Assembly: GCF_000378125.1 (NCBI RefSeq)
Contig: NZ_KB899241.1
Coordinates: forward strand, 1,525,652-1,589,651
Origin: Rudaea cellulosilytica DSM 22992
GTDB taxonomy: Bacteria > Pseudomonadota > Gammaproteobacteria > Xanthomonadales > Rhodanobacteraceae
Length of the DNA: 64,000 nt
Direction of reading: 5' to 3'
Shown here: in pieces, positions 1 through 64,000 of the stretch
Numbering within the stretch: position 1 is the first letter of the stretch
Layout of the letters: each line of letters starts with the position of its first letter
Position numbers and translations under genes: made by a program
The notes under the pieces: model-generated
Seen by the model: the letters and a program-made list of their open reading frames with translations, nothing else
Database searches by the model: none
Told to the model about the DNA's origin: nothing

Positions 1-2
1 CC

Positions 3-266
3 GCCTCGCCGCGCTCGCGCTGGCGCCGCGCCGCGAGCCGTGTATTTCTGCATGCGGGCCTGCGCCTGACCGCACGCGCGCCGCTCGTGCGTGTCGGCCT
101 GCATCCGGCCGATGCCGATCATGACGAGCTGCTCGCATGCTGGCGCGAAGTGCTGACCGCGCTGCTGGCTGTGCGTCGCGCCGCGACGAAGTCGCAAGCC
201 ATCTCTGCACTCGTCCCTGAGCGCCGAAATCGAAAAGCCGCTGTCCCTGGCGGCATCTCTCAATGA
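3..266 (+). CDS. C-terminal end of a DUF2334/polysaccharide deacetylase-like protein (partial)
   Basis: The frame is open from the window edge to a TGA at 264-266, giving the last 87 residues of a protein that starts outside. The piece contains VRVGLHPADADHDELLACW followed by a leucine-rich stretch and a TKSQA segment. This resembles the C-terminal part of DUF2334-type polysaccharide deacetylases, where an R-x-x-LHP-x-D motif follows the barrel. The stop overlaps the start of the next gene (ATGATG), so the two are probably translated together. The catalytic part is not in view, so function rests on the short tail and on context. Confidence 0.55.
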   Translation, partial: ASPRSRWRRAASRVFLHAGLRLTARAPLVRVGLHPADADHDELLACWREVLTALLAVRRAATKSQAISALVPERRNRKAAVPGGISQ

Positions 267-1285
267 TGCGCCGCGCCGGCACGCTGCTGATCTTCGTCGC
301 GCTCGTCGTCGCGCTCGTTGTGCCGGTCTGGCTCGGCGGCCGGCGTGCCGTGTTCACGAGTTTCGACCTGCCCGTGCACGCATACCTGTACCTGCTCGCG
401 CTCGTGCTGTTCGGCTGGGCGATGCGCGCGGTCAAACAATGGCTGCTGATCGAACGTCTCGGCCTCGCCGTGGGCGCGTGGCGCAATCTCGCGATCTCGC
501 TCGCGATCGATTTCGCCTTCCTCGCCACGCCCGGCGGTGTCGGCGGCTACGCGGCCGGCATCTACTACGTGCGCGCCATCGGCGGCTCGTACGCGCAGGC
601 GGCGGCGATCTCGGCGGCCGACCAGGTACTCGACCTCATGTTCTTCGCGATCGCGATGCCGGTTGCGGCCTTGTGCCTGTCGCAGAGTACCCAGCTGTCG
701 CCGTTGCTCGCCCACGGTGCCGCGTTCGGCGGCATTGGCGCGCTGGCCTTGCTTGTCGTGCTCGTACTCGCGCGGCGCCCGCTCGGCGCATGGTTTTTCG
801 GCAGGCATGGGCCGATCGAGCGTATCGGCTTCCTGCGCCGACGTCGCGATGCACTGCGCGGCTTCGTCAACAACGTGCTCGCGCAGACGCAGATCCTGAT
901 GCAAGGGCCGCCCGCGTATTTCGCGCTTGCCTTCGCCACGACCGCGATGCAGTGGCTTGCGCGCTACGGCGTGCTCTGGCTCATCCTCGCACTGCTCGAC
1001 GCGCAGGTGCCGTTCTCGCTCGCACTGCTGTTGCAAGGCGTCGTGCTGCACGTCGCGCAATGGACCGGAGTGCCGGCCGGTGGCGGCGGCGCGGACCTCG
1101 GTCTCGCCGTGACGCTCGCGCCGTTCGCATCGACCGCCGCGATTGCCAGTGCGCTGCTGCTGTGGCGCATCGCGACGTTGTACCTGAGCCTGATCGCCGG
1201 CATGATCTCGATCGCCGCGCTGCGCTGGCGCAGGCATTCTGCGCAGCCATTTTTAACGCGGATCGGAGCGGATGAACACGGATAA
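263..1285 (+). CDS. Lysylphosphatidylglycerol synthase TM-region/flippase-like membrane protein
   Basis: The 340-residue polytopic protein has about eight hydrophobic segments. It carries the family hallmark near residues 85-105 (FLATPGGVGGYAAGIYYVR) and a second glycine-rich loop (GVPAGGGGADLGL) near 270, as in the UPF0104/LPG_synthase_TM family (PF03706). There is no catalytic aminoacyl-transfer domain, so it is probably a lipid-linked transporter or flippase-like partner of the surrounding glycolipid genes. The start is the first of two adjacent ATGs and overlaps the preceding stop. The last 11 residues and the TAA stop lie in the left arm of the inverted repeat at 1251-1365, so the tail sequence is probably repeat-derived. 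Confidence 0.8.
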   Translation: MMRRAGTLLIFVALVVALVVPVWLGGRRAVFTSFDLPVHAYLYLLALVLFGWAMRAVKQWLLIERLGLAVGAWRNLAISLAIDFAFLATPGGVGGYAAGIYYVRAIGGSYAQAAAISAADQVLDLMFFAIAMPVAALCLSQSTQLSPLLAHGAAFGGIGALALLVVLVLARRPLGAWFFGRHGPIERIGFLRRRRDALRGFVNNVLAQTQILMQGPPAYFALAFATTAMQWLARYGVLWLILALLDAQVPFSLALLLQGVVLHVAQWTGVPAGGGGADLGLAVTLAPFASTAAIASALLLWRIATLYLSLIAGMISIAALRWRRHSAQPFLTRIGADEHG

Positions 1286-1365
1286 GAGCCGATCAAGCCG
1301 GTGAGAAATTTTTCAACGCTCTATCTGCTCTTATCCGTTTTTATCGGCTTTTATCCGCGTTAAAA
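1251..1365. repeat. Inverted repeat with two 39-nt arms
   Basis: Arm 1251-1289 begins TTTTAACGCGGAT and ends ACGGATAAGAGC. Arm 1327-1365 is its reverse complement at 33 of 39 positions without gaps, and 37 bases separate the arms. The left arm holds the stop codon and last residues of the membrane-protein gene; the right arm ends 8 bases before the stop of the convergent glycosyltransferase. GGAT-rich repeats of this kind look like a dispersed intergenic element. It could also serve as a two-way terminator. Confidence 0.8.
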
Positions 1366-1373
1366 AGCTCTTT

Positions 1374-2162
1374 TCACGATGTCGGAAGATCGATCACGAT
1401 CGGCGGCACCGTGCGCGAGCGGCGCAGGTTGCCAAGCATGAAACCGCCGCGCAGCAGGCGTCCGGCGATCATGCGCGTGATCCGGCTGACGTCGCGGAAC
1501 GGCTTGAAATGGCTGGCACGGCGTTCCTCTTCGTAGCTCGCCTTGATCGGCACCGAGACGGTGCGGATACCTCGCGTTGCGCACTCGATCAATATTTCAC
1601 TCTCGAAGACGAAGCCGTCGTGCGGCAGCGCGAGCGCGGTCTCGATCGCGGCGCGCGGGTAGTAGCGCTGACCGCTTTGCGAATCGACGATGCGCTGGCC
1701 GCAGGCCCAGGACACCCAGAAATCGGCTTGCGCGTTGCCGAAGCGGTTCTTGTCCGGCTGCGCGTCCTTGCCGAGCAGGCGCGCGCCGATGACGATATGG
1801 TTTGGATACTCCTTGGCCGCGGCGAGCAGGCGCGGCAGGTCGGCCGCGTCGTGCTGGCCGTCGCCATCCATCGTCAGCACGCCGTCGGCGCCGAGCTTGA
1901 GCGCAAGTTCGAAGCCGTCGCGCAGCGCCATCGCCTTGCCCTGCGGCGCGGCATGGCGAATGCGTTCGAGCGGCAGGTCGGCGACGACCTCGGAGGTGCG
2001 GTCGCTGGAACCGTCGTCGACGAGAATCACCTTGGCGCAATAGCGCAGCGCGGCCGTGAGCACGGCGCGGATCGCGCGCTCCTCGTTCAACGCGGGGATC
2101 ACGACGACGCCGGTCGCTGCCGCTTCCGCGCTCTGCGCTGCCTGAGTTTGCTCCCCGGTCAA
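1374..2162 (-). CDS. Family 2 glycosyltransferase
   Basis: This is a 262-residue GT-A type glycosyltransferase of the DPM/polyprenyl-phosphate class. Visible motifs are VVVIPALNEERAIRAVL, the nucleotide-binding LVDDGSSDRTSE and the metal-site TMDGDGQHD near residue 100. There is no long C-terminal membrane domain. The only available start is TTG, whose TTGA overlaps the TGA of the upstream chain-length-factor-like gene, so coupling is likely. With the ketosynthase genes and the deacetylase and flippase-like proteins it probably modifies a lipid or polyene product. The substrate cannot be read from the sequence. Confidence 0.85.
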   Translation of the reverse strand: MTGEQTQAAQSAEAAATGVVVIPALNEERAIRAVLTAALRYCAKVILVDDGSSDRTSEVVADLPLERIRHAAPQGKAMALRDGFELALKLGADGVLTMDGDGQHDAADLPRLLAAAKEYPNHIVIGARLLGKDAQPDKNRFGNAQADFWVSWACGQRIVDSQSGQRYYPRAAIETALALPHDGFVFESEILIECATRGIRTVSVPIKASYEEERRASHFKPFRDVSRITRMIAGRLLRGGFMLGNLRRSRTVPPIVIDLPTS

Positions 2163-2970
2163 AACGAAATCTCCAGATGCAATGCCGATGCCGGCAAGTC
2201 TTTGTCGGCATGCAGGGCGAAGTCAAACCCCTTGGTCTCCCCCTGCGCCAGCGCGACCAGCAACGGCAGACTTGCGGCTGCCGGATTGCGCGCCTGCAGA
2301 GCGTGCAGCGACGGCGGCAGCGGCGCAAGTTCTGCCGCAGCATGGGCCTGCAGATCCAGGCGCAGCCGCGCGATCTGCTGCGCCGTGGCGGGCGCGAGCA
2401 CGAAGGCGACGGCGAATGGCGCATCGCAGTCGATGAGGGCAGCGAGCGGGCCCGTCGCCGCGATGTCGAATGCGACGTAGAGCACCGGCTTCGCTTCGCT
2501 CGCGGCGATCGTGGCCGCTTCAAGCAGGCCGGCGGCGAACGTGGCGGAACCCGCGCTCAACGCGGTCGACGAGGCCATGCAGGCGCTCGCGATCGTCCAG
2601 TATCCGGCCGGCGCGTTGTGCACGGAATTGTGGAACTTGGTCGGCGACAGTTCGAGCGGCGTGTGCGCGAGCACGGCGCAAAGATAATCGTTGATCGCCA
2701 GGTCGCCGTAGGCCGAAGCGAATACGTTCTGCAGGTCGCGCGGCGCGCGTCCGGCCATCGCGCAGGCCTGTTCGGCCGCGGCGAGCGCGAGCAACACCGA
2801 ATCCGGCGCGCGGCGGCGCTCGTTCGGCGTCAGCGATGCCGGCGCAGGCCGCTCGAACGGTTGCGCGGTGTGCGCGCTTCCGCTGCGCAGCAGCTCGCGC
2901 GCTGCCGCCCAGTCGGGCATGCCCGACGCGCAAACGCCGATGCCTTCGATCGCCAGTTCCAGCGCCGCGC

Positions 2971-2974
<4 letters not shown>
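2159..2974 (-). CDS. Beta-ketoacyl synthase chain-length-factor-like protein
   Basis: The protein has 271 residues when started at the ATG in the ATGA overlap with the ketosynthase stop; an in-frame start 33 nt upstream is less likely. It corresponds only to the N-terminal half of a thiolase-fold ketosynthase. It has SACMASSTALSAG at the nucleophile elbow but no C-terminal domain with the two catalytic histidines. That form is typical of the short chain-length-factor subunits in aryl polyene and xanthomonadin-type clusters, which pair with a full ketosynthase. Placement directly after such a ketosynthase supports a heterodimer. Confidence 0.78.
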
Positions 2975-5238
<2,264 letters not shown>

Positions 5239-5241
<3 letters not shown>

Positions 5242-5277
5242 AGCCTATCCTCAAAGCGCAGTAGCTTTGAGGGCAGG
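5239..5277. repeat. Short copy of the TAG-ended inverted-repeat element; hairpin between convergent genes
   Basis: The sequence begins TAGAGCCTATCCTCAAAGC and holds a 9-bp perfect stem (CCTCAAAGC/GCTTTGAGG) with loop GCAGTA, then GGCAGGATCGGT. On the other strand it reads CTCAAAGCTACTGCGC, matching CTCAAGGCTACTGCGC inside the copy at 53437. It looks like an internally deleted member of the same family. It sits between the hemF stop and the end of the aldehyde dehydrogenase gene and may end transcription both ways, though no T-tract follows. Confidence 0.65.
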
Positions 5278-5282
5278 ATCGG

Positions 5283-6686
5283 TCAGCGCGACAGGAATTT
5301 CAGCACGAAATTCGCCAGTTTCCCGTAGGGCGGTCTTAGCACTTTCATGCTGCTGAAGCGTGCCTGGTAGAGCACGGGTTTCTGCTTGCTGAAGGTGAGG
5401 AAGCCTTCGTGGCCATGATAGTGGCCCATGCCGGACGGGCCGACACCGCCGAACGGCAGCTTCGATTGCGCGATGTGCAGCACCGTGTCGTTGACGGTGA
5501 CCCCGCCGGCGATCGTGCGCTCGAGCACGCGCTCGGTGCGTGCGCGGTCGTGGTCGAAATGGTAGAGCGCGAGCGGGCGCGGACGCGCATTGACGAAATC
5601 GATCGCGGCATCGACCGAATCGACGCTGACGATCGGCAGGATCGGGCCGAAGATCTCGTCCTGCATCAGCGCGAGATGCGCGGGCGGATCGATCACGAGC
5701 GTCGGCGCGAGGACGCGGTTGGCGGCATCGCCCTGGGCGAGTTCGACCACGTTCGCGCCGGCCGCGCGTGCCTCGTCGAGATAGCCGGCAAGGCGCTTGA
5801 ATTGTCCTTCGTTGACGATGCTCGTGTAAGCGGCGTTGGTCGCGAGGTCCGGATAGCGCTGTGCGACGACACGCTGCATTTCGGCAACGAACGGCGCGAC
5901 GCTTTCCTTCGGCATCAACACGTAGTCGGGCGCGATGCAGGTCTGGCCCGCATTGAGTAGCTTGCCCGCCGCGATGCGATCGACCGCGGTCGCGATCGAA
6001 TAACCGGGCGCGAGGATCGCCGGCGACTTGCCGCCGAGTTCCAGCGTCACCGGCGTCAGGTTCTGCGCGGCGGCGAGCATGACCTTGCGCCCGACTGCGG
6101 TCGAGCCGGTGAAGAAAAGATGATCGAACGGCAGCGCGGCGAACGCGGCGGCAACGTCGGCGCCGCCGAGTACGGTCGTGACGCGATCGGTCGGGAAGAC
6201 TTCTTCGAGCAGCGCCTTCAACTCTTCCGACGTGCGCGGCGTGTGCTCGGACGGCTTGAGCATCACGTGGTTGCCCGCGGCGATCGCGGCCGACAGCGGC
6301 AGCAGGGCGAGGTTGACCGGGTAGTTCCACGGCGAAATCACGCCGACCACGCCGAGTGGCTGGTAGCGCACTTCGGTATGCGCGGGCCAGAACAGCCAGT
6401 CGGCCAAGTCACGCTTGCTGCGCATCCAACCGTGCAGGTGGGCGCGGATGTGATCGATGTCGGCGAGCACCGTGAACGCATCGCCGAGGATGCAGTCCGC
6501 GCGCGCGCGCCGGCCGAAGTCGGCGTTCATCGCCGAGATCAACGCTTCCTGGCGTGTTTTGAACGAGCTGCGCAGGCGCTTCAGATCGTCCATGCGCTGC
6601 TGATACGTCGGCACGTTCGCGCGCTGCGCGGCGCGCAGGCGCTCGAGTGTGGCGGCGAGGTCGCTCGTGGTGACGGGCATGTCCAT
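5283..6686 (-). CDS. calB: Coniferyl aldehyde dehydrogenase
   Basis: This is a 467-residue NAD(P)-dependent aldehyde dehydrogenase. The family motifs are present: SPWNYPVNLALLPLSAAIA, FTGSTAVGRKVM, the general base in LELGGKSPAI and the catalytic cysteine in NAGQTCIAPDYVL. The C-terminal PFGGVGPSGMGHYHGHEGF is typical of the short class 3/coniferyl-aldehyde group. It oxidises aromatic or aliphatic aldehydes to acids; the true substrate here is not known. The first ATG is followed two codons later by another. It stands alone, convergent with hemF and divergent from the carbonic anhydrase gene. Confidence 0.88.
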   Translation of the reverse strand: MDMPVTTSDLAATLERLRAAQRANVPTYQQRMDDLKRLRSSFKTRQEALISAMNADFGRRARADCILGDAFTVLADIDHIRAHLHGWMRSKRDLADWLFWPAHTEVRYQPLGVVGVISPWNYPVNLALLPLSAAIAAGNHVMLKPSEHTPRTSEELKALLEEVFPTDRVTTVLGGADVAAAFAALPFDHLFFTGSTAVGRKVMLAAAQNLTPVTLELGGKSPAILAPGYSIATAVDRIAAGKLLNAGQTCIAPDYVLMPKESVAPFVAEMQRVVAQRYPDLATNAAYTSIVNEGQFKRLAGYLDEARAAGANVVELAQGDAANRVLAPTLVIDPPAHLALMQDEIFGPILPIVSVDSVDAAIDFVNARPRPLALYHFDHDRARTERVLERTIAGGVTVNDTVLHIAQSKLPFGGVGPSGMGHYHGHEGFLTFSKQKPVLYQARFSSMKVLRPPYGKLANFVLKFLSR

Positions 6687-6831
6687 GGTCGATCCTGCGA
6701 TTCGGTAGCGTATGGCGGCAGTTTAGCGCCCTCCGCGTGCGGCGACATGGGAGCGACGACGTGCGGGCGGGGGCAAAGCGGCCACGGTGCTACGATGCGC
6801 GCCCGGTACCTGGCACGTGAGAAGGAATCCC

Positions 6832-7374
6832 ATGCACCTGCGCCCCTATCGCGGCCGCCTGCCGCGCCTCGGCGAAAACGCCTACGTCGACCCGGCCGCT
6901 GTGGTCGTCGGCGATGTCGAAATCGGCGCCGATACGTCGATCTGGCCCTTCGTTGCCGCACGCGGCGACGTCAATTTCATTCGCATCGGTGCGCGCAGCA
7001 ACATCCAGGACAACTGCGTGCTGCACGTAACCCATGACGGTCCGTACACGCCGGGCGGCGCGCCGCTGATCATCGGCGAGGATGTCACCGTCGGCCATGG
7101 CGCGATCCTGCATGCGTGCACGATCGAGAACGCCTGCCTGATCGGCATGCACGCGACCGTGCTCGACAACGTGCACGTGCACAAGCACGCAATGATCGGC
7201 GCCGGCGCGGTGGTCTCTCCGGGCAAGATCGTCGGCGAAGGCGAGCTCTGGCTCGGCAATCCCGCGCGCTGCGTGCGCACGCTGACCGACAAGCAGATCG
7301 AGCAGTTGTACTACTCGGCCAAGCACTATGTGCGCTTGAAAGACGAATACCTTGAGGCAGAGCGGAATCGGTAG
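6832..7374 (+). CDS. Gamma-class carbonic anhydrase family protein (YrdA/CaiE-like)
   Basis: The 180-residue left-handed beta-helix protein has hexapeptide repeats throughout. Metal-ligand histidines are visible in VGHGAILHAC and IGMHATVLD, and the C-terminal helix (DKQIEQLYYSAKHYVRL) is usual for the family. The start chosen is the ATG at 6832, preceded by GAAGGAA; an upstream in-frame ATG gives a non-homologous extension. Such proteins bind zinc or iron and may hydrate CO2, but many members have no proven activity. The next small gene begins 5 bases after its stop. Confidence 0.9.
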   Translation: MHLRPYRGRLPRLGENAYVDPAAVVVGDVEIGADTSIWPFVAARGDVNFIRIGARSNIQDNCVLHVTHDGPYTPGGAPLIIGEDVTVGHGAILHACTIENACLIGMHATVLDNVHVHKHAMIGAGAVVSPGKIVGEGELWLGNPARCVRTLTDKQIEQLYYSAKHYVRLKDEYLEAERNR

Positions 7375-7379
7375 GCGCG

Positions 7380-7718
7380 GTGAGCTACGACTATTTCTTC
7401 TTCGCCAAGCCCGGCGACGGCAAAGTGCTTGCGATCGACGCCATCGGTCCGGACCTCCCATCGATCGGCTCGTTGGAGTTCGTGCGCGGTGAAATCAGCC
7501 GCGCGTTTCCCGCCGTACGCTGGGAGCCGCCGCATGGCGAGATACGCGCATGGTTTGGGCTGCAAGGGCCGCCTGAATTTCTGCTGCTGCCCGAAGACGG
7601 GGGGAAACTCTCTTGCTTCAAGGCCGCGTTTATCGAGCGCGAGGAAGTCCTTGCGCTCGCTGCGAGCATGAATCTCGTCGCCTTCGACCCGCAGCGTGGG
7701 GAAATACTCGGGGCCTAA
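7380..7718 (+). CDS. Small uncharacterised protein
   Basis: This is a 112-residue ORF from a GTG that lies 5 bases after the carbonic anhydrase stop. The sequence starts MSYDYFFFAKPGDGKVL and contains an aromatic/proline-rich middle (RWEPPHGEIRAWFGLQGPPEF). It has no signal peptide, membrane segment or cysteine pair. I do not recognise the family. Tight spacing suggests co-transcription with the carbonic anhydrase gene. It is convergent with the YkgJ-like gene, whose stop lies one base beyond this stop. Confidence 0.6.
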   Translation: MSYDYFFFAKPGDGKVLAIDAIGPDLPSIGSLEFVRGEISRAFPAVRWEPPHGEIRAWFGLQGPPEFLLLPEDGGKLSCFKAAFIEREEVLALAASMNLVAFDPQRGEILGA

Positions 7719-7719
7719 A

Positions 7720-7974
7720 TCAAGCGATCGTCAGGCTTTCCAGCCGCGCCAACGTCGCCATCGCCTCGGCCGCGTTTGCGCCGCACATCGCCGGTTCGGG
7801 TCTGAGATTACCGCAGACCGCAGGTCGCTCCGGTTTGCCGAATATCAAGCAGCGGTTGCGCTCATCCAATTGAATGCAGCGTATGCCGGCCGGTTTGCCG
7901 TTTGGCATGCCGGGGATCGGCGAGGAAATGGACGGCGCGATGCAGCAGGCACCGCAGCCGGCGCGACATTCCAT
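7720..7974 (-). CDS. YkgJ-family cysteine-cluster protein
   Basis: This 84-residue protein opens [16 protein letters not shown] and has later cysteines in RCIQL, RCLIFG, AVCGNL and AMCGAN. The CxxCGACC start is the hallmark of the YkgJ/UPF0153 zinc- or iron-cluster family (PF03692). The start is the ATG two bases after the aroE stop, so it is likely the third gene of hemB-aroE-ykgJ and translationally coupled. The biochemical function of the family is not established. Confidence 0.85.
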
Positions 7975-7976
7975 GA

Positions 7977-10042
<2,066 letters not shown>

Positions 10043-10495
10043 ATGCTAGCCCCGATCGTAGTGATGGCGTTGTTGTGCGCCACTGTCCTGTTGTTCGTTG
10101 CGTCAATCAAGCGCATCCCCGAAGGCCAGGCCTATACTCTGCGCCGCGTCGACGGGCATATGCGTACGGTAGGCGCCGGCACCCACCTGGTCCTGCCGCT
10201 GATCGAGCGCGTCGCGCACAAGATCCGCCTGTTCGGCAATGTCGTCGAAGTCGGCGAAATCGCGACCCCGGACCAAGGTGCGCTGCACGGCAAGATCTAC
10301 TACCAGGTGCTCGACGCCGCGCGCGCCGACGCGATCATCGACGAGGTCGGCGTGCGCCTGCGCGAACGCCTGCCCGAGTTGGTCGCCGCGGCCCCGGAGC
10401 GTGACGCCGCCGCGCGTAACCTGCACCTGAAGACCGAGCTGAACCGCAGTCTGCGCGAGCGCGGCCTGCTGGTGACGCGCGTACAACTGGTCTGA
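10043..10495 (+). CDS. Short SPFH/band-7 domain membrane protein
   Basis: This 150-residue protein has one N-terminal membrane segment (about residues 2-20), a short linker (KRIPEGQAYTLRRVDG) and a band-7 core: GTHLVLPLIERVAHKIRLF, then GEIATPDQGALHGKIYYQV. The C-terminus ends soon after the helix that in full-length stomatins continues as a coiled coil, so it is a minimal form. The start follows GAAGAGGGA. A role in membrane microdomains is only inferred. It is separated from rsmG by two hairpins. Confidence 0.75.
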   Translation: MLAPIVVMALLCATVLLFVASIKRIPEGQAYTLRRVDGHMRTVGAGTHLVLPLIERVAHKIRLFGNVVEVGEIATPDQGALHGKIYYQVLDAARADAIIDEVGVRLRERLPELVAAAPERDAAARNLHLKTELNRSLRERGLLVTRVQLV

Positions 10496-10540
10496 CGGAG
10501 CGGATTTTCGCTCCGCCTTGGCCCCAGGAGCGACCGCTCC
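10496..10540. repeat. Two adjacent hairpins sharing GGAGCG
   Basis: Hairpin one (10496-10515) pairs CGGAGCG with CGCTCCG around GATTTT, starting right after the SPFH stop. Hairpin two (10527-10540) pairs GGAGCG with CGCTCC around AC. The first may be a terminator. The shared hexamer suggests a REP-like origin. Confidence 0.55.
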
Positions 10541-10624
10541 AGGTCGCCTGCGCGGTGGAATTTGCCGCGCGCTGCCGCGATACTTGCCGGCCCCGCGCGG
10601 CCGTTCCGCGCCAGACCCGCCCGC

Positions 10625-11275
10625 ATGCCCGCTGCTCCTCCCGCCATTGATCGCCCCTCGCTGCAGGCCCGTCTGCGTGCCGGTGCGGACGAACTTGGCC
10701 TTGCGCTGACGCCCGCGCAGAACGAGCGCCTGATCGACTATCTCGATCTGCTCGTGTGCTGGAACGCGGTCTACAACCTGACCGCGGTGCGCGATCCGGC
10801 GGAAATGGTCACGCGCCATCTGCTCGACTCGTTGGCGATCGCGCCGCTGGTGCGCGGTGCAACCTTGGTCGACCTCGGCACTGGCGCTGGATTGCCCGGC
10901 ATTCCGCTGGCGATCCTGGCACCTGAGCGCAAGGTCACGCTGGCCGACAGCAACGGCAAGAAAACCCGTTTCCTGCGCGAGGCTGTGCGTGTGCTCGGCC
11001 TCGCCAACGCGCGCGTCGAGCAGGCACGCGTCGAGGATCTGCAGGGACAATACGACTGCATCACTGCACGCGCGTTCGCCGCGCTCGGCGATATCCTGAC
11101 CTGGGGTGGCCATCTGCTCGCGCCTGATGGGGTGTGCGTGGCGATGAAGGGCGTAATCGACGAGGAGGAACTGCGCGGTCTACCGTCGGGCTTCCGCATC
11201 GAGGAAATCGTGGCGCTGGCCGTGCCGGGCTTGGGCGCGGCGCGACATGCCGTCATAATTAGGCGTTATCGCTGA
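10625..11275 (+). CDS. rsmG: 16S rRNA (guanine-527-N7)-methyltransferase
   Basis: RsmG methylates G527 of 16S rRNA using S-adenosylmethionine. The 216-residue product starts MPAAPPAIDRPSLQ at 10625. It contains NLTAVRDPAEMVTRHLLDSL, the SAM-binding VDLGTGAGLPGIPLAI, and DSNGKKTRFLREAV. The C-terminus is family-like (GVCVAMKG). The stop overlaps the base of the hairpin at 11265. Location immediately before parA-parB is the classical origin-proximal arrangement, although mnmG is not in this window. Confidence 0.95.
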   Translation: MPAAPPAIDRPSLQARLRAGADELGLALTPAQNERLIDYLDLLVCWNAVYNLTAVRDPAEMVTRHLLDSLAIAPLVRGATLVDLGTGAGLPGIPLAILAPERKVTLADSNGKKTRFLREAVRVLGLANARVEQARVEDLQGQYDCITARAFAALGDILTWGGHLLAPDGVCVAMKGVIDEEELRGLPSGFRIEEIVALAVPGLGAARHAVIIRRYR

Positions 11276-11330
11276 CGGCTACGCCGTAGCGATAACTGTC
11301 GGCGTTCGAGCGGCGGGGCCGCTCAACGCC
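11265..11330. repeat. Two long hairpins between rsmG and parA
   Basis: Hairpin one (11265-11296) pairs GTTATCGCT with AGCGATAAC and, after a bulged G, ACGGC with GCCGT around TAC. It contains the rsmG stop. Hairpin two (11301-11330) pairs GGCGTT and GAGCGGC with GCCGCTC and AACGCC around GGG. Neither is followed by a T-run, so termination may be Rho-assisted or the pair may be a repeat element. Confidence 0.65.
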
Positions 11331-11399
11331 GATGAGCCGAGTATGTGTCGGACAGAAATCCGATCTCACTACCGGCAATGTATCCTTTGGGGTTGGTCG

Positions 11400-12305
11400 A
11401 TGACTCGCATCATTGCGGTAGTGAATCAGAAGGGCGGCGTGGGCAAGACCACGACCGCGGTCAATCTCGCGGCGGCGCTGGCCGAGGCGAAACGCCGCGT
11501 GCTGCTCGTCGATCTCGATCCGCAGGGCAACGCGACGATGGCCTCGGGCATCGACAAGCGCACAGCCAAGCCAACCGGCTGCGAAGTGCTGCTCGACGAG
11601 GCGCCGATCGAGACGGCGATTGTGCCGACGCCGGCCAATTTCGATCTGCTGCCCGGCAGTCGCGACCTGACCGCGGCCGAGATCAAGCTCATGGACATGC
11701 TCGCGCGCGAGTCGCGGCTGAAGGAGCAGCTGGCCAAGCTCGGCCAGCGCTACCACACGATCCTGATCGACTGCCCGCCGTCGCTGCACCTGTTGACGGT
11801 CAATGCGCTGACCGCGGCGGACGGCGTGCTGATCCCGGTGCAGTGCGAGTACTTCGCGCTCGAGGGCCTGACCAGCCTGCTCGACACGGTCAAGGCGGTA
11901 CGTACGCGCTTAAATCCACATCTTGAGATCGACGGCATCCTGCGCACCATGTACGACGTGCGCAACAACCTCGGCAACGACGTCTCCGCCCAGTTGGCCA
12001 AACATTTCGGCGACAAACTGCTGCGTTCGGTGATTCCGCGCAATATCCGCCTGGCCGAAGCGCCGAGCCACGGTCAGCCGATCAACCTTTACGATCGCGA
12101 ATCGCGCGGTGCGATCGCCTATTTCGGTCTTGCCGGTGAACTTTTGCGGCGCGATCGTGCGGCGGCGACCACGGGATCGACGCAGTCCGTGGCGGCTCCA
12201 GCGCCGGTCTCGAGTCCGCCCGCTGCCGCCGTTGGGGAAAAATCCGATGCCGCGCCGGCCGCCGAAGCGCCACCGCCGTCCATCGCCTCGCTGCTCGTGC
12301 GCTAA
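11400..12305 (+). CDS. parA: Chromosome-partitioning ATPase ParA
   Basis: ParA/Soj is a deviant Walker ATPase that moves ParB-parS complexes on the nucleoid. The 301-residue product has the Walker A lysines in NQKGGVGKTTTAVNLA, VDLDPQGNAT, ILIDCPPSLHLLTVNAL and VPVQCEYFALEGL-type elements in order. The last 45 residues are a low-complexity Ala/Pro/Ser tail absent from many homologs. The ATG at 11400 fits the family start (MTRIIAVVNQKGG). parB follows 32 bases later. Confidence 0.96.
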   Translation: MTRIIAVVNQKGGVGKTTTAVNLAAALAEAKRRVLLVDLDPQGNATMASGIDKRTAKPTGCEVLLDEAPIETAIVPTPANFDLLPGSRDLTAAEIKLMDMLARESRLKEQLAKLGQRYHTILIDCPPSLHLLTVNALTAADGVLIPVQCEYFALEGLTSLLDTVKAVRTRLNPHLEIDGILRTMYDVRNNLGNDVSAQLAKHFGDKLLRSVIPRNIRLAEAPSHGQPINLYDRESRGAIAYFGLAGELLRRDRAAATTGSTQSVAAPAPVSSPPAAAVGEKSDAAPAAEAPPPSIASLLVR

Positions 12306-12337
12306 ACTAGCGCACACAGGATTTCCAGAGACACCAC

Positions 12338-13210
12338 ATGGCAGCTGCAAAGCGGCGCGGCTTGGGCTCGCGCGATCTCGACGTATTGCTCGGCGGCGGT
12401 GATGTTGCCGCGGAGACCGCCGCAGCGGGCGACGATCTGCGCAACCTGCCGGTCGGGCGCATCGCGCCGGGCAAATACCAGCCGCGGCGCGTGTTCGATC
12501 AGGAAAAGCTCGCCGAGCTCGCCGCCTCGATCAAGGCGCAGGGCGTGATCCAGCCGATCGTCGTACGTCCGGTCGGCGCGGATCGCTACGAGATCATCGC
12601 CGGCGAGCGCCGTTGGCGCGCCTCGCAGCTCGCCGGGCTGGCCGAGATTCCGGCCATCGTGCGCGAGGTCGCCGATCCGGCGGTCGCGGCGATGACCCTG
12701 ATCGAGAACATCCAGCGCGAGGACTTGTCCGCGCTCGAAGAGGCGCACGCGCTGCGCCGCCTGATCGACGAATTCAAGCACACGCACGAGCAGGTCGCCG
12801 AGGCGATCGGTCGTTCGCGCTCCGCCGTGTCGAACCTGCTGCGCCTGCTCGACCTGCCCGAGGAGATCAAGCGCCTGCTCAAGGAAGGCCAGATCGAGGC
12901 AGGCCACGCCAAGGCCTTGTTGACGCTGCAGCCGGCGCTCGCGCTTGGCCTGGCGCGACGCGCGGCCGAACACGGCTGGTCGGTACGCGAGCTCGAGGCC
13001 GCCGCGCGCAAAGCGCAGGCCGAGCCGCAGGGCAAGGCGAAGAAAGCGGCCGCGCGCGACGCCGACATCGTCGCGCTCGAGCGTGAGCTGTCCGAGAAAC
13101 TCGCAGCTAGCGTCGCGATCCAGCATGGCAACAACGGACGCGGCAAGCTCGTGATCGGCTATCACAGCCTCGACGAGCTCGAAGGAATCCTCGAAAAAAT
13201 CCGTCGCTGA
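12338..13210 (+). CDS. parB: Chromosome-partitioning protein ParB
   Basis: ParB/Spo0J binds parS and uses CTP to spread along DNA. The 290-residue product has the N-terminal ParB/Srx box (GERRWRASQLAGL), then ENIQREDLSALEEA, a helix-turn-helix (EQVAEAIGRSRSAVSNLLRLLDL) and the C-terminal dimerisation segment. A lysine/alanine-rich stretch (KAQAEPQGKAKKAAAR) links the last two. It is in one transcription unit with parA. No canonical parS was found in the window. Confidence 0.96.
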   Translation: MAAAKRRGLGSRDLDVLLGGGDVAAETAAAGDDLRNLPVGRIAPGKYQPRRVFDQEKLAELAASIKAQGVIQPIVVRPVGADRYEIIAGERRWRASQLAGLAEIPAIVREVADPAVAAMTLIENIQREDLSALEEAHALRRLIDEFKHTHEQVAEAIGRSRSAVSNLLRLLDLPEEIKRLLKEGQIEAGHAKALLTLQPALALGLARRAAEHGWSVRELEAAARKAQAEPQGKAKKAAARDADIVALERELSEKLAASVAIQHGNNGRGKLVIGYHSLDELEGILEKIRR

Positions 13211-13256
13211 GTCTTTGAACCCAAACTAACGAAAGTTTCGCGCAGACAACCCGGTC

Positions 13257-13787
13257 ATGTCCCCTGTGAGCAGCAAGCAGCGACAGTTCGACGCGCTCGT
13301 ACGCGGGTATTCGGGCGACCTGTTTCGTTACGCGTACTGGCTCTGCGGCGAGGAGGCGCTGGCGCAGGATCTCGTACAGGAGTCGTTCCTGCGTGCGTGG
13401 CGATCGCTCGACAGTTTGCGCGAGACCGCGGCGGCCAAGGCATGGCTGATCACGATCCTGCGCCGCGAGCACGCGCGTCTGTACGAGCGCAAGACGCCGC
13501 AGTTTGTGGACGTGGACGAAGTCGAGGTGGCCGACATGCGCGAGGCATTGACGCCGGAAGGCTCGGGCGAGGATGCGTTGATCCGCGCGGCGATGCTGAA
13601 GCTCGACGTGAAATATCGCGAGCCGCTGCTCATGCAGGTGCTCGGCGGGTTCTCCTGCGAGGAGATCGCGCGCGAGTTGAACATTTCCAGTGCCGCGGTG
13701 ATGACCCAGTTGTTCCGCGCGCGGCAGAAGTTGAAGGCGATGCTCGGCGGCGAGCCGATCGAGGCACAGGTTTATGAATTGCGTTGA
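13257..13787 (+). CDS. ECF-family RNA polymerase sigma factor
   Basis: This 176-residue sigma factor has region 2 (GDLFRYAYWLCGEEALAQDL with QESFLRAWRSL) and region 4 (FSCEEIARELNISSAAVMTQLFRARQKL). Region 3 is missing, as in extracytoplasmic-function sigmas. The next gene overlaps its end by 14 bases and encodes a zinc-motif membrane anti-sigma factor, so the pair is probably co-expressed and membrane-controlled. The stimulus cannot be read from the sequence. The parB-sigma gap (46 bases) may hold a self-recognised promoter. Confidence 0.93.
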   Translation: MSPVSSKQRQFDALVRGYSGDLFRYAYWLCGEEALAQDLVQESFLRAWRSLDSLRETAAAKAWLITILRREHARLYERKTPQFVDVDEVEVADMREALTPEGSGEDALIRAAMLKLDVKYREPLLMQVLGGFSCEEIARELNISSAAVMTQLFRARQKLKAMLGGEPIEAQVYELR

Positions 13788-14469
13788 ATTCCGGCGACAA
13801 CTCGCGATCGATCCGCAGATGACTTCTGCGGACTTCGTGCAGCATCGCGCGGAATGCCCGCGTTGCGCCGAGGCGCATGCGCGGGCGCTGGCGTTCGAGG
13901 GCGATCTTGCGCGCGCGCTGAATGTCGCCGCGCCCGCGCAGCTCGCCGAGGCGATCCTGCTCGCGCAGACTACGGCGGAGCGGCGCCGGCGCGTGAATCT
14001 GCGCCGCGCTTCGATGTTCGCGGTGGCTGCCGCGCTCGTGCTTGGGATCGGCGTCGTCGGCATGCGCGCCGAGGCCAAGCCGCTGTCGGTGCAGGCGGTC
14101 GAGCATCTGGAGTCGGAGCAGGAAGTGCTCGCGCTGACCGCGCCGATCGCCGCGGCCGAGGTTGCCGCCACGTTTGCCAAGCGCGGCGTCGTCTTGAAGC
14201 AAGTCCCCGACGGCATCAGCTTCGTCGCACCCTGCCCGGTCGGAGCCAGCAAACACCGTTCCGTGCATCTGGTTATGCCGACGACAGATGGTCCGTTGAC
14301 TGTGATCTATGTGGCCGACCAGAAAGTGAGTGCGGCCGCGGACTTCGAGCGCGACGGGCTGCGCGGCCGCAGCCTGCCGCTCGGCAACGGCACCCTGATC
14401 CTGCTGGCGAAAAGCCCGGCGGAGTTCGATCGCGTCGAGGCGCTTTGGCGCGCTGCCATCAGCGGCTAA
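13774..14469 (+). CDS. DUF3379-type anti-sigma factor
   Basis: The 231-residue protein has an N-terminal zinc anti-sigma motif (QHRAECPRC, H-x3-C-x2-C, about residues 23-31) and one membrane span at about 79-98 (ASMFAVAAALVLGIGVVGM). A soluble domain follows, presumably periplasmic, rich in hydrophobic strands (LVMPTTDGPLTVIYVAD). This layout matches DUF3379 proteins and membrane anti-sigma factors that hold the cognate ECF sigma until a signal arrives. The 14-base overlap with the sigma gene supports pairing. Confidence 0.88.
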   Translation: MNCVEFRRQLAIDPQMTSADFVQHRAECPRCAEAHARALAFEGDLARALNVAAPAQLAEAILLAQTTAERRRRVNLRRASMFAVAAALVLGIGVVGMRAEAKPLSVQAVEHLESEQEVLALTAPIAAAEVAATFAKRGVVLKQVPDGISFVAPCPVGASKHRSVHLVMPTTDGPLTVIYVADQKVSAAADFERDGLRGRSLPLGNGTLILLAKSPAEFDRVEALWRAAISG

Positions 14470-14533
14470 GCCATTGGCGACAAGCGGCGCCGCGGCAGGC
14501 GATAATGACCGCATCAACTTCCGGATCGAAGCG

Positions 14534-15250
14534 ATGCCCGACTTATCCGTCGTCGTGCCCGTGCACAACGAGCGCGACAATATCGTCCCGCTGCTGACCG
14601 AAATCGCCGCCGCACTACGCGGCAAGGTCGATTTCGAGATCGTCTATGTCGACGACCTGAGCCGTGACGACACCCTGGCCGTGCTGACTGCGGCCAAGGC
14701 GCAGTTCCCCGAACTGCGCGTGCTGCGCCACGTCGCCCAGAGCGGGCAGAGTACGGCTCTGCGTACCGGCATCAAGGCCGCGCGCGGTACCTGGATCGCC
14801 ACGCTCGACGGCGACGGCCAGAACGATCCGGCCGATATCCCCAAGCTCATCGCGATGCGCGACGAGTCGGCGAAAGAGATCAAGCTGTTCGCCGGCTGGC
14901 GCGTCAACCGCCAGGACTCGGGCAGCAAGCGCTGGGCCTCGCGCTGGGCCAATCGAATCCGTTCGAACCTGCTCAAGGATGAAACGCCGGACACCGGCTG
15001 CGGGATCAAACTGTTCGAACGCGCCGCGTTCCTCGACTTGCCGTACTTCGACCACATGCATCGCTACCTGCCCGCGCTGATGCAGCGCGCCGGCTGGCAG
15101 GTGAAGAGCGTGCCGGTGAATCATCGCGCGCGCGGTGCGGGCGTGTCGAAATACAACAATCTCAACCGCGCTCTGGTCGGCATCTCCGACCTGCGCGGCG
15201 TGGCTTGGCTGATCCGCCGCTCCAAACGCACGGCGGTGGAAGAGCTCTGA
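14534..15250 (+). CDS. Family 2 glycosyltransferase (dolichol-phosphate mannosyltransferase-like)
   Basis: This is a 238-residue GT-A enzyme with VVVPVHNERDNIVPLL, VDDLSRDDTL and TLDGDGQNDPADI. The acceptor region DTGCGIKLFERAAFLDLPYFDHMHRYLPAL is typical of polyprenyl-phosphate glycosyltransferases. No C-terminal membrane anchors are present, unlike ArnC. The start at 14534 (MPDLSVVVPV) fits the family better than the upstream in-frame ATG. It probably charges a lipid carrier with a sugar for envelope glycan modification; the sugar is unknown. Confidence 0.86.
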   Translation: MPDLSVVVPVHNERDNIVPLLTEIAAALRGKVDFEIVYVDDLSRDDTLAVLTAAKAQFPELRVLRHVAQSGQSTALRTGIKAARGTWIATLDGDGQNDPADIPKLIAMRDESAKEIKLFAGWRVNRQDSGSKRWASRWANRIRSNLLKDETPDTGCGIKLFERAAFLDLPYFDHMHRYLPALMQRAGWQVKSVPVNHRARGAGVSKYNNLNRALVGISDLRGVAWLIRRSKRTAVEEL

Positions 15251-15429
15251 TCGCCCGGTGATTAGCGGCGGAATTAGCGCTGCTGCAGGATTGGTACGCG
15301 CAATGGCCGCGACCCTGTGTTCGCTTGCCCGTCGCCGCAGGCTGTGGAAGAATCGGGCGCAAGCGCCATATTCTGCGGTTGCTATCGGTTTCTCCGCAGT
15401 ACAGCGGCGGTGATTTTGGAGCAGAAAGC

Positions 15430-16065
15430 GTGATCGATCCGGATGGCTACCGTCCGAATGTAGGCATCATCCTGTTGCGCGACGACGGCAGGGTGTTTTG
15501 GGCGCGCCGTGCGTTCAAGGACGGCTGGCAATTCCCGCAGGGCGGCATGCGCAGCGACGAAACCCCGCTCGAGGCGATGTATCGCGAACTGCATGAGGAG
15601 ACCGGCCTGCGCCCGCATCACGTGCAGGTGCTCGGCGCGACGCCCGGCTGGCTGCGCTACCGCTTGCCGCCGCGCATGGTTCGGCGCAACCAGAAACCGA
15701 CGTGCATCGGCCAGAAGCAGGTTTGGTTCCTGCTGCGTTTCGTCGGCGACGAGTCCGCGGTGCGCCTGGACGCCACCGACGAACCCGAGTTCGACCAGTG
15801 GCGCTGGGTGGATTTCTGGTATCCCGCGAGCCATGTCGTCTCGTTCAAGCGTGAGGTATACCAGCGCGCGCTGCGCCATCTCGCACCGATCGCGACGAAT
15901 TACAGCCATGTCGGTCTGAGCGATGCGCTCGCGGTGGCCGAACAGATGACCGAGTCCGCCTTCGCCGCGGCCGAGCAGATGGCCGAGAATGCACGAGCGG
16001 TGGCCGAAAGCATGGCTGATCTGGCCGAGCGTCTCGGCAAGACGGCTTTGGCCAAGGCGGGATAG
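15430..16065 (+). CDS. rppH: RNA 5'-pyrophosphohydrolase
   Basis: RppH removes pyrophosphate from mRNA 5' ends and so triggers decay. The GTG start (GTG ATC GAT CCG) is set by the conserved opening [12 protein letters not shown] and by GGAG seven bases before it. The Nudix box reads [23 protein letters not shown], and [15 protein letters not shown] and YWYP-like segments follow. The final 45 residues are an extra alanine/glutamate helix with quasi-repeats of AEQM ([24 protein letters not shown]), longer than the E. coli protein. A strong terminator follows. Confidence 0.96.
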
Positions 16066-16098
16066 CGAAGAGCGCAGAGTCGCGCACTATTCAGGAAC

Positions 16099-16127
16099 GA
16101 AAGGCGCTTCGAGCGCCTTTCGGCGTT
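16099..16127 (+). terminator. Rho-independent terminator after rppH
   Basis: A perfect 10-bp stem (GAAAGGCGCT/AGCGCCTTTC) closes on TCG and is followed by GGCGTTTTC. It lies 33 bases after the rppH stop. Confidence 0.75.
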
Positions 16128-16175
16128 TTCAGGCGCCGCATTTGCCGACGGGTTGCGTCTCAGAGAGAAGGTAGT

Positions 16176-16200
16176 TGACAATCATTCTCATTTGCAATTG
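16176..16200. promoter_or_regulatory. Fur box upstream of bfd
   Basis: TGACAATCATTCTCATTTGC resembles the 19-bp Fur consensus (GATAATGATAATCATTATC), with ATCATTCTCATT the best-preserved part. It lies 33-57 bases before bfd, where a Fur repressor would cover the promoter. bfd is a known iron-starvation gene in gamma-proteobacteria. Confidence 0.75.
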
Positions 16201-16232
16201 AATATGGCCGTCGCATCACCATATTCGCGTCC

Positions 16233-16442
16233 ATGTACGTCTGCATCTGCAATGCCGTCACCGAGAAGATGATCCGCCAGGCCGCCGCCGAGGGTGTGCG
16301 CAGCCTGGGCGAACTCACGCGTCGCACCGGTTGCTCGGGCGATTGCGGCAGTTGCGCTGATCTTGCCGAGCAAGTGCTGCGCGATGCGCATCGCCGCACC
16401 CGCACGGCATTCGGCCTCCCGCTCATCGCGCAGGCTGCCTAG
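16233..16442 (+). CDS. bfd: Bacterioferritin-associated ferredoxin
   Basis: Bfd is a small [2Fe-2S] protein that donates electrons to bacterioferritin to release stored iron. The 69-residue product has the cluster cysteines in MYVCICNAVTE (Cys4, Cys6) and GDCGSC (Cys38, Cys41), and the BFD-fold helices between them. A Fur-box-like sequence precedes it, so iron limitation should induce it. bfr follows 133 bases downstream on the same strand. Confidence 0.96.
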   Translation: MYVCICNAVTEKMIRQAAAEGVRSLGELTRRTGCSGDCGSCADLAEQVLRDAHRRTRTAFGLPLIAQAA

Positions 16443-16543
16443 CCGCGCCGCTTCGATCGCCGTGCGGCGCAGCCGCATCGTTCCGGTCCCTCCCGCAAAT
16501 GCTCACGATTCGCGTTTCTTCGCGCGTCGTTGGCGCGCGCTAT

Positions 16544-16549
16544 AGTCAT
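16544..16549 (+). promoter_or_regulatory. Possible -10 element of the bfr promoter
   Basis: TATAGT lies about 27 bases before the bfr start, downstream of a CGCGCG...CGCGCG inverted repeat. No strong -35 is visible. GGAG precedes the ATG by eight bases. Confidence 0.4.
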
Positions 16550-16575
16550 TTTTGAAGAACGTACGGAGTTACCCA

Positions 16576-17046
16576 ATGAAAGGCGACAAGCAGGTCATCG
16601 CTCACCTCAACAAGGCGCTGTTCAACGAACTGACCGCGATCAACCAGTATTTCCTGCATGCGCGCATGTACAAGAACTGGGGCTACAAGGAGTTGGCCGA
16701 GCACGAGTACAAGGAATCGATCGACGAGATGAAGCATGCGGACAAACTCATCGAGCGCATCCTGTTCCTTGAAGGCCTGCCTAACCTGCAGGCGTTGGGC
16801 AAGCTGTTGATCGGCGAGGGTCCGATCGAAGCGCTCAAATGCGATCTCAAGCTCGAGCAGATTGCGCATCCGGACCTCAAGGCCGCGATCGCGCACTGCG
16901 AGAAGGTAGGCGATTACGTCAGCCGCGAGCTGTTCGAAGAAATCCTCGAATCCGAGGAAGAGCACATCGACTGGCTCGAGACGCAGCTTGGTCTGGTCAA
17001 GCAGATTGGTGAAACCGGATATCTGCAGCAGAAGCTCGGTTCTTGA
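16576..17046 (+). CDS. bfr: Bacterioferritin
   Basis: Bfr forms a 24-subunit iron-storage shell with heme at subunit interfaces. The 156-residue product keeps every ferroxidase ligand: Glu18 ([13 protein letters not shown]), Glu51 and His54 (IDEMKHADK), Glu94 (LKLEQIAH), and Glu127 and His130 (ESEEEHIDW). It also has the axial heme ligand Met52. The ATG at 16576 follows CGGAGTTACCCA. bfd sits just upstream, giving a storage and release pair. Confidence 0.97.
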
Positions 17047-17083
17047 GCCCGGGCGATACGCGAAAGAGCGGAAGATAAGTGGA

Positions 17084-17102
17084 ATGCCGGCCGAGCCGGC
17101 AT
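17084..17102. terminator. Hairpin between convergent bfr and hemJ
   Basis: A perfect 8-bp stem, ATGCCGGC/GCCGGCAT with loop CGA, lies just before the hemJ stop and after bfr. No T-run follows, so it may work on both strands with help from Rho. Confidence 0.5.
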
Positions 17103-17105
17103 GGC

Positions 17106-17522
17106 CTATGTGGGCTTCAGCACCACGAGCAGCACGATCGCGATCAAGAACAGCGCCGGTACCTCGTTGAACACGCGCAGCCAGCGTGAGGAGCGCGTGT
17201 TGCGGTCTTCGCCGAACTGTTTCACCAGATGCGCCAGGTAGGCGTGGTAGGCGACGAGGCCGAGCACGAGTGCCAGCTTGGCGTGCAGCCAGCCCTGGTG
17301 CAGGTAGCTGGGCACGAGGATCAGCGTCCAGATGCCGAAGGTCAGCGCGAGCGCGCCGCCGATGTGCGTGATTCCGAGCAGCCGTCGCTGCATGACTTGC
17401 AACTGCGCACGCACCGCCGCGTTGTCGGATTCGGCGTGGTAGATGAACAGGCGCGGCAGGTAGAACAGGCCGGCGAACCAGGTCACGACGAAGACGATGT
17501 GCAGGGCCTTGATCCAGAGCAT
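17106..17522 (-). CDS. hemJ: Protoporphyrinogen oxidase HemJ
   Basis: HemJ is a heme-binding membrane protein that oxidises protoporphyrinogen IX. The 138-residue product opens MLWIKALHIVFVVTWFAGLF with the family histidine and the pattern LPRLFIYHAE. It then has three or four more membrane spans (GITHIGGALALTFGIWTLI, LHAKLALVLGLVAYHAYL) and ends LVVLKPT. The start ATG at 17522 is chosen over a 9-residue upstream extension. With HemF earlier in the pathway, it makes the aerobic branch in this window complete at these steps. Confidence 0.9.
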   Translation of the reverse strand: MLWIKALHIVFVVTWFAGLFYLPRLFIYHAESDNAAVRAQLQVMQRRLLGITHIGGALALTFGIWTLILVPSYLHQGWLHAKLALVLGLVAYHAYLAHLVKQFGEDRNTRSSRWLRVFNEVPALFLIAIVLLVVLKPT

Positions 17523-17619
17523 CGGGCGCGAGCGAGTGTGAACCGGCAAGCAGTATAGCCGCGGAGAATGGATGCGGGGCTGCGTTTTTCGCTAAGCTTC
17601 CCGGCTCGTACTGCACGGC

Positions 17620-18372
17620 ATGCGCATGGCCCACGTTCCGCCGCCTCCCGCCTTGGTCATTCGCCCGCACCAGGAGCGCTCGCGCTGGCGCGAATGGACG
17701 ACGATCGGCTTGTTTTGGTTCGCCTCGATCCTCGTCGCCGTCGCGCTCACCTGGGCGCTGCGCGAGAACGTGCCGGCGGATGGCGTGGCCCAGCTCAGGC
17801 GCGCGCTCGAACAGAATGCGACCCTGCAGCAGCGCGTCGCCGTACTCGAGCGCGCGCAGCAGGTGGGAAATGCGGCGAATGCCGACCTGCAGCGCCAGAT
17901 CGGCGAACGCCAGGCGGAGATCGCCGGGCTGCGCGCCGACCTTGCCTTCTACAGCAGCCTGACCCGCGCCGACGCCAAACGCGAAGGCTTCAGCGTGCAG
18001 GCGCTGAGTCTGGTCGCGGCGCGCGACAATTCGCGCCTGTTCAATTTTTCCGTCACCCTGACCCAGAATCTCAAGCCGGGCCAGATCGCAAGCGGACAGG
18101 TCAGACTCAGCGTCAGCGGCACGCGCGCTGACAAACTCGTGACGATCGACTGGACCGATCTCGCCGCCAACGCCGATGCGAAGGGAATCGGATTTTCTTT
18201 CAAGTATTTTCAACAAATAAAAGGTACTCTTCTGCTGCCGGAGGGCTTCGTGCCGAATGGCGTGCGTGTCGAGGCCGATGCCGGTTCCGAGTTCGGCAAG
18301 AGTTCGCGCGATTTCACATGGGGGGAAATACTGACCACGTCGGGAGGGACGCATGCTGGGGAATCGAAATAA
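17620..18372 (+). CDS. DUF6776-like membrane-anchored coiled-coil protein
   Basis: The 250-residue protein has one N-terminal membrane span (TIGLFWFASILVAVALTWAL, about residues 28-47) and a coiled coil at about 55-105 (heptads around LRRALEQNATLQQRVAVLERA). A beta-rich C-terminal domain follows (LFNFSVTLTQNLKPG). The layout matches the DUF6776 group found next to bactofilin genes. It overlaps the bactofilin gene by 20 bases, suggesting that the two products act together at the envelope. No enzymatic motif is visible. Confidence 0.78.
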   Translation: MRMAHVPPPPALVIRPHQERSRWREWTTIGLFWFASILVAVALTWALRENVPADGVAQLRRALEQNATLQQRVAVLERAQQVGNAANADLQRQIGERQAEIAGLRADLAFYSSLTRADAKREGFSVQALSLVAARDNSRLFNFSVTLTQNLKPGQIASGQVRLSVSGTRADKLVTIDWTDLAANADAKGIGFSFKYFQQIKGTLLLPEGFVPNGVRVEADAGSEFGKSSRDFTWGEILTTSGGTHAGESK

Positions 18373-18790
18373 GTCCAATCAGGCCGTACCGCCGGCCGAG
18401 ACCACCTCGCTAATCGCGAATGGCACTCAGGTTCGCGGCGATGTCACCTTCAACGGCCGCCTGCACGTCGACGGCAGCGTCGAAGGCGCATTGCATGGCG
18501 AAGGCGACAACGCCGTGCTGACGCTGTCGAACAGCGCGCGCATCAAGGGCCAGATCACCGCACCGCATGTGGTCATCAATGGCGAGGTCGACGGCGACGT
18601 CACCGCGACGCAGCGCCTCGAACTTGCCGCCGGCGCGCGCGTCGAGGGCAACGTCTACTACAAGGTCATGGAAATGTCGGCCGGCGCGCAGATCAACGGC
18701 AAGATCGTGCACCGTGCCGAAACGCCGAAGCAGCTGGCTGCGCCGGAAGAAGTGGACGAGTTCGAGTTGTCCGGCGCCGCGCATACTTGA
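18353..18790 (+). CDS. Bactofilin (polymer-forming cytoskeletal protein)
   Basis: This is a 145-residue bactofilin with a flexible N-terminus, a central right-handed beta-helix of short valine/glycine repeats ([39 protein letters not shown]) and a disordered acidic tail. Bactofilins self-assemble into filaments that place cell-wall and envelope enzymes. The gene starts inside the end of the DUF6776 gene, so the two probably form a membrane anchor plus filament module. erpA follows 31 bases later. Confidence 0.9.
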
Positions 18791-18821
18791 TTTCGCGCGG
18801 ATCGGCACGATCTACCAACGT

Positions 18822-19184
18822 ATGGATACTACGCCCAGCTACCAGACTGCCCTCGAGCAGCCGCTAATCTTTACCGATGCGGCTGCGCACAAGGTGCGCG
18901 AGCTGATCGCCGAGGAGAACAATCCCGAGCTCAAGCTGCGCGTGTACATTTCCGGCGGCGGCTGCTCGGGCTTCCAGTACGGCTTCACCTTCGACGAGGC
19001 GCGCGCCGAGGACGACCTCGCGCTGGAAAAGGAAGGCGTCACCCTCGTCGTCGATCCCTTGAGCTTGCAGTATTTGATGGGCGCGGAAATCGACTACAGC
19101 GAAAGCCTGCAGGGCGCACAGTTCGTGATCCGCAATCCGAATGCGAAGACGACCTGCGGCTGCGGTTCGTCGTTCAGCATCTGA
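18822..19184 (+). CDS. erpA: Iron-sulfur cluster insertion protein ErpA
   Basis: ErpA is an A-type carrier delivering Fe-S clusters to apoproteins. The 120-residue product has [16 protein letters not shown] and the three cluster cysteines, in [12 protein letters not shown] and the C-terminal [11 protein letters not shown]. The length and C-terminus fit ErpA rather than IscA. The ATG at 18822 starts MDTTPSYQ. A strong terminator closes the unit. Confidence 0.95.
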
Positions 19185-19201
19185 TCGGCTGTTGCCGTCC
19201 G

Positions 19202-19233
19202 AAAAAAGCACCCGCCCGAGGGTGCTTTTTTTT
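19202..19233 (+). terminator. Rho-independent terminator after erpA
   Basis: AAAAAAGCACCC pairs with GGGTGCTTTTTT around GCCCGA, and eight T in total follow the stem. It is a textbook intrinsic terminator between erpA and nudC, and the A-run allows use on the other strand too. Confidence 0.92.
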
Positions 19234-19262
19234 CGATCAGATACGCGCGCTAAAATAACTCC

Positions 19263-20246
19263 ATGAGCAGCTCTCTCTCGCGCAGCCGCGCCAATACGTT
19301 CTCTTCCCTCGACATCGAACGCGACGCGGACTGGCGCAGCGATACCGCGACGATCAACGACCGTTTGCGCGGCGCGGCCGCGCGGTTCCTGCTCCTGCGC
19401 GACGACGGCAGTGCGCTCGTCGCCTCCGGCCGCGAACGTCTGGCGGAATTGAGTCGCGACGATTTTGTCCGCGACGGCGGCGCGGAGGCGACGACGATCT
19501 ACCTCGGCAAGGTGCAAGATCGCGACTGGTTCGCCTGGCGCCAAGGCGATGCCGCGGCCGCAGCGATCGCCGCGCGGCTCGGCGGCGACTTCATCGACCT
19601 GCGCAGTGCCGGCATGGCGCTCGAAGCCGTCGACGCCGGTCTGTTTGCCTATGCGCGTGCAATCGTCAACTGGCAGGAGCGCACGCGCTACTGCAGCGTC
19701 TGCGGCTCGCCCGTGCGTCTGGAAAGCGCCGGCCATCGCGCCGTGTGCACGAACCCGCAATGCGCCGCCGAGCATTTCCCGCGCACCGATCCGGCGATGA
19801 TCGTCATCGTGGCGCATGGCGATGCCTGTCTGCTCGGCCGCCAGGCAAGCTGGCCGAAGGGGCGCTACTCCACGCTGGCCGGATTCGTCGAGCCGGGCGA
19901 GACGCTCGAAGCTGCCGTGCAGCGCGAGGTGTACGAGGAAGCCGGCGTGCGCGTCGTCGACTGCGATTACCACTCCTCGCAGGCGTGGCCGTTTCCGTCG
20001 TCGATCATGCTTGGCTTCACCGCGCGCGCGGACGACCCGGCGATCAAGCTCGGTCCCGAGCTCGAGGATGCGCGCTGGTTCAGCGCGCGGCAGCTCGTTG
20101 ATGGGCTCGCTTCGGGTGAACTGCTGATGCCTTCGCCGCTGTCGGTGTCTTACCGTCTCGTCGAGCATTGGCTGCGCGAAACCGCGGGCATCGAACTCGA
20201 CGCGTTGACGCGCGGCGATCCGCTGCGCCGGGCCGCGCGCGGCTGA
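19263..20246 (+). CDS. nudC: NAD(+)/NADH diphosphatase (decapping enzyme NudC)
   Basis: NudC hydrolyses NAD(H) to NMN(H) and AMP and removes NAD caps from RNA. The 327-residue protein has an N-terminal Nudix-like domain, a four-cysteine zinc ribbon (YCSVCGSPV and VCTNPQC, about residues 142-164) and the Nudix box GFVEPGETLEAAVQREVYEEAG. The SQAWPFPSS motif characteristic of NADH pyrophosphatases follows. It starts just after the erpA terminator and is probably in one unit with ampE, 53 bases away. Confidence 0.95.
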   Translation: MSSSLSRSRANTFSSLDIERDADWRSDTATINDRLRGAAARFLLLRDDGSALVASGRERLAELSRDDFVRDGGAEATTIYLGKVQDRDWFAWRQGDAAAAAIAARLGGDFIDLRSAGMALEAVDAGLFAYARAIVNWQERTRYCSVCGSPVRLESAGHRAVCTNPQCAAEHFPRTDPAMIVIVAHGDACLLGRQASWPKGRYSTLAGFVEPGETLEAAVQREVYEEAGVRVVDCDYHSSQAWPFPSSIMLGFTARADDPAIKLGPELEDARWFSARQLVDGLASGELLMPSPLSVSYRLVEHWLRETAGIELDALTRGDPLRRAARG

Positions 20247-20299
20247 CTGCCGCTGCTACAATCGGCGGCGCCCACGTGCGGTGGGTGCAAGGAGTTTCC

Positions 20300-21178
20300 A
20301 TGGCCATCGTGTTCGTCGCGATCGTATTCGTTCTGCTGCTCACGCATTTCGCGCCCGACCTGAAACGCCTGCGCAACTTTTCCTGGCTGCGCGGCTGGCA
20401 GGACCAGGGCGCGGCGCAGTCCAGCGCGGAACTCGGCCTGCTCATCACGCTCGGACTTCCCGCGCTGCTCTGCCTTGCCGTGCAGTTGGTGCTGCGCGGC
20501 AACGTCTTCGGCCTGCCGAGTCTCGTCTTCGGCATCGTCGTGCTGTTCTACTGCATGGGTCCGCGCGATCTCGAACAGGACGTCGAGGCGGTCGACAAGG
20601 CGCCCGATTCCGATCGCCGCAGCGAAGCGGCGCAGGCGCTCAAGCCCGAGGAGATGAGCGAGCCGCTGCCGTTCCGCGCCGAGCCGTTGGTCGAGGCCGC
20701 GTTTACCTCGGGCCTGCGCCGCGTGTTCGGCGTGGTGCTCTGGTTCGCCTTGCTCGGACCGGTTGGCGCCTTGCTCTATCGCCTCGCCCACCTGCTCGCG
20801 TACACGCCCGCACATGCGCAGGCGTTGCCCGCCGCGCAGCAGTCGTTCGCGCAAAAATTCGCACGCTTGCTTGACTGGCTGCCCGCCCACCTGATTGCGC
20901 TCGCGCTCGCAATCGCGTCCGATTTCGACGCCGTGCTCAAGACCTGGCGCGGCTACCACGCCGCGCATCCGCAAGGCTACTGGAGCTTCGAGTCTGGTTT
21001 CCTCGGCGCGATCGCGCGCGCGAGCGTCGATGCCGATGTCGAAGCCGGTGATGGCCACGCGGTAGACACGACCGATGCGCTGGTCGAGCTCGACGATGCG
21101 ATGACCCTGATCCGCCGCGTGCTGATCGTCTGGCTCGCGGTGATCGCGGTGATCGTGATTTCCGGAGCGGTCGGGTAA
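20300..21178 (+). CDS. ampE: AmpE-like inner membrane protein
   Basis: The 292-residue membrane protein begins with a signal-anchor (MAIVFVAIVFVLLL). It has three further hydrophobic segments around residues 45-85, 140-160 and the C-terminus, plus the AmpE-typical stretches FVLYC-like (VVLFYCMGPRDLEQDVEA) and WYLLLGP-like (LWFALLGPVGALLYRL). AmpE is linked to AmpD and beta-lactamase induction in enterics, but here no ampD neighbour is seen. GGAG precedes the ATG by five bases. Confidence 0.8.
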   Translation: MAIVFVAIVFVLLLTHFAPDLKRLRNFSWLRGWQDQGAAQSSAELGLLITLGLPALLCLAVQLVLRGNVFGLPSLVFGIVVLFYCMGPRDLEQDVEAVDKAPDSDRRSEAAQALKPEEMSEPLPFRAEPLVEAAFTSGLRRVFGVVLWFALLGPVGALLYRLAHLLAYTPAHAQALPAAQQSFAQKFARLLDWLPAHLIALALAIASDFDAVLKTWRGYHAAHPQGYWSFESGFLGAIARASVDADVEAGDGHAVDTTDALVELDDAMTLIRRVLIVWLAVIAVIVISGAVG

Positions 21179-21184
21179 ACCCGA

Positions 21185-23071
21185 TCAGGCCAGATCGCCG
21201 CGCAGCGCGCGCACTTTGGCTTCGAGCAGCACAGCGGTCGCGTCGGCCGCCGGCACGGCCGGACCGGCGACGAGTTCGATGCGCGCGCGGAAACGACGCG
21301 GCAGGCGCGCACGGTTGAGCCAGGAATCCTTGCGGCTGAAGATGCTGCCCCAGAGTCCGCGCAGTGCCAGCGGCACCACGGGCACGGGTCGCGTCGCGAG
21401 AATCCTCTCGACACCGGAACGGAACGGCGCGATCTCGCCGTCACGCGTGATGCCGCCTTCGGGGAAGATGCAGACGAGATGGCCGGCGGCGAGTTCCTTG
21501 TCGACTTCCTCGAACGCGCGTTGCAGCAGTTCCGGGTTTTCCTTCGCACCCGCGATCGGTATCGCCTTCATCGCCCTGAACAGCGGTTTCAGTGGCGTGT
21601 TGAAGATCTTGTAGTACATGACGAAACGCACCGGCCGGCGGATGCAGCCGAGCACGATCTGCGAATCCATGAAGCTGACGTGGTTGCAGACGAGCACGGC
21701 CGGGCCTTGCTCGGGAATGTTGTCGAGGCCTTGCGTGCGGATGCGGTAGAGCAGGCTGATCAGAATCCAGTCGACGAAGCGCAGCAGGAATTCCGGCACC
21801 AGCGTGTAGATGTAGATCGCGACGACGGCGTTGAGCAGCGCGGCGACGAGAAACAGCTGCGGAATGCTGAAGTGCAGCGCGTTGAGCAGCGCGAGCGACA
21901 GCGCCGTCGCCGCGACCATGAACAGCGCGTTGATGATGTTGTTGCCGGCGATGATGCGCGAGAGATGGTGGCGTTCGGCGCGGCTCTGCACGAGCGCGAA
22001 CAGCGGCACGATGTAGAAGCCGGCGAACACGCCGATCAAGGTCAGATCGAGCGCGATGTGCCAGCCGCCCGCGGAATGCAGGAATTCGAGCGGCCCCAGC
22101 CCTTGCACGGGCGCCGGCTGCGCACGCGCGAAATACAGATCGACGCCGAACAGGGTGATGCCGATCGAACCGAACGGCACCAGGCCGATCTCGACTTTGT
22201 GCCCGGACAGGCGCTCGCACAGCAGCGAGCCGATGCCGGTGCCGATCGAGAACAGCGCGAGGGTGAAGGTGAACACCGCATCGTTGCCGCCGAGATAGAT
22301 CTTCGTGTAACTCGGCAGCTGCGCGGTGACGACGATGCCGAAGAACCAGAACCAGGAAATGCCGAGCACCGAGTTGAACACGGTGCGATCCTGTGCGGTG
22401 AAGCGCATCGCGCGCCAGGTCTCGGAAAAGATGTTCCAGTTGAATTTCAGTTCCGGCGCGGTCGCCGGCGCCGGCGGAATCGCCCGCGACACGAGATAGC
22501 CGGTGACGGCGACGCAGAGCACGGCGATCGAGGCGAACAGTGGGCCGTCCGCGCCGCCAGCGGACATCAGCGCGCCGCCGGCCATCATGCCGAACAGGAT
22601 CGCGAGCTGGGTTGCCGTCTCGACCAGCGCGTTGCCGCCGACGAGTTCGTTGTCGCGCAGCGCCTGCGGCAGGATCGCGTACTTGATCGGCCCGAACAGG
22701 GTCGAATGCGCACCCATGAGGAACAGCACGAACAGCAGTAGCCACGGGCTCTTGGTGACGAAGCCCCAGGTCGCGATCGCCATCGCGGCGATCTCGAAGA
22801 CCTTGACGAAGCGGATGATGCGCGTCTTTTCGAGCTTCTCCGCGAGCTGACCCGCCGAAGCCGAGAACAGGAAGAACGGCAGGATGAACAGCGCCGGCGC
22901 GACGTTATTGTAGAAGGACACCTGCTCGTCGGGCAGGTTCATGGCGAAGCCGATCAAAAGGATCGTCGCCACGCGGAACACGTTGTCGTTGAACGCACCG
23001 AGCGCCTGGGTCAGGAAGAACGGCAGGAAGCGCCGCTCGCGCAACAGGCGGAACTGACTGTGATCGGACAT
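21185..23071 (-). CDS. LplT-like MFS transporter fused to a PlsC-type acyltransferase
   Basis: The 628-residue product has two parts. Residues 1 to about 410 are a major-facilitator membrane domain of the lysophospholipid-transporter type (FFLTQALGAFNDNVFR, then KYAILPQAL). Residues about 430-628 form a glycerophospholipid acyltransferase with the catalytic HxxxxD box (CNHVSFMDSQ) and FPEGGITRDGE. Together they could flip lysophospholipid inward and reacylate it. In E. coli the job is split between LplT and Aas; here no AMP-ligase domain is attached. The start is MSDHSQFRLL at 23071. Confidence 0.9.
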   Translation of the reverse strand: MSDHSQFRLLRERRFLPFFLTQALGAFNDNVFRVATILLIGFAMNLPDEQVSFYNNVAPALFILPFFLFSASAGQLAEKLEKTRIIRFVKVFEIAAMAIATWGFVTKSPWLLLFVLFLMGAHSTLFGPIKYAILPQALRDNELVGGNALVETATQLAILFGMMAGGALMSAGGADGPLFASIAVLCVAVTGYLVSRAIPPAPATAPELKFNWNIFSETWRAMRFTAQDRTVFNSVLGISWFWFFGIVVTAQLPSYTKIYLGGNDAVFTFTLALFSIGTGIGSLLCERLSGHKVEIGLVPFGSIGITLFGVDLYFARAQPAPVQGLGPLEFLHSAGGWHIALDLTLIGVFAGFYIVPLFALVQSRAERHHLSRIIAGNNIINALFMVAATALSLALLNALHFSIPQLFLVAALLNAVVAIYIYTLVPEFLLRFVDWILISLLYRIRTQGLDNIPEQGPAVLVCNHVSFMDSQIVLGCIRRPVRFVMYYKIFNTPLKPLFRAMKAIPIAGAKENPELLQRAFEEVDKELAAGHLVCIFPEGGITRDGEIAPFRSGVERILATRPVPVVPLALRGLWGSIFSRKDSWLNRARLPRRFRARIELVAGPAVPAADATAVLLEAKVRALRGDLA

Positions 23072-23271
23072 CGCTACCCTCTGTGTGCTTCGAGCTTCGC
23101 GCATGTTGTCTGAAAACGACGCATGGCGCCGCGTTGCGTGCCGACGTATTACGCCGCGAGCTGTCGCGCATCGCGCAGCGCCACGGCCGTCGTTCACCCC
23201 GTAGCCAGAGTAACAAACCTCGCGGCTGATAAACTACGCTGCTTGGCACGACCTGGTTTCCGGACACAATC

Positions 23272-24906
23272 ATGCGCAAATCGCTACAGCTTTCCGTTTT
23301 TTTCCTGCTCGCTTTCGCCGCGATCGCGGTCCATGCCGACGGGACGCTGCAGCCCGTGCCGACGCCCGACACGTCGAAGATGACTGCCGACGCGGCGAAG
23401 AAGCTAGTCGCCGACCGTGCCACGATCGACAAGGCGAAAGCCGATCTCGTCGGTCCGCCGCTCGCCCAAGCCTACGCCGATCTCGGCGCGCTGTACGCGC
23501 GCAACGGGTTCGACGAAGCCGCGGCGGTCGCGTTCTACGATGCCACCCAGGTCAGTCCGAACGACGGTCGTTGGTTCTACCTGCGCGGCGTGATCGCACG
23601 CAAACTCAAGCGCAACGAAGATGCGCGCGCCAACTTCCAGGCCGCGTTCGAGCGTGACAAGATCTATTTGCCGATCCGCTATCGTCTCGCCGACACGCTC
23701 GTCGATCTCGGCGACACCGCCGGTGCGCGCAAGCTGCTTGAAGACGCGGCGCGCGAACATGCCGACGTGCCGGTTGTGTTTGCGATGCTCGGCCAGCTCG
23801 CGCTCAAGCAGAAGCGCTACGCCGACGCGGTCGACGCGATCAACAAGGCGCTCAAGCTCGATCCGCAGGCGACCGGCCTGTACGCCTATCTCGCCGACGC
23901 CTATGCCGGACAAAACAACGCCAAGGCTGCCGATGAGGCGCGCGCGAAGGCTGGGCGCGGCACGGCGGCGCTGGATGATCCGCTCGTTGCGGGCATGCTC
24001 GCCGCGCCGCAGGAAATCGGCAGCACGCTTGCCGACGCCCGCAGCCTGGTACAGCAGGGCAACCTTCAGGCGGCACGCGACACGCTCGCCGTGGTCCTGC
24101 AGAAGACCCCGGACGACGTCGAGGCGCTCGCATTCGGCGCGCGTGTCGAGGCGACGCTTGGCAACCAGGCGGTTGCGCAGACCTATGTCGACCAGGCGCT
24201 CAAGGCGAAGTCCGACAGCGCGACCGCGCGCGTCGCCAGCGGCATCGTCGCCGAGTATGCCGGCGACGATGCGAAAGCCTACGACGAGTACAAGCGGGCG
24301 CAGAAAGCCGATCGCAAGCTGCCCGATTCCTGGCTGCTGCTCGGCAATGCTGAGATGCGCCGCACGCGCTACGCGCAGGCCGCCGAACAGTATCGCGGCC
24401 TGATCGCACTGCAGCCCGACAGTGCCACGGCGTACGCACACCTGGTCGCCGCGCTCACGGCACAGGGCAAATGCGATGGCGCATTGCAGGCGGTCAACGC
24501 CGTGCTCGCGCGGCGCAAGGACGACGGCGACCTGCTGCAGATCTTCGTGCGCGTCGCCAGCACCTGTGCGGACGCCGACGCGATAACTCGCGATATCGCG
24601 CTCGAGTACGGCCAGGCGCTCTACAAGAAGCGTCCGGATGCGACGAACGCCGCCGCGCTCGCGCTCGCGCTGGCCGCGCATGGCAAGTTCAAGGAAGCGC
24701 AGGAATACCAGGCGCAGGCGATCTTCGAGGCGACGCGTGCGCGCAATGTCGAGGCGGCCGCGTTGCTTCGCTCGACGATGCAGCAATTCGTCAAGCAACA
24801 GGTGCCGGATCGTCCGTGGCCTGCCGGCCATCCGTACTTCAAGGCGCCGCTGTTGGCCGCGCCGCCGCCGGCTGCCGCAGCACCACCGGCAAAGCCCGGC
24901 AACTAG
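23272..24906 (+). CDS. Periplasmic tetratricopeptide-repeat protein
   Basis: The 544-residue protein has an N-terminal signal peptide (SVFFLLAFAAIAVHA) and at least seven TPR-like helix pairs. Clear ones read LAQAYADLGALYARNGFDEA, LAQLALKQKRYADAVDAIN and GNAEMRRTRYAQAAEQYRGL. A proline/alanine-rich tail ends the chain. No catalytic motif is present, so it is probably a scaffold in an envelope complex. It is a single gene, convergent with purD, with a possible TAAACT -10 in the upstream gap. Confidence 0.8.
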   Translation: MRKSLQLSVFFLLAFAAIAVHADGTLQPVPTPDTSKMTADAAKKLVADRATIDKAKADLVGPPLAQAYADLGALYARNGFDEAAAVAFYDATQVSPNDGRWFYLRGVIARKLKRNEDARANFQAAFERDKIYLPIRYRLADTLVDLGDTAGARKLLEDAAREHADVPVVFAMLGQLALKQKRYADAVDAINKALKLDPQATGLYAYLADAYAGQNNAKAADEARAKAGRGTAALDDPLVAGMLAAPQEIGSTLADARSLVQQGNLQAARDTLAVVLQKTPDDVEALAFGARVEATLGNQAVAQTYVDQALKAKSDSATARVASGIVAEYAGDDAKAYDEYKRAQKADRKLPDSWLLLGNAEMRRTRYAQAAEQYRGLIALQPDSATAYAHLVAALTAQGKCDGALQAVNAVLARRKDDGDLLQIFVRVASTCADADAITRDIALEYGQALYKKRPDATNAAALALALAAHGKFKEAQEYQAQAIFEATRARNVEAAALLRSTMQQFVKQQVPDRPWPAGHPYFKAPLLAAPPPAAAAPPAKPGN

Positions 24907-24911
24907 CCGCC

Positions 24912-24946
24912 GGCGTCATGCCCGGCTGAGCTGAGAGCATGACGCC
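24912..24946. terminator. Bidirectional hairpin between the TPR gene and purD
   Basis: A perfect 10-bp stem, GGCGTCATGC/GCATGACGCC with a 15-base loop, lies between the two convergent stops. It is followed by TAGCCTTT on the plus strand. Confidence 0.65.
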
Positions 24947-24964
24947 TAGCCTTTGTCGGAGCGA

Positions 24965-26248
24965 TCAATCCGCGCGCTGCAGTGCGCGGTGGGCGATATC
25001 GCGTCGATGGAAGCCGCCGTCGAAGCGGATATGCTCGATCGCAGCGTAGGCGTGCTGCCGCGCCGCGCGCAGATCCGCGCCGAGCGCGCACACCGTCAAC
25101 ACGCGTCCGCCTGCGCTGACGACATCGGCGCCTTGCATTTTCGTGCCCGCATGGAACACCTTCACGTCGGCGCCGAAATCGCCATCGTGGCCGACGATCG
25201 CGTCACCGGTGCGCACCGTGCCCGGATAGCCGTGCGCGGCGAGGACGACGCCGATCGCTGGGCGCGCATCCCACTGTGTGCGCTGTGTGTCGAGCTTGCC
25301 GTCCAGCGCCGCTTCAATCAGTTCGACCAGATCGGATTGCAGGCGCAGCATGATCGGCTGCGTCTCCGGGTCGCCGAAGCGCACGTTGAATTCGATCACC
25401 TTCGGCGCGCCGTGCTTGTCGATCATAAGGCCGGCATAGAGGAAACCGGTGAACGGTGCGCCGTCGGCGGCCATGCCGGCCAGCGTCGGGGCTATCATCT
25501 CGCGCAGCACGCGCGCTTCGACTTCGGGCGTCACCACGGGCGCCGGCGAGTACGCGCCCATGCCTCCCGTGTTCGGTCCCGTGTCGCCGTCGCCGACGCG
25601 CTTGTGGTCCTGGCTGGTCGCCATCGGTAACGCGTGCCTGCCGTCGGCGATGACGATGTAGCTTGCTTCCTCGCCGTCGAGGAACTCCTCGATGACGACG
25701 CGCGCGCCGGCGGCGCCCAGTGTGTTTGCGCCGAGCATGTCCGCAAGCGCGTGCTCGGCTTCGGCCTGCGTCATTGCGACAACCACGCCCTTGCCCGCGG
25801 CGAGGCCGTCGGCCTTGATCACGATCGGTGCGCCTTTCGCACGCACGTGGGCGAGCGCGGGCGCGAGTTCGCTGAACACGGCGTAGTGCGCGGTCGGGAT
25901 GCCGTGACGGGCAAGGAAGTCCTTGGCGAAGGCTTTGGAGCCTTCGAGCTGAGCGGCCTTGGCGTTCGGGCCGAAACAGCGCAGACCGGCCGCCTGGAAG
26001 CGGTCGACGAGACCGGCGACCAGCGGCGCCTCGGGGCCGACCACGGTCAATGCGACATTTTCCGCTTGGGCAAGATGCAGCAGCGCGTCGATGTCGGTCG
26101 CCGCGATCCGTGCGTTGCGCACGCCGGCCTCGATCGCCGTGCCGGCGTTGCCGGGCGCGACGATGACTTCGCTGACGCGCGGCGACTGCTTCAACTTCCA
26201 CGCCAGTGCGTGTTCGCGACCGCCGCTGCCGATGACCAGAATCTTCAT
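24965..26248 (-). CDS. purD: Phosphoribosylamine-glycine ligase
   Basis: PurD joins glycine to phosphoribosylamine with ATP in purine synthesis. The 427-residue ATP-grasp enzyme has [45 protein letters not shown] and the metal-binding [12 protein letters not shown]. The start is set by the [10 protein letters not shown] family opening, not by the longer open frame through the hairpin array. It follows purH by 134 bases on the same strand, and that gap is filled by four tandem hairpins. Confidence 0.97.
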
Positions 26249-26270
26249 GCCGTGATTCCTGCTGAGATGA

Positions 26271-26386
26271 GCCCCCTGAGTCAGGGGGCGATTCGCGCCA
26301 AAGGCGCGAATGGGGGTGTGGAAGAGGGGGCCGAGGCCCGAAGTTTGCCATGCAAACTTTGGGTTGATGCCGCGCAGCGGCATCAA
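26271..26386. repeat. Array of four tandem perfect hairpins between purH and purD
   Basis: Four stem-loops follow one another. 26271-26289 pairs GCCCCCTGA/TCAGGGGGC. 26291-26311 pairs ATTCGCGCC/GGCGCGAAT with loop AAA. 26338-26362 pairs CCGAAGTTTG with CAAACTTTGG (one wobble). 26364-26386 pairs TTGATGCCGC/GCGGCATCAA with loop GCA. The last one contains the purH stop codon. They could slow or end purH transcripts, protect mRNA ends or be a mobile palindromic unit. Confidence 0.85.
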
Positions 26387-27990
26387 TGCCGGAAGTGGCG
26401 CATGCCGGTGAATACCATCGCCATGCCGTGCTCATCGGCTGCGGCGATCACTTCCGCATCGCGCATCGAGCCGCCGGGCTGGATCACCGCGGCGATGCCC
26501 GCCGCCGCGGCGGCGTCGATACCGTCGCGGAACGGGAAGAACGCATCGCTGGCCATCACCGAGCCGCGTACTTCGAGCTTCTCGTCGGCAGCCTTGATGC
26601 CGGCGATTTTTGCGCTGTACACGCGGCTCATCTGGCCGGCGCCGATGCCTATGGTCTGGCGATCCTTGGCGTAGACGATCGCGTTGGATTTGACGAACTT
26701 GGCCACCTTCCAGGCGAAGATCAGATCGTCGATCTGCTGCGGCGTCGGCGCGACTTTTGTCACCACCTTCAGGTTCTCCGCCTTGACCATGCCGATGTCG
26801 GCGGTCTGGATCAGCAGGCCCGAGCCGACGCGTTTGGAGTTGTTGCCGGGGTGCGCGGTGACGAGATCCGTGCCGGGTGGCACCGGGATTTCGAGTACGC
26901 GCACATTGCCTTTCTTTGCGAACGCCTTCAGCGCGTCGTCGGCGTACGCGGGTGCGAGCACCACTTCGACGAACTGGCGCGAGACGATCGCCTGTGCGGT
27001 AGCACCGTCCACTTCGCGGTTGAACGCGATGATGCCGCCGAAGGCCGAGGTCGGATCGGTCTGGTAGGCGAGGTCGTAGGCTTTGCCGATGCCGTCGAGG
27101 CTCACGGCCACGCCGCAGGGATTGGCGTGCTTGACGATGACGCAGGCCGGCTTGACGAAGCTGCGCACGCAGTCCCACGCGGCGTCGGCGTCGGCGATGT
27201 TGTTGAACGAGAGTTCCTTGCCCTGTAGTTGCTTGAACGTGGCCAGCGTGCCTGCCGTGGGATGCAGGTCGCGGTAGAACGCTGCCTGCTGGTGCGGATT
27301 CTCGCCGTAGCGCAGGTCCATCAGTTTGACGAAGCGGCCGTTGGCTTGCGCGGGGAAGGTCTCGTGGCCGGAGATGGTCTCGTGTGCATCGTCGAGCTTG
27401 AGCGCGGAGAGGTAGTCGCTGATCGCGCCGTCGTAATTGGACACGTTGTTGAACGCCGCGACCGAGAGCTTGAAGCGTGTGGCGCGCGAAAGACCGCCAT
27501 GCTGTTCGATTTCCGCGAGTGCCGTCGCATACTGATCTGGCGAGGTGAGCACGCCGACGTCGTTCCAGTTCTTCGCCGCGGAACGCAGCATCGCCGGGCC
27601 GCCGATGTCGATGTTCTCGATCGCATCTTCCAGCGTGCAGTCCGGTTTGGCGACGGTGGCTTCGAACGGATAGAGATTCAGCACCAGCAGGTCGATGGGC
27701 TGGATGCCAAGTTCGGCCATTACCGCATTGTCAGTGCCGCGCCGGCCGAGCAGGCCGCCGTGCACCTTCGGGTGCAGGGTCTTCACGCGGCCATCCATGA
27801 TTTCGGGGAACCCGGTGAGCTCGCTGACGTCCTTCACCGCAATGCCCGCATCGCGCAGCGCTTTCGCCGTGCCGCCGGTGGAAAGCAGCTCGACCTTGCA
27901 TGCGGCGAGCGCGCGCGCGAGTTCGATCAGGCCAGTCTTGTCGGAGACGCTGAGCAGCGCGCGCCGGATGGGTACGTGAGAGTTTGTCAC
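26383..27990 (-). CDS. purH: Bifunctional AICAR formyltransferase/IMP cyclohydrolase
   Basis: PurH performs the last two steps to IMP. The 535-residue protein has an N-terminal cyclohydrolase domain ([63 protein letters not shown]) and a C-terminal transformylase domain ([35 protein letters not shown]). It ends on the stem of hairpin four of the downstream array. It lies with purD downstream and fis upstream, the usual gamma-proteobacterial neighbourhood. Confidence 0.98.
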
Positions 27991-28130
27991 GGGCGGTGAG
28001 GAGCAGGGGAGGGGCGCAGATTATAGTGCGTGGGGCTGCGCTGCGCGCTTCGCGCGGTGCGCCGCCTCGCCGGTGTTATTTCCCTGCGCTCGCTCTTGAA
28101 CCGGCGAAGCGCGCAGTGTGCGACCTTTCG

Positions 28131-28403
28131 TTACAGCCCGTGTGCCGCCAGCTTTTTGCGCAGGGTTGCGCGATTGATACCGAGCGCGGCGGCGGCCTTG
28201 CTCTGGTTGCCGCCGGCCCAGTCCATGACTTCACGCAGCAGCGGGCATTCGACCTCGTCGAGGACCAGCGTGTACAGGTCGCTGGCCTCGCCATCCATGT
28301 CGTGCAGATAGCGGCGCACCGCGCGCGCGACACACTCGCGCAGGGCAGGCTGCAGCGCGGACTCGGTCGCTTCGCTCAGGCGCAGGTTAGGGGCAGCATT
28401 CAT
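28131..28403 (-). CDS. fis: DNA-binding protein Fis
   Basis: Fis is a nucleoid-associated dimer that bends DNA and activates rRNA and other genes in fast growth. The 90-residue product has the dimer helices (ALRECVARAVRRYLHDM) and the C-terminal helix-turn-helix GGNQSKAAAALGINRATLRKKL. The N-terminus is a short flexible arm. It is followed by purH on the same strand after 140 bases, and a 245-base gap separates it from the DUF3426 gene. Confidence 0.95.
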   Translation of the reverse strand: MNAAPNLRLSEATESALQPALRECVARAVRRYLHDMDGEASDLYTLVLDEVECPLLREVMDWAGGNQSKAAAALGINRATLRKKLAAHGL

Positions 28404-28648
28404 CGTGCGATACCTTTTTTGCTTTCGGTTCTTCCCTGATACGGCAATCCCGGGTCGGCTTCACGAGTCGAGCGAAGCCGAAGAATTTGCAACGCGGGTC
28501 GGGTAGTCTATCGCTGTAACGTCCCTGGGTTAAGTATTTTTTGCACGGCGTCGGCAATTCGCGGCATAAGCAAGACGCGTCGATGCCTTAAAGCACGGCT
28601 TACGGCTGGCCGCCTTCCGACGACGGTGTTCGCCAGGCGCGGCATGAT

Positions 28649-29419
28649 TCAGAGAAATTTGAACTCGTACGCCACCGCGTTCTTGCCCGGATCGGCAACC
28701 TCGAACACGAGCGCAGTCGACCCATGCGCGGCGAGACCCGAATTCAGCGTGCGCGCGTCGCCGAGATATTCGGCCGGCTTGAAGCGGCGCATCGCGATGC
28801 GCTGTTCATCGAGGTCGGTCAACGTGATCTCGACGGTGGGGAACGCCTGCGCCACCTCTGCGTCATTGCGCAGCGTCGCCGAAATGATCAGCGCGTTCGG
28901 CACTGAGGGGTGCGGGCGCACGTCACGCGAGAGCAGGGTGAGGTTATCCGCGTCGCGCGCGAGTGGCAGCGAGCAATGCAGCGCGGTGCAGCCGCGTTCG
29001 AGCCAGGCGCGCGCGGTCGGGTTTTGCAGCAACTCGCGGCGTTCGGCCCAGGCAAGCTGGGCGAGCAACAGCGGGAAGAGCAGGGCGATGCCGCCTTTCC
29101 ATACCCAGCCGGACGAGGCGCGTGCCGCGCGATGCGCGCGTGCGAACTCCGGGGTCGGCGCCGCGGTTGGGGCGGCGGGGCGGGCGGCGCTCTTCGCCGC
29201 AGCCACGGGCCGCATGATCGGCAGCGTCAGCTCGGGGACCGTCGCGCCGGATTCATGCTGCGCGAGATGCTGCACGCCGACCGGCAGGTCCGCGGTCAAC
29301 GTGCGCAGCGCGTCGAACACCGCGGTGCAGTGTTTGCAGACGACGCTGCCGCGCGCCTGGGCCAAGGCCTCGGGCGCGATCATGTAGATCGTCAGGCAGT
29401 CGGGGCATTGCGTGTACAT
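28649..29419 (-). CDS. DUF3426/MJ0042-type zinc-ribbon membrane protein
   Basis: The 256-residue protein starts with a zinc ribbon (CPDCLTIYMIA and VCKHCTAVFDALR, about residues 5-42), then a proline/alanine-rich linker. A membrane span at about 108-127 (GIALLFPLLLAQLAWA) leads to the periplasmic DUF3426 domain (ALIISATLRNDAEVAQAFPTVEITL). This order matches the family that lies between prmA and fis in many proteobacteria. Its function is unknown. Confidence 0.88.
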   Translation of the reverse strand: MYTQCPDCLTIYMIAPEALAQARGSVVCKHCTAVFDALRTLTADLPVGVQHLAQHESGATVPELTLPIMRPVAAAKSAARPAAPTAAPTPEFARAHRAARASSGWVWKGGIALLFPLLLAQLAWAERRELLQNPTARAWLERGCTALHCSLPLARDADNLTLLSRDVRPHPSVPNALIISATLRNDAEVAQAFPTVEITLTDLDEQRIAMRRFKPAEYLGDARTLNSGLAAHGSTALVFEVADPGKNAVAYEFKFL

Positions 29420-29482
29420 GGCGGAATTGTAAGAAGTGCGGAGGTTGGAGGTGCAGAGTGCGAAATTTCCACACTCCGGCGA

Positions 29483-30391
29483 TCAGTCTGCGGCCTTCTT
29501 CCTGCCGGTGATGCGCACCCAATCTTCGCGCGTTGCAACGGCGAGGTCTTCGAACCACTGCGCATAACGCGCGAGCAGTTCCGTCTCCTGTCCGCGCAGG
29601 ATGCCGGACAGGGCGAGCAGTCCCTGCGGCTTGACGCTGGCCGCGAGTTGCGCAGCGAGATCGGCCAGGGGGCCGGCGAGGATGTTGGCGATCAGGATGT
29701 CCGTGCGTTGCGAGGGGAAATCCTCCGGCAGATACACCTCGAGTCCGGCCGCGACCTCGTTGCGCTCGGCGTTGGTGCGGCTCGCCTCGATTGCCTGGGC
29801 ATCGTTGTCGACGCCGACCGCGCGCGCGGCGCCGAGCTTGAGCGCGGCCACGGCGAGCACGCCTGAGCCGCAACCGAAATCGATCACGCTCTTGCCGCTC
29901 ACGTCGGTCGCGTCCAGCCATTCCAGGCACAACGCCGTGGTCGGATGCGTGCCGGTGCCGAAGGCGAGGCCGGGATCGAGATGGACTATCACCTTGTCGG
30001 CATCGTCCGCGCCGGGTTCGGTCGTGCTCGGATAAATCCACAGGCGTTCGCCGAAGCGCATCGGCTGATAGGTGTCTATCCAGGCACGCGTCCAGTCCTG
30101 GTCCGCCACCTCGCGAAACGCAATGCGGTCCGGCGCGAGTTCGGGCACGAGCTCGTGCAGCGCGTGGACGAGCCCGCTGCGGTCGACATCGCTCGCGAAC
30201 AGTGCGTTGAGCACAATCTCGTTCCACAGCGGCAGCTCGCCGACGCCGGGCTCGAAAATCGCGCGCTCGTCGGGCGTATCCGCGTCGGCGTCGCGCAGCG
30301 TGATCGAGAGAGCGCCGAGATCCTCGAGCGCGAGTTCGACGCGTTCCTGCTGCTTCGCGTGCAGGGTCAGGGAGAGTTCGAGCCAGGCCAT
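29483..30391 (-). CDS. prmA: Ribosomal protein L11 methyltransferase
   Basis: PrmA trimethylates ribosomal protein L11 with S-adenosylmethionine. The 302-residue product has an N-terminal substrate-recognition domain (MAWLELSLTLHAKQQERVE) and a Rossmann methyltransferase domain: LDPGLAFGTGTHPTTALCLEWL, VIDFGCGSGVLAVAALKLGA and LIANILAGPLADLA. It starts 10 bases after the accC stop, a common pairing (accB-accC-prmA), and ends 63 bases before the DUF3426 gene. Confidence 0.97.
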   Translation of the reverse strand: MAWLELSLTLHAKQQERVELALEDLGALSITLRDADADTPDERAIFEPGVGELPLWNEIVLNALFASDVDRSGLVHALHELVPELAPDRIAFREVADQDWTRAWIDTYQPMRFGERLWIYPSTTEPGADDADKVIVHLDPGLAFGTGTHPTTALCLEWLDATDVSGKSVIDFGCGSGVLAVAALKLGAARAVGVDNDAQAIEASRTNAERNEVAAGLEVYLPEDFPSQRTDILIANILAGPLADLAAQLAASVKPQGLLALSGILRGQETELLARYAQWFEDLAVATREDWVRITGRKKAAD

Positions 30392-30401
30392 CGGCGTATC
30401 C

Positions 30402-31769
30402 TCAACCGCGCCCGATGCCTTTCTCGCGCTGTTCCGCGATGCGTTTTTCGAGATAGTGGATATTCTGGCCGCCGGCTTGGAAGCCGCCGTCGGCCATGAT
30501 GCGTTGCTGCAGCGGGATGTTGGTCTTCACGCCGTCGATGACCAATTCGCCGAGCGCGATACGCATGCGCGCGATCGCGGTTTCGCGGTCGCGGCCGTGC
30601 ACGATCAGCTTGCCGATCATCGAGTCGTAATTCGGCGGGATCTTGTAGCCGTCATAGATGTGCGTATCCATGCGCACGCCGGGGCCGCCGGCGGCGAGGA
30701 AGCGCTTGACCATGCCGGGTGATGGCATGAACGTGTCGGGATCCTCGGCGTTGATGCGGCATTCGATCGAGTGACCGGTGATCTTGATGTCTTCCTGCTT
30801 GATCGAAAGCTTTTCGCCGCCCGCGATCAGCAACTGCTCGCGCACGAGATCGACACCGGTGATCATCTCCGTCACCGGATGCTCAACCTGGATGCGCGTG
30901 TTCATTTCGATGAAGTAGAAGCGGCCGTTTTCGTAGAGAAACTCGAACGTACCTGCGCCGCGATAGCCGATGCGGATGCAGGCCTCGACGCAGACGCGGC
31001 CGATATCGGCACGCTGTTGCGGCGTGATGCCCGGCGCCGGCGCTTCCTCGACGACCTTCTGGTGGCGGCGCTGCATCGAACAGTCGCGCTCGCCGAGGTG
31101 AATCGCGTTGCCCTGGCCGTCGGCGAGTACCTGGATTTCCACGTGGCGCGGATTCTCCAGGAACTTCTCCATGTAGACCTGATCGTTGTTGAACGCGGCC
31201 TTGGCCTCGGACTTCGTGGTCAGGATCGCGTTGTTGAGATGCGCCTCAGTGTGCACCACGCGCATGCCGCGGCCACCGCCGCCGCCCGCGGCCTTGATGA
31301 TGACCGGATAGCCGATTTCGCGCGCGATCTTCGCATTCGTCGCCGCATCATCACCGAGCGGGCCGCCGGAACCGGGCACGCAGGGCACGCCTGCGGCCTT
31401 CATCGCCTTGATCGCTTCGACCTTGTCGCCCATCAGGCGGATTACCGGCGCCGTCGGGCCGATAAAGATGAAGCCGGATTGCTCGACGCGTTCGGCGAAG
31501 TCGGCGTTCTCGGACAGGAAGCCGTAACCGGGATGGATCGCCTGCGCGTCGGTCACTTCGGCCGCAGCAATAATGGCCGGCGTCGACAGATAGCTCTCTG
31601 CAGCGGGTGCGGGGCCAATGCAGACCGACTCGTCAGCCATGCCGACGTGCTTCAAATTGCGGTCGACCGTGGAATGCACGGCCACGGTCTTGATGCCGAG
31701 CGTGGCGCAGGCACGCAGGATGCGCAGCGCGATTTCGCCGCGGTTGGCGATGACGACTTTATCGAGCAT
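30402..31769 (-). CDS. accC: Acetyl-CoA carboxylase, biotin carboxylase subunit
   Basis: AccC carboxylates biotin on AccB with ATP and bicarbonate, the first step of fatty acid synthesis. The 455-residue ATP-grasp enzyme has [34 protein letters not shown], the glycine-rich [14 protein letters not shown] and the catalytic [16 protein letters not shown]. It begins 12 bases after the accB stop, so the two are in one operon, with prmA next. Confidence 0.98.
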
Positions 31770-31781
31770 GGGCGCGCCGAC

Positions 31782-32258
31782 TCAGCCGATCACGAACAGC
31801 GGTTCGTCGAACTCGACCGGCTGGCCGCTCGACGCAAGCACGGCGAGCACCGTGCCGGCCGCGTCGGCCTCGATCTGATTGAACATCTTCATCGCCTCGA
31901 TGATCGCGAGCGTGTCACCGACCTTGACCGTCTGGCCGACCTTAACGAAGGCCGGCGCCTCGGGATTCGGCGAGGCGTAGAACGTGCCGACCATCGGCGA
32001 GCGCAGGACATGGCCTGGCGGCAGTTCCTTGCCGCCGGCGGCAGGCGCCGGGGCCGACGCACTCGCCGCGGGCGCGGATGCCGGTGCAGCCGCGGCAGCG
32101 GGAACCTGGACGTGCGTCATCGGCGCGGCTGGCCCCATGGCGGATCCTTTCGGCACGCGCGAGAGGCGCACCGATTCCTCGCCTTCCTTGATTTCGAGTT
32201 CGGCGAGGTTGGATTCCTCGAGGATGTCGATCAGTTTTTTTATTTTGCGGAGATCCAT
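31782..32258 (-). CDS. accB: Acetyl-CoA carboxylase biotin carboxyl carrier protein
   Basis: AccB carries the biotin that shuttles CO2 from AccC to the carboxyltransferase. The 158-residue product has an N-terminal helical segment ([20 protein letters not shown]), an alanine/proline-rich linker at about 50-77 and a lipoyl/biotinyl domain with the biotinylated lysine in EAMKM (Lys124). The ATG at 32258 is chosen from the family opening; an open frame extends further upstream. accC follows, and aroQ lies 25 bases upstream. Confidence 0.97.
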
Positions 32259-32283
32259 TGATAAACCTTTCTTTTGGTTCCGA

Positions 32284-32754
32284 TTATCTTTGCTTGGGCT
32301 TTTCGTCGATGCAGGATTGGTCAAGACGCTGCACTGCTGCTTCCAGCGCCAATCCATAGCCGATCGGCCCGAGACCGCAAATCACGCCGACGGCGAGATC
32401 GCTCAGATAGCTGTGCCGGCGAAACGCCTCGCGCGCATGTACGTTCGAAAGATGCACTTCGATGAACGGAATCGCCACGGCGGCGAACGCGTCGCGCAGG
32501 GCGATGCTGGTATGGGTGAACGCACCCGGATTGATCAGGATGAACGCCGTGCCGTCCGTGCGCGCTTGCTGCACGCGCCCGACCAGCTCGTGTTCGGCAT
32601 TCGACTGCAGACATTCCAGCGCGTGACCTGCGACGTTGGCACGTGCCGCCAGGTCGGCGTTGATCTCGTCCAGCGTCGCGCGCCCATAGATCTCCGGCTC
32701 GCGCGTGCCGAGCAGGTTCAGGTTGGGGCCGTGCAGGACGAGTATTTTCGCCAC
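32284..32754 (-). CDS. aroQ: 3-dehydroquinate dehydratase, type II
   Basis: AroQ dehydrates 3-dehydroquinate to 3-dehydroshikimate, the step before AroE. The 156-residue product opens (GTG) [19 protein letters not shown] and has the catalytic tyrosine region ([10 protein letters not shown]), [15 protein letters not shown] and [20 protein letters not shown]. The GTG at 32754 matches the family start; an ATG at 32790 would add 12 residues. It leads the aroQ-accB-accC-prmA run, an arrangement common in gamma-proteobacteria. Confidence 0.96.
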
Positions 32755-32922
32755 GAATGGAAAAGTCCGACGGGCCGGCGGCCCGGTCAAGGCGCGGAAG
32801 TCTGCGCCGTCGATGCCGACTTGTCCAGTGCGATACGTACAAATTCGGCGAAGATGGCCGATGTTGATCCGCTGTTTGAATACTTGGCAGGCTGCGGGTT
32901 GTTGCGGCTCCGTCCCGCCTGA

Positions 32923-33468
32923 CTAGAGATGCGGTTGCAGCCAGTCGCCGAGGCTTTCTTCGCTGAAATAGCCCGCGCGCTGGGCGAGCAGCCTGCCGTC
33001 GCGACCGATCAACACACTATACGGCAGCACGCTGCGGGTGTCGCCATAACGCAGCGAGGCGTCTTCGTCGTCGCCGGCGAGCAGGATCGGGTAGCGGATT
33101 GGATAGTCCTTGAGGAAGTCGCGCACGGCATCGGCATCGTCGACGGCGACGCCGACCACGAGCAGGCCCTTGTCGGCGAATTTTTCGTGGGTCGCGTCGA
33201 GCAGCGGCATCTCTTCGCGGCACGGACCGCACCAAGTCGCCCAGAAGTTCAGCAGCACGAGTTTGCCGTCGAATTCGGACAGTCGCCGCGATTTGCCTTC
33301 GACATCGGACAGCTCGAGATCGGCGCGCTGATCGCCGACCTTGAGCACGGTCATGCCCGGCGGCACGGGGCGATCGGCGTAGTCGTTCATGTGCGTCGAA
33401 GCGAACAAGCCGAGCAAGGCGCCGAGGATGGCCACGGCGACGATTACGAGATGGGAACGTTGCAGCAT
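32923..33468 (-). CDS. TlpA-like periplasmic thiol:disulfide oxidoreductase
   Basis: The 181-residue protein has an N-terminal signal-anchor (SHLVIVAVAILGALLGLFA), then a thioredoxin fold with the active site NFWATWCGPCREEMPLL (Cys80, Cys83) and the cis-proline region VLPYSVLIG. It should reduce disulfides in the periplasm. Its ATG shares bases with the dsbD stop (TAATG), so DsbD, the electron supplier, and this protein are probably made together. Confidence 0.92.
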   Translation of the reverse strand: MLQRSHLVIVAVAILGALLGLFASTHMNDYADRPVPPGMTVLKVGDQRADLELSDVEGKSRRLSEFDGKLVLLNFWATWCGPCREEMPLLDATHEKFADKGLLVVGVAVDDADAVRDFLKDYPIRYPILLAGDDEDASLRYGDTRSVLPYSVLIGRDGRLLAQRAGYFSEESLGDWLQPHL

Positions 33469-35624
33469 TACGGCGCCGACTTGCCCTCGATTGCCGACTC
33501 GACTATGCCCTGGGTCAGCACGGTCGGCAAGGCGTGACCTTCCTCGCCCTTGCGAAACACGACATAGAGCGGCACGCCGACCGAATGGAATTTCTCGAGG
33601 AAGGATTCGATATCGGGATCGGGATTGGTCCAGTCCGCAACCATGAACACGGTATCGGTGCGTTTGAGCAGGGCGCGGAACGCATCGGTGTGCAGCACGG
33701 CGCGCTCGTTGACCTTGCAGGTCGTGCACCAGTCTGCACCGACATCGACGAAGACCGCCTTGCCGGCCTTGCGCAACTCGGCGAGCTTGGCCGGGCTGAA
33801 GGCGACTTGGCCGGCCACGTCAGCGGCCGCGACCGTGCTGCGTTCAAGACGCGCAATCGCGTACAGCGGCGGCAGTGCGAGCAGCAGTGCGACGAGCGCT
33901 AGCGCGCGCCACGGACCGCTGCCATAGCGGCTGCGTTCGAACCACCACAGCGCCAAGCCGAGCACGATCACGCCGACAAGCACGAGGCCGATCGCATCGA
34001 CGCCGCGCTGGTTGCCGAGCACCCAGATCAGCCATGCCGCAGTGAGATACATCGGAAACGCCAGCAACTGCTTGAGTGTTTCCATCCAGGCACCGGGCCT
34101 GGGCAGGAGGCGGCCGATCGCGGGCACGAAACCGATCAGCAGGAACGGCAGCGCCAGACCGAGGCCGAGCGCGATGAACACGAGGAACGCGGTCAGCGTC
34201 GAACTCGCGAAGGCGAAGGCGAGCGCCGAACCCATAAATGGCGCCGTACAGGGGCTTGCCACCACGACCGCAAGCACGCCGGTGAAGAAATCGCCGGCCG
34301 GTCCCGAGCGCGAGGCGAGACCCTGTCCAGCATTGGTCAGACCGACACCGAACTGGACCACACCCGACAGCGACAGGCCGATCGCGACGATCACGTAGAC
34401 GAGCACGGCGACGATCAGCGGCTGCTGCAACTGGTAGCCCCAGCCGTAGGCCATGCCGGCTTTGCGCAACGCGATCACGGCGAGGCCGACCGCGGCGAAC
34501 GAGAGCATCACGCCGGCGGTGTACCAGAGCACGTGCTTGCGCGCGTGCCGCGGCGACTCGCCGCCTTCGAGGATCGAGATCGCCTTGAGCGAAAGCACAG
34601 GCAGCACGCAAGGCATCAGGTTGAGGATCAGGCCGCCGAGCAGCGCGGCAAACAGCGCTGCGAACAGCGAACCGCCGCTTGCCGCAGGCCGTGCCTGCGG
34701 CGAAATGTCGGCGACCGAGGTCGCGATCCCGTCGCCGCTGGCAGCGCCGGCCATCGTCACCTGGATGCTGCGCGTGGTCGGCGGGTAGCAGACGCTGCCT
34801 TCGAGGCAGCCCTGGAACGTCGAGGTGAAGTGCAGCGGCTGGCCCGCAGCGAGGCTCGACACGCCGATCGGCACGTCGACCTGGTCGAAATACACGGTCG
34901 TCTTGCCGAAGCTTGCATCCTCGTGCAACTTGCCTTCGGGCCAGCGTGGCGCGCCGAGTGTCGCGTTGTCCGCGCGGAACGAGGTCTTGTCGCGATACAG
35001 GTAGTAGCCTTTCGGCATCGTGAAGCGCACGAGCACTTCGCCAGACCCCGACGCGATGGCCTCGAAGACGAAGGCCTTGTCGACCGGCAGCGGCTCGCCC
35101 GTATCAAGCGCGCTGCCGGAGGCGCCGCTGCCGAGCAGGTTGGTCGCGCCTGCGGCGGGCAACGCGGTTCCGCTCGCCGTGGGCAGATCGAGCGCGAGTT
35201 TCACCGTATGCGGCGGATAGCAGATCTTCGGCTCGACTTCGTGGCAGCCCTGGTAACGCACCGCAAGCGTGACCTGCGCGGCGTCGGCCGGGGCGGTCAG
35301 TTTTTGCGTCGAGGAAAAATTCTGGTGGTAGACCTCGACGTCGCCGAGAAACTCGTCGTGCTTCTTCTCGCCCGCTGGCAATTCGTGTGCGCCGAGCGCG
35401 ACGCCCGCGTCGTTCGTCGTCACCTTGATGCGGTCGCGGTAGAGGTAGTAGTGCTCGGCGAGCTTCCAATCGAGCTGCAGCGTGCCGCGATCGAGCGCCT
35501 TCGCATTGACCGTGAAGGCCTGTTCGACCGGCAACAACTCGTCGGCCTCCGCGGCGCGGAGGCCGGGCGAAGCGAACAGGCAGGCGAGGATGAGCAGGAG
35601 AATGCCGTGGCGCAGAAATTTCAT
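33468..35624 (-). CDS. dsbD: Thiol:disulfide interchange protein DsbD (with two N-terminal domains)
   Basis: DsbD carries electrons from cytoplasmic thioredoxin to periplasmic oxidoreductases. The 718-residue product has a signal peptide and then two copies of the alpha domain: about residues 30-160 with YQGCHEVEPKICYPP and about 185-300 with FQGCLEGSVCYPP. Next comes the eight-span beta domain with its two cysteines (LMPCVLPVLSLK, VASPCTAPFMGSAL), then a thioredoxin-like gamma domain (ADWCTTCKVNE). E. coli DsbD has one alpha domain. The downstream TlpA-like gene overlaps it and is a likely partner. Confidence 0.95.
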   Translation of the reverse strand: MKFLRHGILLLILACLFASPGLRAAEADELLPVEQAFTVNAKALDRGTLQLDWKLAEHYYLYRDRIKVTTNDAGVALGAHELPAGEKKHDEFLGDVEVYHQNFSSTQKLTAPADAAQVTLAVRYQGCHEVEPKICYPPHTVKLALDLPTASGTALPAAGATNLLGSGASGSALDTGEPLPVDKAFVFEAIASGSGEVLVRFTMPKGYYLYRDKTSFRADNATLGAPRWPEGKLHEDASFGKTTVYFDQVDVPIGVSSLAAGQPLHFTSTFQGCLEGSVCYPPTTRSIQVTMAGAASGDGIATSVADISPQARPAASGGSLFAALFAALLGGLILNLMPCVLPVLSLKAISILEGGESPRHARKHVLWYTAGVMLSFAAVGLAVIALRKAGMAYGWGYQLQQPLIVAVLVYVIVAIGLSLSGVVQFGVGLTNAGQGLASRSGPAGDFFTGVLAVVVASPCTAPFMGSALAFAFASSTLTAFLVFIALGLGLALPFLLIGFVPAIGRLLPRPGAWMETLKQLLAFPMYLTAAWLIWVLGNQRGVDAIGLVLVGVIVLGLALWWFERSRYGSGPWRALALVALLLALPPLYAIARLERSTVAAADVAGQVAFSPAKLAELRKAGKAVFVDVGADWCTTCKVNERAVLHTDAFRALLKRTDTVFMVADWTNPDPDIESFLEKFHSVGVPLYVVFRKGEEGHALPTVLTQGIVESAIEGKSAP

Positions 35625-35663
35625 CCGGAAATGATCTCAGAGTTCGAATCGAGAGGCAGTGAA

Positions 35664-35758
35664 GACCGGCAGCAACCGGTCGCGCTTTCAGCGCGTGCCG
35701 AGTCGTGTGATCGTGGATAGTTCATTTTACCTGACCACTGTGCAGTGGCGGTTCCGCC
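35664..35758. repeat. Tandem short hairpins upstream of dsbD
   Basis: Four perfect short stem-loops lie in 95 bases: GACCGG/CCGGTC (35664-35681), CGCGCT/AGCGCG (35681-35695), CCACTG/CAGTGG (35735-35748) and GGCGG/CCGCC (35747-35758). They sit in the 192-base gap between dsbD and the 2OG oxygenase gene, where the dsbD promoter should also lie. Confidence 0.5.
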
Positions 35759-35816
35759 ATCGTGGATGCGGTTTGCGGGGCGCGTGGTTCATGTCGCTCT
35801 GCATTTGCGATGTTCT

Positions 35817-36683
35817 CTAGGCGACATAGCGCCGCTGCCGCACCCACTTCGTCGCGATCCATTTCTCGCCTTTGAGCACCGGCAGGCCGCCGTGCAGGGT
35901 TTGCGGGTCGACCTGGTCCAGACTGTTGCAGTATTCGAAGTAGACCGCGGCGCCCTTCTTTGGCCCGATGCGCAGCCCGAGTTTGGGGAACACGGTCGCG
36001 CCGCCGTCTTCGACGTCGTTGAGATAGATGATGAGGCTCGCCACGCGCTGGCCACCCTGGGCGATATGCGCGCGGCTGCCTGCGTCTTCGGGTGGGAAGT
36101 AGTCATAGTGCGGTGCGTATTCGTCACCAGTCCGGTAGTGCAGGATCTGCAGACCTTCGCCGTTCTCGATCGGCGCGTTCATCAATGCGGCGATGCGGCG
36201 GTCCAGACGCGCGATGAAGGCGTCGGCGTTGAGCTCAAAGTACGTGCCCTCGCTCGTGCGCCCGGTAGTCACTTCGGCGCTGCCGCGCTCGCGGTCGACG
36301 ATGGTCGAGCGCACGAGTTTGTGTGCCGACATGCGCACGAGTTCATCGCATTCGTCGGCGTCGAGCAGATTGTCGACGAAAGCGATCGTCGGCCGGTCAA
36401 TGCGCAGCACGACGCGCACATCGCGTTCCTGCGCATGAATGACATTGCCTGCGGGCAGGCGCGGCGTTTCGTAGACGTAGGTGCCGTTCGCGGCCGCTGC
36501 GGCGGCTACGCTCTGGTCGGCCATGCCGAATACCGCGTTACGCGCCGCGCCGGCATCGAAACCCGCGCGCAGCATGTCCGCGACGAGCATTTCCAGGTCG
36601 CAGCCGCGCTCCAGATTGTGTGCGATCCAGTTGCGCCACTCCTCGGGCACCTGCATGTGCGCGTTCATACGGGTCTCGTCCAT
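35817..36683 (-). CDS. 2-oxoglutarate/Fe(II)-dependent oxygenase (prolyl 4-hydroxylase-like)
   Basis: The 288-residue protein ends with a double-stranded beta-helix. It has the iron-binding HxD in EYAPHYDYFPPED, the distal histidine in TLHGGLPVLKGEKW and a lysine or arginine for 2-oxoglutarate just after. The region RSTIVDRERG...GRTSEGTYF matches prolyl 4-hydroxylase alpha-type domains. The N-terminal third is alpha-helical with no known domain. The substrate is unknown. The ATG at 36683 is chosen since the 65-residue upstream extension runs into the glnE-side intergenic hairpins. Confidence 0.85.
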   Translation of the reverse strand: MDETRMNAHMQVPEEWRNWIAHNLERGCDLEMLVADMLRAGFDAGAARNAVFGMADQSVAAAAAANGTYVYETPRLPAGNVIHAQERDVRVVLRIDRPTIAFVDNLLDADECDELVRMSAHKLVRSTIVDRERGSAEVTTGRTSEGTYFELNADAFIARLDRRIAALMNAPIENGEGLQILHYRTGDEYAPHYDYFPPEDAGSRAHIAQGGQRVASLIIYLNDVEDGGATVFPKLGLRIGPKKGAAVYFEYCNSLDQVDPQTLHGGLPVLKGEKWIATKWVRQRRYVA

Positions 36684-37010
36684 CGCATGGCAAAAAACAA
36701 GTTTAGCCGGCAAGGCGGCGCCGGCGGGGGCATTGGAAAAGCACATACGCCAGAGAATTGTTGCGACGCGACGTGCGTACGTGAAAAATTTGTAATCCAA
36801 TACCCCCACACGAAGCCCTAGGGCTTGTGGGGGAGGGTGGCCCGTCGCGAGCAATCGCGGCGGGCTTTTTATTTGCACTGGGCATCCTGCCCTTCGCCGC
36901 TACGCGATCGGCTGCGCCGTTCGCGCCGCTCCTGCGGCGCAGTGCGCCAACCTTGCGTGTACGCCGCGCTTTGTCGAACATGCACGCCCCGTTTGTGCAA
37001 CGCTTAGGCC
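36684..37010. other. Long intergenic region with a hairpin-terminator unit before glnE
   Basis: This 327-base gap holds the promoter of the leftward oxygenase gene, the possible small RNA at 36803-36874 and the leader of glnE. TGTAAT (36791-36796) could be a plus-strand -10. GC-rich short inverted repeats (GCGCCG/CGGCGC-like) follow the terminator up to the GTG start of glnE. No ORF with a ribosome site is seen. Confidence 0.5.
36803..36874 (+). ncRNA. Candidate small RNA or glnE leader: two hairpins and a U-tract
   Basis: Hairpin one (36803-36833) pairs CCCCCAC and AAGCCC with GGGCTT and GTGGGGG, with a 3-base bulge. Hairpin two (36840-36865) pairs GCCCGTCGCGA with TCGCGGCGGGC around GCAA and is followed by TTTTTATTT, a good intrinsic terminator. 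A -10-like TGTAAT lies about seven bases before the first hairpin. No plus-strand gene precedes it, so either a 70-nt RNA or an attenuator for glnE is likely. Confidence 0.45.
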
Positions 37011-39854
37011 GTGTCCATCGCGCCCTCACCTTCCACGCCTTTCACCCGCGAATTTGTGGCCGACCGCTACGCACGCCTGCTCGCTCGCTGCCGCGAGGCG
37101 AACGTGGTGCTGCACGACGACGCCGGCGTGGACGAGCGCGTGCGCCGCGTTTTGCTCGCGAGCGATTTCGCCTGGGAGAGCTTTCAGCGCGATCCCGAGT
37201 TGTTGAATGCGAGCGGCCTCATGTTGATGGCCAACCCGCATCACGCCGATACGCGTCCGCTCGTGCTCGATCCGACGCTGGACGAGGCCGAGGCAATGCG
37301 CGCGTTGCGCCGCTACCGACGCCGCGAGGCAGTGCGCCTGATCTGGCGCGACATCAATGGCCTCGACGGCGTCGAGCAGACGCTCGCGGGTTCGACCGCG
37401 CTGGCCGAGTCCTGCCTCGTCGCAGCGCATGATTTCGGCGAACGCGCGCTGATCCGCCGCCACGGCGTTCCACGCAACGTGCACGCCGTCGCCCAGCGCC
37501 TCGTCGTGATCGGCATGGGCAAGCTCGGTGGCGCGGATTTGAATTTTTCTTCCGACATCGACCTGATCCTTGCCTTCGACGAGAACGGCGAAACCGATGG
37601 CGCGCGCCCATTAGCGAACGAAACCTTCTTCGCCCGGCTCGGCCAAATGCTGGTCAAACTGCTCGCCGAGATCACGGTCGACGGTTACGTCTACCGCGTC
37701 GACCTGCGCCTGCGCCCGTTCGGCAGCGCCGGCCGCGTTGCGTTGTCGTTCGCAGCGATGGAGCAGTACTACCAGCGCGAGGGCCGCGACTGGGAGCGCT
37801 ACGCCTGGATCAAGGCGCGTCCGGTCGCCGGCGATTTGCGCACCGGCAAGCAGTTGATCGAAACATTGCGCCCGTTCGTCTATCGCCGCTATCTCGATTA
37901 CACCGCCTTCGCCGGCCTACGCGAGATGAAGACGCTGATCGACGCCGAAGTCGCGCGCAAAGATCTGGAAGACAATCTCAAGCTCGGCGCGGGCGGCATC
38001 CGCGAGATTGAGTTCATCGTGCAGCTGCTGCAGCTGATCCGCGGCGGACGCGAACCGGCGTTGCGCGAACGCGGCCTGCTGCCTTCGCTTGCGGCTTGCG
38101 AACAGCTTGGTGTGATCGCGGCCGATCGCGCCAAGCGCCTGCGCGCGGCCTACCTGCTGCTGCGCCGGGTCGAGAACCGCGTGCAGATGTTTCGCGACGA
38201 GCAGACCCACGCATTGCCGAACGAGCTCGAGGCACGTGCGCGCATCACGCAGGCATTGGGCTATGCGAATGTCGAGGCGCTGATGGTGGAACTCTCGCGA
38301 GCGCGCGCCGATGTCGCCGCGATCTTCGCCGAGGTGATGGCGCCGCTGCAGGCCGACGCGCGGCCCGCCGCCGCGGAGGCGACGATTTATGTGCAGCGCG
38401 TCGCCGAGGGCAGTGCCGACGCGGCGGCGCTGCAGGCGCTCGGATATCGCGATGCGGCGACGCTGCATGCCAAGGTCGCCACACTGCTGCATGCTGCGCA
38501 GACGATGTCGGCGCGCGGCCACGCACGCCTCAACGCGCTGTTGCCGACGCTGATCGAGGAGGCCGCACACAGCGTCGGTCCCGATGTCTGCCTGGATCGA
38601 TTGCTGCGCCTGCTGCACGGCGTGATCCGCCGCTCGGCCTATCTCGCCCTGCTCGAGGAACAGGCCGGCGCACGCCGGCGCCTGGTCGCTTTGTTCGCCG
38701 ACAGCGCGCTGCTCGCCGAGAGGGTGATCGCGCACCCATTGCTGCTCGATGACCTGCTCGACGCGCGCATGGAAACGCAGGCGCCGAGCCACGAGGAACT
38801 CGTCGCGGCTTCGCGTCGGCATCTCGCCAATGTGCCGCCCGGCGACACCGAGACGCGCCTGGTTGTCCTGCAGGAGCAGAAGAACAGCGCCGCGTTTCGC
38901 GTCGGTCTGGCTTATCGCGGCGGTCATCTCGGCGCCGCCGCGACCGCGCGCGGATTGTCGAGCACGGCCGACTTCGTCGTCGCCGAATTGCTCGACATGG
39001 CGATGCACGAAATGCAGCGCCAGCATGGGCGACTCGGCGACGATGCGGGTCTCGCCGTAATCGGCTACGGCAGCCTCGGCGGCGAGGAGCTCGGCTTCGG
39101 CTCCGATCTCGATCTCGTGTTCGTCTACGACGAGAAGTACGCACAGGCCGAGAGCGACGGCGCGCGCCCGCTCGACGGCGCGCGTTACTACGCACGCATC
39201 GCCCAGCGCGTCGTCGCCTGGCTCAGCCTGCAGACGCACGCGGGCCGGCTGTACGAGGTCGATGTGCGCCTGCGCCCTGACGGCGGCAAGGGTCTGCTCG
39301 TGACGAGCATGAAATCGTTCGCCGACTACCAGCGCGAGCGCGCCTGGGTCTGGGAACAGCAGGCACTCGTGCGCGCGCGGCCGATCGCGGGCGACGCGAA
39401 CACACTCGCGCGCTTCACCGGCGTGCGCGCGGCCACGCTCGCGCAGGCGCGCGACGCGCACGACGTGGTTGAACAAGTCGTCGGCATGCGCCAGCGCTGG
39501 CGCGTCGAGCGCGATCGCTCTACCTCCGAGTTGCTCGATCTCAAGCAGGGCCAGGGCGCACTGCTCGACATCGAATTCCTGTTGCAGGCGCTCGTGCTGA
39601 TCCACGCGCAAGAACACGCGGCGCTGCTGCGCAGCGGCAACACAGCGTCGCTGATCGCGCTCACACGTCAAGCGGGACTGTTCGACCGCGTGCAGGCGCG
39701 TGCGCTCGCCGATGCGCATGCGGTCCTGCTCGCGCGTGGGCTGACCTGCACGCTCGATGCGCGCCCGCGTCTGGTCGAGCGCGACGCGGAACTGCTGTGC
39801 CACACGCAAGCGGTAACGGCGATCGCGACGGCGTTCGACCTGAAATTCGCTTAG
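37011..39854 (+). CDS. glnE: Bifunctional glutamine synthetase adenylyltransferase/adenylyl-removing enzyme
   Basis: GlnE adds AMP to or removes it from glutamine synthetase according to nitrogen status. The 947-residue protein has two nucleotidyltransferase halves: the de-adenylylating one with GMGKLGGADLNFSSDIDLI (about residue 170) and the adenylylating one with GYGSLGGEELGFGSDLDLVF (about residue 684). A PII-responsive central part lies between them. The start is GTG. The length equals that of E. coli GlnE. A terminator-ended hairpin unit lies 137 bases upstream and may control read-in. An 8-bp hairpin follows the stop. Confidence 0.97.
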   Translation: MSIAPSPSTPFTREFVADRYARLLARCREANVVLHDDAGVDERVRRVLLASDFAWESFQRDPELLNASGLMLMANPHHADTRPLVLDPTLDEAEAMRALRRYRRREAVRLIWRDINGLDGVEQTLAGSTALAESCLVAAHDFGERALIRRHGVPRNVHAVAQRLVVIGMGKLGGADLNFSSDIDLILAFDENGETDGARPLANETFFARLGQMLVKLLAEITVDGYVYRVDLRLRPFGSAGRVALSFAAMEQYYQREGRDWERYAWIKARPVAGDLRTGKQLIETLRPFVYRRYLDYTAFAGLREMKTLIDAEVARKDLEDNLKLGAGGIREIEFIVQLLQLIRGGREPALRERGLLPSLAACEQLGVIAADRAKRLRAAYLLLRRVENRVQMFRDEQTHALPNELEARARITQALGYANVEALMVELSRARADVAAIFAEVMAPLQADARPAAAEATIYVQRVAEGSADAAALQALGYRDAATLHAKVATLLHAAQTMSARGHARLNALLPTLIEEAAHSVGPDVCLDRLLRLLHGVIRRSAYLALLEEQAGARRRLVALFADSALLAERVIAHPLLLDDLLDARMETQAPSHEELVAASRRHLANVPPGDTETRLVVLQEQKNSAAFRVGLAYRGGHLGAAATARGLSSTADFVVAELLDMAMHEMQRQHGRLGDDAGLAVIGYGSLGGEELGFGSDLDLVFVYDEKYAQAESDGARPLDGARYYARIAQRVVAWLSLQTHAGRLYEVDVRLRPDGGKGLLVTSMKSFADYQRERAWVWEQQALVRARPIAGDANTLARFTGVRAATLAQARDAHDVVEQVVGMRQRWRVERDRSTSELLDLKQGQGALLDIEFLLQALVLIHAQEHAALLRSGNTASLIALTRQAGLFDRVQARALADAHAVLLARGLTCTLDARPRLVERDAELLCHTQAVTAIATAFDLKFA

Positions 39855-39873
39855 CTTCTCGCGGTGCGAGAAG
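39855..39873. terminator. Hairpin between convergent glnE and the ELM1-family gene
   Basis: CTTCTCGC/GCGAGAAG with loop GGT starts immediately after the glnE TAG. There is no T-run. Confidence 0.5.
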
Positions 39874-39880
39874 GAAAGAA

Positions 39881-40903
39881 TCAGCGCTCGAACGCGACAG
39901 CCACATCGGGCCGCGTCGCCTCGATGTGATGCCAGACCTTGCTCGCGACCATCGCCATTTCACGCATCGGCGGCGGTTGCTGTCTGCCTGCGGCATCCGC
40001 GTGGATGTCGTGCAGCCAGCCCTGGTCGACGAGTTCGGCATGGAATGCCGCGAGCTTGGCCGGCGCGCCTGCCGGCAGCGAGGTGAATACCGGCGCGCCG
40101 GTCGCGCAGGCTTCGCTGAGCATGTTGACCGAGTCGGGCGTGACGACGATACGGTCGGCGACGGCGAGATAGCCCGGGTATGGATTGACCCCATCGGCTT
40201 CGCCGTCCCAGAAGCAGGTGGTGCCGTTCTTGAATGCGCCGCGCAGGCGTTCACGCCATTCCGGCGGCGTGCGTCGCGAGGTCGTGATCAGCAGCGAACC
40301 GGCGTCGCGTTCGCGCCAGCGCTCGAGCTGCGCGAGCAGCGCGTCGAACCAGCGTTCGTCCATGTTCAGTCCGTGCCGGAGTCCGCCGACGAGCAGGGCC
40401 GTGCGTGGCCGTGGCAGCTGCTGCAATGTGGAAAATTCCACTCTCGCCTCGGCGAGCCAGGCAGCGTCGATCGGATTGAGTGAACCCATCGTCTGGATGA
40501 CGTTGTCGCCTTCGAGGCCGTCGTGGCGCGGCGCGACGACAAGATCGAAATGCTTGCGGTCGACGCGCGGATCGAGGATCTGCACTGCGAACGTGGCGCC
40601 GCCGCTGGCCTCGCGCAGCGCGCGCGTGATCACTGCGGCCTGGCGACCGCAGCCGATAGCGAGCGCGGGCCAGGGCGAGGACAGCATCTTCCACTGCCAA
40701 TGTAGGATGGACAGGCCGGCGCCATGTGTGAATCCCGGTCCGAACCAGCGCCACGGCGCGCGCAGTGCGATGCGCAACACGCGCGGCGACACCCGCATCG
40801 CCAGCGCGAGCGACAACGCCTGCCGCTCGTTGCCCGCCGCACCATCGGTGACGACAACAACGCCGGCGGCGCTTCCTGGGCGATGGGGAAGTTCCTGCTT
40901 CAC
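39881..40903 (-). CDS. ELM1-family (mitochondrial fission ELM1-like) protein
   Basis: The 340-residue protein matches the bacterial ELM1/DUF1022 family: VVVTDGAAGNERQALSLALA near the start, LAIGCGRQAAVITRAL, and FDLVVAPRHDGLEGDNV. The late segment is DRIVVTPDSVNMLSEACATGAPVF. The fold resembles GT-B glycosyltransferases, and the last motif resembles a nucleotide-sugar site. In proteobacteria it is usually found with lipid A or LPS genes; here it stands alone between glnE and yceI. Activity is unproven. Confidence 0.85.
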   Translation of the reverse strand: MKQELPHRPGSAAGVVVVTDGAAGNERQALSLALAMRVSPRVLRIALRAPWRWFGPGFTHGAGLSILHWQWKMLSSPWPALAIGCGRQAAVITRALREASGGATFAVQILDPRVDRKHFDLVVAPRHDGLEGDNVIQTMGSLNPIDAAWLAEARVEFSTLQQLPRPRTALLVGGLRHGLNMDERWFDALLAQLERWRERDAGSLLITTSRRTPPEWRERLRGAFKNGTTCFWDGEADGVNPYPGYLAVADRIVVTPDSVNMLSEACATGAPVFTSLPAGAPAKLAAFHAELVDQGWLHDIHADAAGRQQPPPMREMAMVASKVWHHIEATRPDVAVAFER

Positions 40904-40971
40904 CGGTCGATTGTACGGTTGATATGCCTCACTGTCCTATCCGCGAGCGCAATCCGGGGATTGTGCGTCGA

Positions 40972-40977
40972 TATACT
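40972..40977 (+). promoter_or_regulatory. Possible -10 element of the yceI promoter
   Basis: TATACT lies 108 bases before the yceI start in the 181-base gap upstream. The matching -35 is weak. A ribosome site (GAGGA) precedes the ATG. Confidence 0.35.
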
Positions 40978-41084
40978 GCGCCCATCTCGTCATCGAGCCG
41001 CGGTGGATTGAACCATCGGGCGCGGATTCACACCAAAATTTTCTGCAGCTGCGTCATCGACCCCACCCCTGAGGATTTGCACAT

Positions 41085-41717
41085 ATGAAACGTCTTGCCC
41101 TGTCTGTCTTGTTGCCGGCGGTCCTGTTGTTCGCCAGCATTCCCGCCTTTGCCGCCGATGGCGCGAAAGCTTCTGCCGTCACTCCCGCGGCCGCGGCGAA
41201 GTACGACATCGACCCCTCCCACAGCAATGTCACTTTCGGTTGGAATCACTTCGGCTTTTCCAATCCGACCGCACGCTTGAAGACGATCGAAGGCAGCGTG
41301 CTGCTCGACAAGGCCGACCTGACCAAGTCGTCGGTCTCGGTCACGCTGCCGCTCGATGGCCTCGATACCGGCGTGGCCAAGCTCGACGAGCACCTCAAGA
41401 GTGCGGATTTCTTCGACGCAGCCAAGTATCCGACGATCACGTTCAAGAGCAGCAAGGTCGAGAAGGCCGGCGAGAACGGCCTCAAGATCACCGGCGACCT
41501 GACCGTGCACGGCGTGACCAAGCCGGTGACGCTCAACGCCAAGGTCAACAAGATCGGCCTGTTCGAGATGGGACCGTTCAAGGCGCAGGCGGCCGGCTTC
41601 GACGCCGAGACCGTGATCAAGCGCTCCGACTTCGGCGTGAACAAGTACGTGCCGAACGTCAGCGACGACATCGCCGTCCGCATCACGCTCGATGCGAAGC
41701 AGGCCCAGGCGAAATAA
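41085..41717 (+). CDS. YceI-family periplasmic lipid-binding protein
   Basis: The 210-residue protein has a signal peptide (LALSVLLPAVLLFASIPAFA, cut before AD) and the YceI lipocalin-like barrel: YDIDPSHSNVTFGWNHFGFS, DFFDAAKYPTITFKS, ITGDLTVHGVTKPVTL and FDAETVIKRSDFGVNKYVP. YceI proteins bind isoprenoid lipids in the periplasm and are often stress-induced. It is a single gene with its own ribosome site. The downstream YIP1-family gene is convergent. Confidence 0.93.
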   Translation: MKRLALSVLLPAVLLFASIPAFAADGAKASAVTPAAAAKYDIDPSHSNVTFGWNHFGFSNPTARLKTIEGSVLLDKADLTKSSVSVTLPLDGLDTGVAKLDEHLKSADFFDAAKYPTITFKSSKVEKAGENGLKITGDLTVHGVTKPVTLNAKVNKIGLFEMGPFKAQAAGFDAETVIKRSDFGVNKYVPNVSDDIAVRITLDAKQAQAK

Positions 41718-41860
41718 GCAGGTTCGGAAATCGCGGTGCCATGCGCTGCGCTTGTTGCGCCCGGGAAGGGCGTCAGCGTTCAGAGGAAAACGGCGGGTGA
41801 GGAGGCAGTCTTCTCACCTGCTGCGCGTCGCGCAGCGGCAACTCGTCAAACGGTGCGATA

Positions 41861-43126
41861 TCAGCCTTTCTTCACGCCCTGCGACTTGAGCGCTTCGAGG
41901 CCGGCAAGATCGAAGCCGCCCAGCGCCGTCTTGATCGCGTCGACATTCGGCACATGCGAACCCTTCACCATGACGACGAAGCGGTCGCCGAGGATGATGG
42001 TGTACTCGCCGTCGCCGGAATTATTCCACTCCTCGTGCACGAGCCGCCCGTTCTGGTGGTAGGTCTTCTCGAAGCCGTGGTCGCTCTGCTCCTCCTTTTC
42101 CAGCGCGCCGAATCCGGCTAGCGCCATGAGCCCCGTGGCGCCGCCGGCATCGGTGACGGTGAGCTCGTAGCTCGGGCCGTCACCGGTGTTGTTGCCGTAG
42201 CGCGCCTCGGCGATCGACACCTGCATGCCGATCGGCGCCTGCTTCTGCACCGAGAAACTCGTGCGCGGCAGGCCGGCAAGAGTCTCCGGCACGAACGGCT
42301 TGAGCGCGTCGGGCGCGAGCGCTTCGACCGCGCCGCCGCCGAGCACTGCGCCGAGCATCTGCCCGGCGGCATCCGCTTGCGCCTTGGCATCGCCCGATTT
42401 CTGTGCGGCCTCGAGCTTCTTGCTCGCGACCTCCGCGCGCTGGCCCATCGCGGCGAGTGCGCCGAGCGTGCTGTTCTGGTCGGGCGTGTAGGTCGACGAA
42501 CTGTTGAGGCTGCCGCTCATCGCACTGCCCATCGCGCCGCTCAAGCCGGTGACGCTGGCCAGCACCATGCCGAGGATCAGCGACAGCACGAAACCGATGA
42601 TGATGGTCGCGGCCGCGTAGCCGCCGGCCTTTTCCTGCGCGCACTTCATCGTGCTCGGTAGGCCGATGTAAAGCAGATAGATGCCGTAGATCGCCGCGGC
42701 GAGCGCCGCCAGCGAACCGAGCAGGCCGACGAGGCCGAGAACGCTCGCGACCCAGCCCGCGGTGTTCGCATAGGCGATCGACTTGAGCGCCTGCACCTGG
42801 TTCTTCTCGCCGCCGAACGTCGGCGCCAACGCGTCGACGATGAGCATCATCAGATAGCACACGCCGAGCGCGACAACATAGGTCACCACCATCTGGGTGA
42901 TGCCCATGCCGATACCGACGCGGTAGGTGCCGCCGACGATCGGAATCGAAATGCCGATGATGCTGAGTTTGAGCAGCTGGACCACCGCGGGAATCGCGGC
43001 AAGGATCATGATGTAGTTCGTGAACAGGCTCTGCACCGTCTCCTGTTCGGAGGCGATCACCGGCCATTCGGTTTTCGGCGTCAACAGGATGTTCTTGACC
43101 CGCGCGATCAGTTTGTTGAAATCCAT
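41861..43126 (-). CDS. YIP1-family membrane protein with C-terminal soluble domain
   Basis: The 421-residue protein begins MDFNKLIARVKNILLTPKTEW, the usual entry of bacterial YIP1 proteins. Five hydrophobic segments between residues 30 and 200 follow (IMILAAIPAVVQLLKLSIIGI, VVTYVVALGVCYLMMLIVDAL, VLGLVGLLGSLAALAAAIYG). Residues from about 225 on are soluble, alanine-rich at first, then a beta-rich domain (YELTVTDAGG, HEEWNNSGDGEYTIIL). No catalytic motif is recognised. An upstream open frame is much longer, but only the ATG at 43126 gives the family opening. Confidence 0.75.
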   Translation of the reverse strand: MDFNKLIARVKNILLTPKTEWPVIASEQETVQSLFTNYIMILAAIPAVVQLLKLSIIGISIPIVGGTYRVGIGMGITQMVVTYVVALGVCYLMMLIVDALAPTFGGEKNQVQALKSIAYANTAGWVASVLGLVGLLGSLAALAAAIYGIYLLYIGLPSTMKCAQEKAGGYAAATIIIGFVLSLILGMVLASVTGLSGAMGSAMSGSLNSSSTYTPDQNSTLGALAAMGQRAEVASKKLEAAQKSGDAKAQADAAGQMLGAVLGGGAVEALAPDALKPFVPETLAGLPRTSFSVQKQAPIGMQVSIAEARYGNNTGDGPSYELTVTDAGGATGLMALAGFGALEKEEQSDHGFEKTYHQNGRLVHEEWNNSGDGEYTIILGDRFVVMVKGSHVPNVDAIKTALGGFDLAGLEALKSQGVKKG

Positions 43127-43303
43127 TGCGGTATTCCCCGTCGGTAGTGGCAACTGGAGCATCATACCCATACTTCGGGTCACGGAAATGCGGCCCTGCA
43201 CAATCGTGGATCGAGAACTGCTGCGCACTTCTGCGCTGCCGGCGCGAACCTTGCTAAAATCCATTCCTTCGCCGCCCCGCGGCTGTCCGTACGGAAATGC
43301 AAT

Positions 43304-43525
43304 ATGACCGCCGCTGCCGCTGTCTCGCCGAACCCCGCCGCGGCGAAGACGATTCCCGCCAACGCCGAGAATCGCTACGAGGTCACCGCCGCCGACCTGC
43401 CGCTGTCCTGCCCGATGCCGGGCATGTCGCTGTGGAACTCGCATCCTAAGGTTTATCTGCCGGTCGAGGCCACGGGTAGTGCGAAATGCCCTTACTGTGG
43501 CGCGGTCTTCACGCTCAAGTCCTGA
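43304..43525 (+). CDS. Small CHCC-type zinc-finger protein
   Basis: The 73-residue protein ends in a zinc finger of the zf-CHCC family (PF10276): LSCPMPGMSLWNSHPKVYLP followed by KCPYCGAVFTL. The cysteines and histidine form the C-H-C-C ligand set, as in NDUFS6-like proteins. The N-terminus is a disordered alanine-rich arm. It lies 22 bases before the GT4 gene, an association common in xanthomonads. TAAAAT about 50 bases before the start may be its -10. Confidence 0.85.
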   Translation: MTAAAAVSPNPAAAKTIPANAENRYEVTAADLPLSCPMPGMSLWNSHPKVYLPVEATGSAKCPYCGAVFTLKS

Positions 43526-43547
43526 TTCCGCGTTTTCGCGCGCCGCA

Positions 43548-44720
43548 ATGCCCGCGCGTTCCCTCACCGTCGTGCAACTGCTGCCTACCCTCAATGCGGG
43601 CGGCGTCGAGCGCTCGACGCTCGAGATCGGCGCCGCGCTCGCCGCGGCCGGACATCGTTCGATCGCGATCTCAGCCGGCGGACGCCTGGTCGACAAACTC
43701 GTCGCCGAGGGCAGCGAACATGTCGCAATCGATATCGGACGCAAATCGCTGACGACGCTGCGCCATGTTTGGGCGCTGCGGCGCTTGTTCTCCGAGATCA
43801 AGCCCGACATCGTGCACGCGCGCTCGCGTCTGCCGGCATGGATCGGTTGGCACGCGCTGCGCGGCATGCCCCAGGCCACGCGACCGCACTTCGTCACGAC
43901 GGTACATGGGCTCAACTCGCCCGGACGTTACAGCGCGATTCTCACGCGCGGCGAGCGCGTGATCAGCGTGTCGAATACGTTGCGCGATTACTTGATGCAG
44001 CACTATCCCGGGCTCGATCCCGCGCGCGTCGCGGTGATTCCGCGTGGAATCGATCCGCTTGAATTCCCACGCGACTATCGCGCCAGCGAGGATTGGCGCT
44101 CACGTTTCTTTGCCGAATTTCCGCAGCTCGCCGGCGGCAAGCTGCTGGTCTTGTCCGGCCGCGGCACGCGCCTCAAGGGTCATCGCGATGCGGTTGAGCT
44201 GCTCGCCGCGCTGCGCGCACGCGATGTCGATGCGCGCTTGCTGTTGCTCGGTGCGCGCGAGACGGGGCGCGAGGCATACATCGGTGAAATTGAAGCGCTC
44301 GCGAAACAACGCGGCGTGCTCGACCGTCTCGCGATCACGCCGCCGCGTAGCGACGTACGTGAGGCGTATTCGGTTTCCGACCTCGTCCTGCAATTGTCGA
44401 CGCAGCCCGAGTCGTTCGGACGCACCGTGGTCGAGGCGTTGTCGCTCGGCCGGCCCGTGCTCGGCTACGCCCACGGCGGCGTCGGCGAATTGCTCACCGA
44501 GCTGTACCCGCAAGGCGGCGTGATGCTCGGCGACGCAAAGGCTTTGCTCGAATGCGCCAGCAACTTGCTGCGCGCCGCACCACCGGTCGCGCCGCTGGAA
44601 AAATACCGGCTCGCCGATATGCAGGCCGCGACGTTGGCGTTGTACGCCGAGGTCGTCCATGCTTCTTCTGCCCCGATGGCTTCATCATCGACGGAAAAGG
44701 CTTCAAACATGTTGCGCTGA
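43548..44720 (+). CDS. Family 4 glycosyltransferase
   Basis: This is a 390-residue GT-B enzyme. It has the N-terminal VVQLLPTLNAGGVERSTLEIG, IVHARSRLPAW and TTVHGLNSPGRYSAI, and the donor-site region LSTQPESFGRTVVEALSLGRPVLGY with the conserved glutamates. It probably adds a sugar to lipopolysaccharide core or O-chain. The ATG at 43548 fits the family; a longer open frame has no homologous extension. The O-antigen ligase gene follows within 4 bases. Confidence 0.9.
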   Translation: MPARSLTVVQLLPTLNAGGVERSTLEIGAALAAAGHRSIAISAGGRLVDKLVAEGSEHVAIDIGRKSLTTLRHVWALRRLFSEIKPDIVHARSRLPAWIGWHALRGMPQATRPHFVTTVHGLNSPGRYSAILTRGERVISVSNTLRDYLMQHYPGLDPARVAVIPRGIDPLEFPRDYRASEDWRSRFFAEFPQLAGGKLLVLSGRGTRLKGHRDAVELLAALRARDVDARLLLLGARETGREAYIGEIEALAKQRGVLDRLAITPPRSDVREAYSVSDLVLQLSTQPESFGRTVVEALSLGRPVLGYAHGGVGELLTELYPQGGVMLGDAKALLECASNLLRAAPPVAPLEKYRLADMQAATLALYAEVVHASSAPMASSSTEKASNMLR

Positions 44721-44724
44721 TCAG

Positions 44725-45960
44725 ATGAATAGAACGCTTTTTCAGGTTTGGCCTGCGGTGCTCCTCATTGCCATCCTTGTGCTGCTGGCGCCGGGCATCG
44801 GTTACGCCAATGCTGCGCTAGGGCTGTGCGTTATCGCGGGCGTGGTGCTTGCGTGGCGCGAACGCAGGGGGCTGCGCACCCACGCTGGTGTCCACCTCGC
44901 GGTTGCGCTGTTTCTTTGCTACTGGCTGGCAGCGCTGATATCGGCGTTCGACTCGGTTGCGCCGGGTAAGTCATGGAGCACGGTCGGCGGTCTTCTGCGC
45001 TTCCTGCCATTCGCGCTGTTTGCCTGTCTTGGCTTGCGCGAGGCGCGCATCTGGCCACGCGTCACGTTCGCGATCGGCGCAGTCGTCGCGCTGTGGTTGT
45101 TCGACGCCTGGGTGCAGGCGTTCACCGGCTACGGCATCGCCGGCGCATCGGACAAGGATCGGCTTTCGGGCATCTTCGGCGCGAACAATCTCAAGCTTGG
45201 TCCTGTGCTCGCGGTGCTGTCGCCGTTCGTGCTTGCCGCGGCGCGCGAACGTTTCGGTCGTATCGGGCTGGTTGCTGCATTCGTGTTTGCCCTCGTGCCG
45301 ATTCTGCTCGCCGGCGAACGCGCCGGCTGGCTCATGTACGCGCTGGTCGCACTTGCCTTTCTCTGGCGCGAGGCGGGCGCGCCGTTGCGCTTCGTCGGAT
45401 GGAGCGCCGGCGCAGTCGCGCTCGCGGCTGTGCCCGTACTCGTCGCCTTGCACGCCTCGCCCGCGTTCGATGCGCGCGTCGAGCGCTCGTTGCGCGCGCT
45501 GCAAGGCACCGAAGCTTCGGTCGATTACGCCAGTTCCGGCCGCACGCGCATCTGGCCGACCGCGTGGCGCATGTTCGAGGCGCACCCGATCAACGGGATC
45601 GGGGTGCATGCGTTTCGGTACGCCTACGCGCAGTACGCCGGGGCGGGCGACGCGTTCGCGAATGCCGATCCCGACGAAGGCGCGCTGCACGCACATCAGA
45701 TCGTGCTTGAAATCCTCAGCGAAGCAGGTGCGATCGGACTTGCATTCTGGATTTTCGGTTTTGCGATTGCGTGGAGCGCCTGGTGGCGCGCGGATGCCGC
45801 TGCGCGCGAACGCGCATTCGCGCCCGCACTCGCGCTTGCGGCGATGACGTTCCCGCTCAACACGCATCTCGAGTTTTATGCGGCGTGGTGGGGGTTGGTG
45901 TTCTGGTGGCTGCTGGCGCTGTATTGCGCTGCGCTGAGCGCGCGCGAGTCGCGCTCGTAG
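44725..45960 (+). CDS. O-antigen ligase-like membrane protein
   Basis: The 411-residue protein has about eleven hydrophobic segments and the Wzy_C/O-antigen ligase core: a large periplasmic loop from about residue 275 (SGRTRIWPTAWRMFEAHPING) with the catalytic-type H in IGVHAFRYAYA and DEGALHAHQIVLEILSEAG. Such proteins join O-polysaccharide or a related glycan from a lipid carrier to its acceptor. The ATG lies 4 bases after the GT4 stop, so the two are co-expressed. Confidence 0.88.
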   Translation: MNRTLFQVWPAVLLIAILVLLAPGIGYANAALGLCVIAGVVLAWRERRGLRTHAGVHLAVALFLCYWLAALISAFDSVAPGKSWSTVGGLLRFLPFALFACLGLREARIWPRVTFAIGAVVALWLFDAWVQAFTGYGIAGASDKDRLSGIFGANNLKLGPVLAVLSPFVLAAARERFGRIGLVAAFVFALVPILLAGERAGWLMYALVALAFLWREAGAPLRFVGWSAGAVALAAVPVLVALHASPAFDARVERSLRALQGTEASVDYASSGRTRIWPTAWRMFEAHPINGIGVHAFRYAYAQYAGAGDAFANADPDEGALHAHQIVLEILSEAGAIGLAFWIFGFAIAWSAWWRADAAARERAFAPALALAAMTFPLNTHLEFYAAWWGLVFWWLLALYCAALSARESRS

Positions 45961-46000
45961 CAGGTGCTCGAGTTATTGCTCTACTCTTGATTCGGCAGAT

Positions 46001-46025
46001 ATTCTCGCGTGCTCTCAGCGAGAAT
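46001..46025. terminator. Hairpin between convergent ligase and ABC permease genes
   Basis: ATTCTCGC/GCGAGAAT, 8 bp with a nine-base loop, lies about 40 bases after the ligase stop. It may serve both strands. Confidence 0.4.
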
Positions 46026-46096
46026 GATCGGATAAAGCCTAGCGCGGGCTATTAACGCGCAGACGACGAATGCCGCGCGTGAGTGCACACCCGTCG

Positions 46097-47272
46097 TTAG
46101 GCCGAAATCGCCAACCGCTCGCTGCGATAGATGCGCGCGGTGACGAAGTACGCCGCCAGCGCCGCCAGAGTCGTGCAGACGAAGCAGAGCACGAGTGCGT
46201 CGGAATTCACGACTTCGCCGCGCAGGAAGCGCGTCAGCGCGATCTGCTGGCCCATCAGCGGCACGGCGTACATCCACGGCAGCGGCTTGAACGGCAGGAC
46301 CGTCAGCAGCATGGTCGGTATCGCCGGCACGAAGGTGAGCAGGCCGAGCCAGGTCTGGGCTTCGCGATAGCTCTTGGCGAACGCGGCGACCATGGTCTGC
46401 AGTCCCGCGAGCAGCGCGGCGAGCGGCAGCATCACGAACAGCCCGCGCGCGAGGAAGCCGAGGCCGATGTGCAGGTCCATGCCGAGCTTGTCGGTCGGCA
46501 GGAAACGGCTCGCGATCGAGAAGGCGAGCATGGAGAGCAGCACGGTCGTCATCGAAAACGCGGTCGTCGTCGCGAGCTTGCCGGCGAGGATCTGTCCGCG
46601 CGGCACCGGATTGGCAAGCAACGGTTCCAGCGACTGGCGCTCGCGCTCGCCCGCGGTCGTGTCGATCGCCAGCGCCATACCGCCGATCAAGGCGCCCAGG
46701 ATGAAGAAGTAGGGCAGGATGCCGAACATCTGCCCCGATCGGCTCTGCGGCGTGGACTGGTCGCGCTCGGCGACGACGACCGGTTTCATCACAGACGGCG
46801 ACAGACCGCGCGCGAGCAGGCGCAAGGCGCCGGTGCGCTGGCCGTAGCCTTCGAGCGCGCCCTGCAGCCGGCGCACCGCGCTTTGCGCATCGCGCTGCGA
46901 TTCGTCGAAGACCAGTTCGACCTGCGCGGCTTCGCCCTTGTTCCAGCTTTCCGCATAGCGCGGCGGAATGCGCAGCACGACGTCGGCATCCTGCTCGCGC
47001 ACCGCGCGTTCGGCGTCGGCCGGCCCGGGCTGGATCTCGATGCGTTGCTGCCTGAGCGCCTCGATCAGGTTCGGCGCGTGCTCGGCGCCGATCACCGGAA
47101 GTTTCAACGGCGCTTCAGCCTTTTCCAGTTCGCGCGAGACCATCGTGTTGATCAGCATGACGAAGATCAGCGGGCCCATGAGCGGACCCGTGATCAGCGT
47201 ATTGATCACGGTGCGCTTGTCGCGCAGGTTTTCGCGGACTTCCTTGAGGAAAACGATCAGGGCGGATTTCAT
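46097..47272 (-). CDS. ABC exporter permease (NatB-like, ABC-2 family)
   Basis: The 391-residue protein has an N-terminal signal-anchor in a basic context (MKSALIVFLKEVRENLRDKRT), a large extracytoplasmic domain to about residue 190 and then six membrane spans (FGILPYFFILGALIGGMALAID, LLSMLAFSIASRFL, GLLTFVPAIPTMLLTVLPF). This is the NatB/DUF3526-like ABC-2 form. GAGGTG precedes the ATG. The ATPase gene is upstream, with a 37-codon ORF between them. The substrate is unknown; NatB in Bacillus exports sodium. Confidence 0.85.
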   Translation of the reverse strand: MKSALIVFLKEVRENLRDKRTVINTLITGPLMGPLIFVMLINTMVSRELEKAEAPLKLPVIGAEHAPNLIEALRQQRIEIQPGPADAERAVREQDADVVLRIPPRYAESWNKGEAAQVELVFDESQRDAQSAVRRLQGALEGYGQRTGALRLLARGLSPSVMKPVVVAERDQSTPQSRSGQMFGILPYFFILGALIGGMALAIDTTAGERERQSLEPLLANPVPRGQILAGKLATTTAFSMTTVLLSMLAFSIASRFLPTDKLGMDLHIGLGFLARGLFVMLPLAALLAGLQTMVAAFAKSYREAQTWLGLLTFVPAIPTMLLTVLPFKPLPWMYAVPLMGQQIALTRFLRGEVVNSDALVLCFVCTTLAALAAYFVTARIYRSERLAISA

Positions 47273-47274
47273 GT

Positions 47275-47388
47275 TCACCTCGCGAACAGCAGGTAACAGG
47301 CGACGAAGATGGCGAGGATGATCTGCAGATCGTCTTCGCGGCGATGGCGGCATGCGCGGCGTGCGAATTTCCCGATGGCAGTGTTCAT
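47275..47388 (-). CDS. Candidate small single-span membrane protein between ABC genes
   Basis: A 37-codon ORF starts at ATG 47388, preceded by GGAG with a five-base gap, and ends at a TGA two bases before the permease ATG. The product begins MNTAIGKFARRACRHRRED and ends DLQIILAIFVACYLLFAR: a basic N-terminus and one C-terminal hydrophobic helix. It has no family that I recognise. Spacing suggests translational coupling with the permease, so it could be a small subunit or a leader. Confidence 0.5.
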   Translation of the reverse strand: MNTAIGKFARRACRHRREDDLQIILAIFVACYLLFAR

Positions 47389-47419
47389 GCGATCTCCGTA
47401 TCAATCAAAGTGAGAACGA

Positions 47420-48162
<743 letters not shown>

Positions 48163-48166
<4 letters not shown>

Positions 48167-49752
48167 GGTGCGGCTCCGTTGAAATCGATCAGTGCGGGCA
48201 TCGGTCCAAGCGCGTCGGCGCATTTCACGTCGAGTGTTTTCGGATTGAGTTTCTCGACGAACTCGCCGACGAGTTTCGGAATGCAGCCGCGGCCGATCAC
48301 GTTGTGGCCCTGGCCCTTGGCGACGATGAGCTTCGCATTCGACAAACCCTTGATGGCCTGTTCGCCATAGCGCGGCGGTGTAACCGGATCGAGCTCGCCC
48401 TCGAGCACGAGGATCGGTTTGGCGGACTTGAGCTGCGCGTGGAAATCCGCCGGCATGGCGCCATGCGGCCAGACGGCACACATCGCCGCAATTGCGTCGG
48501 TCAGGCTCGTGCCGAGCAGCGTGTGCGCGTCGTTCGGATCGGGCTTGATCAGGTCGGCATCCTCGCTGCAAACGACAGAGGCCTGCATGCCGCCGTTCAT
48601 CGCACCGGACATGTCGTCGTGCAGCATCTGCGCCTGCCCGGCCAGCGGCGTGTAGTTGCCCTTCAGGCCCTCGGCGATCGACAGCGGCAGCAGCGCCGCG
48701 GTCTCGGGCGAATAGGCGAACATGCGCACGAGAGTGGCGAGACGGTTCGCGGTCAGACGCAGATCGGTCGCCTTGAACGTGATCGGATCGCGCAACGAAT
48801 AGTCGCGTGGCTGTGCGCGCAAAGCATCGCGCAGCTTGCCGAGACTCGCGTAAGAATCGCCGAAGGCGGCGGTGCAGGCCGCATTCTTGCTACACAGGGC
48901 GAATTGCGCCTGCAGGGCGTCCTCGAGATTACGCGCAAAATCCTGGGCGAAGATCAGCTCGTTCGGCGCCACCGAATCGAGTACGACACTGCGTACGCCG
49001 TCGGGGTAGCGCATCAGATACTGCTGGGCCATGCGCGTACCGTAGGACACGCCGACGAGGTCGAATTGCGGCGCGCCGAGGGCGACGCGCAGGTCTTCGA
49101 GGTCGCGCGCCGCGGCCGTGGTCGTGTAGTAGCGCGGGTCCGCCTTCTTTTCGACTTCGGCCAGGCACTTCGCGGTCGCTTCGCGCAGCTTGGCAACGTC
49201 GATGCCGCTGTCGGTTTCGCCGATCTGCGCGCGGTTCTTTTCGTCCTCACGGGTCGCCTCGCAATCGAGCGGATGCGATTTGCCGGTGCCGCGCTGGTCG
49301 AGCAGCAGGATGTGATGGTGCTTGCGCAGCGGGGCGAGAGCGCCTGCGATCTGCGGCCAGGTCTCGACCGCCGCCTGGCCAGGCCCGCCGGCAAGGAAGA
49401 CGACGATGTCGCTGTCGGCGCGTTCTGCCTCGCTCTTGATCAGGGCGAGGTTGAGGTCGATCTTGCGACTTGCCGCATCGTCGTGCGGGTTGTCGTCGCG
49501 CCGTTCCGGTACCGAGAACGGCGCGCAGAATGCGGCGGTCGTCGCGCCGGATTTTTTCTGCGGCAACTCGCAGGCCTTGAACGCGAGCGTGCCGAGGGTG
49601 AACTCGCGTGCATTCGCGGGAATCGCCACGCTGCCGGCGCTGCGCGCCGAGGCGTCGTCGCCGTTCGCCTGCGGCGCGGCGAAGTGTTTCCATGCCAGCA
49701 CGCCGGCTGCGACCAGCAGCAGCGCGAGCCGGAACAGGTTTCTCTTGCCCAT
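48163..49752 (-). CDS. Secreted alpha/beta hydrolase with TAP-like C-terminal domain
   Basis: The 529-residue protein has an N-terminal membrane/signal segment (FRLALLLVAAGVLAW) and a prolyl-aminopeptidase-type alpha/beta fold. The oxyanion region is FLAGGPGQAAVETW, the nucleophile serine is in GVSYGTRMAQQY, the acid is in LEGELDPVTPP and the histidine is in GQGHNVIGRGC. It ends with the TAP-like C-terminal module. It should cleave peptides or esters in the periplasm. It overlaps the NatA-like gene and lies 3 bases after the XRE regulator, suggesting one transcription unit. Confidence 0.9.
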
Positions 49753-49755
49753 GTT

Positions 49756-49953
49756 TCAATCCTTGCCCGGTTGGAAAATCGACTCGATCGTCATGCGGAA
49801 CAGCTTGGCGATGCGGAACGCGAGCGGCAGGCTCGGATCGTACTTGCCGGTCTCGATCGCGTTGACCGTCTGCCGCGACACGTCGAGTTTTTCGGCAAGG
49901 TCGCCCTGCGACCAGCCGCGCTCGCCGCGCAGTTCGCGTACCTTGTTGTTCAT
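49756..49953 (-). CDS. Small XRE-family transcriptional regulator
   Basis: The 65-residue protein is a single helix-turn-helix (MNNKVRELRGERGWSQGDLAEKL... with VSRQTVNAIETGKYDPSLPLAF), close to the short YgzD/YozG-like regulators. Its start overlaps the stop of the membrane-protein gene by 4 bases (ATGA). Such pairs normally form one operon that the regulator controls. Two near-identical direct repeats in the operon leader (50597-50661) are the likely binding sites. Confidence 0.92.
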   Translation of the reverse strand: MNNKVRELRGERGWSQGDLAEKLDVSRQTVNAIETGKYDPSLPLAFRIAKLFRMTIESIFQPGKD

Positions 49954-50564
49954 TCGGCGCTTGCGCCGCCCCGTGGCCTGAGCCAGCGACGCAGGCCAAA
50001 GACAACGGCGGCGCCCAGAGACGCGCTAGCGATGCCGCACAGCATGCCGAAAGCGAAATCGTCGGTCGGATGGAAGTACGACCATACGGCGACGGCGCCG
50101 AATATCAATGCGACGACGAACAGCCGGACATGTGCCGGCATGCCGTCGGCTTCGTCGCAGAGACTGCCCCCGTAATGCCGCGTCGCCCACCAGTGCGCGA
50201 GACCGTAGGTGAACATCAGTATGGGAAAAACCCAAAGCAGAAGCGTTGCGGCGGTCTCGTACGGCATGACTTTGGTCACCGCGAGAAAGCCGCCGATCAG
50301 GCCGAATATGCCAACCACCGCGCTCGCGACGCCGAGGCCGATCAGATGCGTACGTTGTTCGAGTTCGTCGCTCAGCCAGATGCGCCGACCGAGCAGCCAG
50401 ATGACGTAAAGCATCGGCAAGGTCGGCAGCAGCGACGAAACCAGGCGCGACCACGGCGCCGCCGCACTGCGCGCGTGGGGAAGCAGCATGAGCACGAGCG
50501 CGACGTAGACCACCATTGCGACCAGAACAAGGCGATCGTATTGGGCCTTGGAAAGACGCGTCAT
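49950..50564 (-). CDS. Membrane protein paired with an XRE regulator
   Basis: The 204-residue protein has six predicted membrane spans (LVLVAMVVYVALVLMLL, LLPTLPMLYVIWLLG, GLGVASAVVGIFGLIGGFLA, TLLLWVFPILMFTYGLAHWW, LFVVALIFGAVAVW and the C-terminal pair) and a WLSDELEQRTHLIGL motif between the second and third. I do not know its function. The ATG at 50564 follows GAGGGA. It is first in an operon with the XRE regulator, the hydrolase and the NatAB-like exporter. Confidence 0.75.
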   Translation of the reverse strand: MTRLSKAQYDRLVLVAMVVYVALVLMLLPHARSAAAPWSRLVSSLLPTLPMLYVIWLLGRRIWLSDELEQRTHLIGLGVASAVVGIFGLIGGFLAVTKVMPYETAATLLLWVFPILMFTYGLAHWWATRHYGGSLCDEADGMPAHVRLFVVALIFGAVAVWSYFHPTDDFAFGMLCGIASASLGAAVVFGLRRWLRPRGGASAE

Positions 50565-50596
50565 CGAAAATCCCTCGCGCAGCAACCGACTAGGTA

Positions 50597-50661
50597 TGTC
50601 AAGCAAGCTTTACATACGGATGTTGCGCCGGCGTCGACGAATTGTCAAGTAAGCTTTACAT
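50597..50661. promoter_or_regulatory. Two direct-repeat operators in the leader of the membrane-protein/XRE operon
   Basis: TGTCAAGCAAGCTTTACAT (50597-50615) and TGTCAAGTAAGCTTTACAT (50643-50661) differ at one base and start 46 bases apart. Each is an imperfect palindrome (TGTnAAGnnnnCTTnACA). On the minus strand each contains TTGACA, a -35-like hexamer, and CAACAT lies 17 bases downstream of the distal one. They are likely XRE operators overlapping the promoter. Confidence 0.75.
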
Positions 50662-50707
50662 TGATGGATGCGTCGCCGTGACTGCCTGAGCCGCGGCGCG
50701 AGCACGA

Positions 50708-51457
50708 TCAGCGCGAGGAAACGTACTTCTCGCGGCGGATGTGCGGAATCGGCAGGCCCGCTTCCTTGAGCAGGTTGAAGCTCTGGTCGACCATGTCCGG
50801 GTTGCCGCAGAGATAGGCGATATCGCGCGCGGCGTCGGGTTTGATCTCTTCGAGCGCGACCTGCACGCGGCCGTTGCGGTCGTGGGGGCGTGGAGCCGCG
50901 CGAGGCGTGCGCGAGAAGCAGGCGTAGAAGCGGAATTGCGGGTTCTCGCGCGCGAATGCCTCGAATTCGTCGCCGTAGAGCAACTCGGCCTCGTTGCGCG
51001 CGCCGTAGATCAGCGCGACTTCGATGTCGCGCTTCGCGAACAGCGCCTTCAGTTGCGGCAGCATCGCGCGGTACGGCGTCACGCCGGTGCCGGTGGCGAC
51101 GAGCACGTAGCGTCCGTTCGCATCGTTGTCCATGAGGCAGAAGCGCCCATACGGGCCGCTGGCCTCGATCGTGCCGCCCTGTTCGAGGCCGCCGAGCAGC
51201 GCGGTCGCCGCGCCGCCGTCGACGTAGGACACGGCCATCTCGACGCGATCCACCGCCGAGCCGTCACCCGCGCCTATCGTCGCCACCGAATAGCTGCGCT
51301 TGGTCGGCTTGCCGTCCGCATAGTGGAAATGTACCTGCACGAACTGGCCGGGCAGGAAGGCGAACGGCGCGCCGTCGGCGCGTTCGAAGGCGAGATGGCG
51401 CACGCTCGGGGCGAGCATGCGGCTGTCGGCGAGACGCAGGGAAAAGTGTTCAGCCAC
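50708..51457 (-). CDS. Ferredoxin-NADP+ reductase family protein
   Basis: The 249-residue FAD protein has FLPGQFVQVHF, the flavin-binding KRSYSVAT (RxYS), the NADPH-binding ATGTGVTPYRAML, LIYGARNEAELLY, and YLCGNPDMVDQSF. It ends with a family-like VSSR. It should exchange electrons between NADPH and a ferredoxin or flavodoxin. It is a single gene, divergent from an ABC exporter; the gap contains three tandem hairpins. Confidence 0.9.
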   Translation of the reverse strand: MAEHFSLRLADSRMLAPSVRHLAFERADGAPFAFLPGQFVQVHFHYADGKPTKRSYSVATIGAGDGSAVDRVEMAVSYVDGGAATALLGGLEQGGTIEASGPYGRFCLMDNDANGRYVLVATGTGVTPYRAMLPQLKALFAKRDIEVALIYGARNEAELLYGDEFEAFARENPQFRFYACFSRTPRAAPRPHDRNGRVQVALEEIKPDAARDIAYLCGNPDMVDQSFNLLKEAGLPIPHIRREKYVSSR

Positions 51458-51492
51458 TTGAAAAAAACCGGATTCGCAAAGGGTTATGGACT

Positions 51493-51565
51493 ATCTGAAA
51501 AATTCCGTCTGGGAATTTTTCAGATGCGCCGAGTCCGGCGCAAGAAGCTCCGAATGAATTCGGAG
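51493..51565. repeat. Three tandem perfect hairpins between divergent genes
   Basis: 51493-51525 pairs ATCTGAAAAATTCC with GGAATTTTTCAGAT (14 bp, loop GTCTG). 51525-51542 pairs TGCGCCG/CGGCGCA (loop AGTC). 51548-51565 pairs CTCCGAAT/ATTCGGAG (loop GA). They fill the space where the promoters of the reductase and of the ABC operon must lie, so they are either operators or a palindromic repeat unit. Confidence 0.7.
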
Positions 51566-51611
51566 TTTCCAAAGGCCGCTATACTACGCGCTTAGCCTCG
51601 TCAAAGCAGCC

Positions 51612-52556
51612 ATGAGCAACGCTCCAGCATCCGTTCCGGCGCTCGAAGTCGCCGGCCTGCGCAAGACCTACGCCACCGGCGTCGAAGCCCTCAAGGGGAT
51701 TTCCCTCACCGTCCAGGCCGGCGATTTCTACGCCCTGTTGGGGCCGAACGGCGCGGGCAAATCCACCTTGATCGGCATCATTTCCTCGCTCGTCAATCCC
51801 AGTTCGGGCGACGTGCGCGTGTTCGGCCACTCGGTGCGCACGGATCGCGGTCAGGCGATGCAAATGATCGGCCTCGTGCCGCAGGAGATCAATTTCAACC
51901 TGTTCGAGACGCCGCTCGACATCTGCATCAACCAAGCAGGTTTCTACGGCATCGAACGTGGCGTGGCGCGTGAGCGCGCGGAGAGATACCTCAAGGAACT
52001 CGCGCTCTGGGACAAATCGCGAGCGGTGACGCGTACGCTGTCGGGCGGCATGAAGCGACGCCTGATGATTGCGCGCGCGATGATGAACGAGCCCAGGCTG
52101 CTGATTCTCGACGAGCCGACTGCGGGTGTCGACATCGAGATCCGCCGTTCGATGTGGAAGTTCATCGAGAGCATCAACGCGGCGGGCACGACGGTGATCC
52201 TGACCACGCACTATCTCGAGGAAGCCGAGCAGCTCTGCCGCAACATCACGATCATCGACCACGGCCGCGTGATCGAGAACACCTCGATGAGGAAGCTGCT
52301 CGCCAAGCTCGATGTCGAGACCTTCGTGTTCGACGTGGCCGATGCGAACGGCGAGCTGCCGCAGCTCAGCGACGTGCGCCTCGCGCGCGTCGATGATCAC
52401 ACGATCGAGGCAGAGATGTCGCGCGCGCACGATCTCAACTCGTTGTTTGCGGCTTTGTCCGCGCGAGGCATCACGGTGAGATCGATGCGCAACAAGGCCA
52501 ACCGCCTCGAGGAACTGTTCGTGCGCCTGGTCGATGCCGGCAAGGCCGCAGCATGA
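51612..52556 (+). CDS. ABC exporter ATPase (YadG-like)
   Basis: The 314-residue ATPase has Walker A LLGPNGAGKSTLIGI, the Q-loop LVPQEINFNLF, signature LSGGMKRRLMIARAM, Walker B LLILDEPTAGVD and the switch TTHYLEEAEQL. A C-terminal regulatory extension follows (VFDVADANGELPQL). It pairs with the YadH-like permease downstream. Between them a 32-codon ORF overlaps both genes by ATGA. Confidence 0.93.
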   Translation: MSNAPASVPALEVAGLRKTYATGVEALKGISLTVQAGDFYALLGPNGAGKSTLIGIISSLVNPSSGDVRVFGHSVRTDRGQAMQMIGLVPQEINFNLFETPLDICINQAGFYGIERGVARERAERYLKELALWDKSRAVTRTLSGGMKRRLMIARAMMNEPRLLILDEPTAGVDIEIRRSMWKFIESINAAGTTVILTTHYLEEAEQLCRNITIIDHGRVIENTSMRKLLAKLDVETFVFDVADANGELPQLSDVRLARVDDHTIEAEMSRAHDLNSLFAALSARGITVRSMRNKANRLEELFVRLVDAGKAAA

Positions 52557-52651
52557 GCGAGAAAAGCGAGAACATGACTGGCCATAAAGTGGGTAAAGAA
52601 AAATGTTTTTTTTCAATTTGCGCCGTTTGCGCACAGGGTGAAGCTGCATGA
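52553..52651 (+). CDS. Candidate 32-residue cysteine-rich peptide coupled to both ABC genes
   Basis: The ATG lies in the ATGA that ends the ATPase gene, and the TGA lies in the ATGA that starts the permease gene. The peptide begins MSEKSENMTGHKVGKEK and ends CFFSICAVCAQGEAA, with cysteines at 18, 23 and 26 in a short hydrophobic patch. The double overlap keeps ribosomes moving from ATPase to permease. It may be a real micropeptide or only a translational bridge. Confidence 0.45.
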   Translation: MSEKSENMTGHKVGKEKCFFSICAVCAQGEAA

Positions 52652-53439
52652 ACGCGCAAGGCAACCTCGTCGCGCTCGGCACGATCGCCCGCCGCGAAAT
52701 CGTGCGCATCCTGCGCATCTGGGCGCAGACGCTGCTGCCGCCGGCGGTGACGATGACGCTGTACTTCATCATCTTCGGCAACCTCATCGGCAGTCGCATC
52801 GGCACCATCGCCACGGACAATAGCGGTGCCGGCATATCCTACGTCGAGTACATCGCGCCGGGCCTGATCATGATGGCGGTGATACAGAATGCCTACGGCA
52901 ACATCACCAGTTCGTTCTTCGGCGCCAAGTTCCAGCGCTTCGTCGAGGAAATGCTGGTCTCGCCGATGCCGAGCTGGACGATCCTCGCCGGCTATGTCGC
53001 CGGCGCGGTGCTGCGCGGTTTCATGGTCGGCCTGATCGTGCTCGCGATCAGCCTGTTCTTCACCAAGATCCACCTGTACCACCCGATCATCACGCTGACC
53101 ACGTTCCTGCTCGCCGCGGTGATCTTCGCCCTGCTCGGTTTCGTCAACGCGATCTACGCGCGCAAGTTCGACGACATTGCGATCATCCCGACTTTCGTGC
53201 TGACCCCGCTTACGTATCTCGGCGGCGTGTTCTACAACGTCGCCCAGCTGCCGTCGCCGTGGAAAGAGATCTCGCATCTCAACCCGATCCTGTACATGGT
53301 CAACGCGTTCCGCTACGGCCTGCTCGGCGTCAGCGACATCGACCTGACCTGGGCCTACCTGATCATGCTCGCGTTCGTCGTCGTGCTCGCGACGTACTGC
53401 CTGAGCCTGTTGAGCCGCGGAGTCGGCCTGCGTTCGTAG
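52648..53439 (+). CDS. ABC exporter permease (YadH-like, ABC-2 family)
   Basis: The 263-residue membrane protein has six spans and the ABC-2 features: a cytoplasmic amphipathic start (TIARREIVRILRIWAQTLLPP), GLIMMAVIQNAYGN, the signature region LVSPMPSWTILAGYV and LTYLGGVFYNVAQLP. It forms the channel for the ATPase encoded upstream. The substrate is not known. The TAG stop begins the inverted-repeat element at 53437. Confidence 0.92.
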   Translation: MNAQGNLVALGTIARREIVRILRIWAQTLLPPAVTMTLYFIIFGNLIGSRIGTIATDNSGAGISYVEYIAPGLIMMAVIQNAYGNITSSFFGAKFQRFVEEMLVSPMPSWTILAGYVAGAVLRGFMVGLIVLAISLFFTKIHLYHPIITLTTFLLAAVIFALLGFVNAIYARKFDDIAIIPTFVLTPLTYLGGVFYNVAQLPSPWKEISHLNPILYMVNAFRYGLLGVSDIDLTWAYLIMLAFVVVLATYCLSLLSRGVGLRS

Positions 53440-53551
53440 AACCTGTCCTCAAGGCTACTGCGCTCATCCTCACATACTGTTCGTATGCTCCGGTTCTTGC
53501 GCTCCGGCGACACGCAAATTCTCTGCGCTCGCTACGCTTTGAGGACAGGTT
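53437..53551. repeat. TAG-ended inverted-repeat element, copy of 115 bp
   Basis: The left end is TAGAACCTGTCCTCAA. The right end is its partner TTTGAGGACAGGTT (13 complementary bases). A small internal hairpin, CATAC/GTATG, lies near 53473-53487. The interior CTCCGGTT...GCGCTCCGGCGACACGC recurs almost unchanged in the copy at 58145. The first three bases are the permease stop codon. Confidence 0.85.
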
Positions 53552-53654
53552 CGTCGTCCTCGGCGTCATGCCCGTGAAGTAATCGCCCACGGCGATTACC
53601 GCATTTCTGAGTGAACGGCGACGTTTCGTCGCCCGAACTTCAGGAGATGCGTCA

Positions 53655-53972
53655 ATGAACACCTCGACCGTGGCCCTTGCTGTTGCGTTCGTCGCCGCGA
53701 ACGCCAGCGCAGCCGATCCACGCACCGATATCGCACTCGATCCCGTGACGGTCAGCGGAGCGCGTGTCGTCGTCGACTGCTCCCACGTGCGCTTGCCCAG
53801 TCATCAGGCGGTCGCCGATCTGATCGACTCGAACAACATCAGCCTGATCCAGTCCGAACGCGAGCGTGCGCTGCATATCGCGCAACGCGCGTGCCTGCGT
53901 GGTGCGGCCTTCGTCGCATTCGTGCGTGACGAAGACTCAGCGCCACCCGCGCTGGCTCAGGTCCAGCCGTAA
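53655..53972 (+). CDS. Small secreted protein, family member 1
   Basis: The 105-residue protein has a signal peptide (STVALAVAFVAANASAA) and a mature part with VVVDCSHVRLP, RERALHIAQRACLRGAAFVAFVRD. The last motif recurs in the proteins at 54011 and 56715, so the three are paralogs. It has two cysteines that may form one disulfide. No known family was recognised. It lies 38 bases before the second copy; the CadC-like regulator is convergent. Confidence 0.7.
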   Translation: MNTSTVALAVAFVAANASAADPRTDIALDPVTVSGARVVVDCSHVRLPSHQAVADLIDSNNISLIQSERERALHIAQRACLRGAAFVAFVRDEDSAPPALAQVQP

Positions 53973-54010
53973 GACCGGCAGTTGCTTCGCATTTGCAAGG
54001 AGAACACGTC

Positions 54011-54355
54011 ATGTCGACCCCGACCTTGTCCGCATTCAAATCCGCCGCCGCGCTGCTGGCGATGGCGGCATGCGCTGCCTGCGCTCCACAAGTGCATGAG
54101 CGTCCCGCCAGCGCCGATGTGTTTGTGCCGTGCTGGGGCGATGCGCCGCCGCGCATGCGCCACGTCGACTGGGCCTTGAGCCAGAGCGGTCTCGTGCTCA
54201 ACCGCGCCGCCCGGGAACGGTTGCTGCATTCCGCGCAGCGCATTTGCGCCGCGGGCGCCGGTCACGCCGAATTCGTCCTGCAACCGGGCACGAATGCCAG
54301 CGCGGATGTCGCATCGGCGGCGTCGCTCGATCGGCCGGTCCTTCCAACGAGATGA
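54011..54355 (+). CDS. Small secreted protein or lipoprotein, family member 2
   Basis: The 114-residue protein has an N-terminal secretion signal (AALLAMAACAAC) with possible lipobox cysteines, then VFVPCWGDAPP and RERLLHSAQRICAAGAGHAEFV. The pattern R-E-R-x-L-H-x-A-Q-R-x-C-x-x-G-A matches the neighbour at 53655, so it is a diverged paralog. The ATG at 54011 is preceded by AAGGAGAA. Its function is unknown. It faces the regulator gene head-on, 82 bases away. Confidence 0.65.
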   Translation: MSTPTLSAFKSAAALLAMAACAACAPQVHERPASADVFVPCWGDAPPRMRHVDWALSQSGLVLNRAARERLLHSAQRICAAGAGHAEFVLQPGTNASADVASAASLDRPVLPTR

Positions 54356-54437
54356 TGCTGCCGCGCCGCGGCGCCTGCGAAATGCAGGCGGACATTCGGT
54401 CATCGGCTCATCGCTGCCGCGATCGAGCGGAAACGGC

Positions 54438-56486
54438 TCAATCGCACTTCGCGCCGTCGCCGTCCGGCCGGCACTGCGGCGGAAAGCCGCGCGCGCGCCA
54501 GTAGTCGAGAATGTGCGCGGTGCGCAGGAACTCCTGGAACTCCGGGATGCGCCGCATATGCGCATACTCGGGTTGCCAGAGCGAGAGGAAATAGCTCGGA
54601 AAGCCTTCGCGCAGCATGCTTTCGATGCGCGCGAATGCGGCATGTGCATCGAAGCCGGGCTGCTGCCAGCGCAGGAAATTGTAGCGGCCGGTCTCGCGTT
54701 CGGATGCCTCGATCAACGGCAGTACTTCAGGCCAGCGCGCGGGATCGCCGCGCGTGCGCGAGACTGCGAGGTAGGTCTCGCGATATCCGTGTTCCTCGGG
54801 AATGCGCGCGGCGATCGTTTCGGCCGCGGCGTAGTCGCCGCGCCAGAACGCGTTGTACCAAGCGGCATAGACGCCGATCTGCGGCATCGCCGCGTCGAGT
54901 TTGAACGCCGTGTCGAAGACGCGCTTGGCTTCGTCATGCTGGCCCAGTGTGTCGTACAGCCGCGCCAGGATCATCTGTGTCGGCGGCACGAGCGGATCGG
55001 TGCGCGCGGCCGCCTCGGCCTCGCGCTGCGCTTCGGCGAGGTAGCCGAGGCTGCCGAGCCGATAGGCGTAGGTGCTGCGCAGCCTGACGTCGGCCGGCGC
55101 GAGCGCGACGGCCTGCTTCGCTTCGGTGAGGCAGGTGTTCCAGTCCATGCGCCTGCAGGCGAGCATGCCGCGTGCCTCGTGCGCGTCGGCGTTGCCGGGA
55201 TCGAGCTCGAGCGCGCGCTGCGCATAGCGATCGGCTTCCTCGATCGCGCCGGGAAGCGGCGCCTGGGTGCGCTGATCGCGCCAGCCCGCGAGCACGCGCG
55301 CGAGATAGCCCAACGCTATCGGCTTGTCCGGTGCGCGCGCGATCAGTTCGCGCAGGCGGGCGAGGGCGGTTTCCTGGCGCGGCCGGTTCAGCGCGGCGTT
55401 GAGCGTCACTTCGGGCGATTCCAGCATGGCACGCAGTTCCACGTACTCGCGGTACTGGGTCAGGTCGAACTTGTCTTCGCGCGGCGTCGCGGACAGGCCC
55501 AGGCGCGCTGCAAGCGCGGTGCTGACCGCCTGGGCAATCTCGCGCTGGATGGCGAACACGTCGGCGAGCTTGCGTTCGTAGTCCTGCGCCCACAGCGTGC
55601 GGCCCGACGGTGTCTCGATCAGGCGCAGGTCGATGCGCAGTGCGTCGCCCGACTCGCGCAAGCTGCCTTCGAGCGCATGCGTGGTGCCCGCGCGCTGGGC
55701 GAGCTGCTGCGGATCGAGATGTTGTTCCAGCGCGAGCCGCGCCGACGTGCTCGAAATCACCTGCAGTCCCTCGGCGTGCGCGAGCCGCGTGATCAGCTCT
55801 TCGGACAAGCCGTCGGCCAGGACCGCCTCGTCGTGGCCGCCGCCGACCGCGCGCAGTGGCAGCACGATCAGCGTCGGAATGGTGGCGGGGCGGAGCGGCG
55901 CGGCCGGCTCGGCGCCGCGACGCATGAGCCATGCGGCGAGGCCGACGGCCAACATGAGCGCGGCCAGCGCAGCGACGACGTATCGCGATGAAGGGCGCTG
56001 TGTGCTTGGCACAGGAGCGGACGACACGCTGACCTCGCGGTCACTTGCGATCGGTGACGGCAGCGGCGGTGCCTGCGACGTCGATGAAACTCCGCCAAAC
56101 GTCTGGCGCAGATCGAGAGCCGGCGGCTCGGCGTCGGCGCCTTGTTCCAGTTCGGTCACTTGCTTCCGCGGTGCAGCCTGCACATCCGCATCGAAGCGGT
56201 AGCCGACGCCGTGCAGCGTATGGATGTACTGCTGGCGCTCGGCGCTTTCGCCGAGCGCCTGGCGCAGCAAGGTGACGACGCGGTTGAGCACGCCCGGGGT
56301 GACGTGGCGATGGCCCCAGACGGCATCGAGAATCTCGTCGCGGGTGAAGGCCCGGCCCGGCTGGCGCGCGAACAGCAGCAGCACGTCGAACGCCTTCGGC
56401 TCCAGCCGCATCTCGCGCCCGGACACGACCAATCGGCGCCCAACCGTATCGATCTCGACTGTGTCGAACCCGATCCAGCGTTCCAT
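54438..56486 (-). CDS. CadC-like membrane-bound winged-helix regulator with TPR domain
   Basis: The protein (682 residues from the ATG at 56486, which has GAGGTG before it; another ATG lies at 56504) has an N-terminal OmpR-type winged helix: LEPKAFDVLLLFARQPGRAFTR and YIHTLHGVGYRFDADV. A low-complexity linker and one membrane span at about residue 175 follow (VVAALAALMLAVGLAAWLM). The C-terminal part, presumably periplasmic, has an adenylate-cyclase-like strand region (LPLRAVGGGHDEAVLADGLSEEL) and TPR helices. It is probably a membrane sensor that regulates genes directly, perhaps the adjoining secreted-protein genes. Confidence 0.85.
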   Translation of the reverse strand: MERWIGFDTVEIDTVGRRLVVSGREMRLEPKAFDVLLLFARQPGRAFTRDEILDAVWGHRHVTPGVLNRVVTLLRQALGESAERQQYIHTLHGVGYRFDADVQAAPRKQVTELEQGADAEPPALDLRQTFGGVSSTSQAPPLPSPIASDREVSVSSAPVPSTQRPSSRYVVAALAALMLAVGLAAWLMRRGAEPAAPLRPATIPTLIVLPLRAVGGGHDEAVLADGLSEELITRLAHAEGLQVISSTSARLALEQHLDPQQLAQRAGTTHALEGSLRESGDALRIDLRLIETPSGRTLWAQDYERKLADVFAIQREIAQAVSTALAARLGLSATPREDKFDLTQYREYVELRAMLESPEVTLNAALNRPRQETALARLRELIARAPDKPIALGYLARVLAGWRDQRTQAPLPGAIEEADRYAQRALELDPGNADAHEARGMLACRRMDWNTCLTEAKQAVALAPADVRLRSTYAYRLGSLGYLAEAQREAEAAARTDPLVPPTQMILARLYDTLGQHDEAKRVFDTAFKLDAAMPQIGVYAAWYNAFWRGDYAAAETIAARIPEEHGYRETYLAVSRTRGDPARWPEVLPLIEASERETGRYNFLRWQQPGFDAHAAFARIESMLREGFPSYFLSLWQPEYAHMRRIPEFQEFLRTAHILDYWRARGFPPQCRPDGDGAKCD

Positions 56487-56593
56487 TCGCACCTCGTCCT
56501 GCATCGCCGGCTCGTCAGTCGTGCCCAGGGATATTGAAGAATAATCAGTGGGAAACAACCGGTTATTGCAATTCTTGCGGTGCCCTAAGCATT

Positions 56594-56649
56594 CCCAAGC
56601 TTTCCCGCGCCGCGCTCAAGGGTTTCCCAATCGCGCCCTCAAGCTTGGG
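56594..56649. promoter_or_regulatory. Inverted repeat upstream of the secreted-protein gene
   Basis: CCCAAGCTT (56594-56602) and AAGCTTGGG (56641-56649) are perfect inverted repeats 38 bases apart, in the 228-base divergent gap between the CadC-like regulator and the 56715 gene. They are a plausible pair of half-sites for that regulator. The gap holds no ORF with a ribosome site. Confidence 0.45.
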
Positions 56650-56714
56650 TCAAGGCGTTTCGCGATGCTGTCTCCAACCGGCGCATCCCGCACCGGATTC
56701 CATCGGAGAGCACC

Positions 56715-57053
56715 ATGAACATTCTACGCACAACTCTTATCGCCGCGTTGAACTTTGCCGTTGCGCAGTCCGTATCCGCTGCGGGCGTCGAGCCTGAACA
56801 GACCGCGCTATCCGCCATCGCCGTGCGTGCCGGCGCGGCGCTCGTCGTCGACTGCCGTCACGAAAAGCTGCCGGCTCGCAGCGCCGTTGGCGCCGTGCTC
56901 GAGACGAACAATGCGAGCGCGATTGAACGCGGCCGCGAAGTCGTCGAGCACTACGCCCATCGCGAGTGCCTGCGTGGTGCGGATTTCGTCGCCTTCGTGC
57001 GCGACGGCTCGACCGCACCGGCCTCGCTGGCGCTAGCCGGCATGCAGCCCTGA
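56715..57053 (+). CDS. Small secreted protein, family member 3
   Basis: The 112-residue protein has a signal peptide (TTLIAALNFAVAQSVSA) and a mature part with ALVVDCRHEKLP and HRECLRGADFVAFVRDG. It is the closest relative of the protein at 53655 (shared VVDC, NN, CLRGA-FVAFVRD, and a QP end). GGAG precedes the ATG by seven bases. It is divergent from the CadC-like regulator, the classical layout of a regulator and its target. Confidence 0.72.
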   Translation: MNILRTTLIAALNFAVAQSVSAAGVEPEQTALSAIAVRAGAALVVDCRHEKLPARSAVGAVLETNNASAIERGREVVEHYAHRECLRGADFVAFVRDGSTAPASLALAGMQP

Positions 57054-57064
57054 GCAACTTAACG

Positions 57065-57090
57065 GCAGCGGCGCGCGAGCTCGCCGCTGC
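57065..57090. terminator. Hairpin after the third secreted-protein gene
   Basis: GCAGCGGCG/CGCCGCTGC, 9 bp with an eight-base loop, starts 12 bases after the stop. No T-run follows. The remainder of the 200-base gap to the DUF2167 gene shows no clear feature. Confidence 0.5.
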
Positions 57091-57253
57091 GGTATGTCGA
57101 TCGCGCTGCAGTGGAACTCGAATGCTGTGGACTCGCGCAGGCGATCGCTGCGCAGCCGCGTCCGCGACGAGGGATGCATCGGCTTGCGCGGCTGAATCGC
57201 CCCCGGCATGCTTGCGCCGTTGCCAAGAGGGCAACGCTAACCTCGGGGGAAAC

Positions 57254-58147
57254 ATGATGTTGCGTGCGCTGGCCCTGTTTGCGGCCTGTCTTTTCGTTGG
57301 TCAATCCGCCGTCGCTGACGACGCTGCTCCGGCGGGGCAGAAGACCGTCCAGCAATTCGTCGATTCGCTGCATTTCCAGACCGGCACGGTCAAGGTCGCG
57401 CGCGCGAACGCGTCGCTGAAACTCGATGACAGCTTCCGCTATCTCGATGCGCGCGACGCACAGCGCGTGCTCGAGCAGCTCTGGGGCAATCCCCCCGACG
57501 CCGACGTGCTCGGCATGCTCGTGCCGACCGCGGCACCGCTGACCGAGGAAAAGGGCTCGTGGGCGGTCGTCGTCACCTATTCGAACGACGGCTACGTCTC
57601 CGACGCCGAGGCGGGCAAGATCGACTACACGAAGATGCTCCACGACATGCAGGAGGCGACGCACGAGGCGAATGCCGGGCGCAAACAGCACGGCTATCCC
57701 GCGGTCGACCTGGTCGGCTGGGCCGAGCCGCCGCACTACGATGCGGCGTCGAACAAGCTCTACTGGGCCAAGGATCTCGCCTTCGGCGACGGCAAGGAAC
57801 ACACGCTCAATTACGATATCCGCGTGCTCGGCCGCGGCGGTTATCTGAGCCTCAATGCGGTCGCCGGCATGAGCCAGCTCGACACGGTCAAGGCGGAAAT
57901 GCCGAAAGTACTGGCGATGACCGAATTCGATCCCGGCCAGCGTTACGCCGACTTCAATTCCTCGACCGACAAGATCGCCGCCTACGGCATCGGTGCGCTC
58001 GTCGCCGGCACGCTTGCGGCCAAGGCCGGCCTGTTCGCCAAACTGTTCGCCATGCTGCTCGCATTCAAGAAGGTCATCATCGGCGGCGCGATCGCGCTGT
58101 TCGCGGCGGCCGGACGGCTGTTCGGGCGCAAGTCCAAGTCCGACTAG
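57254..58147 (+). CDS. DUF2167 membrane protein
   Basis: The 297-residue protein has a signal peptide (LRALALFAACLFVGQSAVA), a long soluble domain with DDSFRYLDARDAQRVLEQLWGNPP and SWAVVVTYSNDGYVSDAEAGKIDY, and two C-terminal membrane spans (GALVAGTLAAKAGLFAKLFA, VIIGGAIALFAAAGRL) with a basic tail. The WAVVV-Y--DGYV pattern and the GYVSD region are typical of DUF2167. Its function is unknown. The TAG stop begins the inverted-repeat element at 58145. Confidence 0.85.
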   Translation: MMLRALALFAACLFVGQSAVADDAAPAGQKTVQQFVDSLHFQTGTVKVARANASLKLDDSFRYLDARDAQRVLEQLWGNPPDADVLGMLVPTAAPLTEEKGSWAVVVTYSNDGYVSDAEAGKIDYTKMLHDMQEATHEANAGRKQHGYPAVDLVGWAEPPHYDAASNKLYWAKDLAFGDGKEHTLNYDIRVLGRGGYLSLNAVAGMSQLDTVKAEMPKVLAMTEFDPGQRYADFNSSTDKIAAYGIGALVAGTLAAKAGLFAKLFAMLLAFKKVIIGGAIALFAAAGRLFGRKSKSD

Positions 58148-58372
58148 AACCTGTCTCAAAACTGCTGCGCTCGACCCGATCCCATCTAAGATCGGGCGCG
58201 CCGGCGGTGCTCGGAATGCGAAGGCAGGATGCCGAAGCGAACAGCGAAGCTGGCCCGCAGGGCATGCCGCAGGAGCGGCATGTAATCCTCATGTACTGAA
58301 AGTACACTCCGGTTCCTGCGCTCCGGCGACACGCGAACTGTCTTCGCTCGCTACGTTTTGAGATAGGTTCTA
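58145..58372. repeat. TAG-ended inverted-repeat element, copy of 228 bp
   Basis: The ends are TAGAACCTGTCTCAAAAC and GTTTTGAGATAGGTTCTA. They pair over 18 bases with one mismatch. The interior shares CTCCGGTT-CTGCGCTCCGGCGACACGC with the copy at 53437 and holds about 110 extra bases near the left arm. A small hairpin TGTACT/AGTACA replaces the CATAC/GTATG one of the other copy. The element begins at the DUF2167 stop and ends at the tatD stop, both TAG. Confidence 0.88.
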
Positions 58373-59161
58373 ACCCAGCAGGGCGAAGAATTTGCGCGCC
58401 GTCGCCGTCGCATTCGCGGCGGTGACAGCGACGTCCTCGCTGCGGTCGCGCGCGACTTCCGCGCAGATGTGGGCGAGGTACATCGGCTCGTTGCGCCGAT
58501 GCGAAGGCATCGGCTTGACCGTGCGCGGCAGCAGGTAAGGCGCATCGGTTTCGAGCATGAGTCGATCGGCGGGGATGCTTTTCACGAGCTCGCGCAGGTG
58601 CGCACCGCGGCGCTCGTCGCAGATCCAGCCGGTGATGCCGATGTGGAAATCGCGGTCGAGATAGTCGAACAGTTCGTTCTTTTCGCCGGTGAAGCAGTGC
58701 ACGACGGCCGCGCCGATGCGGCCGCGCACGTTGTCCATGCAGGCGAGGAAATCCAGATGCGCGTCGCGCTGGTGCAGGAACAGCGGCTTGCCGCACTCCA
58801 TCGCCAATTGCAGTTGCCGCTCGAACGCGAACAGCTGCGCCTCGCGCGGGGAGAAGTTGCGATGGAAGTCGAGTCCGGTTTCGCCGACGGCGACGACCTC
58901 GGGTTTGGCCTGGTATTCGCGCAGCAGCGTTTCGGTTTCCGAATCGAAGTCGCTTGCGTGGTGCGGGTGCACGCCCGCAGTCGCATATAGCAAGTGCGGA
59001 TGCGCGAGCGCGAGCGCGAGCGCATCGCGCGTGCCCTGCACGCTCGCGCCGGTGACGACGAGCTGGTCGATGCCGTGCGCCTGCGCGCGCGCGAGCACGG
59101 CGTCGAAATCGTGGCGGAAGGATTCGTGGGTGAGGTTGGCGCCGATGTCAACTAGCTGCAT
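58370..59161 (-). CDS. tatD: TatD-family 3'-5' DNase/hydrolase
   Basis: The 263-residue TIM-barrel metal-dependent hydrolase opens VDIGANLTHESFRHDFDAVL, the form of TatD proper (DIG-NLT) rather than the HxH opening of YcfH and YjjV. It has AGVHPHHASDFD, AVGETGLDFHRNFSPREAQ, PLFLHQRDAH, VVHCFTGEKNEL and LMLETDAPYLLPR. E. coli TatD is a magnesium-dependent 3'-5' exonuclease for single-stranded DNA and RNA. The TAG stop is the terminal triplet of the inverted-repeat element. Confidence 0.93.
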   Translation of the reverse strand: MQLVDIGANLTHESFRHDFDAVLARAQAHGIDQLVVTGASVQGTRDALALALAHPHLLYATAGVHPHHASDFDSETETLLREYQAKPEVVAVGETGLDFHRNFSPREAQLFAFERQLQLAMECGKPLFLHQRDAHLDFLACMDNVRGRIGAAVVHCFTGEKNELFDYLDRDFHIGITGWICDERRGAHLRELVKSIPADRLMLETDAPYLLPRTVKPMPSHRRNEPMYLAHICAEVARDRSEDVAVTAANATATARKFFALLG

Positions 59162-59313
59162 GGGGATGCGTTGTGGAGAACGTTTTCGTTGCGAATTCGG
59201 CCGGCATTATCGCAGGGCGCCTGCAAGCCGCGAAGGTGTTCACGAGAGGTTAACCGCCGCGCGCCGAAGTTGTGCCTACAATCCCAGCCGTTCACACCCT
59301 GCAGGAGAGAGTC

Positions 59314-60564
59314 ATGTCGGTCCCTTCGAAACGTATCGTTGCCGGCACTCTGTTGCTTGCAAGCGCGCTGGCGTTGCCGGCGATCGCCGCCGATCGCGGC
59401 CCGGTTCTAGCCGGTGCCCCGCGCGCCGATTTCAGCAGCGTGCAGGCTCATCGCGCCGTGCTCGCCGCGCCGCGTGCGACGGCCACATCGGCCACGGTCT
59501 CCGCGGCGGCGGTAACGCCGAACGAGCTCACGGCGAGCAGCTATCGCGCCTATCCTGCCAGCTGTTTCTCGGACACGTTGCCCAGTGTCGCGAATTCCAT
59601 CCAGCCGCTGCCGGTGTCGCCGAGCGGGACGCTGTACAGCCGCACCGTGACTTTGTATGAAAAGAACGGCACTCAGGACAGTTCGGAAGACGTGACGGTC
59701 ACGATCTTCCGCGTCGCCTGCAGCAGCAGCGGCGACACGCTCAGCTACAACCCGGACGGCGGTTACGTCGGCGCGACCCTGATGCGCATCCAGCGCCAGG
59801 CGCAATACGAAGGCGACAGCCAGCTGTATCCGCAGTTTCCGGACATCCGCATCGCCCAAGGCAGCATCGCGTTCGACAACGCGAACTTCACCGACTACGT
59901 GCGCGTCGCGACCGAGCCGAATACGGTGCTCGCCGACACCTCGATCGGTTCGGCGATCGTCAACAGTACGACCTACGTGCTCGAAAACTATGCCAGTCCC
60001 TCGCTTGGCTTCTTCTATTTCAACAACGCCTTCACGATCCGCTTCGACAACGGTTACCAGAACGGCCGCGTGACGATCAGCGTTCCCGACTACGCTCCTA
60101 CGGCGCAGACCTATCCCGCGGCGTACGCGCCGATGGCGATCAATGGCTACCTAAGCGGAGCCTGGTACGACCCCTCTGCCGGCAGCCGCGAAGGCCTGGT
60201 GACCCAGGTGCTGGACAATGGCGATGGTGCGACGCGCACGCTGTTCGCGACCTGGTATACCTACGACCAGCTCGGCCTGCCGTTCTGGCTCGTCGCCCAA
60301 GGCAGTTTCCCGATCGGGTCCACGCAGCTGACAAACGTGCAGGTGCTTTACGCGACCGGCAGCAGCTTTGCCGCACAGCCGCCACCGCCGTCACCTGCGG
60401 TCAAGGCGAATGTCTGGGGTACGATCAACGTGTCGTTCACGGATTGCCAGACGATCAAATTCAGCTACAACGGCAGTGCCGGCACCGTATCGGGCGGCCC
60501 ACAGGGCAACGGCCAGAGAACCTGGAAGAGGCTGGGCGTCATCAACAGTCTCGCTTGCCAGTAG
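59314..60564 (+). CDS. Secreted protein with GxWYDP/FATW repeat-type module
   Basis: The 416-residue protein has a signal peptide (LLLASALALPAIAA), a threonine/alanine-rich start and a long beta-rich chain. Its C-terminal quarter has GAWYDPSAGSREGLVTQVLDNG, TRTLFATWYTYDQLGLPFWL and AQGSFPIGSTQL, a module found in many secreted gamma-proteobacterial proteins. Six cysteines could form disulfides. The paralog at 60626 follows 61 bases later. Its function is unknown. Confidence 0.78.
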   Translation: MSVPSKRIVAGTLLLASALALPAIAADRGPVLAGAPRADFSSVQAHRAVLAAPRATATSATVSAAAVTPNELTASSYRAYPASCFSDTLPSVANSIQPLPVSPSGTLYSRTVTLYEKNGTQDSSEDVTVTIFRVACSSSGDTLSYNPDGGYVGATLMRIQRQAQYEGDSQLYPQFPDIRIAQGSIAFDNANFTDYVRVATEPNTVLADTSIGSAIVNSTTYVLENYASPSLGFFYFNNAFTIRFDNGYQNGRVTISVPDYAPTAQTYPAAYAPMAINGYLSGAWYDPSAGSREGLVTQVLDNGDGATRTLFATWYTYDQLGLPFWLVAQGSFPIGSTQLTNVQVLYATGSSFAAQPPPPSPAVKANVWGTINVSFTDCQTIKFSYNGSAGTVSGGPQGNGQRTWKRLGVINSLACQ

Positions 60565-60625
60565 TAGTCAGTCTCGCGACTTGGCGATGCCGCTCCGCAC
60601 CGGGGCGGCATCCGGGAGCGGAGGC

Positions 60626-61657
60626 ATGAGATTTCGATTCGCACTCGCTTGCCTCGGCCTGTCCGCATTCGCGGCAGGCGCGCACGCGGCGAGTCCGGCG
60701 CGCGCTTATCCGCCGAGCTGCTTCGCCGACGGCTTGTCGCTCGGCCAGGCGGTGAATGCCCCCAAGGCGATGAGCCTGCCGCTGACCCTGCACGGCGATT
60801 TCAACGCCTGCTTCGTCAATCCCGCGGCGCCGAGTTACGCGGTCGCGCAGCAGGAGTGCAACTACGCCGAGGCCGTGGGCGTTACGATCGCGCGCGTGCC
60901 GTGCAGCGGCGGCAAGTCGGCGGTCCTGTTCGGACTCACGCGCGCCGCAGGCAGATCGGGTAACACCGATTTCTATCCAACTTTCCCGGGCGTCTGGGTA
61001 GAGCAGGGCACGCACATCGACTGGGTACGCCTCGCGCGCGATCCGAACACGACCGCGACGCAAGTCTTCGTCAATTCGCCGGTCTACGAGGACAGCGTCT
61101 ACGTGCTCGAGAATCCGATCGGTGCCGCGGCGTTCGACTACAACCACGCATTCACGCTGACCGTCGACAACAACACCGGCCGCGCAGTGCAGTTCGACCT
61201 CGGCGACTACAATCCGGCGGACTTTCCGGGCGCGGTGCCGCTGCCAATCTCCGGCTACCAGACCGGCGCCTGGTACGATCCTGCGCACGGCGGCGAGGGC
61301 ATGCTCGTCGAAATCCTCGACGACGGCAACGGCACGACACGGACATTGTTCGCCACCTGGTTCACCTTCGATGCGCTCGGTGCGCCGTACTGGCTCGCTG
61401 CGCAGGCCAGCTTTCCGATCGGCGCGACGCACATCGAAAACGTTGCCGTGCAGACCGCGAGCGGCGGCGGTTTTGCCGGCAACTTCAGCGCGGTGACGCG
61501 CGCGCCGTGGGGCACGATGAGCTTTGCATTCCCCGACTGCGGCACGATGACGTTCAGTTACGCCGCGTCGGCTTTCCTGCCCGCGAATTCGCCGGCCGGC
61601 AGCGGCACGCGCACGTGGCAGCGGCTCGGCAGCATCGCCAATCTGGGCTGCCAATAG
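60626..61657 (+). CDS. Secreted paralog of the preceding protein
   Basis: The 343-residue protein has a signal peptide (ALACLGLSAFAAGAHAA) and the same plan as its neighbour: RAYPPSCFADGL, VTIARVPCS, TDFYPTFPGVWVEQG, YVLENPIGAAAFDYNHAFTL, then GAWYDPAHGGEGMLVEILDDG, TRTLFATWFTFDALGAPYWL and TWQRLGSIANLGCQ. It looks like a tandem duplication. GGGAGCGGAGG precedes the ATG. No catalytic motif is visible. Confidence 0.78.
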   Translation: MRFRFALACLGLSAFAAGAHAASPARAYPPSCFADGLSLGQAVNAPKAMSLPLTLHGDFNACFVNPAAPSYAVAQQECNYAEAVGVTIARVPCSGGKSAVLFGLTRAAGRSGNTDFYPTFPGVWVEQGTHIDWVRLARDPNTTATQVFVNSPVYEDSVYVLENPIGAAAFDYNHAFTLTVDNNTGRAVQFDLGDYNPADFPGAVPLPISGYQTGAWYDPAHGGEGMLVEILDDGNGTTRTLFATWFTFDALGAPYWLAAQASFPIGATHIENVAVQTASGGGFAGNFSAVTRAPWGTMSFAFPDCGTMTFSYAASAFLPANSPAGSGTRTWQRLGSIANLGCQ

Positions 61658-61670
61658 CTAGGGAGCCTCT

Positions 61671-64000
<2,330 letters not shown>

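Follow-up and report, generated by a model that had tools for sequence, protein, structure and literature searches.

A probable non-autonomous hairpin element with IS5-like ends that often lies at stop codons in beta- and gammaproteobacteria

Several short repeats described from other bacteria are comparable with the element reported here. According to PMC2229807, ERIC (also called IRU or RU-1) is a palindromic, TA-targeting and gene-associated repeat of about 127 bp in enterobacteria, which in Yersinia affects mRNA in a way that depends on its orientation; RUP of Streptococcus pneumoniae has IS-like ends, inserts at TA and is described together with one IS partner, IS630-Spn1; and Correia/NEMIS, described for Neisseria, is a repeat of about 105-155 bp with TA at its ends, an internal 50 bp and RNA hairpins. 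The comparison also includes an RNA, sX9 (RF02228), a Xanthomonas sRNA that is listed among the top 20 most prevalent bacterial sRNAs (PMC9029176) and is reported to be upregulated in X. campestris exposed to copper (PMC10924375).

The window, that is, the whole stretch of 64,000 nucleotides of Rudaea cellulosilytica DSM 22992 analysed here, holds two copies of the element and a short form of it, which adjoin genes as follows.

4210-5241: hemF (PF01218); its stop is the TAG at the short form
5241-5280, minus strand: short form (G5241-C5280) with the core lost, composed of left end, CTACTGCGC and right end; adjoins the hemF stop TAG at 5239-5241
52648-53439: ABC-2 permease gene (PF01061); its stop is the TAG at copy 1
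53437-53438: TA target dinucleotide, part of the permease stop TAG
53439-53552, plus strand: element copy 1 (G53439-C53552), 114 bp, outer stem GAACCTGTCCTCAAGGC / GCTTTGAGGACAGGTTC
53472-53547, plus strand: match to sX9 (RF02228), model positions 1-76, 40.8 bits (cut-off 44)
Ending at 58147: DUF2167 gene (PF09935); its stop is the TAG at the left boundary of copy 2
58145-58146: left TA of copy 2, within the DUF2167 stop codon
58147-58370, plus strand: element copy 2, long form (G58147-C58370), 224 bp, outer stem GAACCTGTCTCAAAAC / GTTTTGAGATAGGTTC
58291-58368, plus strand: match to the whole sX9 (RF02228) model, 40.2 bits (cut-off 44)
58370-59161, minus strand: tatD (PF01026); its stop is the TAG at the right boundary of copy 2
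58371-58372: right TA of copy 2, which with C58370 forms the tatD stop codon on the minus strand

Direct reading of the sequence bore out the preliminary description in that the TAG of an element end is the stop codon of all four genes, hemF and the permease, DUF2167 and tatD genes; the hemF copy, which had been read as two ends joined after an internal deletion, has indeed lost the core, and its extent and strand are corrected to those given above. Copy 1 is internally shortened, with a core of 82 nt against 104-111 nt in the usual short core, and the window sequence has no TA at its right flank. The core of copy 2 contains, besides an additional hairpin (CCCGATC..GATCGGG), a module of some 68-80 nt. 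The RNA folding z is -7.1 for copy 1, -6.4 for copy 2 and -5.1 for the short hemF form.

The core, about 110 bp in length and common to the copies, folds as one long hairpin, to which extra modules are optional. The shared interior of the two long copies, and the small hairpin in which the bases differ and the pairing is kept, both noticed in the preliminary description, proved to be real when the sequence was read and when compensatory changes were counted: in the RNAalifold structure of 38 short copies from the same genome, 253 cells were changed on both sides, compared with 81.8 +/- 7.8 in 500 shuffles and with 27-53 when the partner columns were slid. The sX9 model, 76 nt long, aligns over its whole length with the 3' half of the element. 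In the Rfam scan of the window all families stayed below their cut-offs, and sX9 surfaced only in the E-value mode; in the whole genome the sX9 model gave 72 matches at E<=1, one of which exceeds the Rfam gathering cut-off of 44 bits.

Dozens of copies are spread over the genome, as judged by these 72 matches, by 70 matches to model R1 at E<=1e-4 and by 70 BLAST pieces matching copy 2 at E<=1. Searches with model R1 were positive in all 16 genomes of the genus (the present one included), where copy number is patchy and ranges from 1 to 70 per genome, in none of 8 genomes from other genera of the family, and in 4 of 16 genomes of the order; at the level of the class, 21 of 151 genomes, the present one included and each from a different family, were positive at E<=1e-6. 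The element family reaches across beta- and gammaproteobacteria, and this reach is new. At least 110 loci (L139-L248, with names known for 80) were fetched by an exact apex pattern, so that the apex of these loci is conserved by construction. Carriage by plasmids and by phages, searched with one short element as query, was rejected, as the matches were, for plasmids, two E. coli records of several megabases submitted under that label and, for phages, a single Salmonella contig of 515 kb.

Duplicated targets and empty sites in congeners show that the copies arose by insertion. The duplicated targets seen are TA, TGA, TTGA, CTGA and CAAG. At offset -1, repeats of three bases flank 11 of 86 elements, against 1.5 on average under the null (maximum 6). 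Among 37 copies of the same genome with GGAACCTCT-like ends, a set that includes copies with 'group A' ends (whose own pattern matched no row and whose TA flanks were read by eye), five trial offsets gave four equal bases in 10 copies and three in 4, the duplication being unreadable in 23; the shuffled means are 1.9 for four bases and 4.5 for three or four (maximum 11), and none of 1000 shuffles reached the observed values. At 10 of 11 sites (three poorly aligned) the element is absent from a congener, and a relic is present at one site; for example, AAAGG-TTGA-element-TTGA-TTCGC corresponds to AAAGGTTGATTCGC in the congener. Being short, multi-copy and noncoding, with terminal inverted repeats, target duplication, empty sites and ends shared with an IS (exactly for one end type), the element has the features of a MITE-type member of the IS5 family.

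The inverted repeats at the ends, 15-19 bp long, vary widely among copies and are complementary inside each copy. Among 168 distinct parsed elements, the outer stem score is at least 8 in 118, with stem lengths peaking at 17-18 bp, and 50, some from Burkholderiales, have no strong ungapped outer stem. Core and ends behave as modules, because the same core is found with different end types: cores at least 93% alike have both arms at most 65% alike in 16 of the 698 pairs compared within the genome, and in the first of these the core is 98% and the arms are 47% alike. A single core with several IS5-like end types is new.

A transposase gene with the same ends, for which the preliminary description had proposed a search, exists in a congener (genome G003). 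The IS in question, L284, is 839 bp long, lacks the element core and has a transposase that fits NCBIfam IS5_3 (219.8 bits); its ends agree with an element end of G003 in 17 of 17 bases on the right and 16 of 17 on the left, which was equalled in 0 of 500 shuffles, and its flanks have no clear TA duplication. Two further kinds of the IS5_4 type match element ends in 14 of 17 (L280) and 15 of 19 (L294) bases (0-2 of 500 shuffles). The genus yielded 17 transposase matches, and ends were compared at eight loci (L280, L281, L283, L284, L286, L287, L290 and L294; one end each for L283 and L286), among which those of L281, L287 and L290 match no element end. The present genome, 99.99% complete, gave neither a PF01609 transposase at E<=0.001 nor a protein related to the L284 transposase (E<=1e-10), so it now holds no IS partner of this kind. 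The search for an IS partner in the genomes of L142, L157, L173 and L185 (regions read from that of L157) found none, and none was seen for the Xanthomonas ends or for G104; two pairs of 1.6-1.7 kb in the L157 genome contain genes that were identified on reading as IS110-like and IS5-like.

The diversity of ends would probably result from their exchange with different IS. Alternatively, the ends may have diverged by drift together with palindrome correction, in which one arm is copied onto the other; with this agree the existence of intermediate end types, the Watson-Crick pairing kept without wobble excess and the exact identity with an IS for one end type only. We consider this unlikely, since cores 98% identical carry quite different ends, the duplication length changes with the end type, and an exact match to an IS end was found.

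The copies are not placed at random relative to stop codons. The suggestion thus withstood both of the refuting outcomes named in the preliminary description, few copies and random placement. A called gene's stop is at the boundary of 40 of 65 copies in the genome, compared with 32 of the 207 TNA sites in non-coding sequence outside the elements (Fisher p 3e-12; the control covers one 64-kb window, with genes from a simple caller, and the P-values given here ignore kinship among copies). This bias is new. The 65 copies are the sX9 matches plus one BLAST place, 73 places less six without anchors and two chance or odd matches (C2:667309 and C4:324879); outside them stand the short hemF form, L036, L100 and at least one further R1 match (C4:288068). 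The gene caller scored the copy at C3:381777 as 'none', although its TGA can be read as the end of an open frame. The idea that the element supplies stop codons holds in that a TAG is written at the boundary, but not in the sense that an open gene is given a stop, since the congeners readable at the site already stop at the same codon. Insertion duplicates the TNA or TA of a pre-existing stop, and ends starting with G, when placed after TA, write TAG; the stops remain intact because they are themselves TNA/TA targets.

A plain inverted-repeat element is not expected to show an orientation bias, and the bias seen here tells against the reading favoured below. In the present genome, a stop lies at the left boundary in 35, the right in 3, both in 2 and neither in 25 of the 65 copies; the corresponding numbers are 34, 7, 2 and 47 for 90 copies from other taxa, which are not independent because several loci share one assembly (one bin alone has many), and 19, 7, 0 and 40 for 66 copies from five genomes of other families (of 80 matches, 70 were given coordinates, and four of the 70 had flanks too short for use). 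Copies at stops are thus mostly co-oriented with the upstream gene, and this bias is new. Away from stops, the co-directional copies of the present genome are 5 sense and 5 antisense (Fisher p 0.010 against those at stops), which argues against general selection for sense transcription, yet other taxa have 23 sense and 8 antisense (p 0.18). A dedicated mechanism, single-strand or transcription-coupled, that aims insertion at stops in one orientation, rather than an IS5 reaction followed by purging, would agree with the ratios at stops (35:3, 34:7 and 19:7), with the 5:5 away from them, and with end stems that tolerate A.C, which is G.T on the other strand, as for a bottom-strand hairpin. It is rather improbable in our view, because the other taxa are biased away from stops too, the targets CAAG and CTAG, unrelated to stops, also occur, and IS5-like ends with duplications of 2-4 bp suffice to explain the position.

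It is quite doubtful that the element is primarily a functional RNA (an sRNA or a 3' element like sX9) passed on together with its genes, dispersal and inverted ends being secondary. The sX9 match of its 3' half, the strong compensatory change in the core, the orientation bias and the response of sX9 to copper speak for such an RNA; against it stand the patchy copy number within the genus, the orthologous sites that are empty in congeners, and the 14 of 25 copies away from stops that sit between divergent genes. Moreover, the outer-stem mismatches in the sX9 orientation are more often A.C (65) than G.U (24), the opposite of what selection on the sX9 RNA strand would produce, although G.U variation does occur in inner helix 2 of A1; as the sole cause of the end stems, a functional RNA on the sX9 strand was set aside on this ground. 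It is very improbable that the element is an intrinsic terminator acting in both directions (A-tract, GC-rich hairpin and T-tract, AAAAC..GTTTT) and selected at gene ends. For this speak the inner end positions, which are almost always A-U pairs (columns 16-17 of A1, 35 and 36 of 38), and the folding z of elements, which lies between -5 and -10; a T-run follows the stable hairpin in many copies. On the other side, the T-tract is absent from some copies, e.g. L217, the element sits between groES and groEL in records from two genera, and 30 of the 37 copies that have a stop on their left are followed by a co-directional gene, compared with 29 of the 59 gene ends of the window. The element, whose core structure is kept and whose orientation is biased, may also function as the conserved RNA or terminator structure offered as an alternative in the preliminary description, but this is unlikely to be the main cause.

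We consider it probable that this is a gene-free, non-autonomous hairpin element with exchangeable ends, moved by transposases of the IS5 type; the earlier suggestion of a non-autonomous element that settles at gene ends is supported by the sites empty in congeners, by the duplicated targets and by the IS that shares its ends. The conserved core hairpin would be bounded by inverted repeats resembling IS5-family ends, at which transposases of different IS5 subgroups may cut in trans. The end type would set the target, namely TA with a 2-bp duplication, TGA, TAA or TTA with 3 bp, and TTGA, CTGA or CAAG with 4 bp; where the genome is GC-rich, non-coding targets of this kind would often lie at stop codons. 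Insertion there would be harmless, as the triplet is duplicated or TA and the first G of the element make TAG, and between convergent genes TAG would be written on both strands. Copies at stops would be mostly retained, or preferentially inserted, with the sX9 strand sense to the upstream gene; in this orientation the hairpin would become the 3' part of the upstream mRNA, and it may affect the processing or stability of that mRNA. If true, one core that carries the ends of several groups of transposons would parasitise many transposases, and its oriented, exact placement at stops would link transposition, translation ends and mRNA 3' structure on a genome scale.

Compared with the IS5 family (NCBIfam transpos_IS5_3 / IS5_4), the element has ends that match those of L284 exactly and those of L280 and L294 in part, but it has no genes, whereas the IS carry a transposase. 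The Rfam model of sX9 represents half of the palindrome only, without the 5' arm, the ends and the modules, and the window copies score below its cut-off; if our reading is true, a widely annotated bacterial 'sRNA' family is half of a mobile element. RUP and Correia/NEMIS, which we compared by description, resemble the element, RUP in IS-like ends and TA insertion, and Correia/NEMIS in size, TA at the ends and RNA hairpins; for RUP, one partner is described in PMC2229807, whereas the present element has one core with several IS5-like ends and occurs in many families. The Salmonella ERIC sequence printed there holds TCA-NNTAC-N4-GTANN-CTCC, like the element apex (0 of 20000 shuffles), a motif chosen after viewing ERIC and the elements and present in strict form in 87 of 168 elements, as well as TTCGCTCGCT. 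With nhmmer, a profile of 154 elements gave no match to the 127-bp ERIC sequence at E<=1000, so a kinship with ERIC is hinted at by the one motif and was not recovered by the profile. To our knowledge, the ends of ERIC are all of one type. We suggest, tentatively and as a possibility rather than a probability, that ERIC, sX9 and these elements form one ancient superfamily of mobile hairpins in beta- and gammaproteobacteria, in which a conserved host factor would recognise the conserved apex, the IS5-type ends would be interchangeable, and the hairpin, placed at stops in one orientation, would provide the upstream mRNA with a regulated 3' end.

Direct reading of the sequence showed that the inverted-repeat element recognized in the preliminary description is present in the window in two long copies and a short form, as follows:

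53439..53552, + strand: copy 1
58147..58370, + strand: copy 2, long form
5241..5280, - strand: short form at the hemF stop

As had been described, hemF, the ABC-2 permease gene, the DUF2167 gene and tatD, the four genes adjoining the element, all use the TAG at its edge as their stop codon. The genome-wide search proposed there gave dozens of matches by BLAST, by the Rfam model of the Xanthomonas sRNA sX9 (RF02228) and by a covariance model: copy 2 as BLAST query yielded 70 pieces in its own genome, the sX9 model 72 matches at E<=1 (one of them above the model cut-off), and the covariance model, built from 38 short copies, 70 matches at E<=1e-4. The 3' half of the element aligned to all 76 positions of sX9.

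Each copy has an outer stem, in most cases 15-19 bp long, and a second stem, with CTACTGCGCTCG and CGCTCGCTACG as anchors; the apex is laid out as GGTGCTCGGAATCC-TCA-[NNTAC..GTANN]-CTCCGGTTCCTGCGC. Among 65 anchored copies in the own genome, the core measured 100-113 nt in 38 and more than 130 nt in 21, most of which carry an extra module, with 6 others. This optional module was also matched, apparently without core or ends, at two loci of the genome (C5:50944-51026 and C2:970472-970555). In the alignment of the 38 short copies 94.3% of cells were paired, and both-sided changes were found in 253 cells versus 81.8 in shuffles. The outer-stem sequence varies from copy to copy (GAACCTATCTCAAAAC, GGGAACCTCTAAAAACC, GGGCACCTCGAAAAACC, TGCACCTGCCTCAAAATC and others) and is largely self-complementary within each copy (90.1% of helix 1 cells in the same alignment); the ends of two own-genome copies may be only 47% alike where their cores are 98% identical. 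Because A.C mismatches exceed G.U in the end stems (65 versus 24 in the outer stems of 118 elements read in sX9 orientation; 53 versus 21 over unique contexts), the pairing of the ends is probably not maintained through RNA of the sX9 strand. An A.C excess amounts to G.T tolerated on the other strand, as expected of a bottom-strand single-strand hairpin.

Called gene ends lay within -4..+5 of the nominal element boundary in 40 of the 65 copies, mostly at +2 or +4, and at +1..+4 in 33. In the control, which used this one window with its elements excluded and a simple gene caller, a stop fell in the same span at 32 of 207 non-coding TNA sites, 29 of these being the stop itself. The suspected coincidence of boundary and stop codon is thus above chance (40/65 versus 32/207, Fisher p 3e-12), and the excess persists against a TNA control that already takes target choice into account.

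The stop-adjacent copies are also oriented. In the own genome 35 lay along the upstream gene versus 3 against it, with 2 having stops on both sides and 25 on none; the corresponding numbers were 10 versus 2, 3 and 10 in congeners (n=25), and 34 versus 7, 2 and 47 in other taxa (n=90 with long enough flanks). Five further genomes gave 19 versus 7, with 40 at none (n=66; p 0.029). The next gene was co-directional in 30 of 37 cases. Co-directional copies away from stops numbered 5 and 5 in the own genome, and 23 and 8 elsewhere. The bias may come from aimed insertion or from selection for a sense hairpin.

Empty sites in relatives, another proposed check, were sought with the joined flanks of 16 copies against congeners, and 20 orthologous places were fetched, representing 11 sites. 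A congener without the element was found at 10 of them, 3 with poor junction alignment; at the eleventh (C1:1685517) congener G010 holds a short element relic. The cleanest site reads AAAGG-TTGA-[element]-TTGA-TTCGC in the own genome and AAAGGTTGATTCGC in congener G002. Other junctions were CGCTGA, CGTTAA and ATGAAATGA; at each of them lies the stop of the gene upstream. The duplicated target varies with end type: TA at GAACCTATCTC ends, TGA in 3 copies with GAACCTGTCC / GAAACCTCC ends, four bases (TTGA, CTGA, CAAG) at GGAACCTCTGA-like ends, and TAA/TTA for the copies from Xanthomonas and Rhodanobacter. Subgroups of IS5 take TA, TNA or YTAR as target. Three or four equal flank bases occurred in 14 of 37 copies examined (shuffled mean 4.5, maximum 11) and were absent from the remaining 23. 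In congener G004 (L115/L283, contig C405), an IS5-type IS end ..GACCTTCC lies directly at the TAA bordering an element with TAAGGAAGCTCTG.. ends; the target is therefore common to both.

At the window site, three congeners (G006, G007, G013) have the permease gene and tatD convergent, with one CTAG common to both. In the own genome 4.9 kb lies between these genes, holding a Trans_reg_C/TPR gene, small open frames and the DUF2167 gene; this segment (53437-58372) is flanked by both long copies, with TA and TA as outer flanks, like a composite insertion. By reading, some other congeners have seemingly related genes beside tatD, with the element absent from view.

The expectation of a transposase with matching ends held for a congener and failed for the own genome, where no DDE_Tnp_1 transposase was found; within the genus, 7 of 16 genomes had such matches, 17 in all. 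An 839-bp IS in congener G003, whose protein fits NCBIfam IS5_3, has a right end GAACCTATCTCAAAATC identical over 17 positions to the end of an element from that genome and a left end agreeing at 16/17; this IS lacks the core. Relatives of its transposase are a fragment in G003 and remnants in G001, G004 and G010. Two more IS kinds, both fitting IS5_4, matched other end types, at 14 of 17 and 15 of 19 positions, and at three other transposase loci of the genus whose ends were compared (L281, L287, L290) the IS ends match no element end. In genomes of other families, with at most nine copies viewed in each, each of four (G070, G155, G104, G067) showed its prevailing end type around the same core, and end types were mixed in a fifth (G175). 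No IS partner was found for the Xanthomonas ends or for those of G104. The best inference from sequence is therefore that IS5-type transposases would move the element in trans. In G104 (L399-L459), the nine copies viewed all differ in the same way between arms, with CAGGCC on the left and mostly CAGGGT on the right; a single copy may thus have been amplified recently. In a genome of X. hortorum, the elements at loci L379-L384 measure about 430-530 bp and share GAGCGGCTAACAAAAC ends; among L381-L384 the core apex is present in L384 only, and L379 and L380 carry an IS110-like and an IS5-like gene between these ends.

A search with an exact 31-base apex pattern gave at least 110 stretches. Among the matches listed, the 80 named belong to beta- or gammaproteobacteria or unplaced Proteobacteria and include Xanthomonas, Halomonas, Herbaspirillum, Thiobacillus, Acidovorax and Roseateles; of 151 genomes of the class, 21 gave model matches. 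One Rubrivivax and one Acidovorax record have the element in the interval from groES to groEL (genes named by reading). In copies placed between these two genes (L204:3220-3360; L186, about 4280-4400) the right arm complements the final groES codons, as if the arm had copied the flank or the core were seated in a pre-existing hairpin. In the Salmonella ryhB-yhhX interval (L347:1192-1353) the apex is covered by a gene annotated as a hypothetical protein, which may be a spurious call.

The apex letters were not found in openly available papers, and the accessible parts of the open literature on sX9/RF02228, MITE, IS5, ERIC and stop codons gave no description of the element. ERIC has the same apex motif but lacks profile similarity to the element (profile search negative); in Yersinia its effect on mRNA stability is described as depending on orientation (PMC2229807). 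We conclude that the element represents a widespread family of mobile hairpins whose IS5-like ends are apparently exchangeable and which are strongly associated with stop codons, in a preferred orientation. As a kind, the MITE-like repeat is known; the hairpin variant with such ends and such an association appears to be new.
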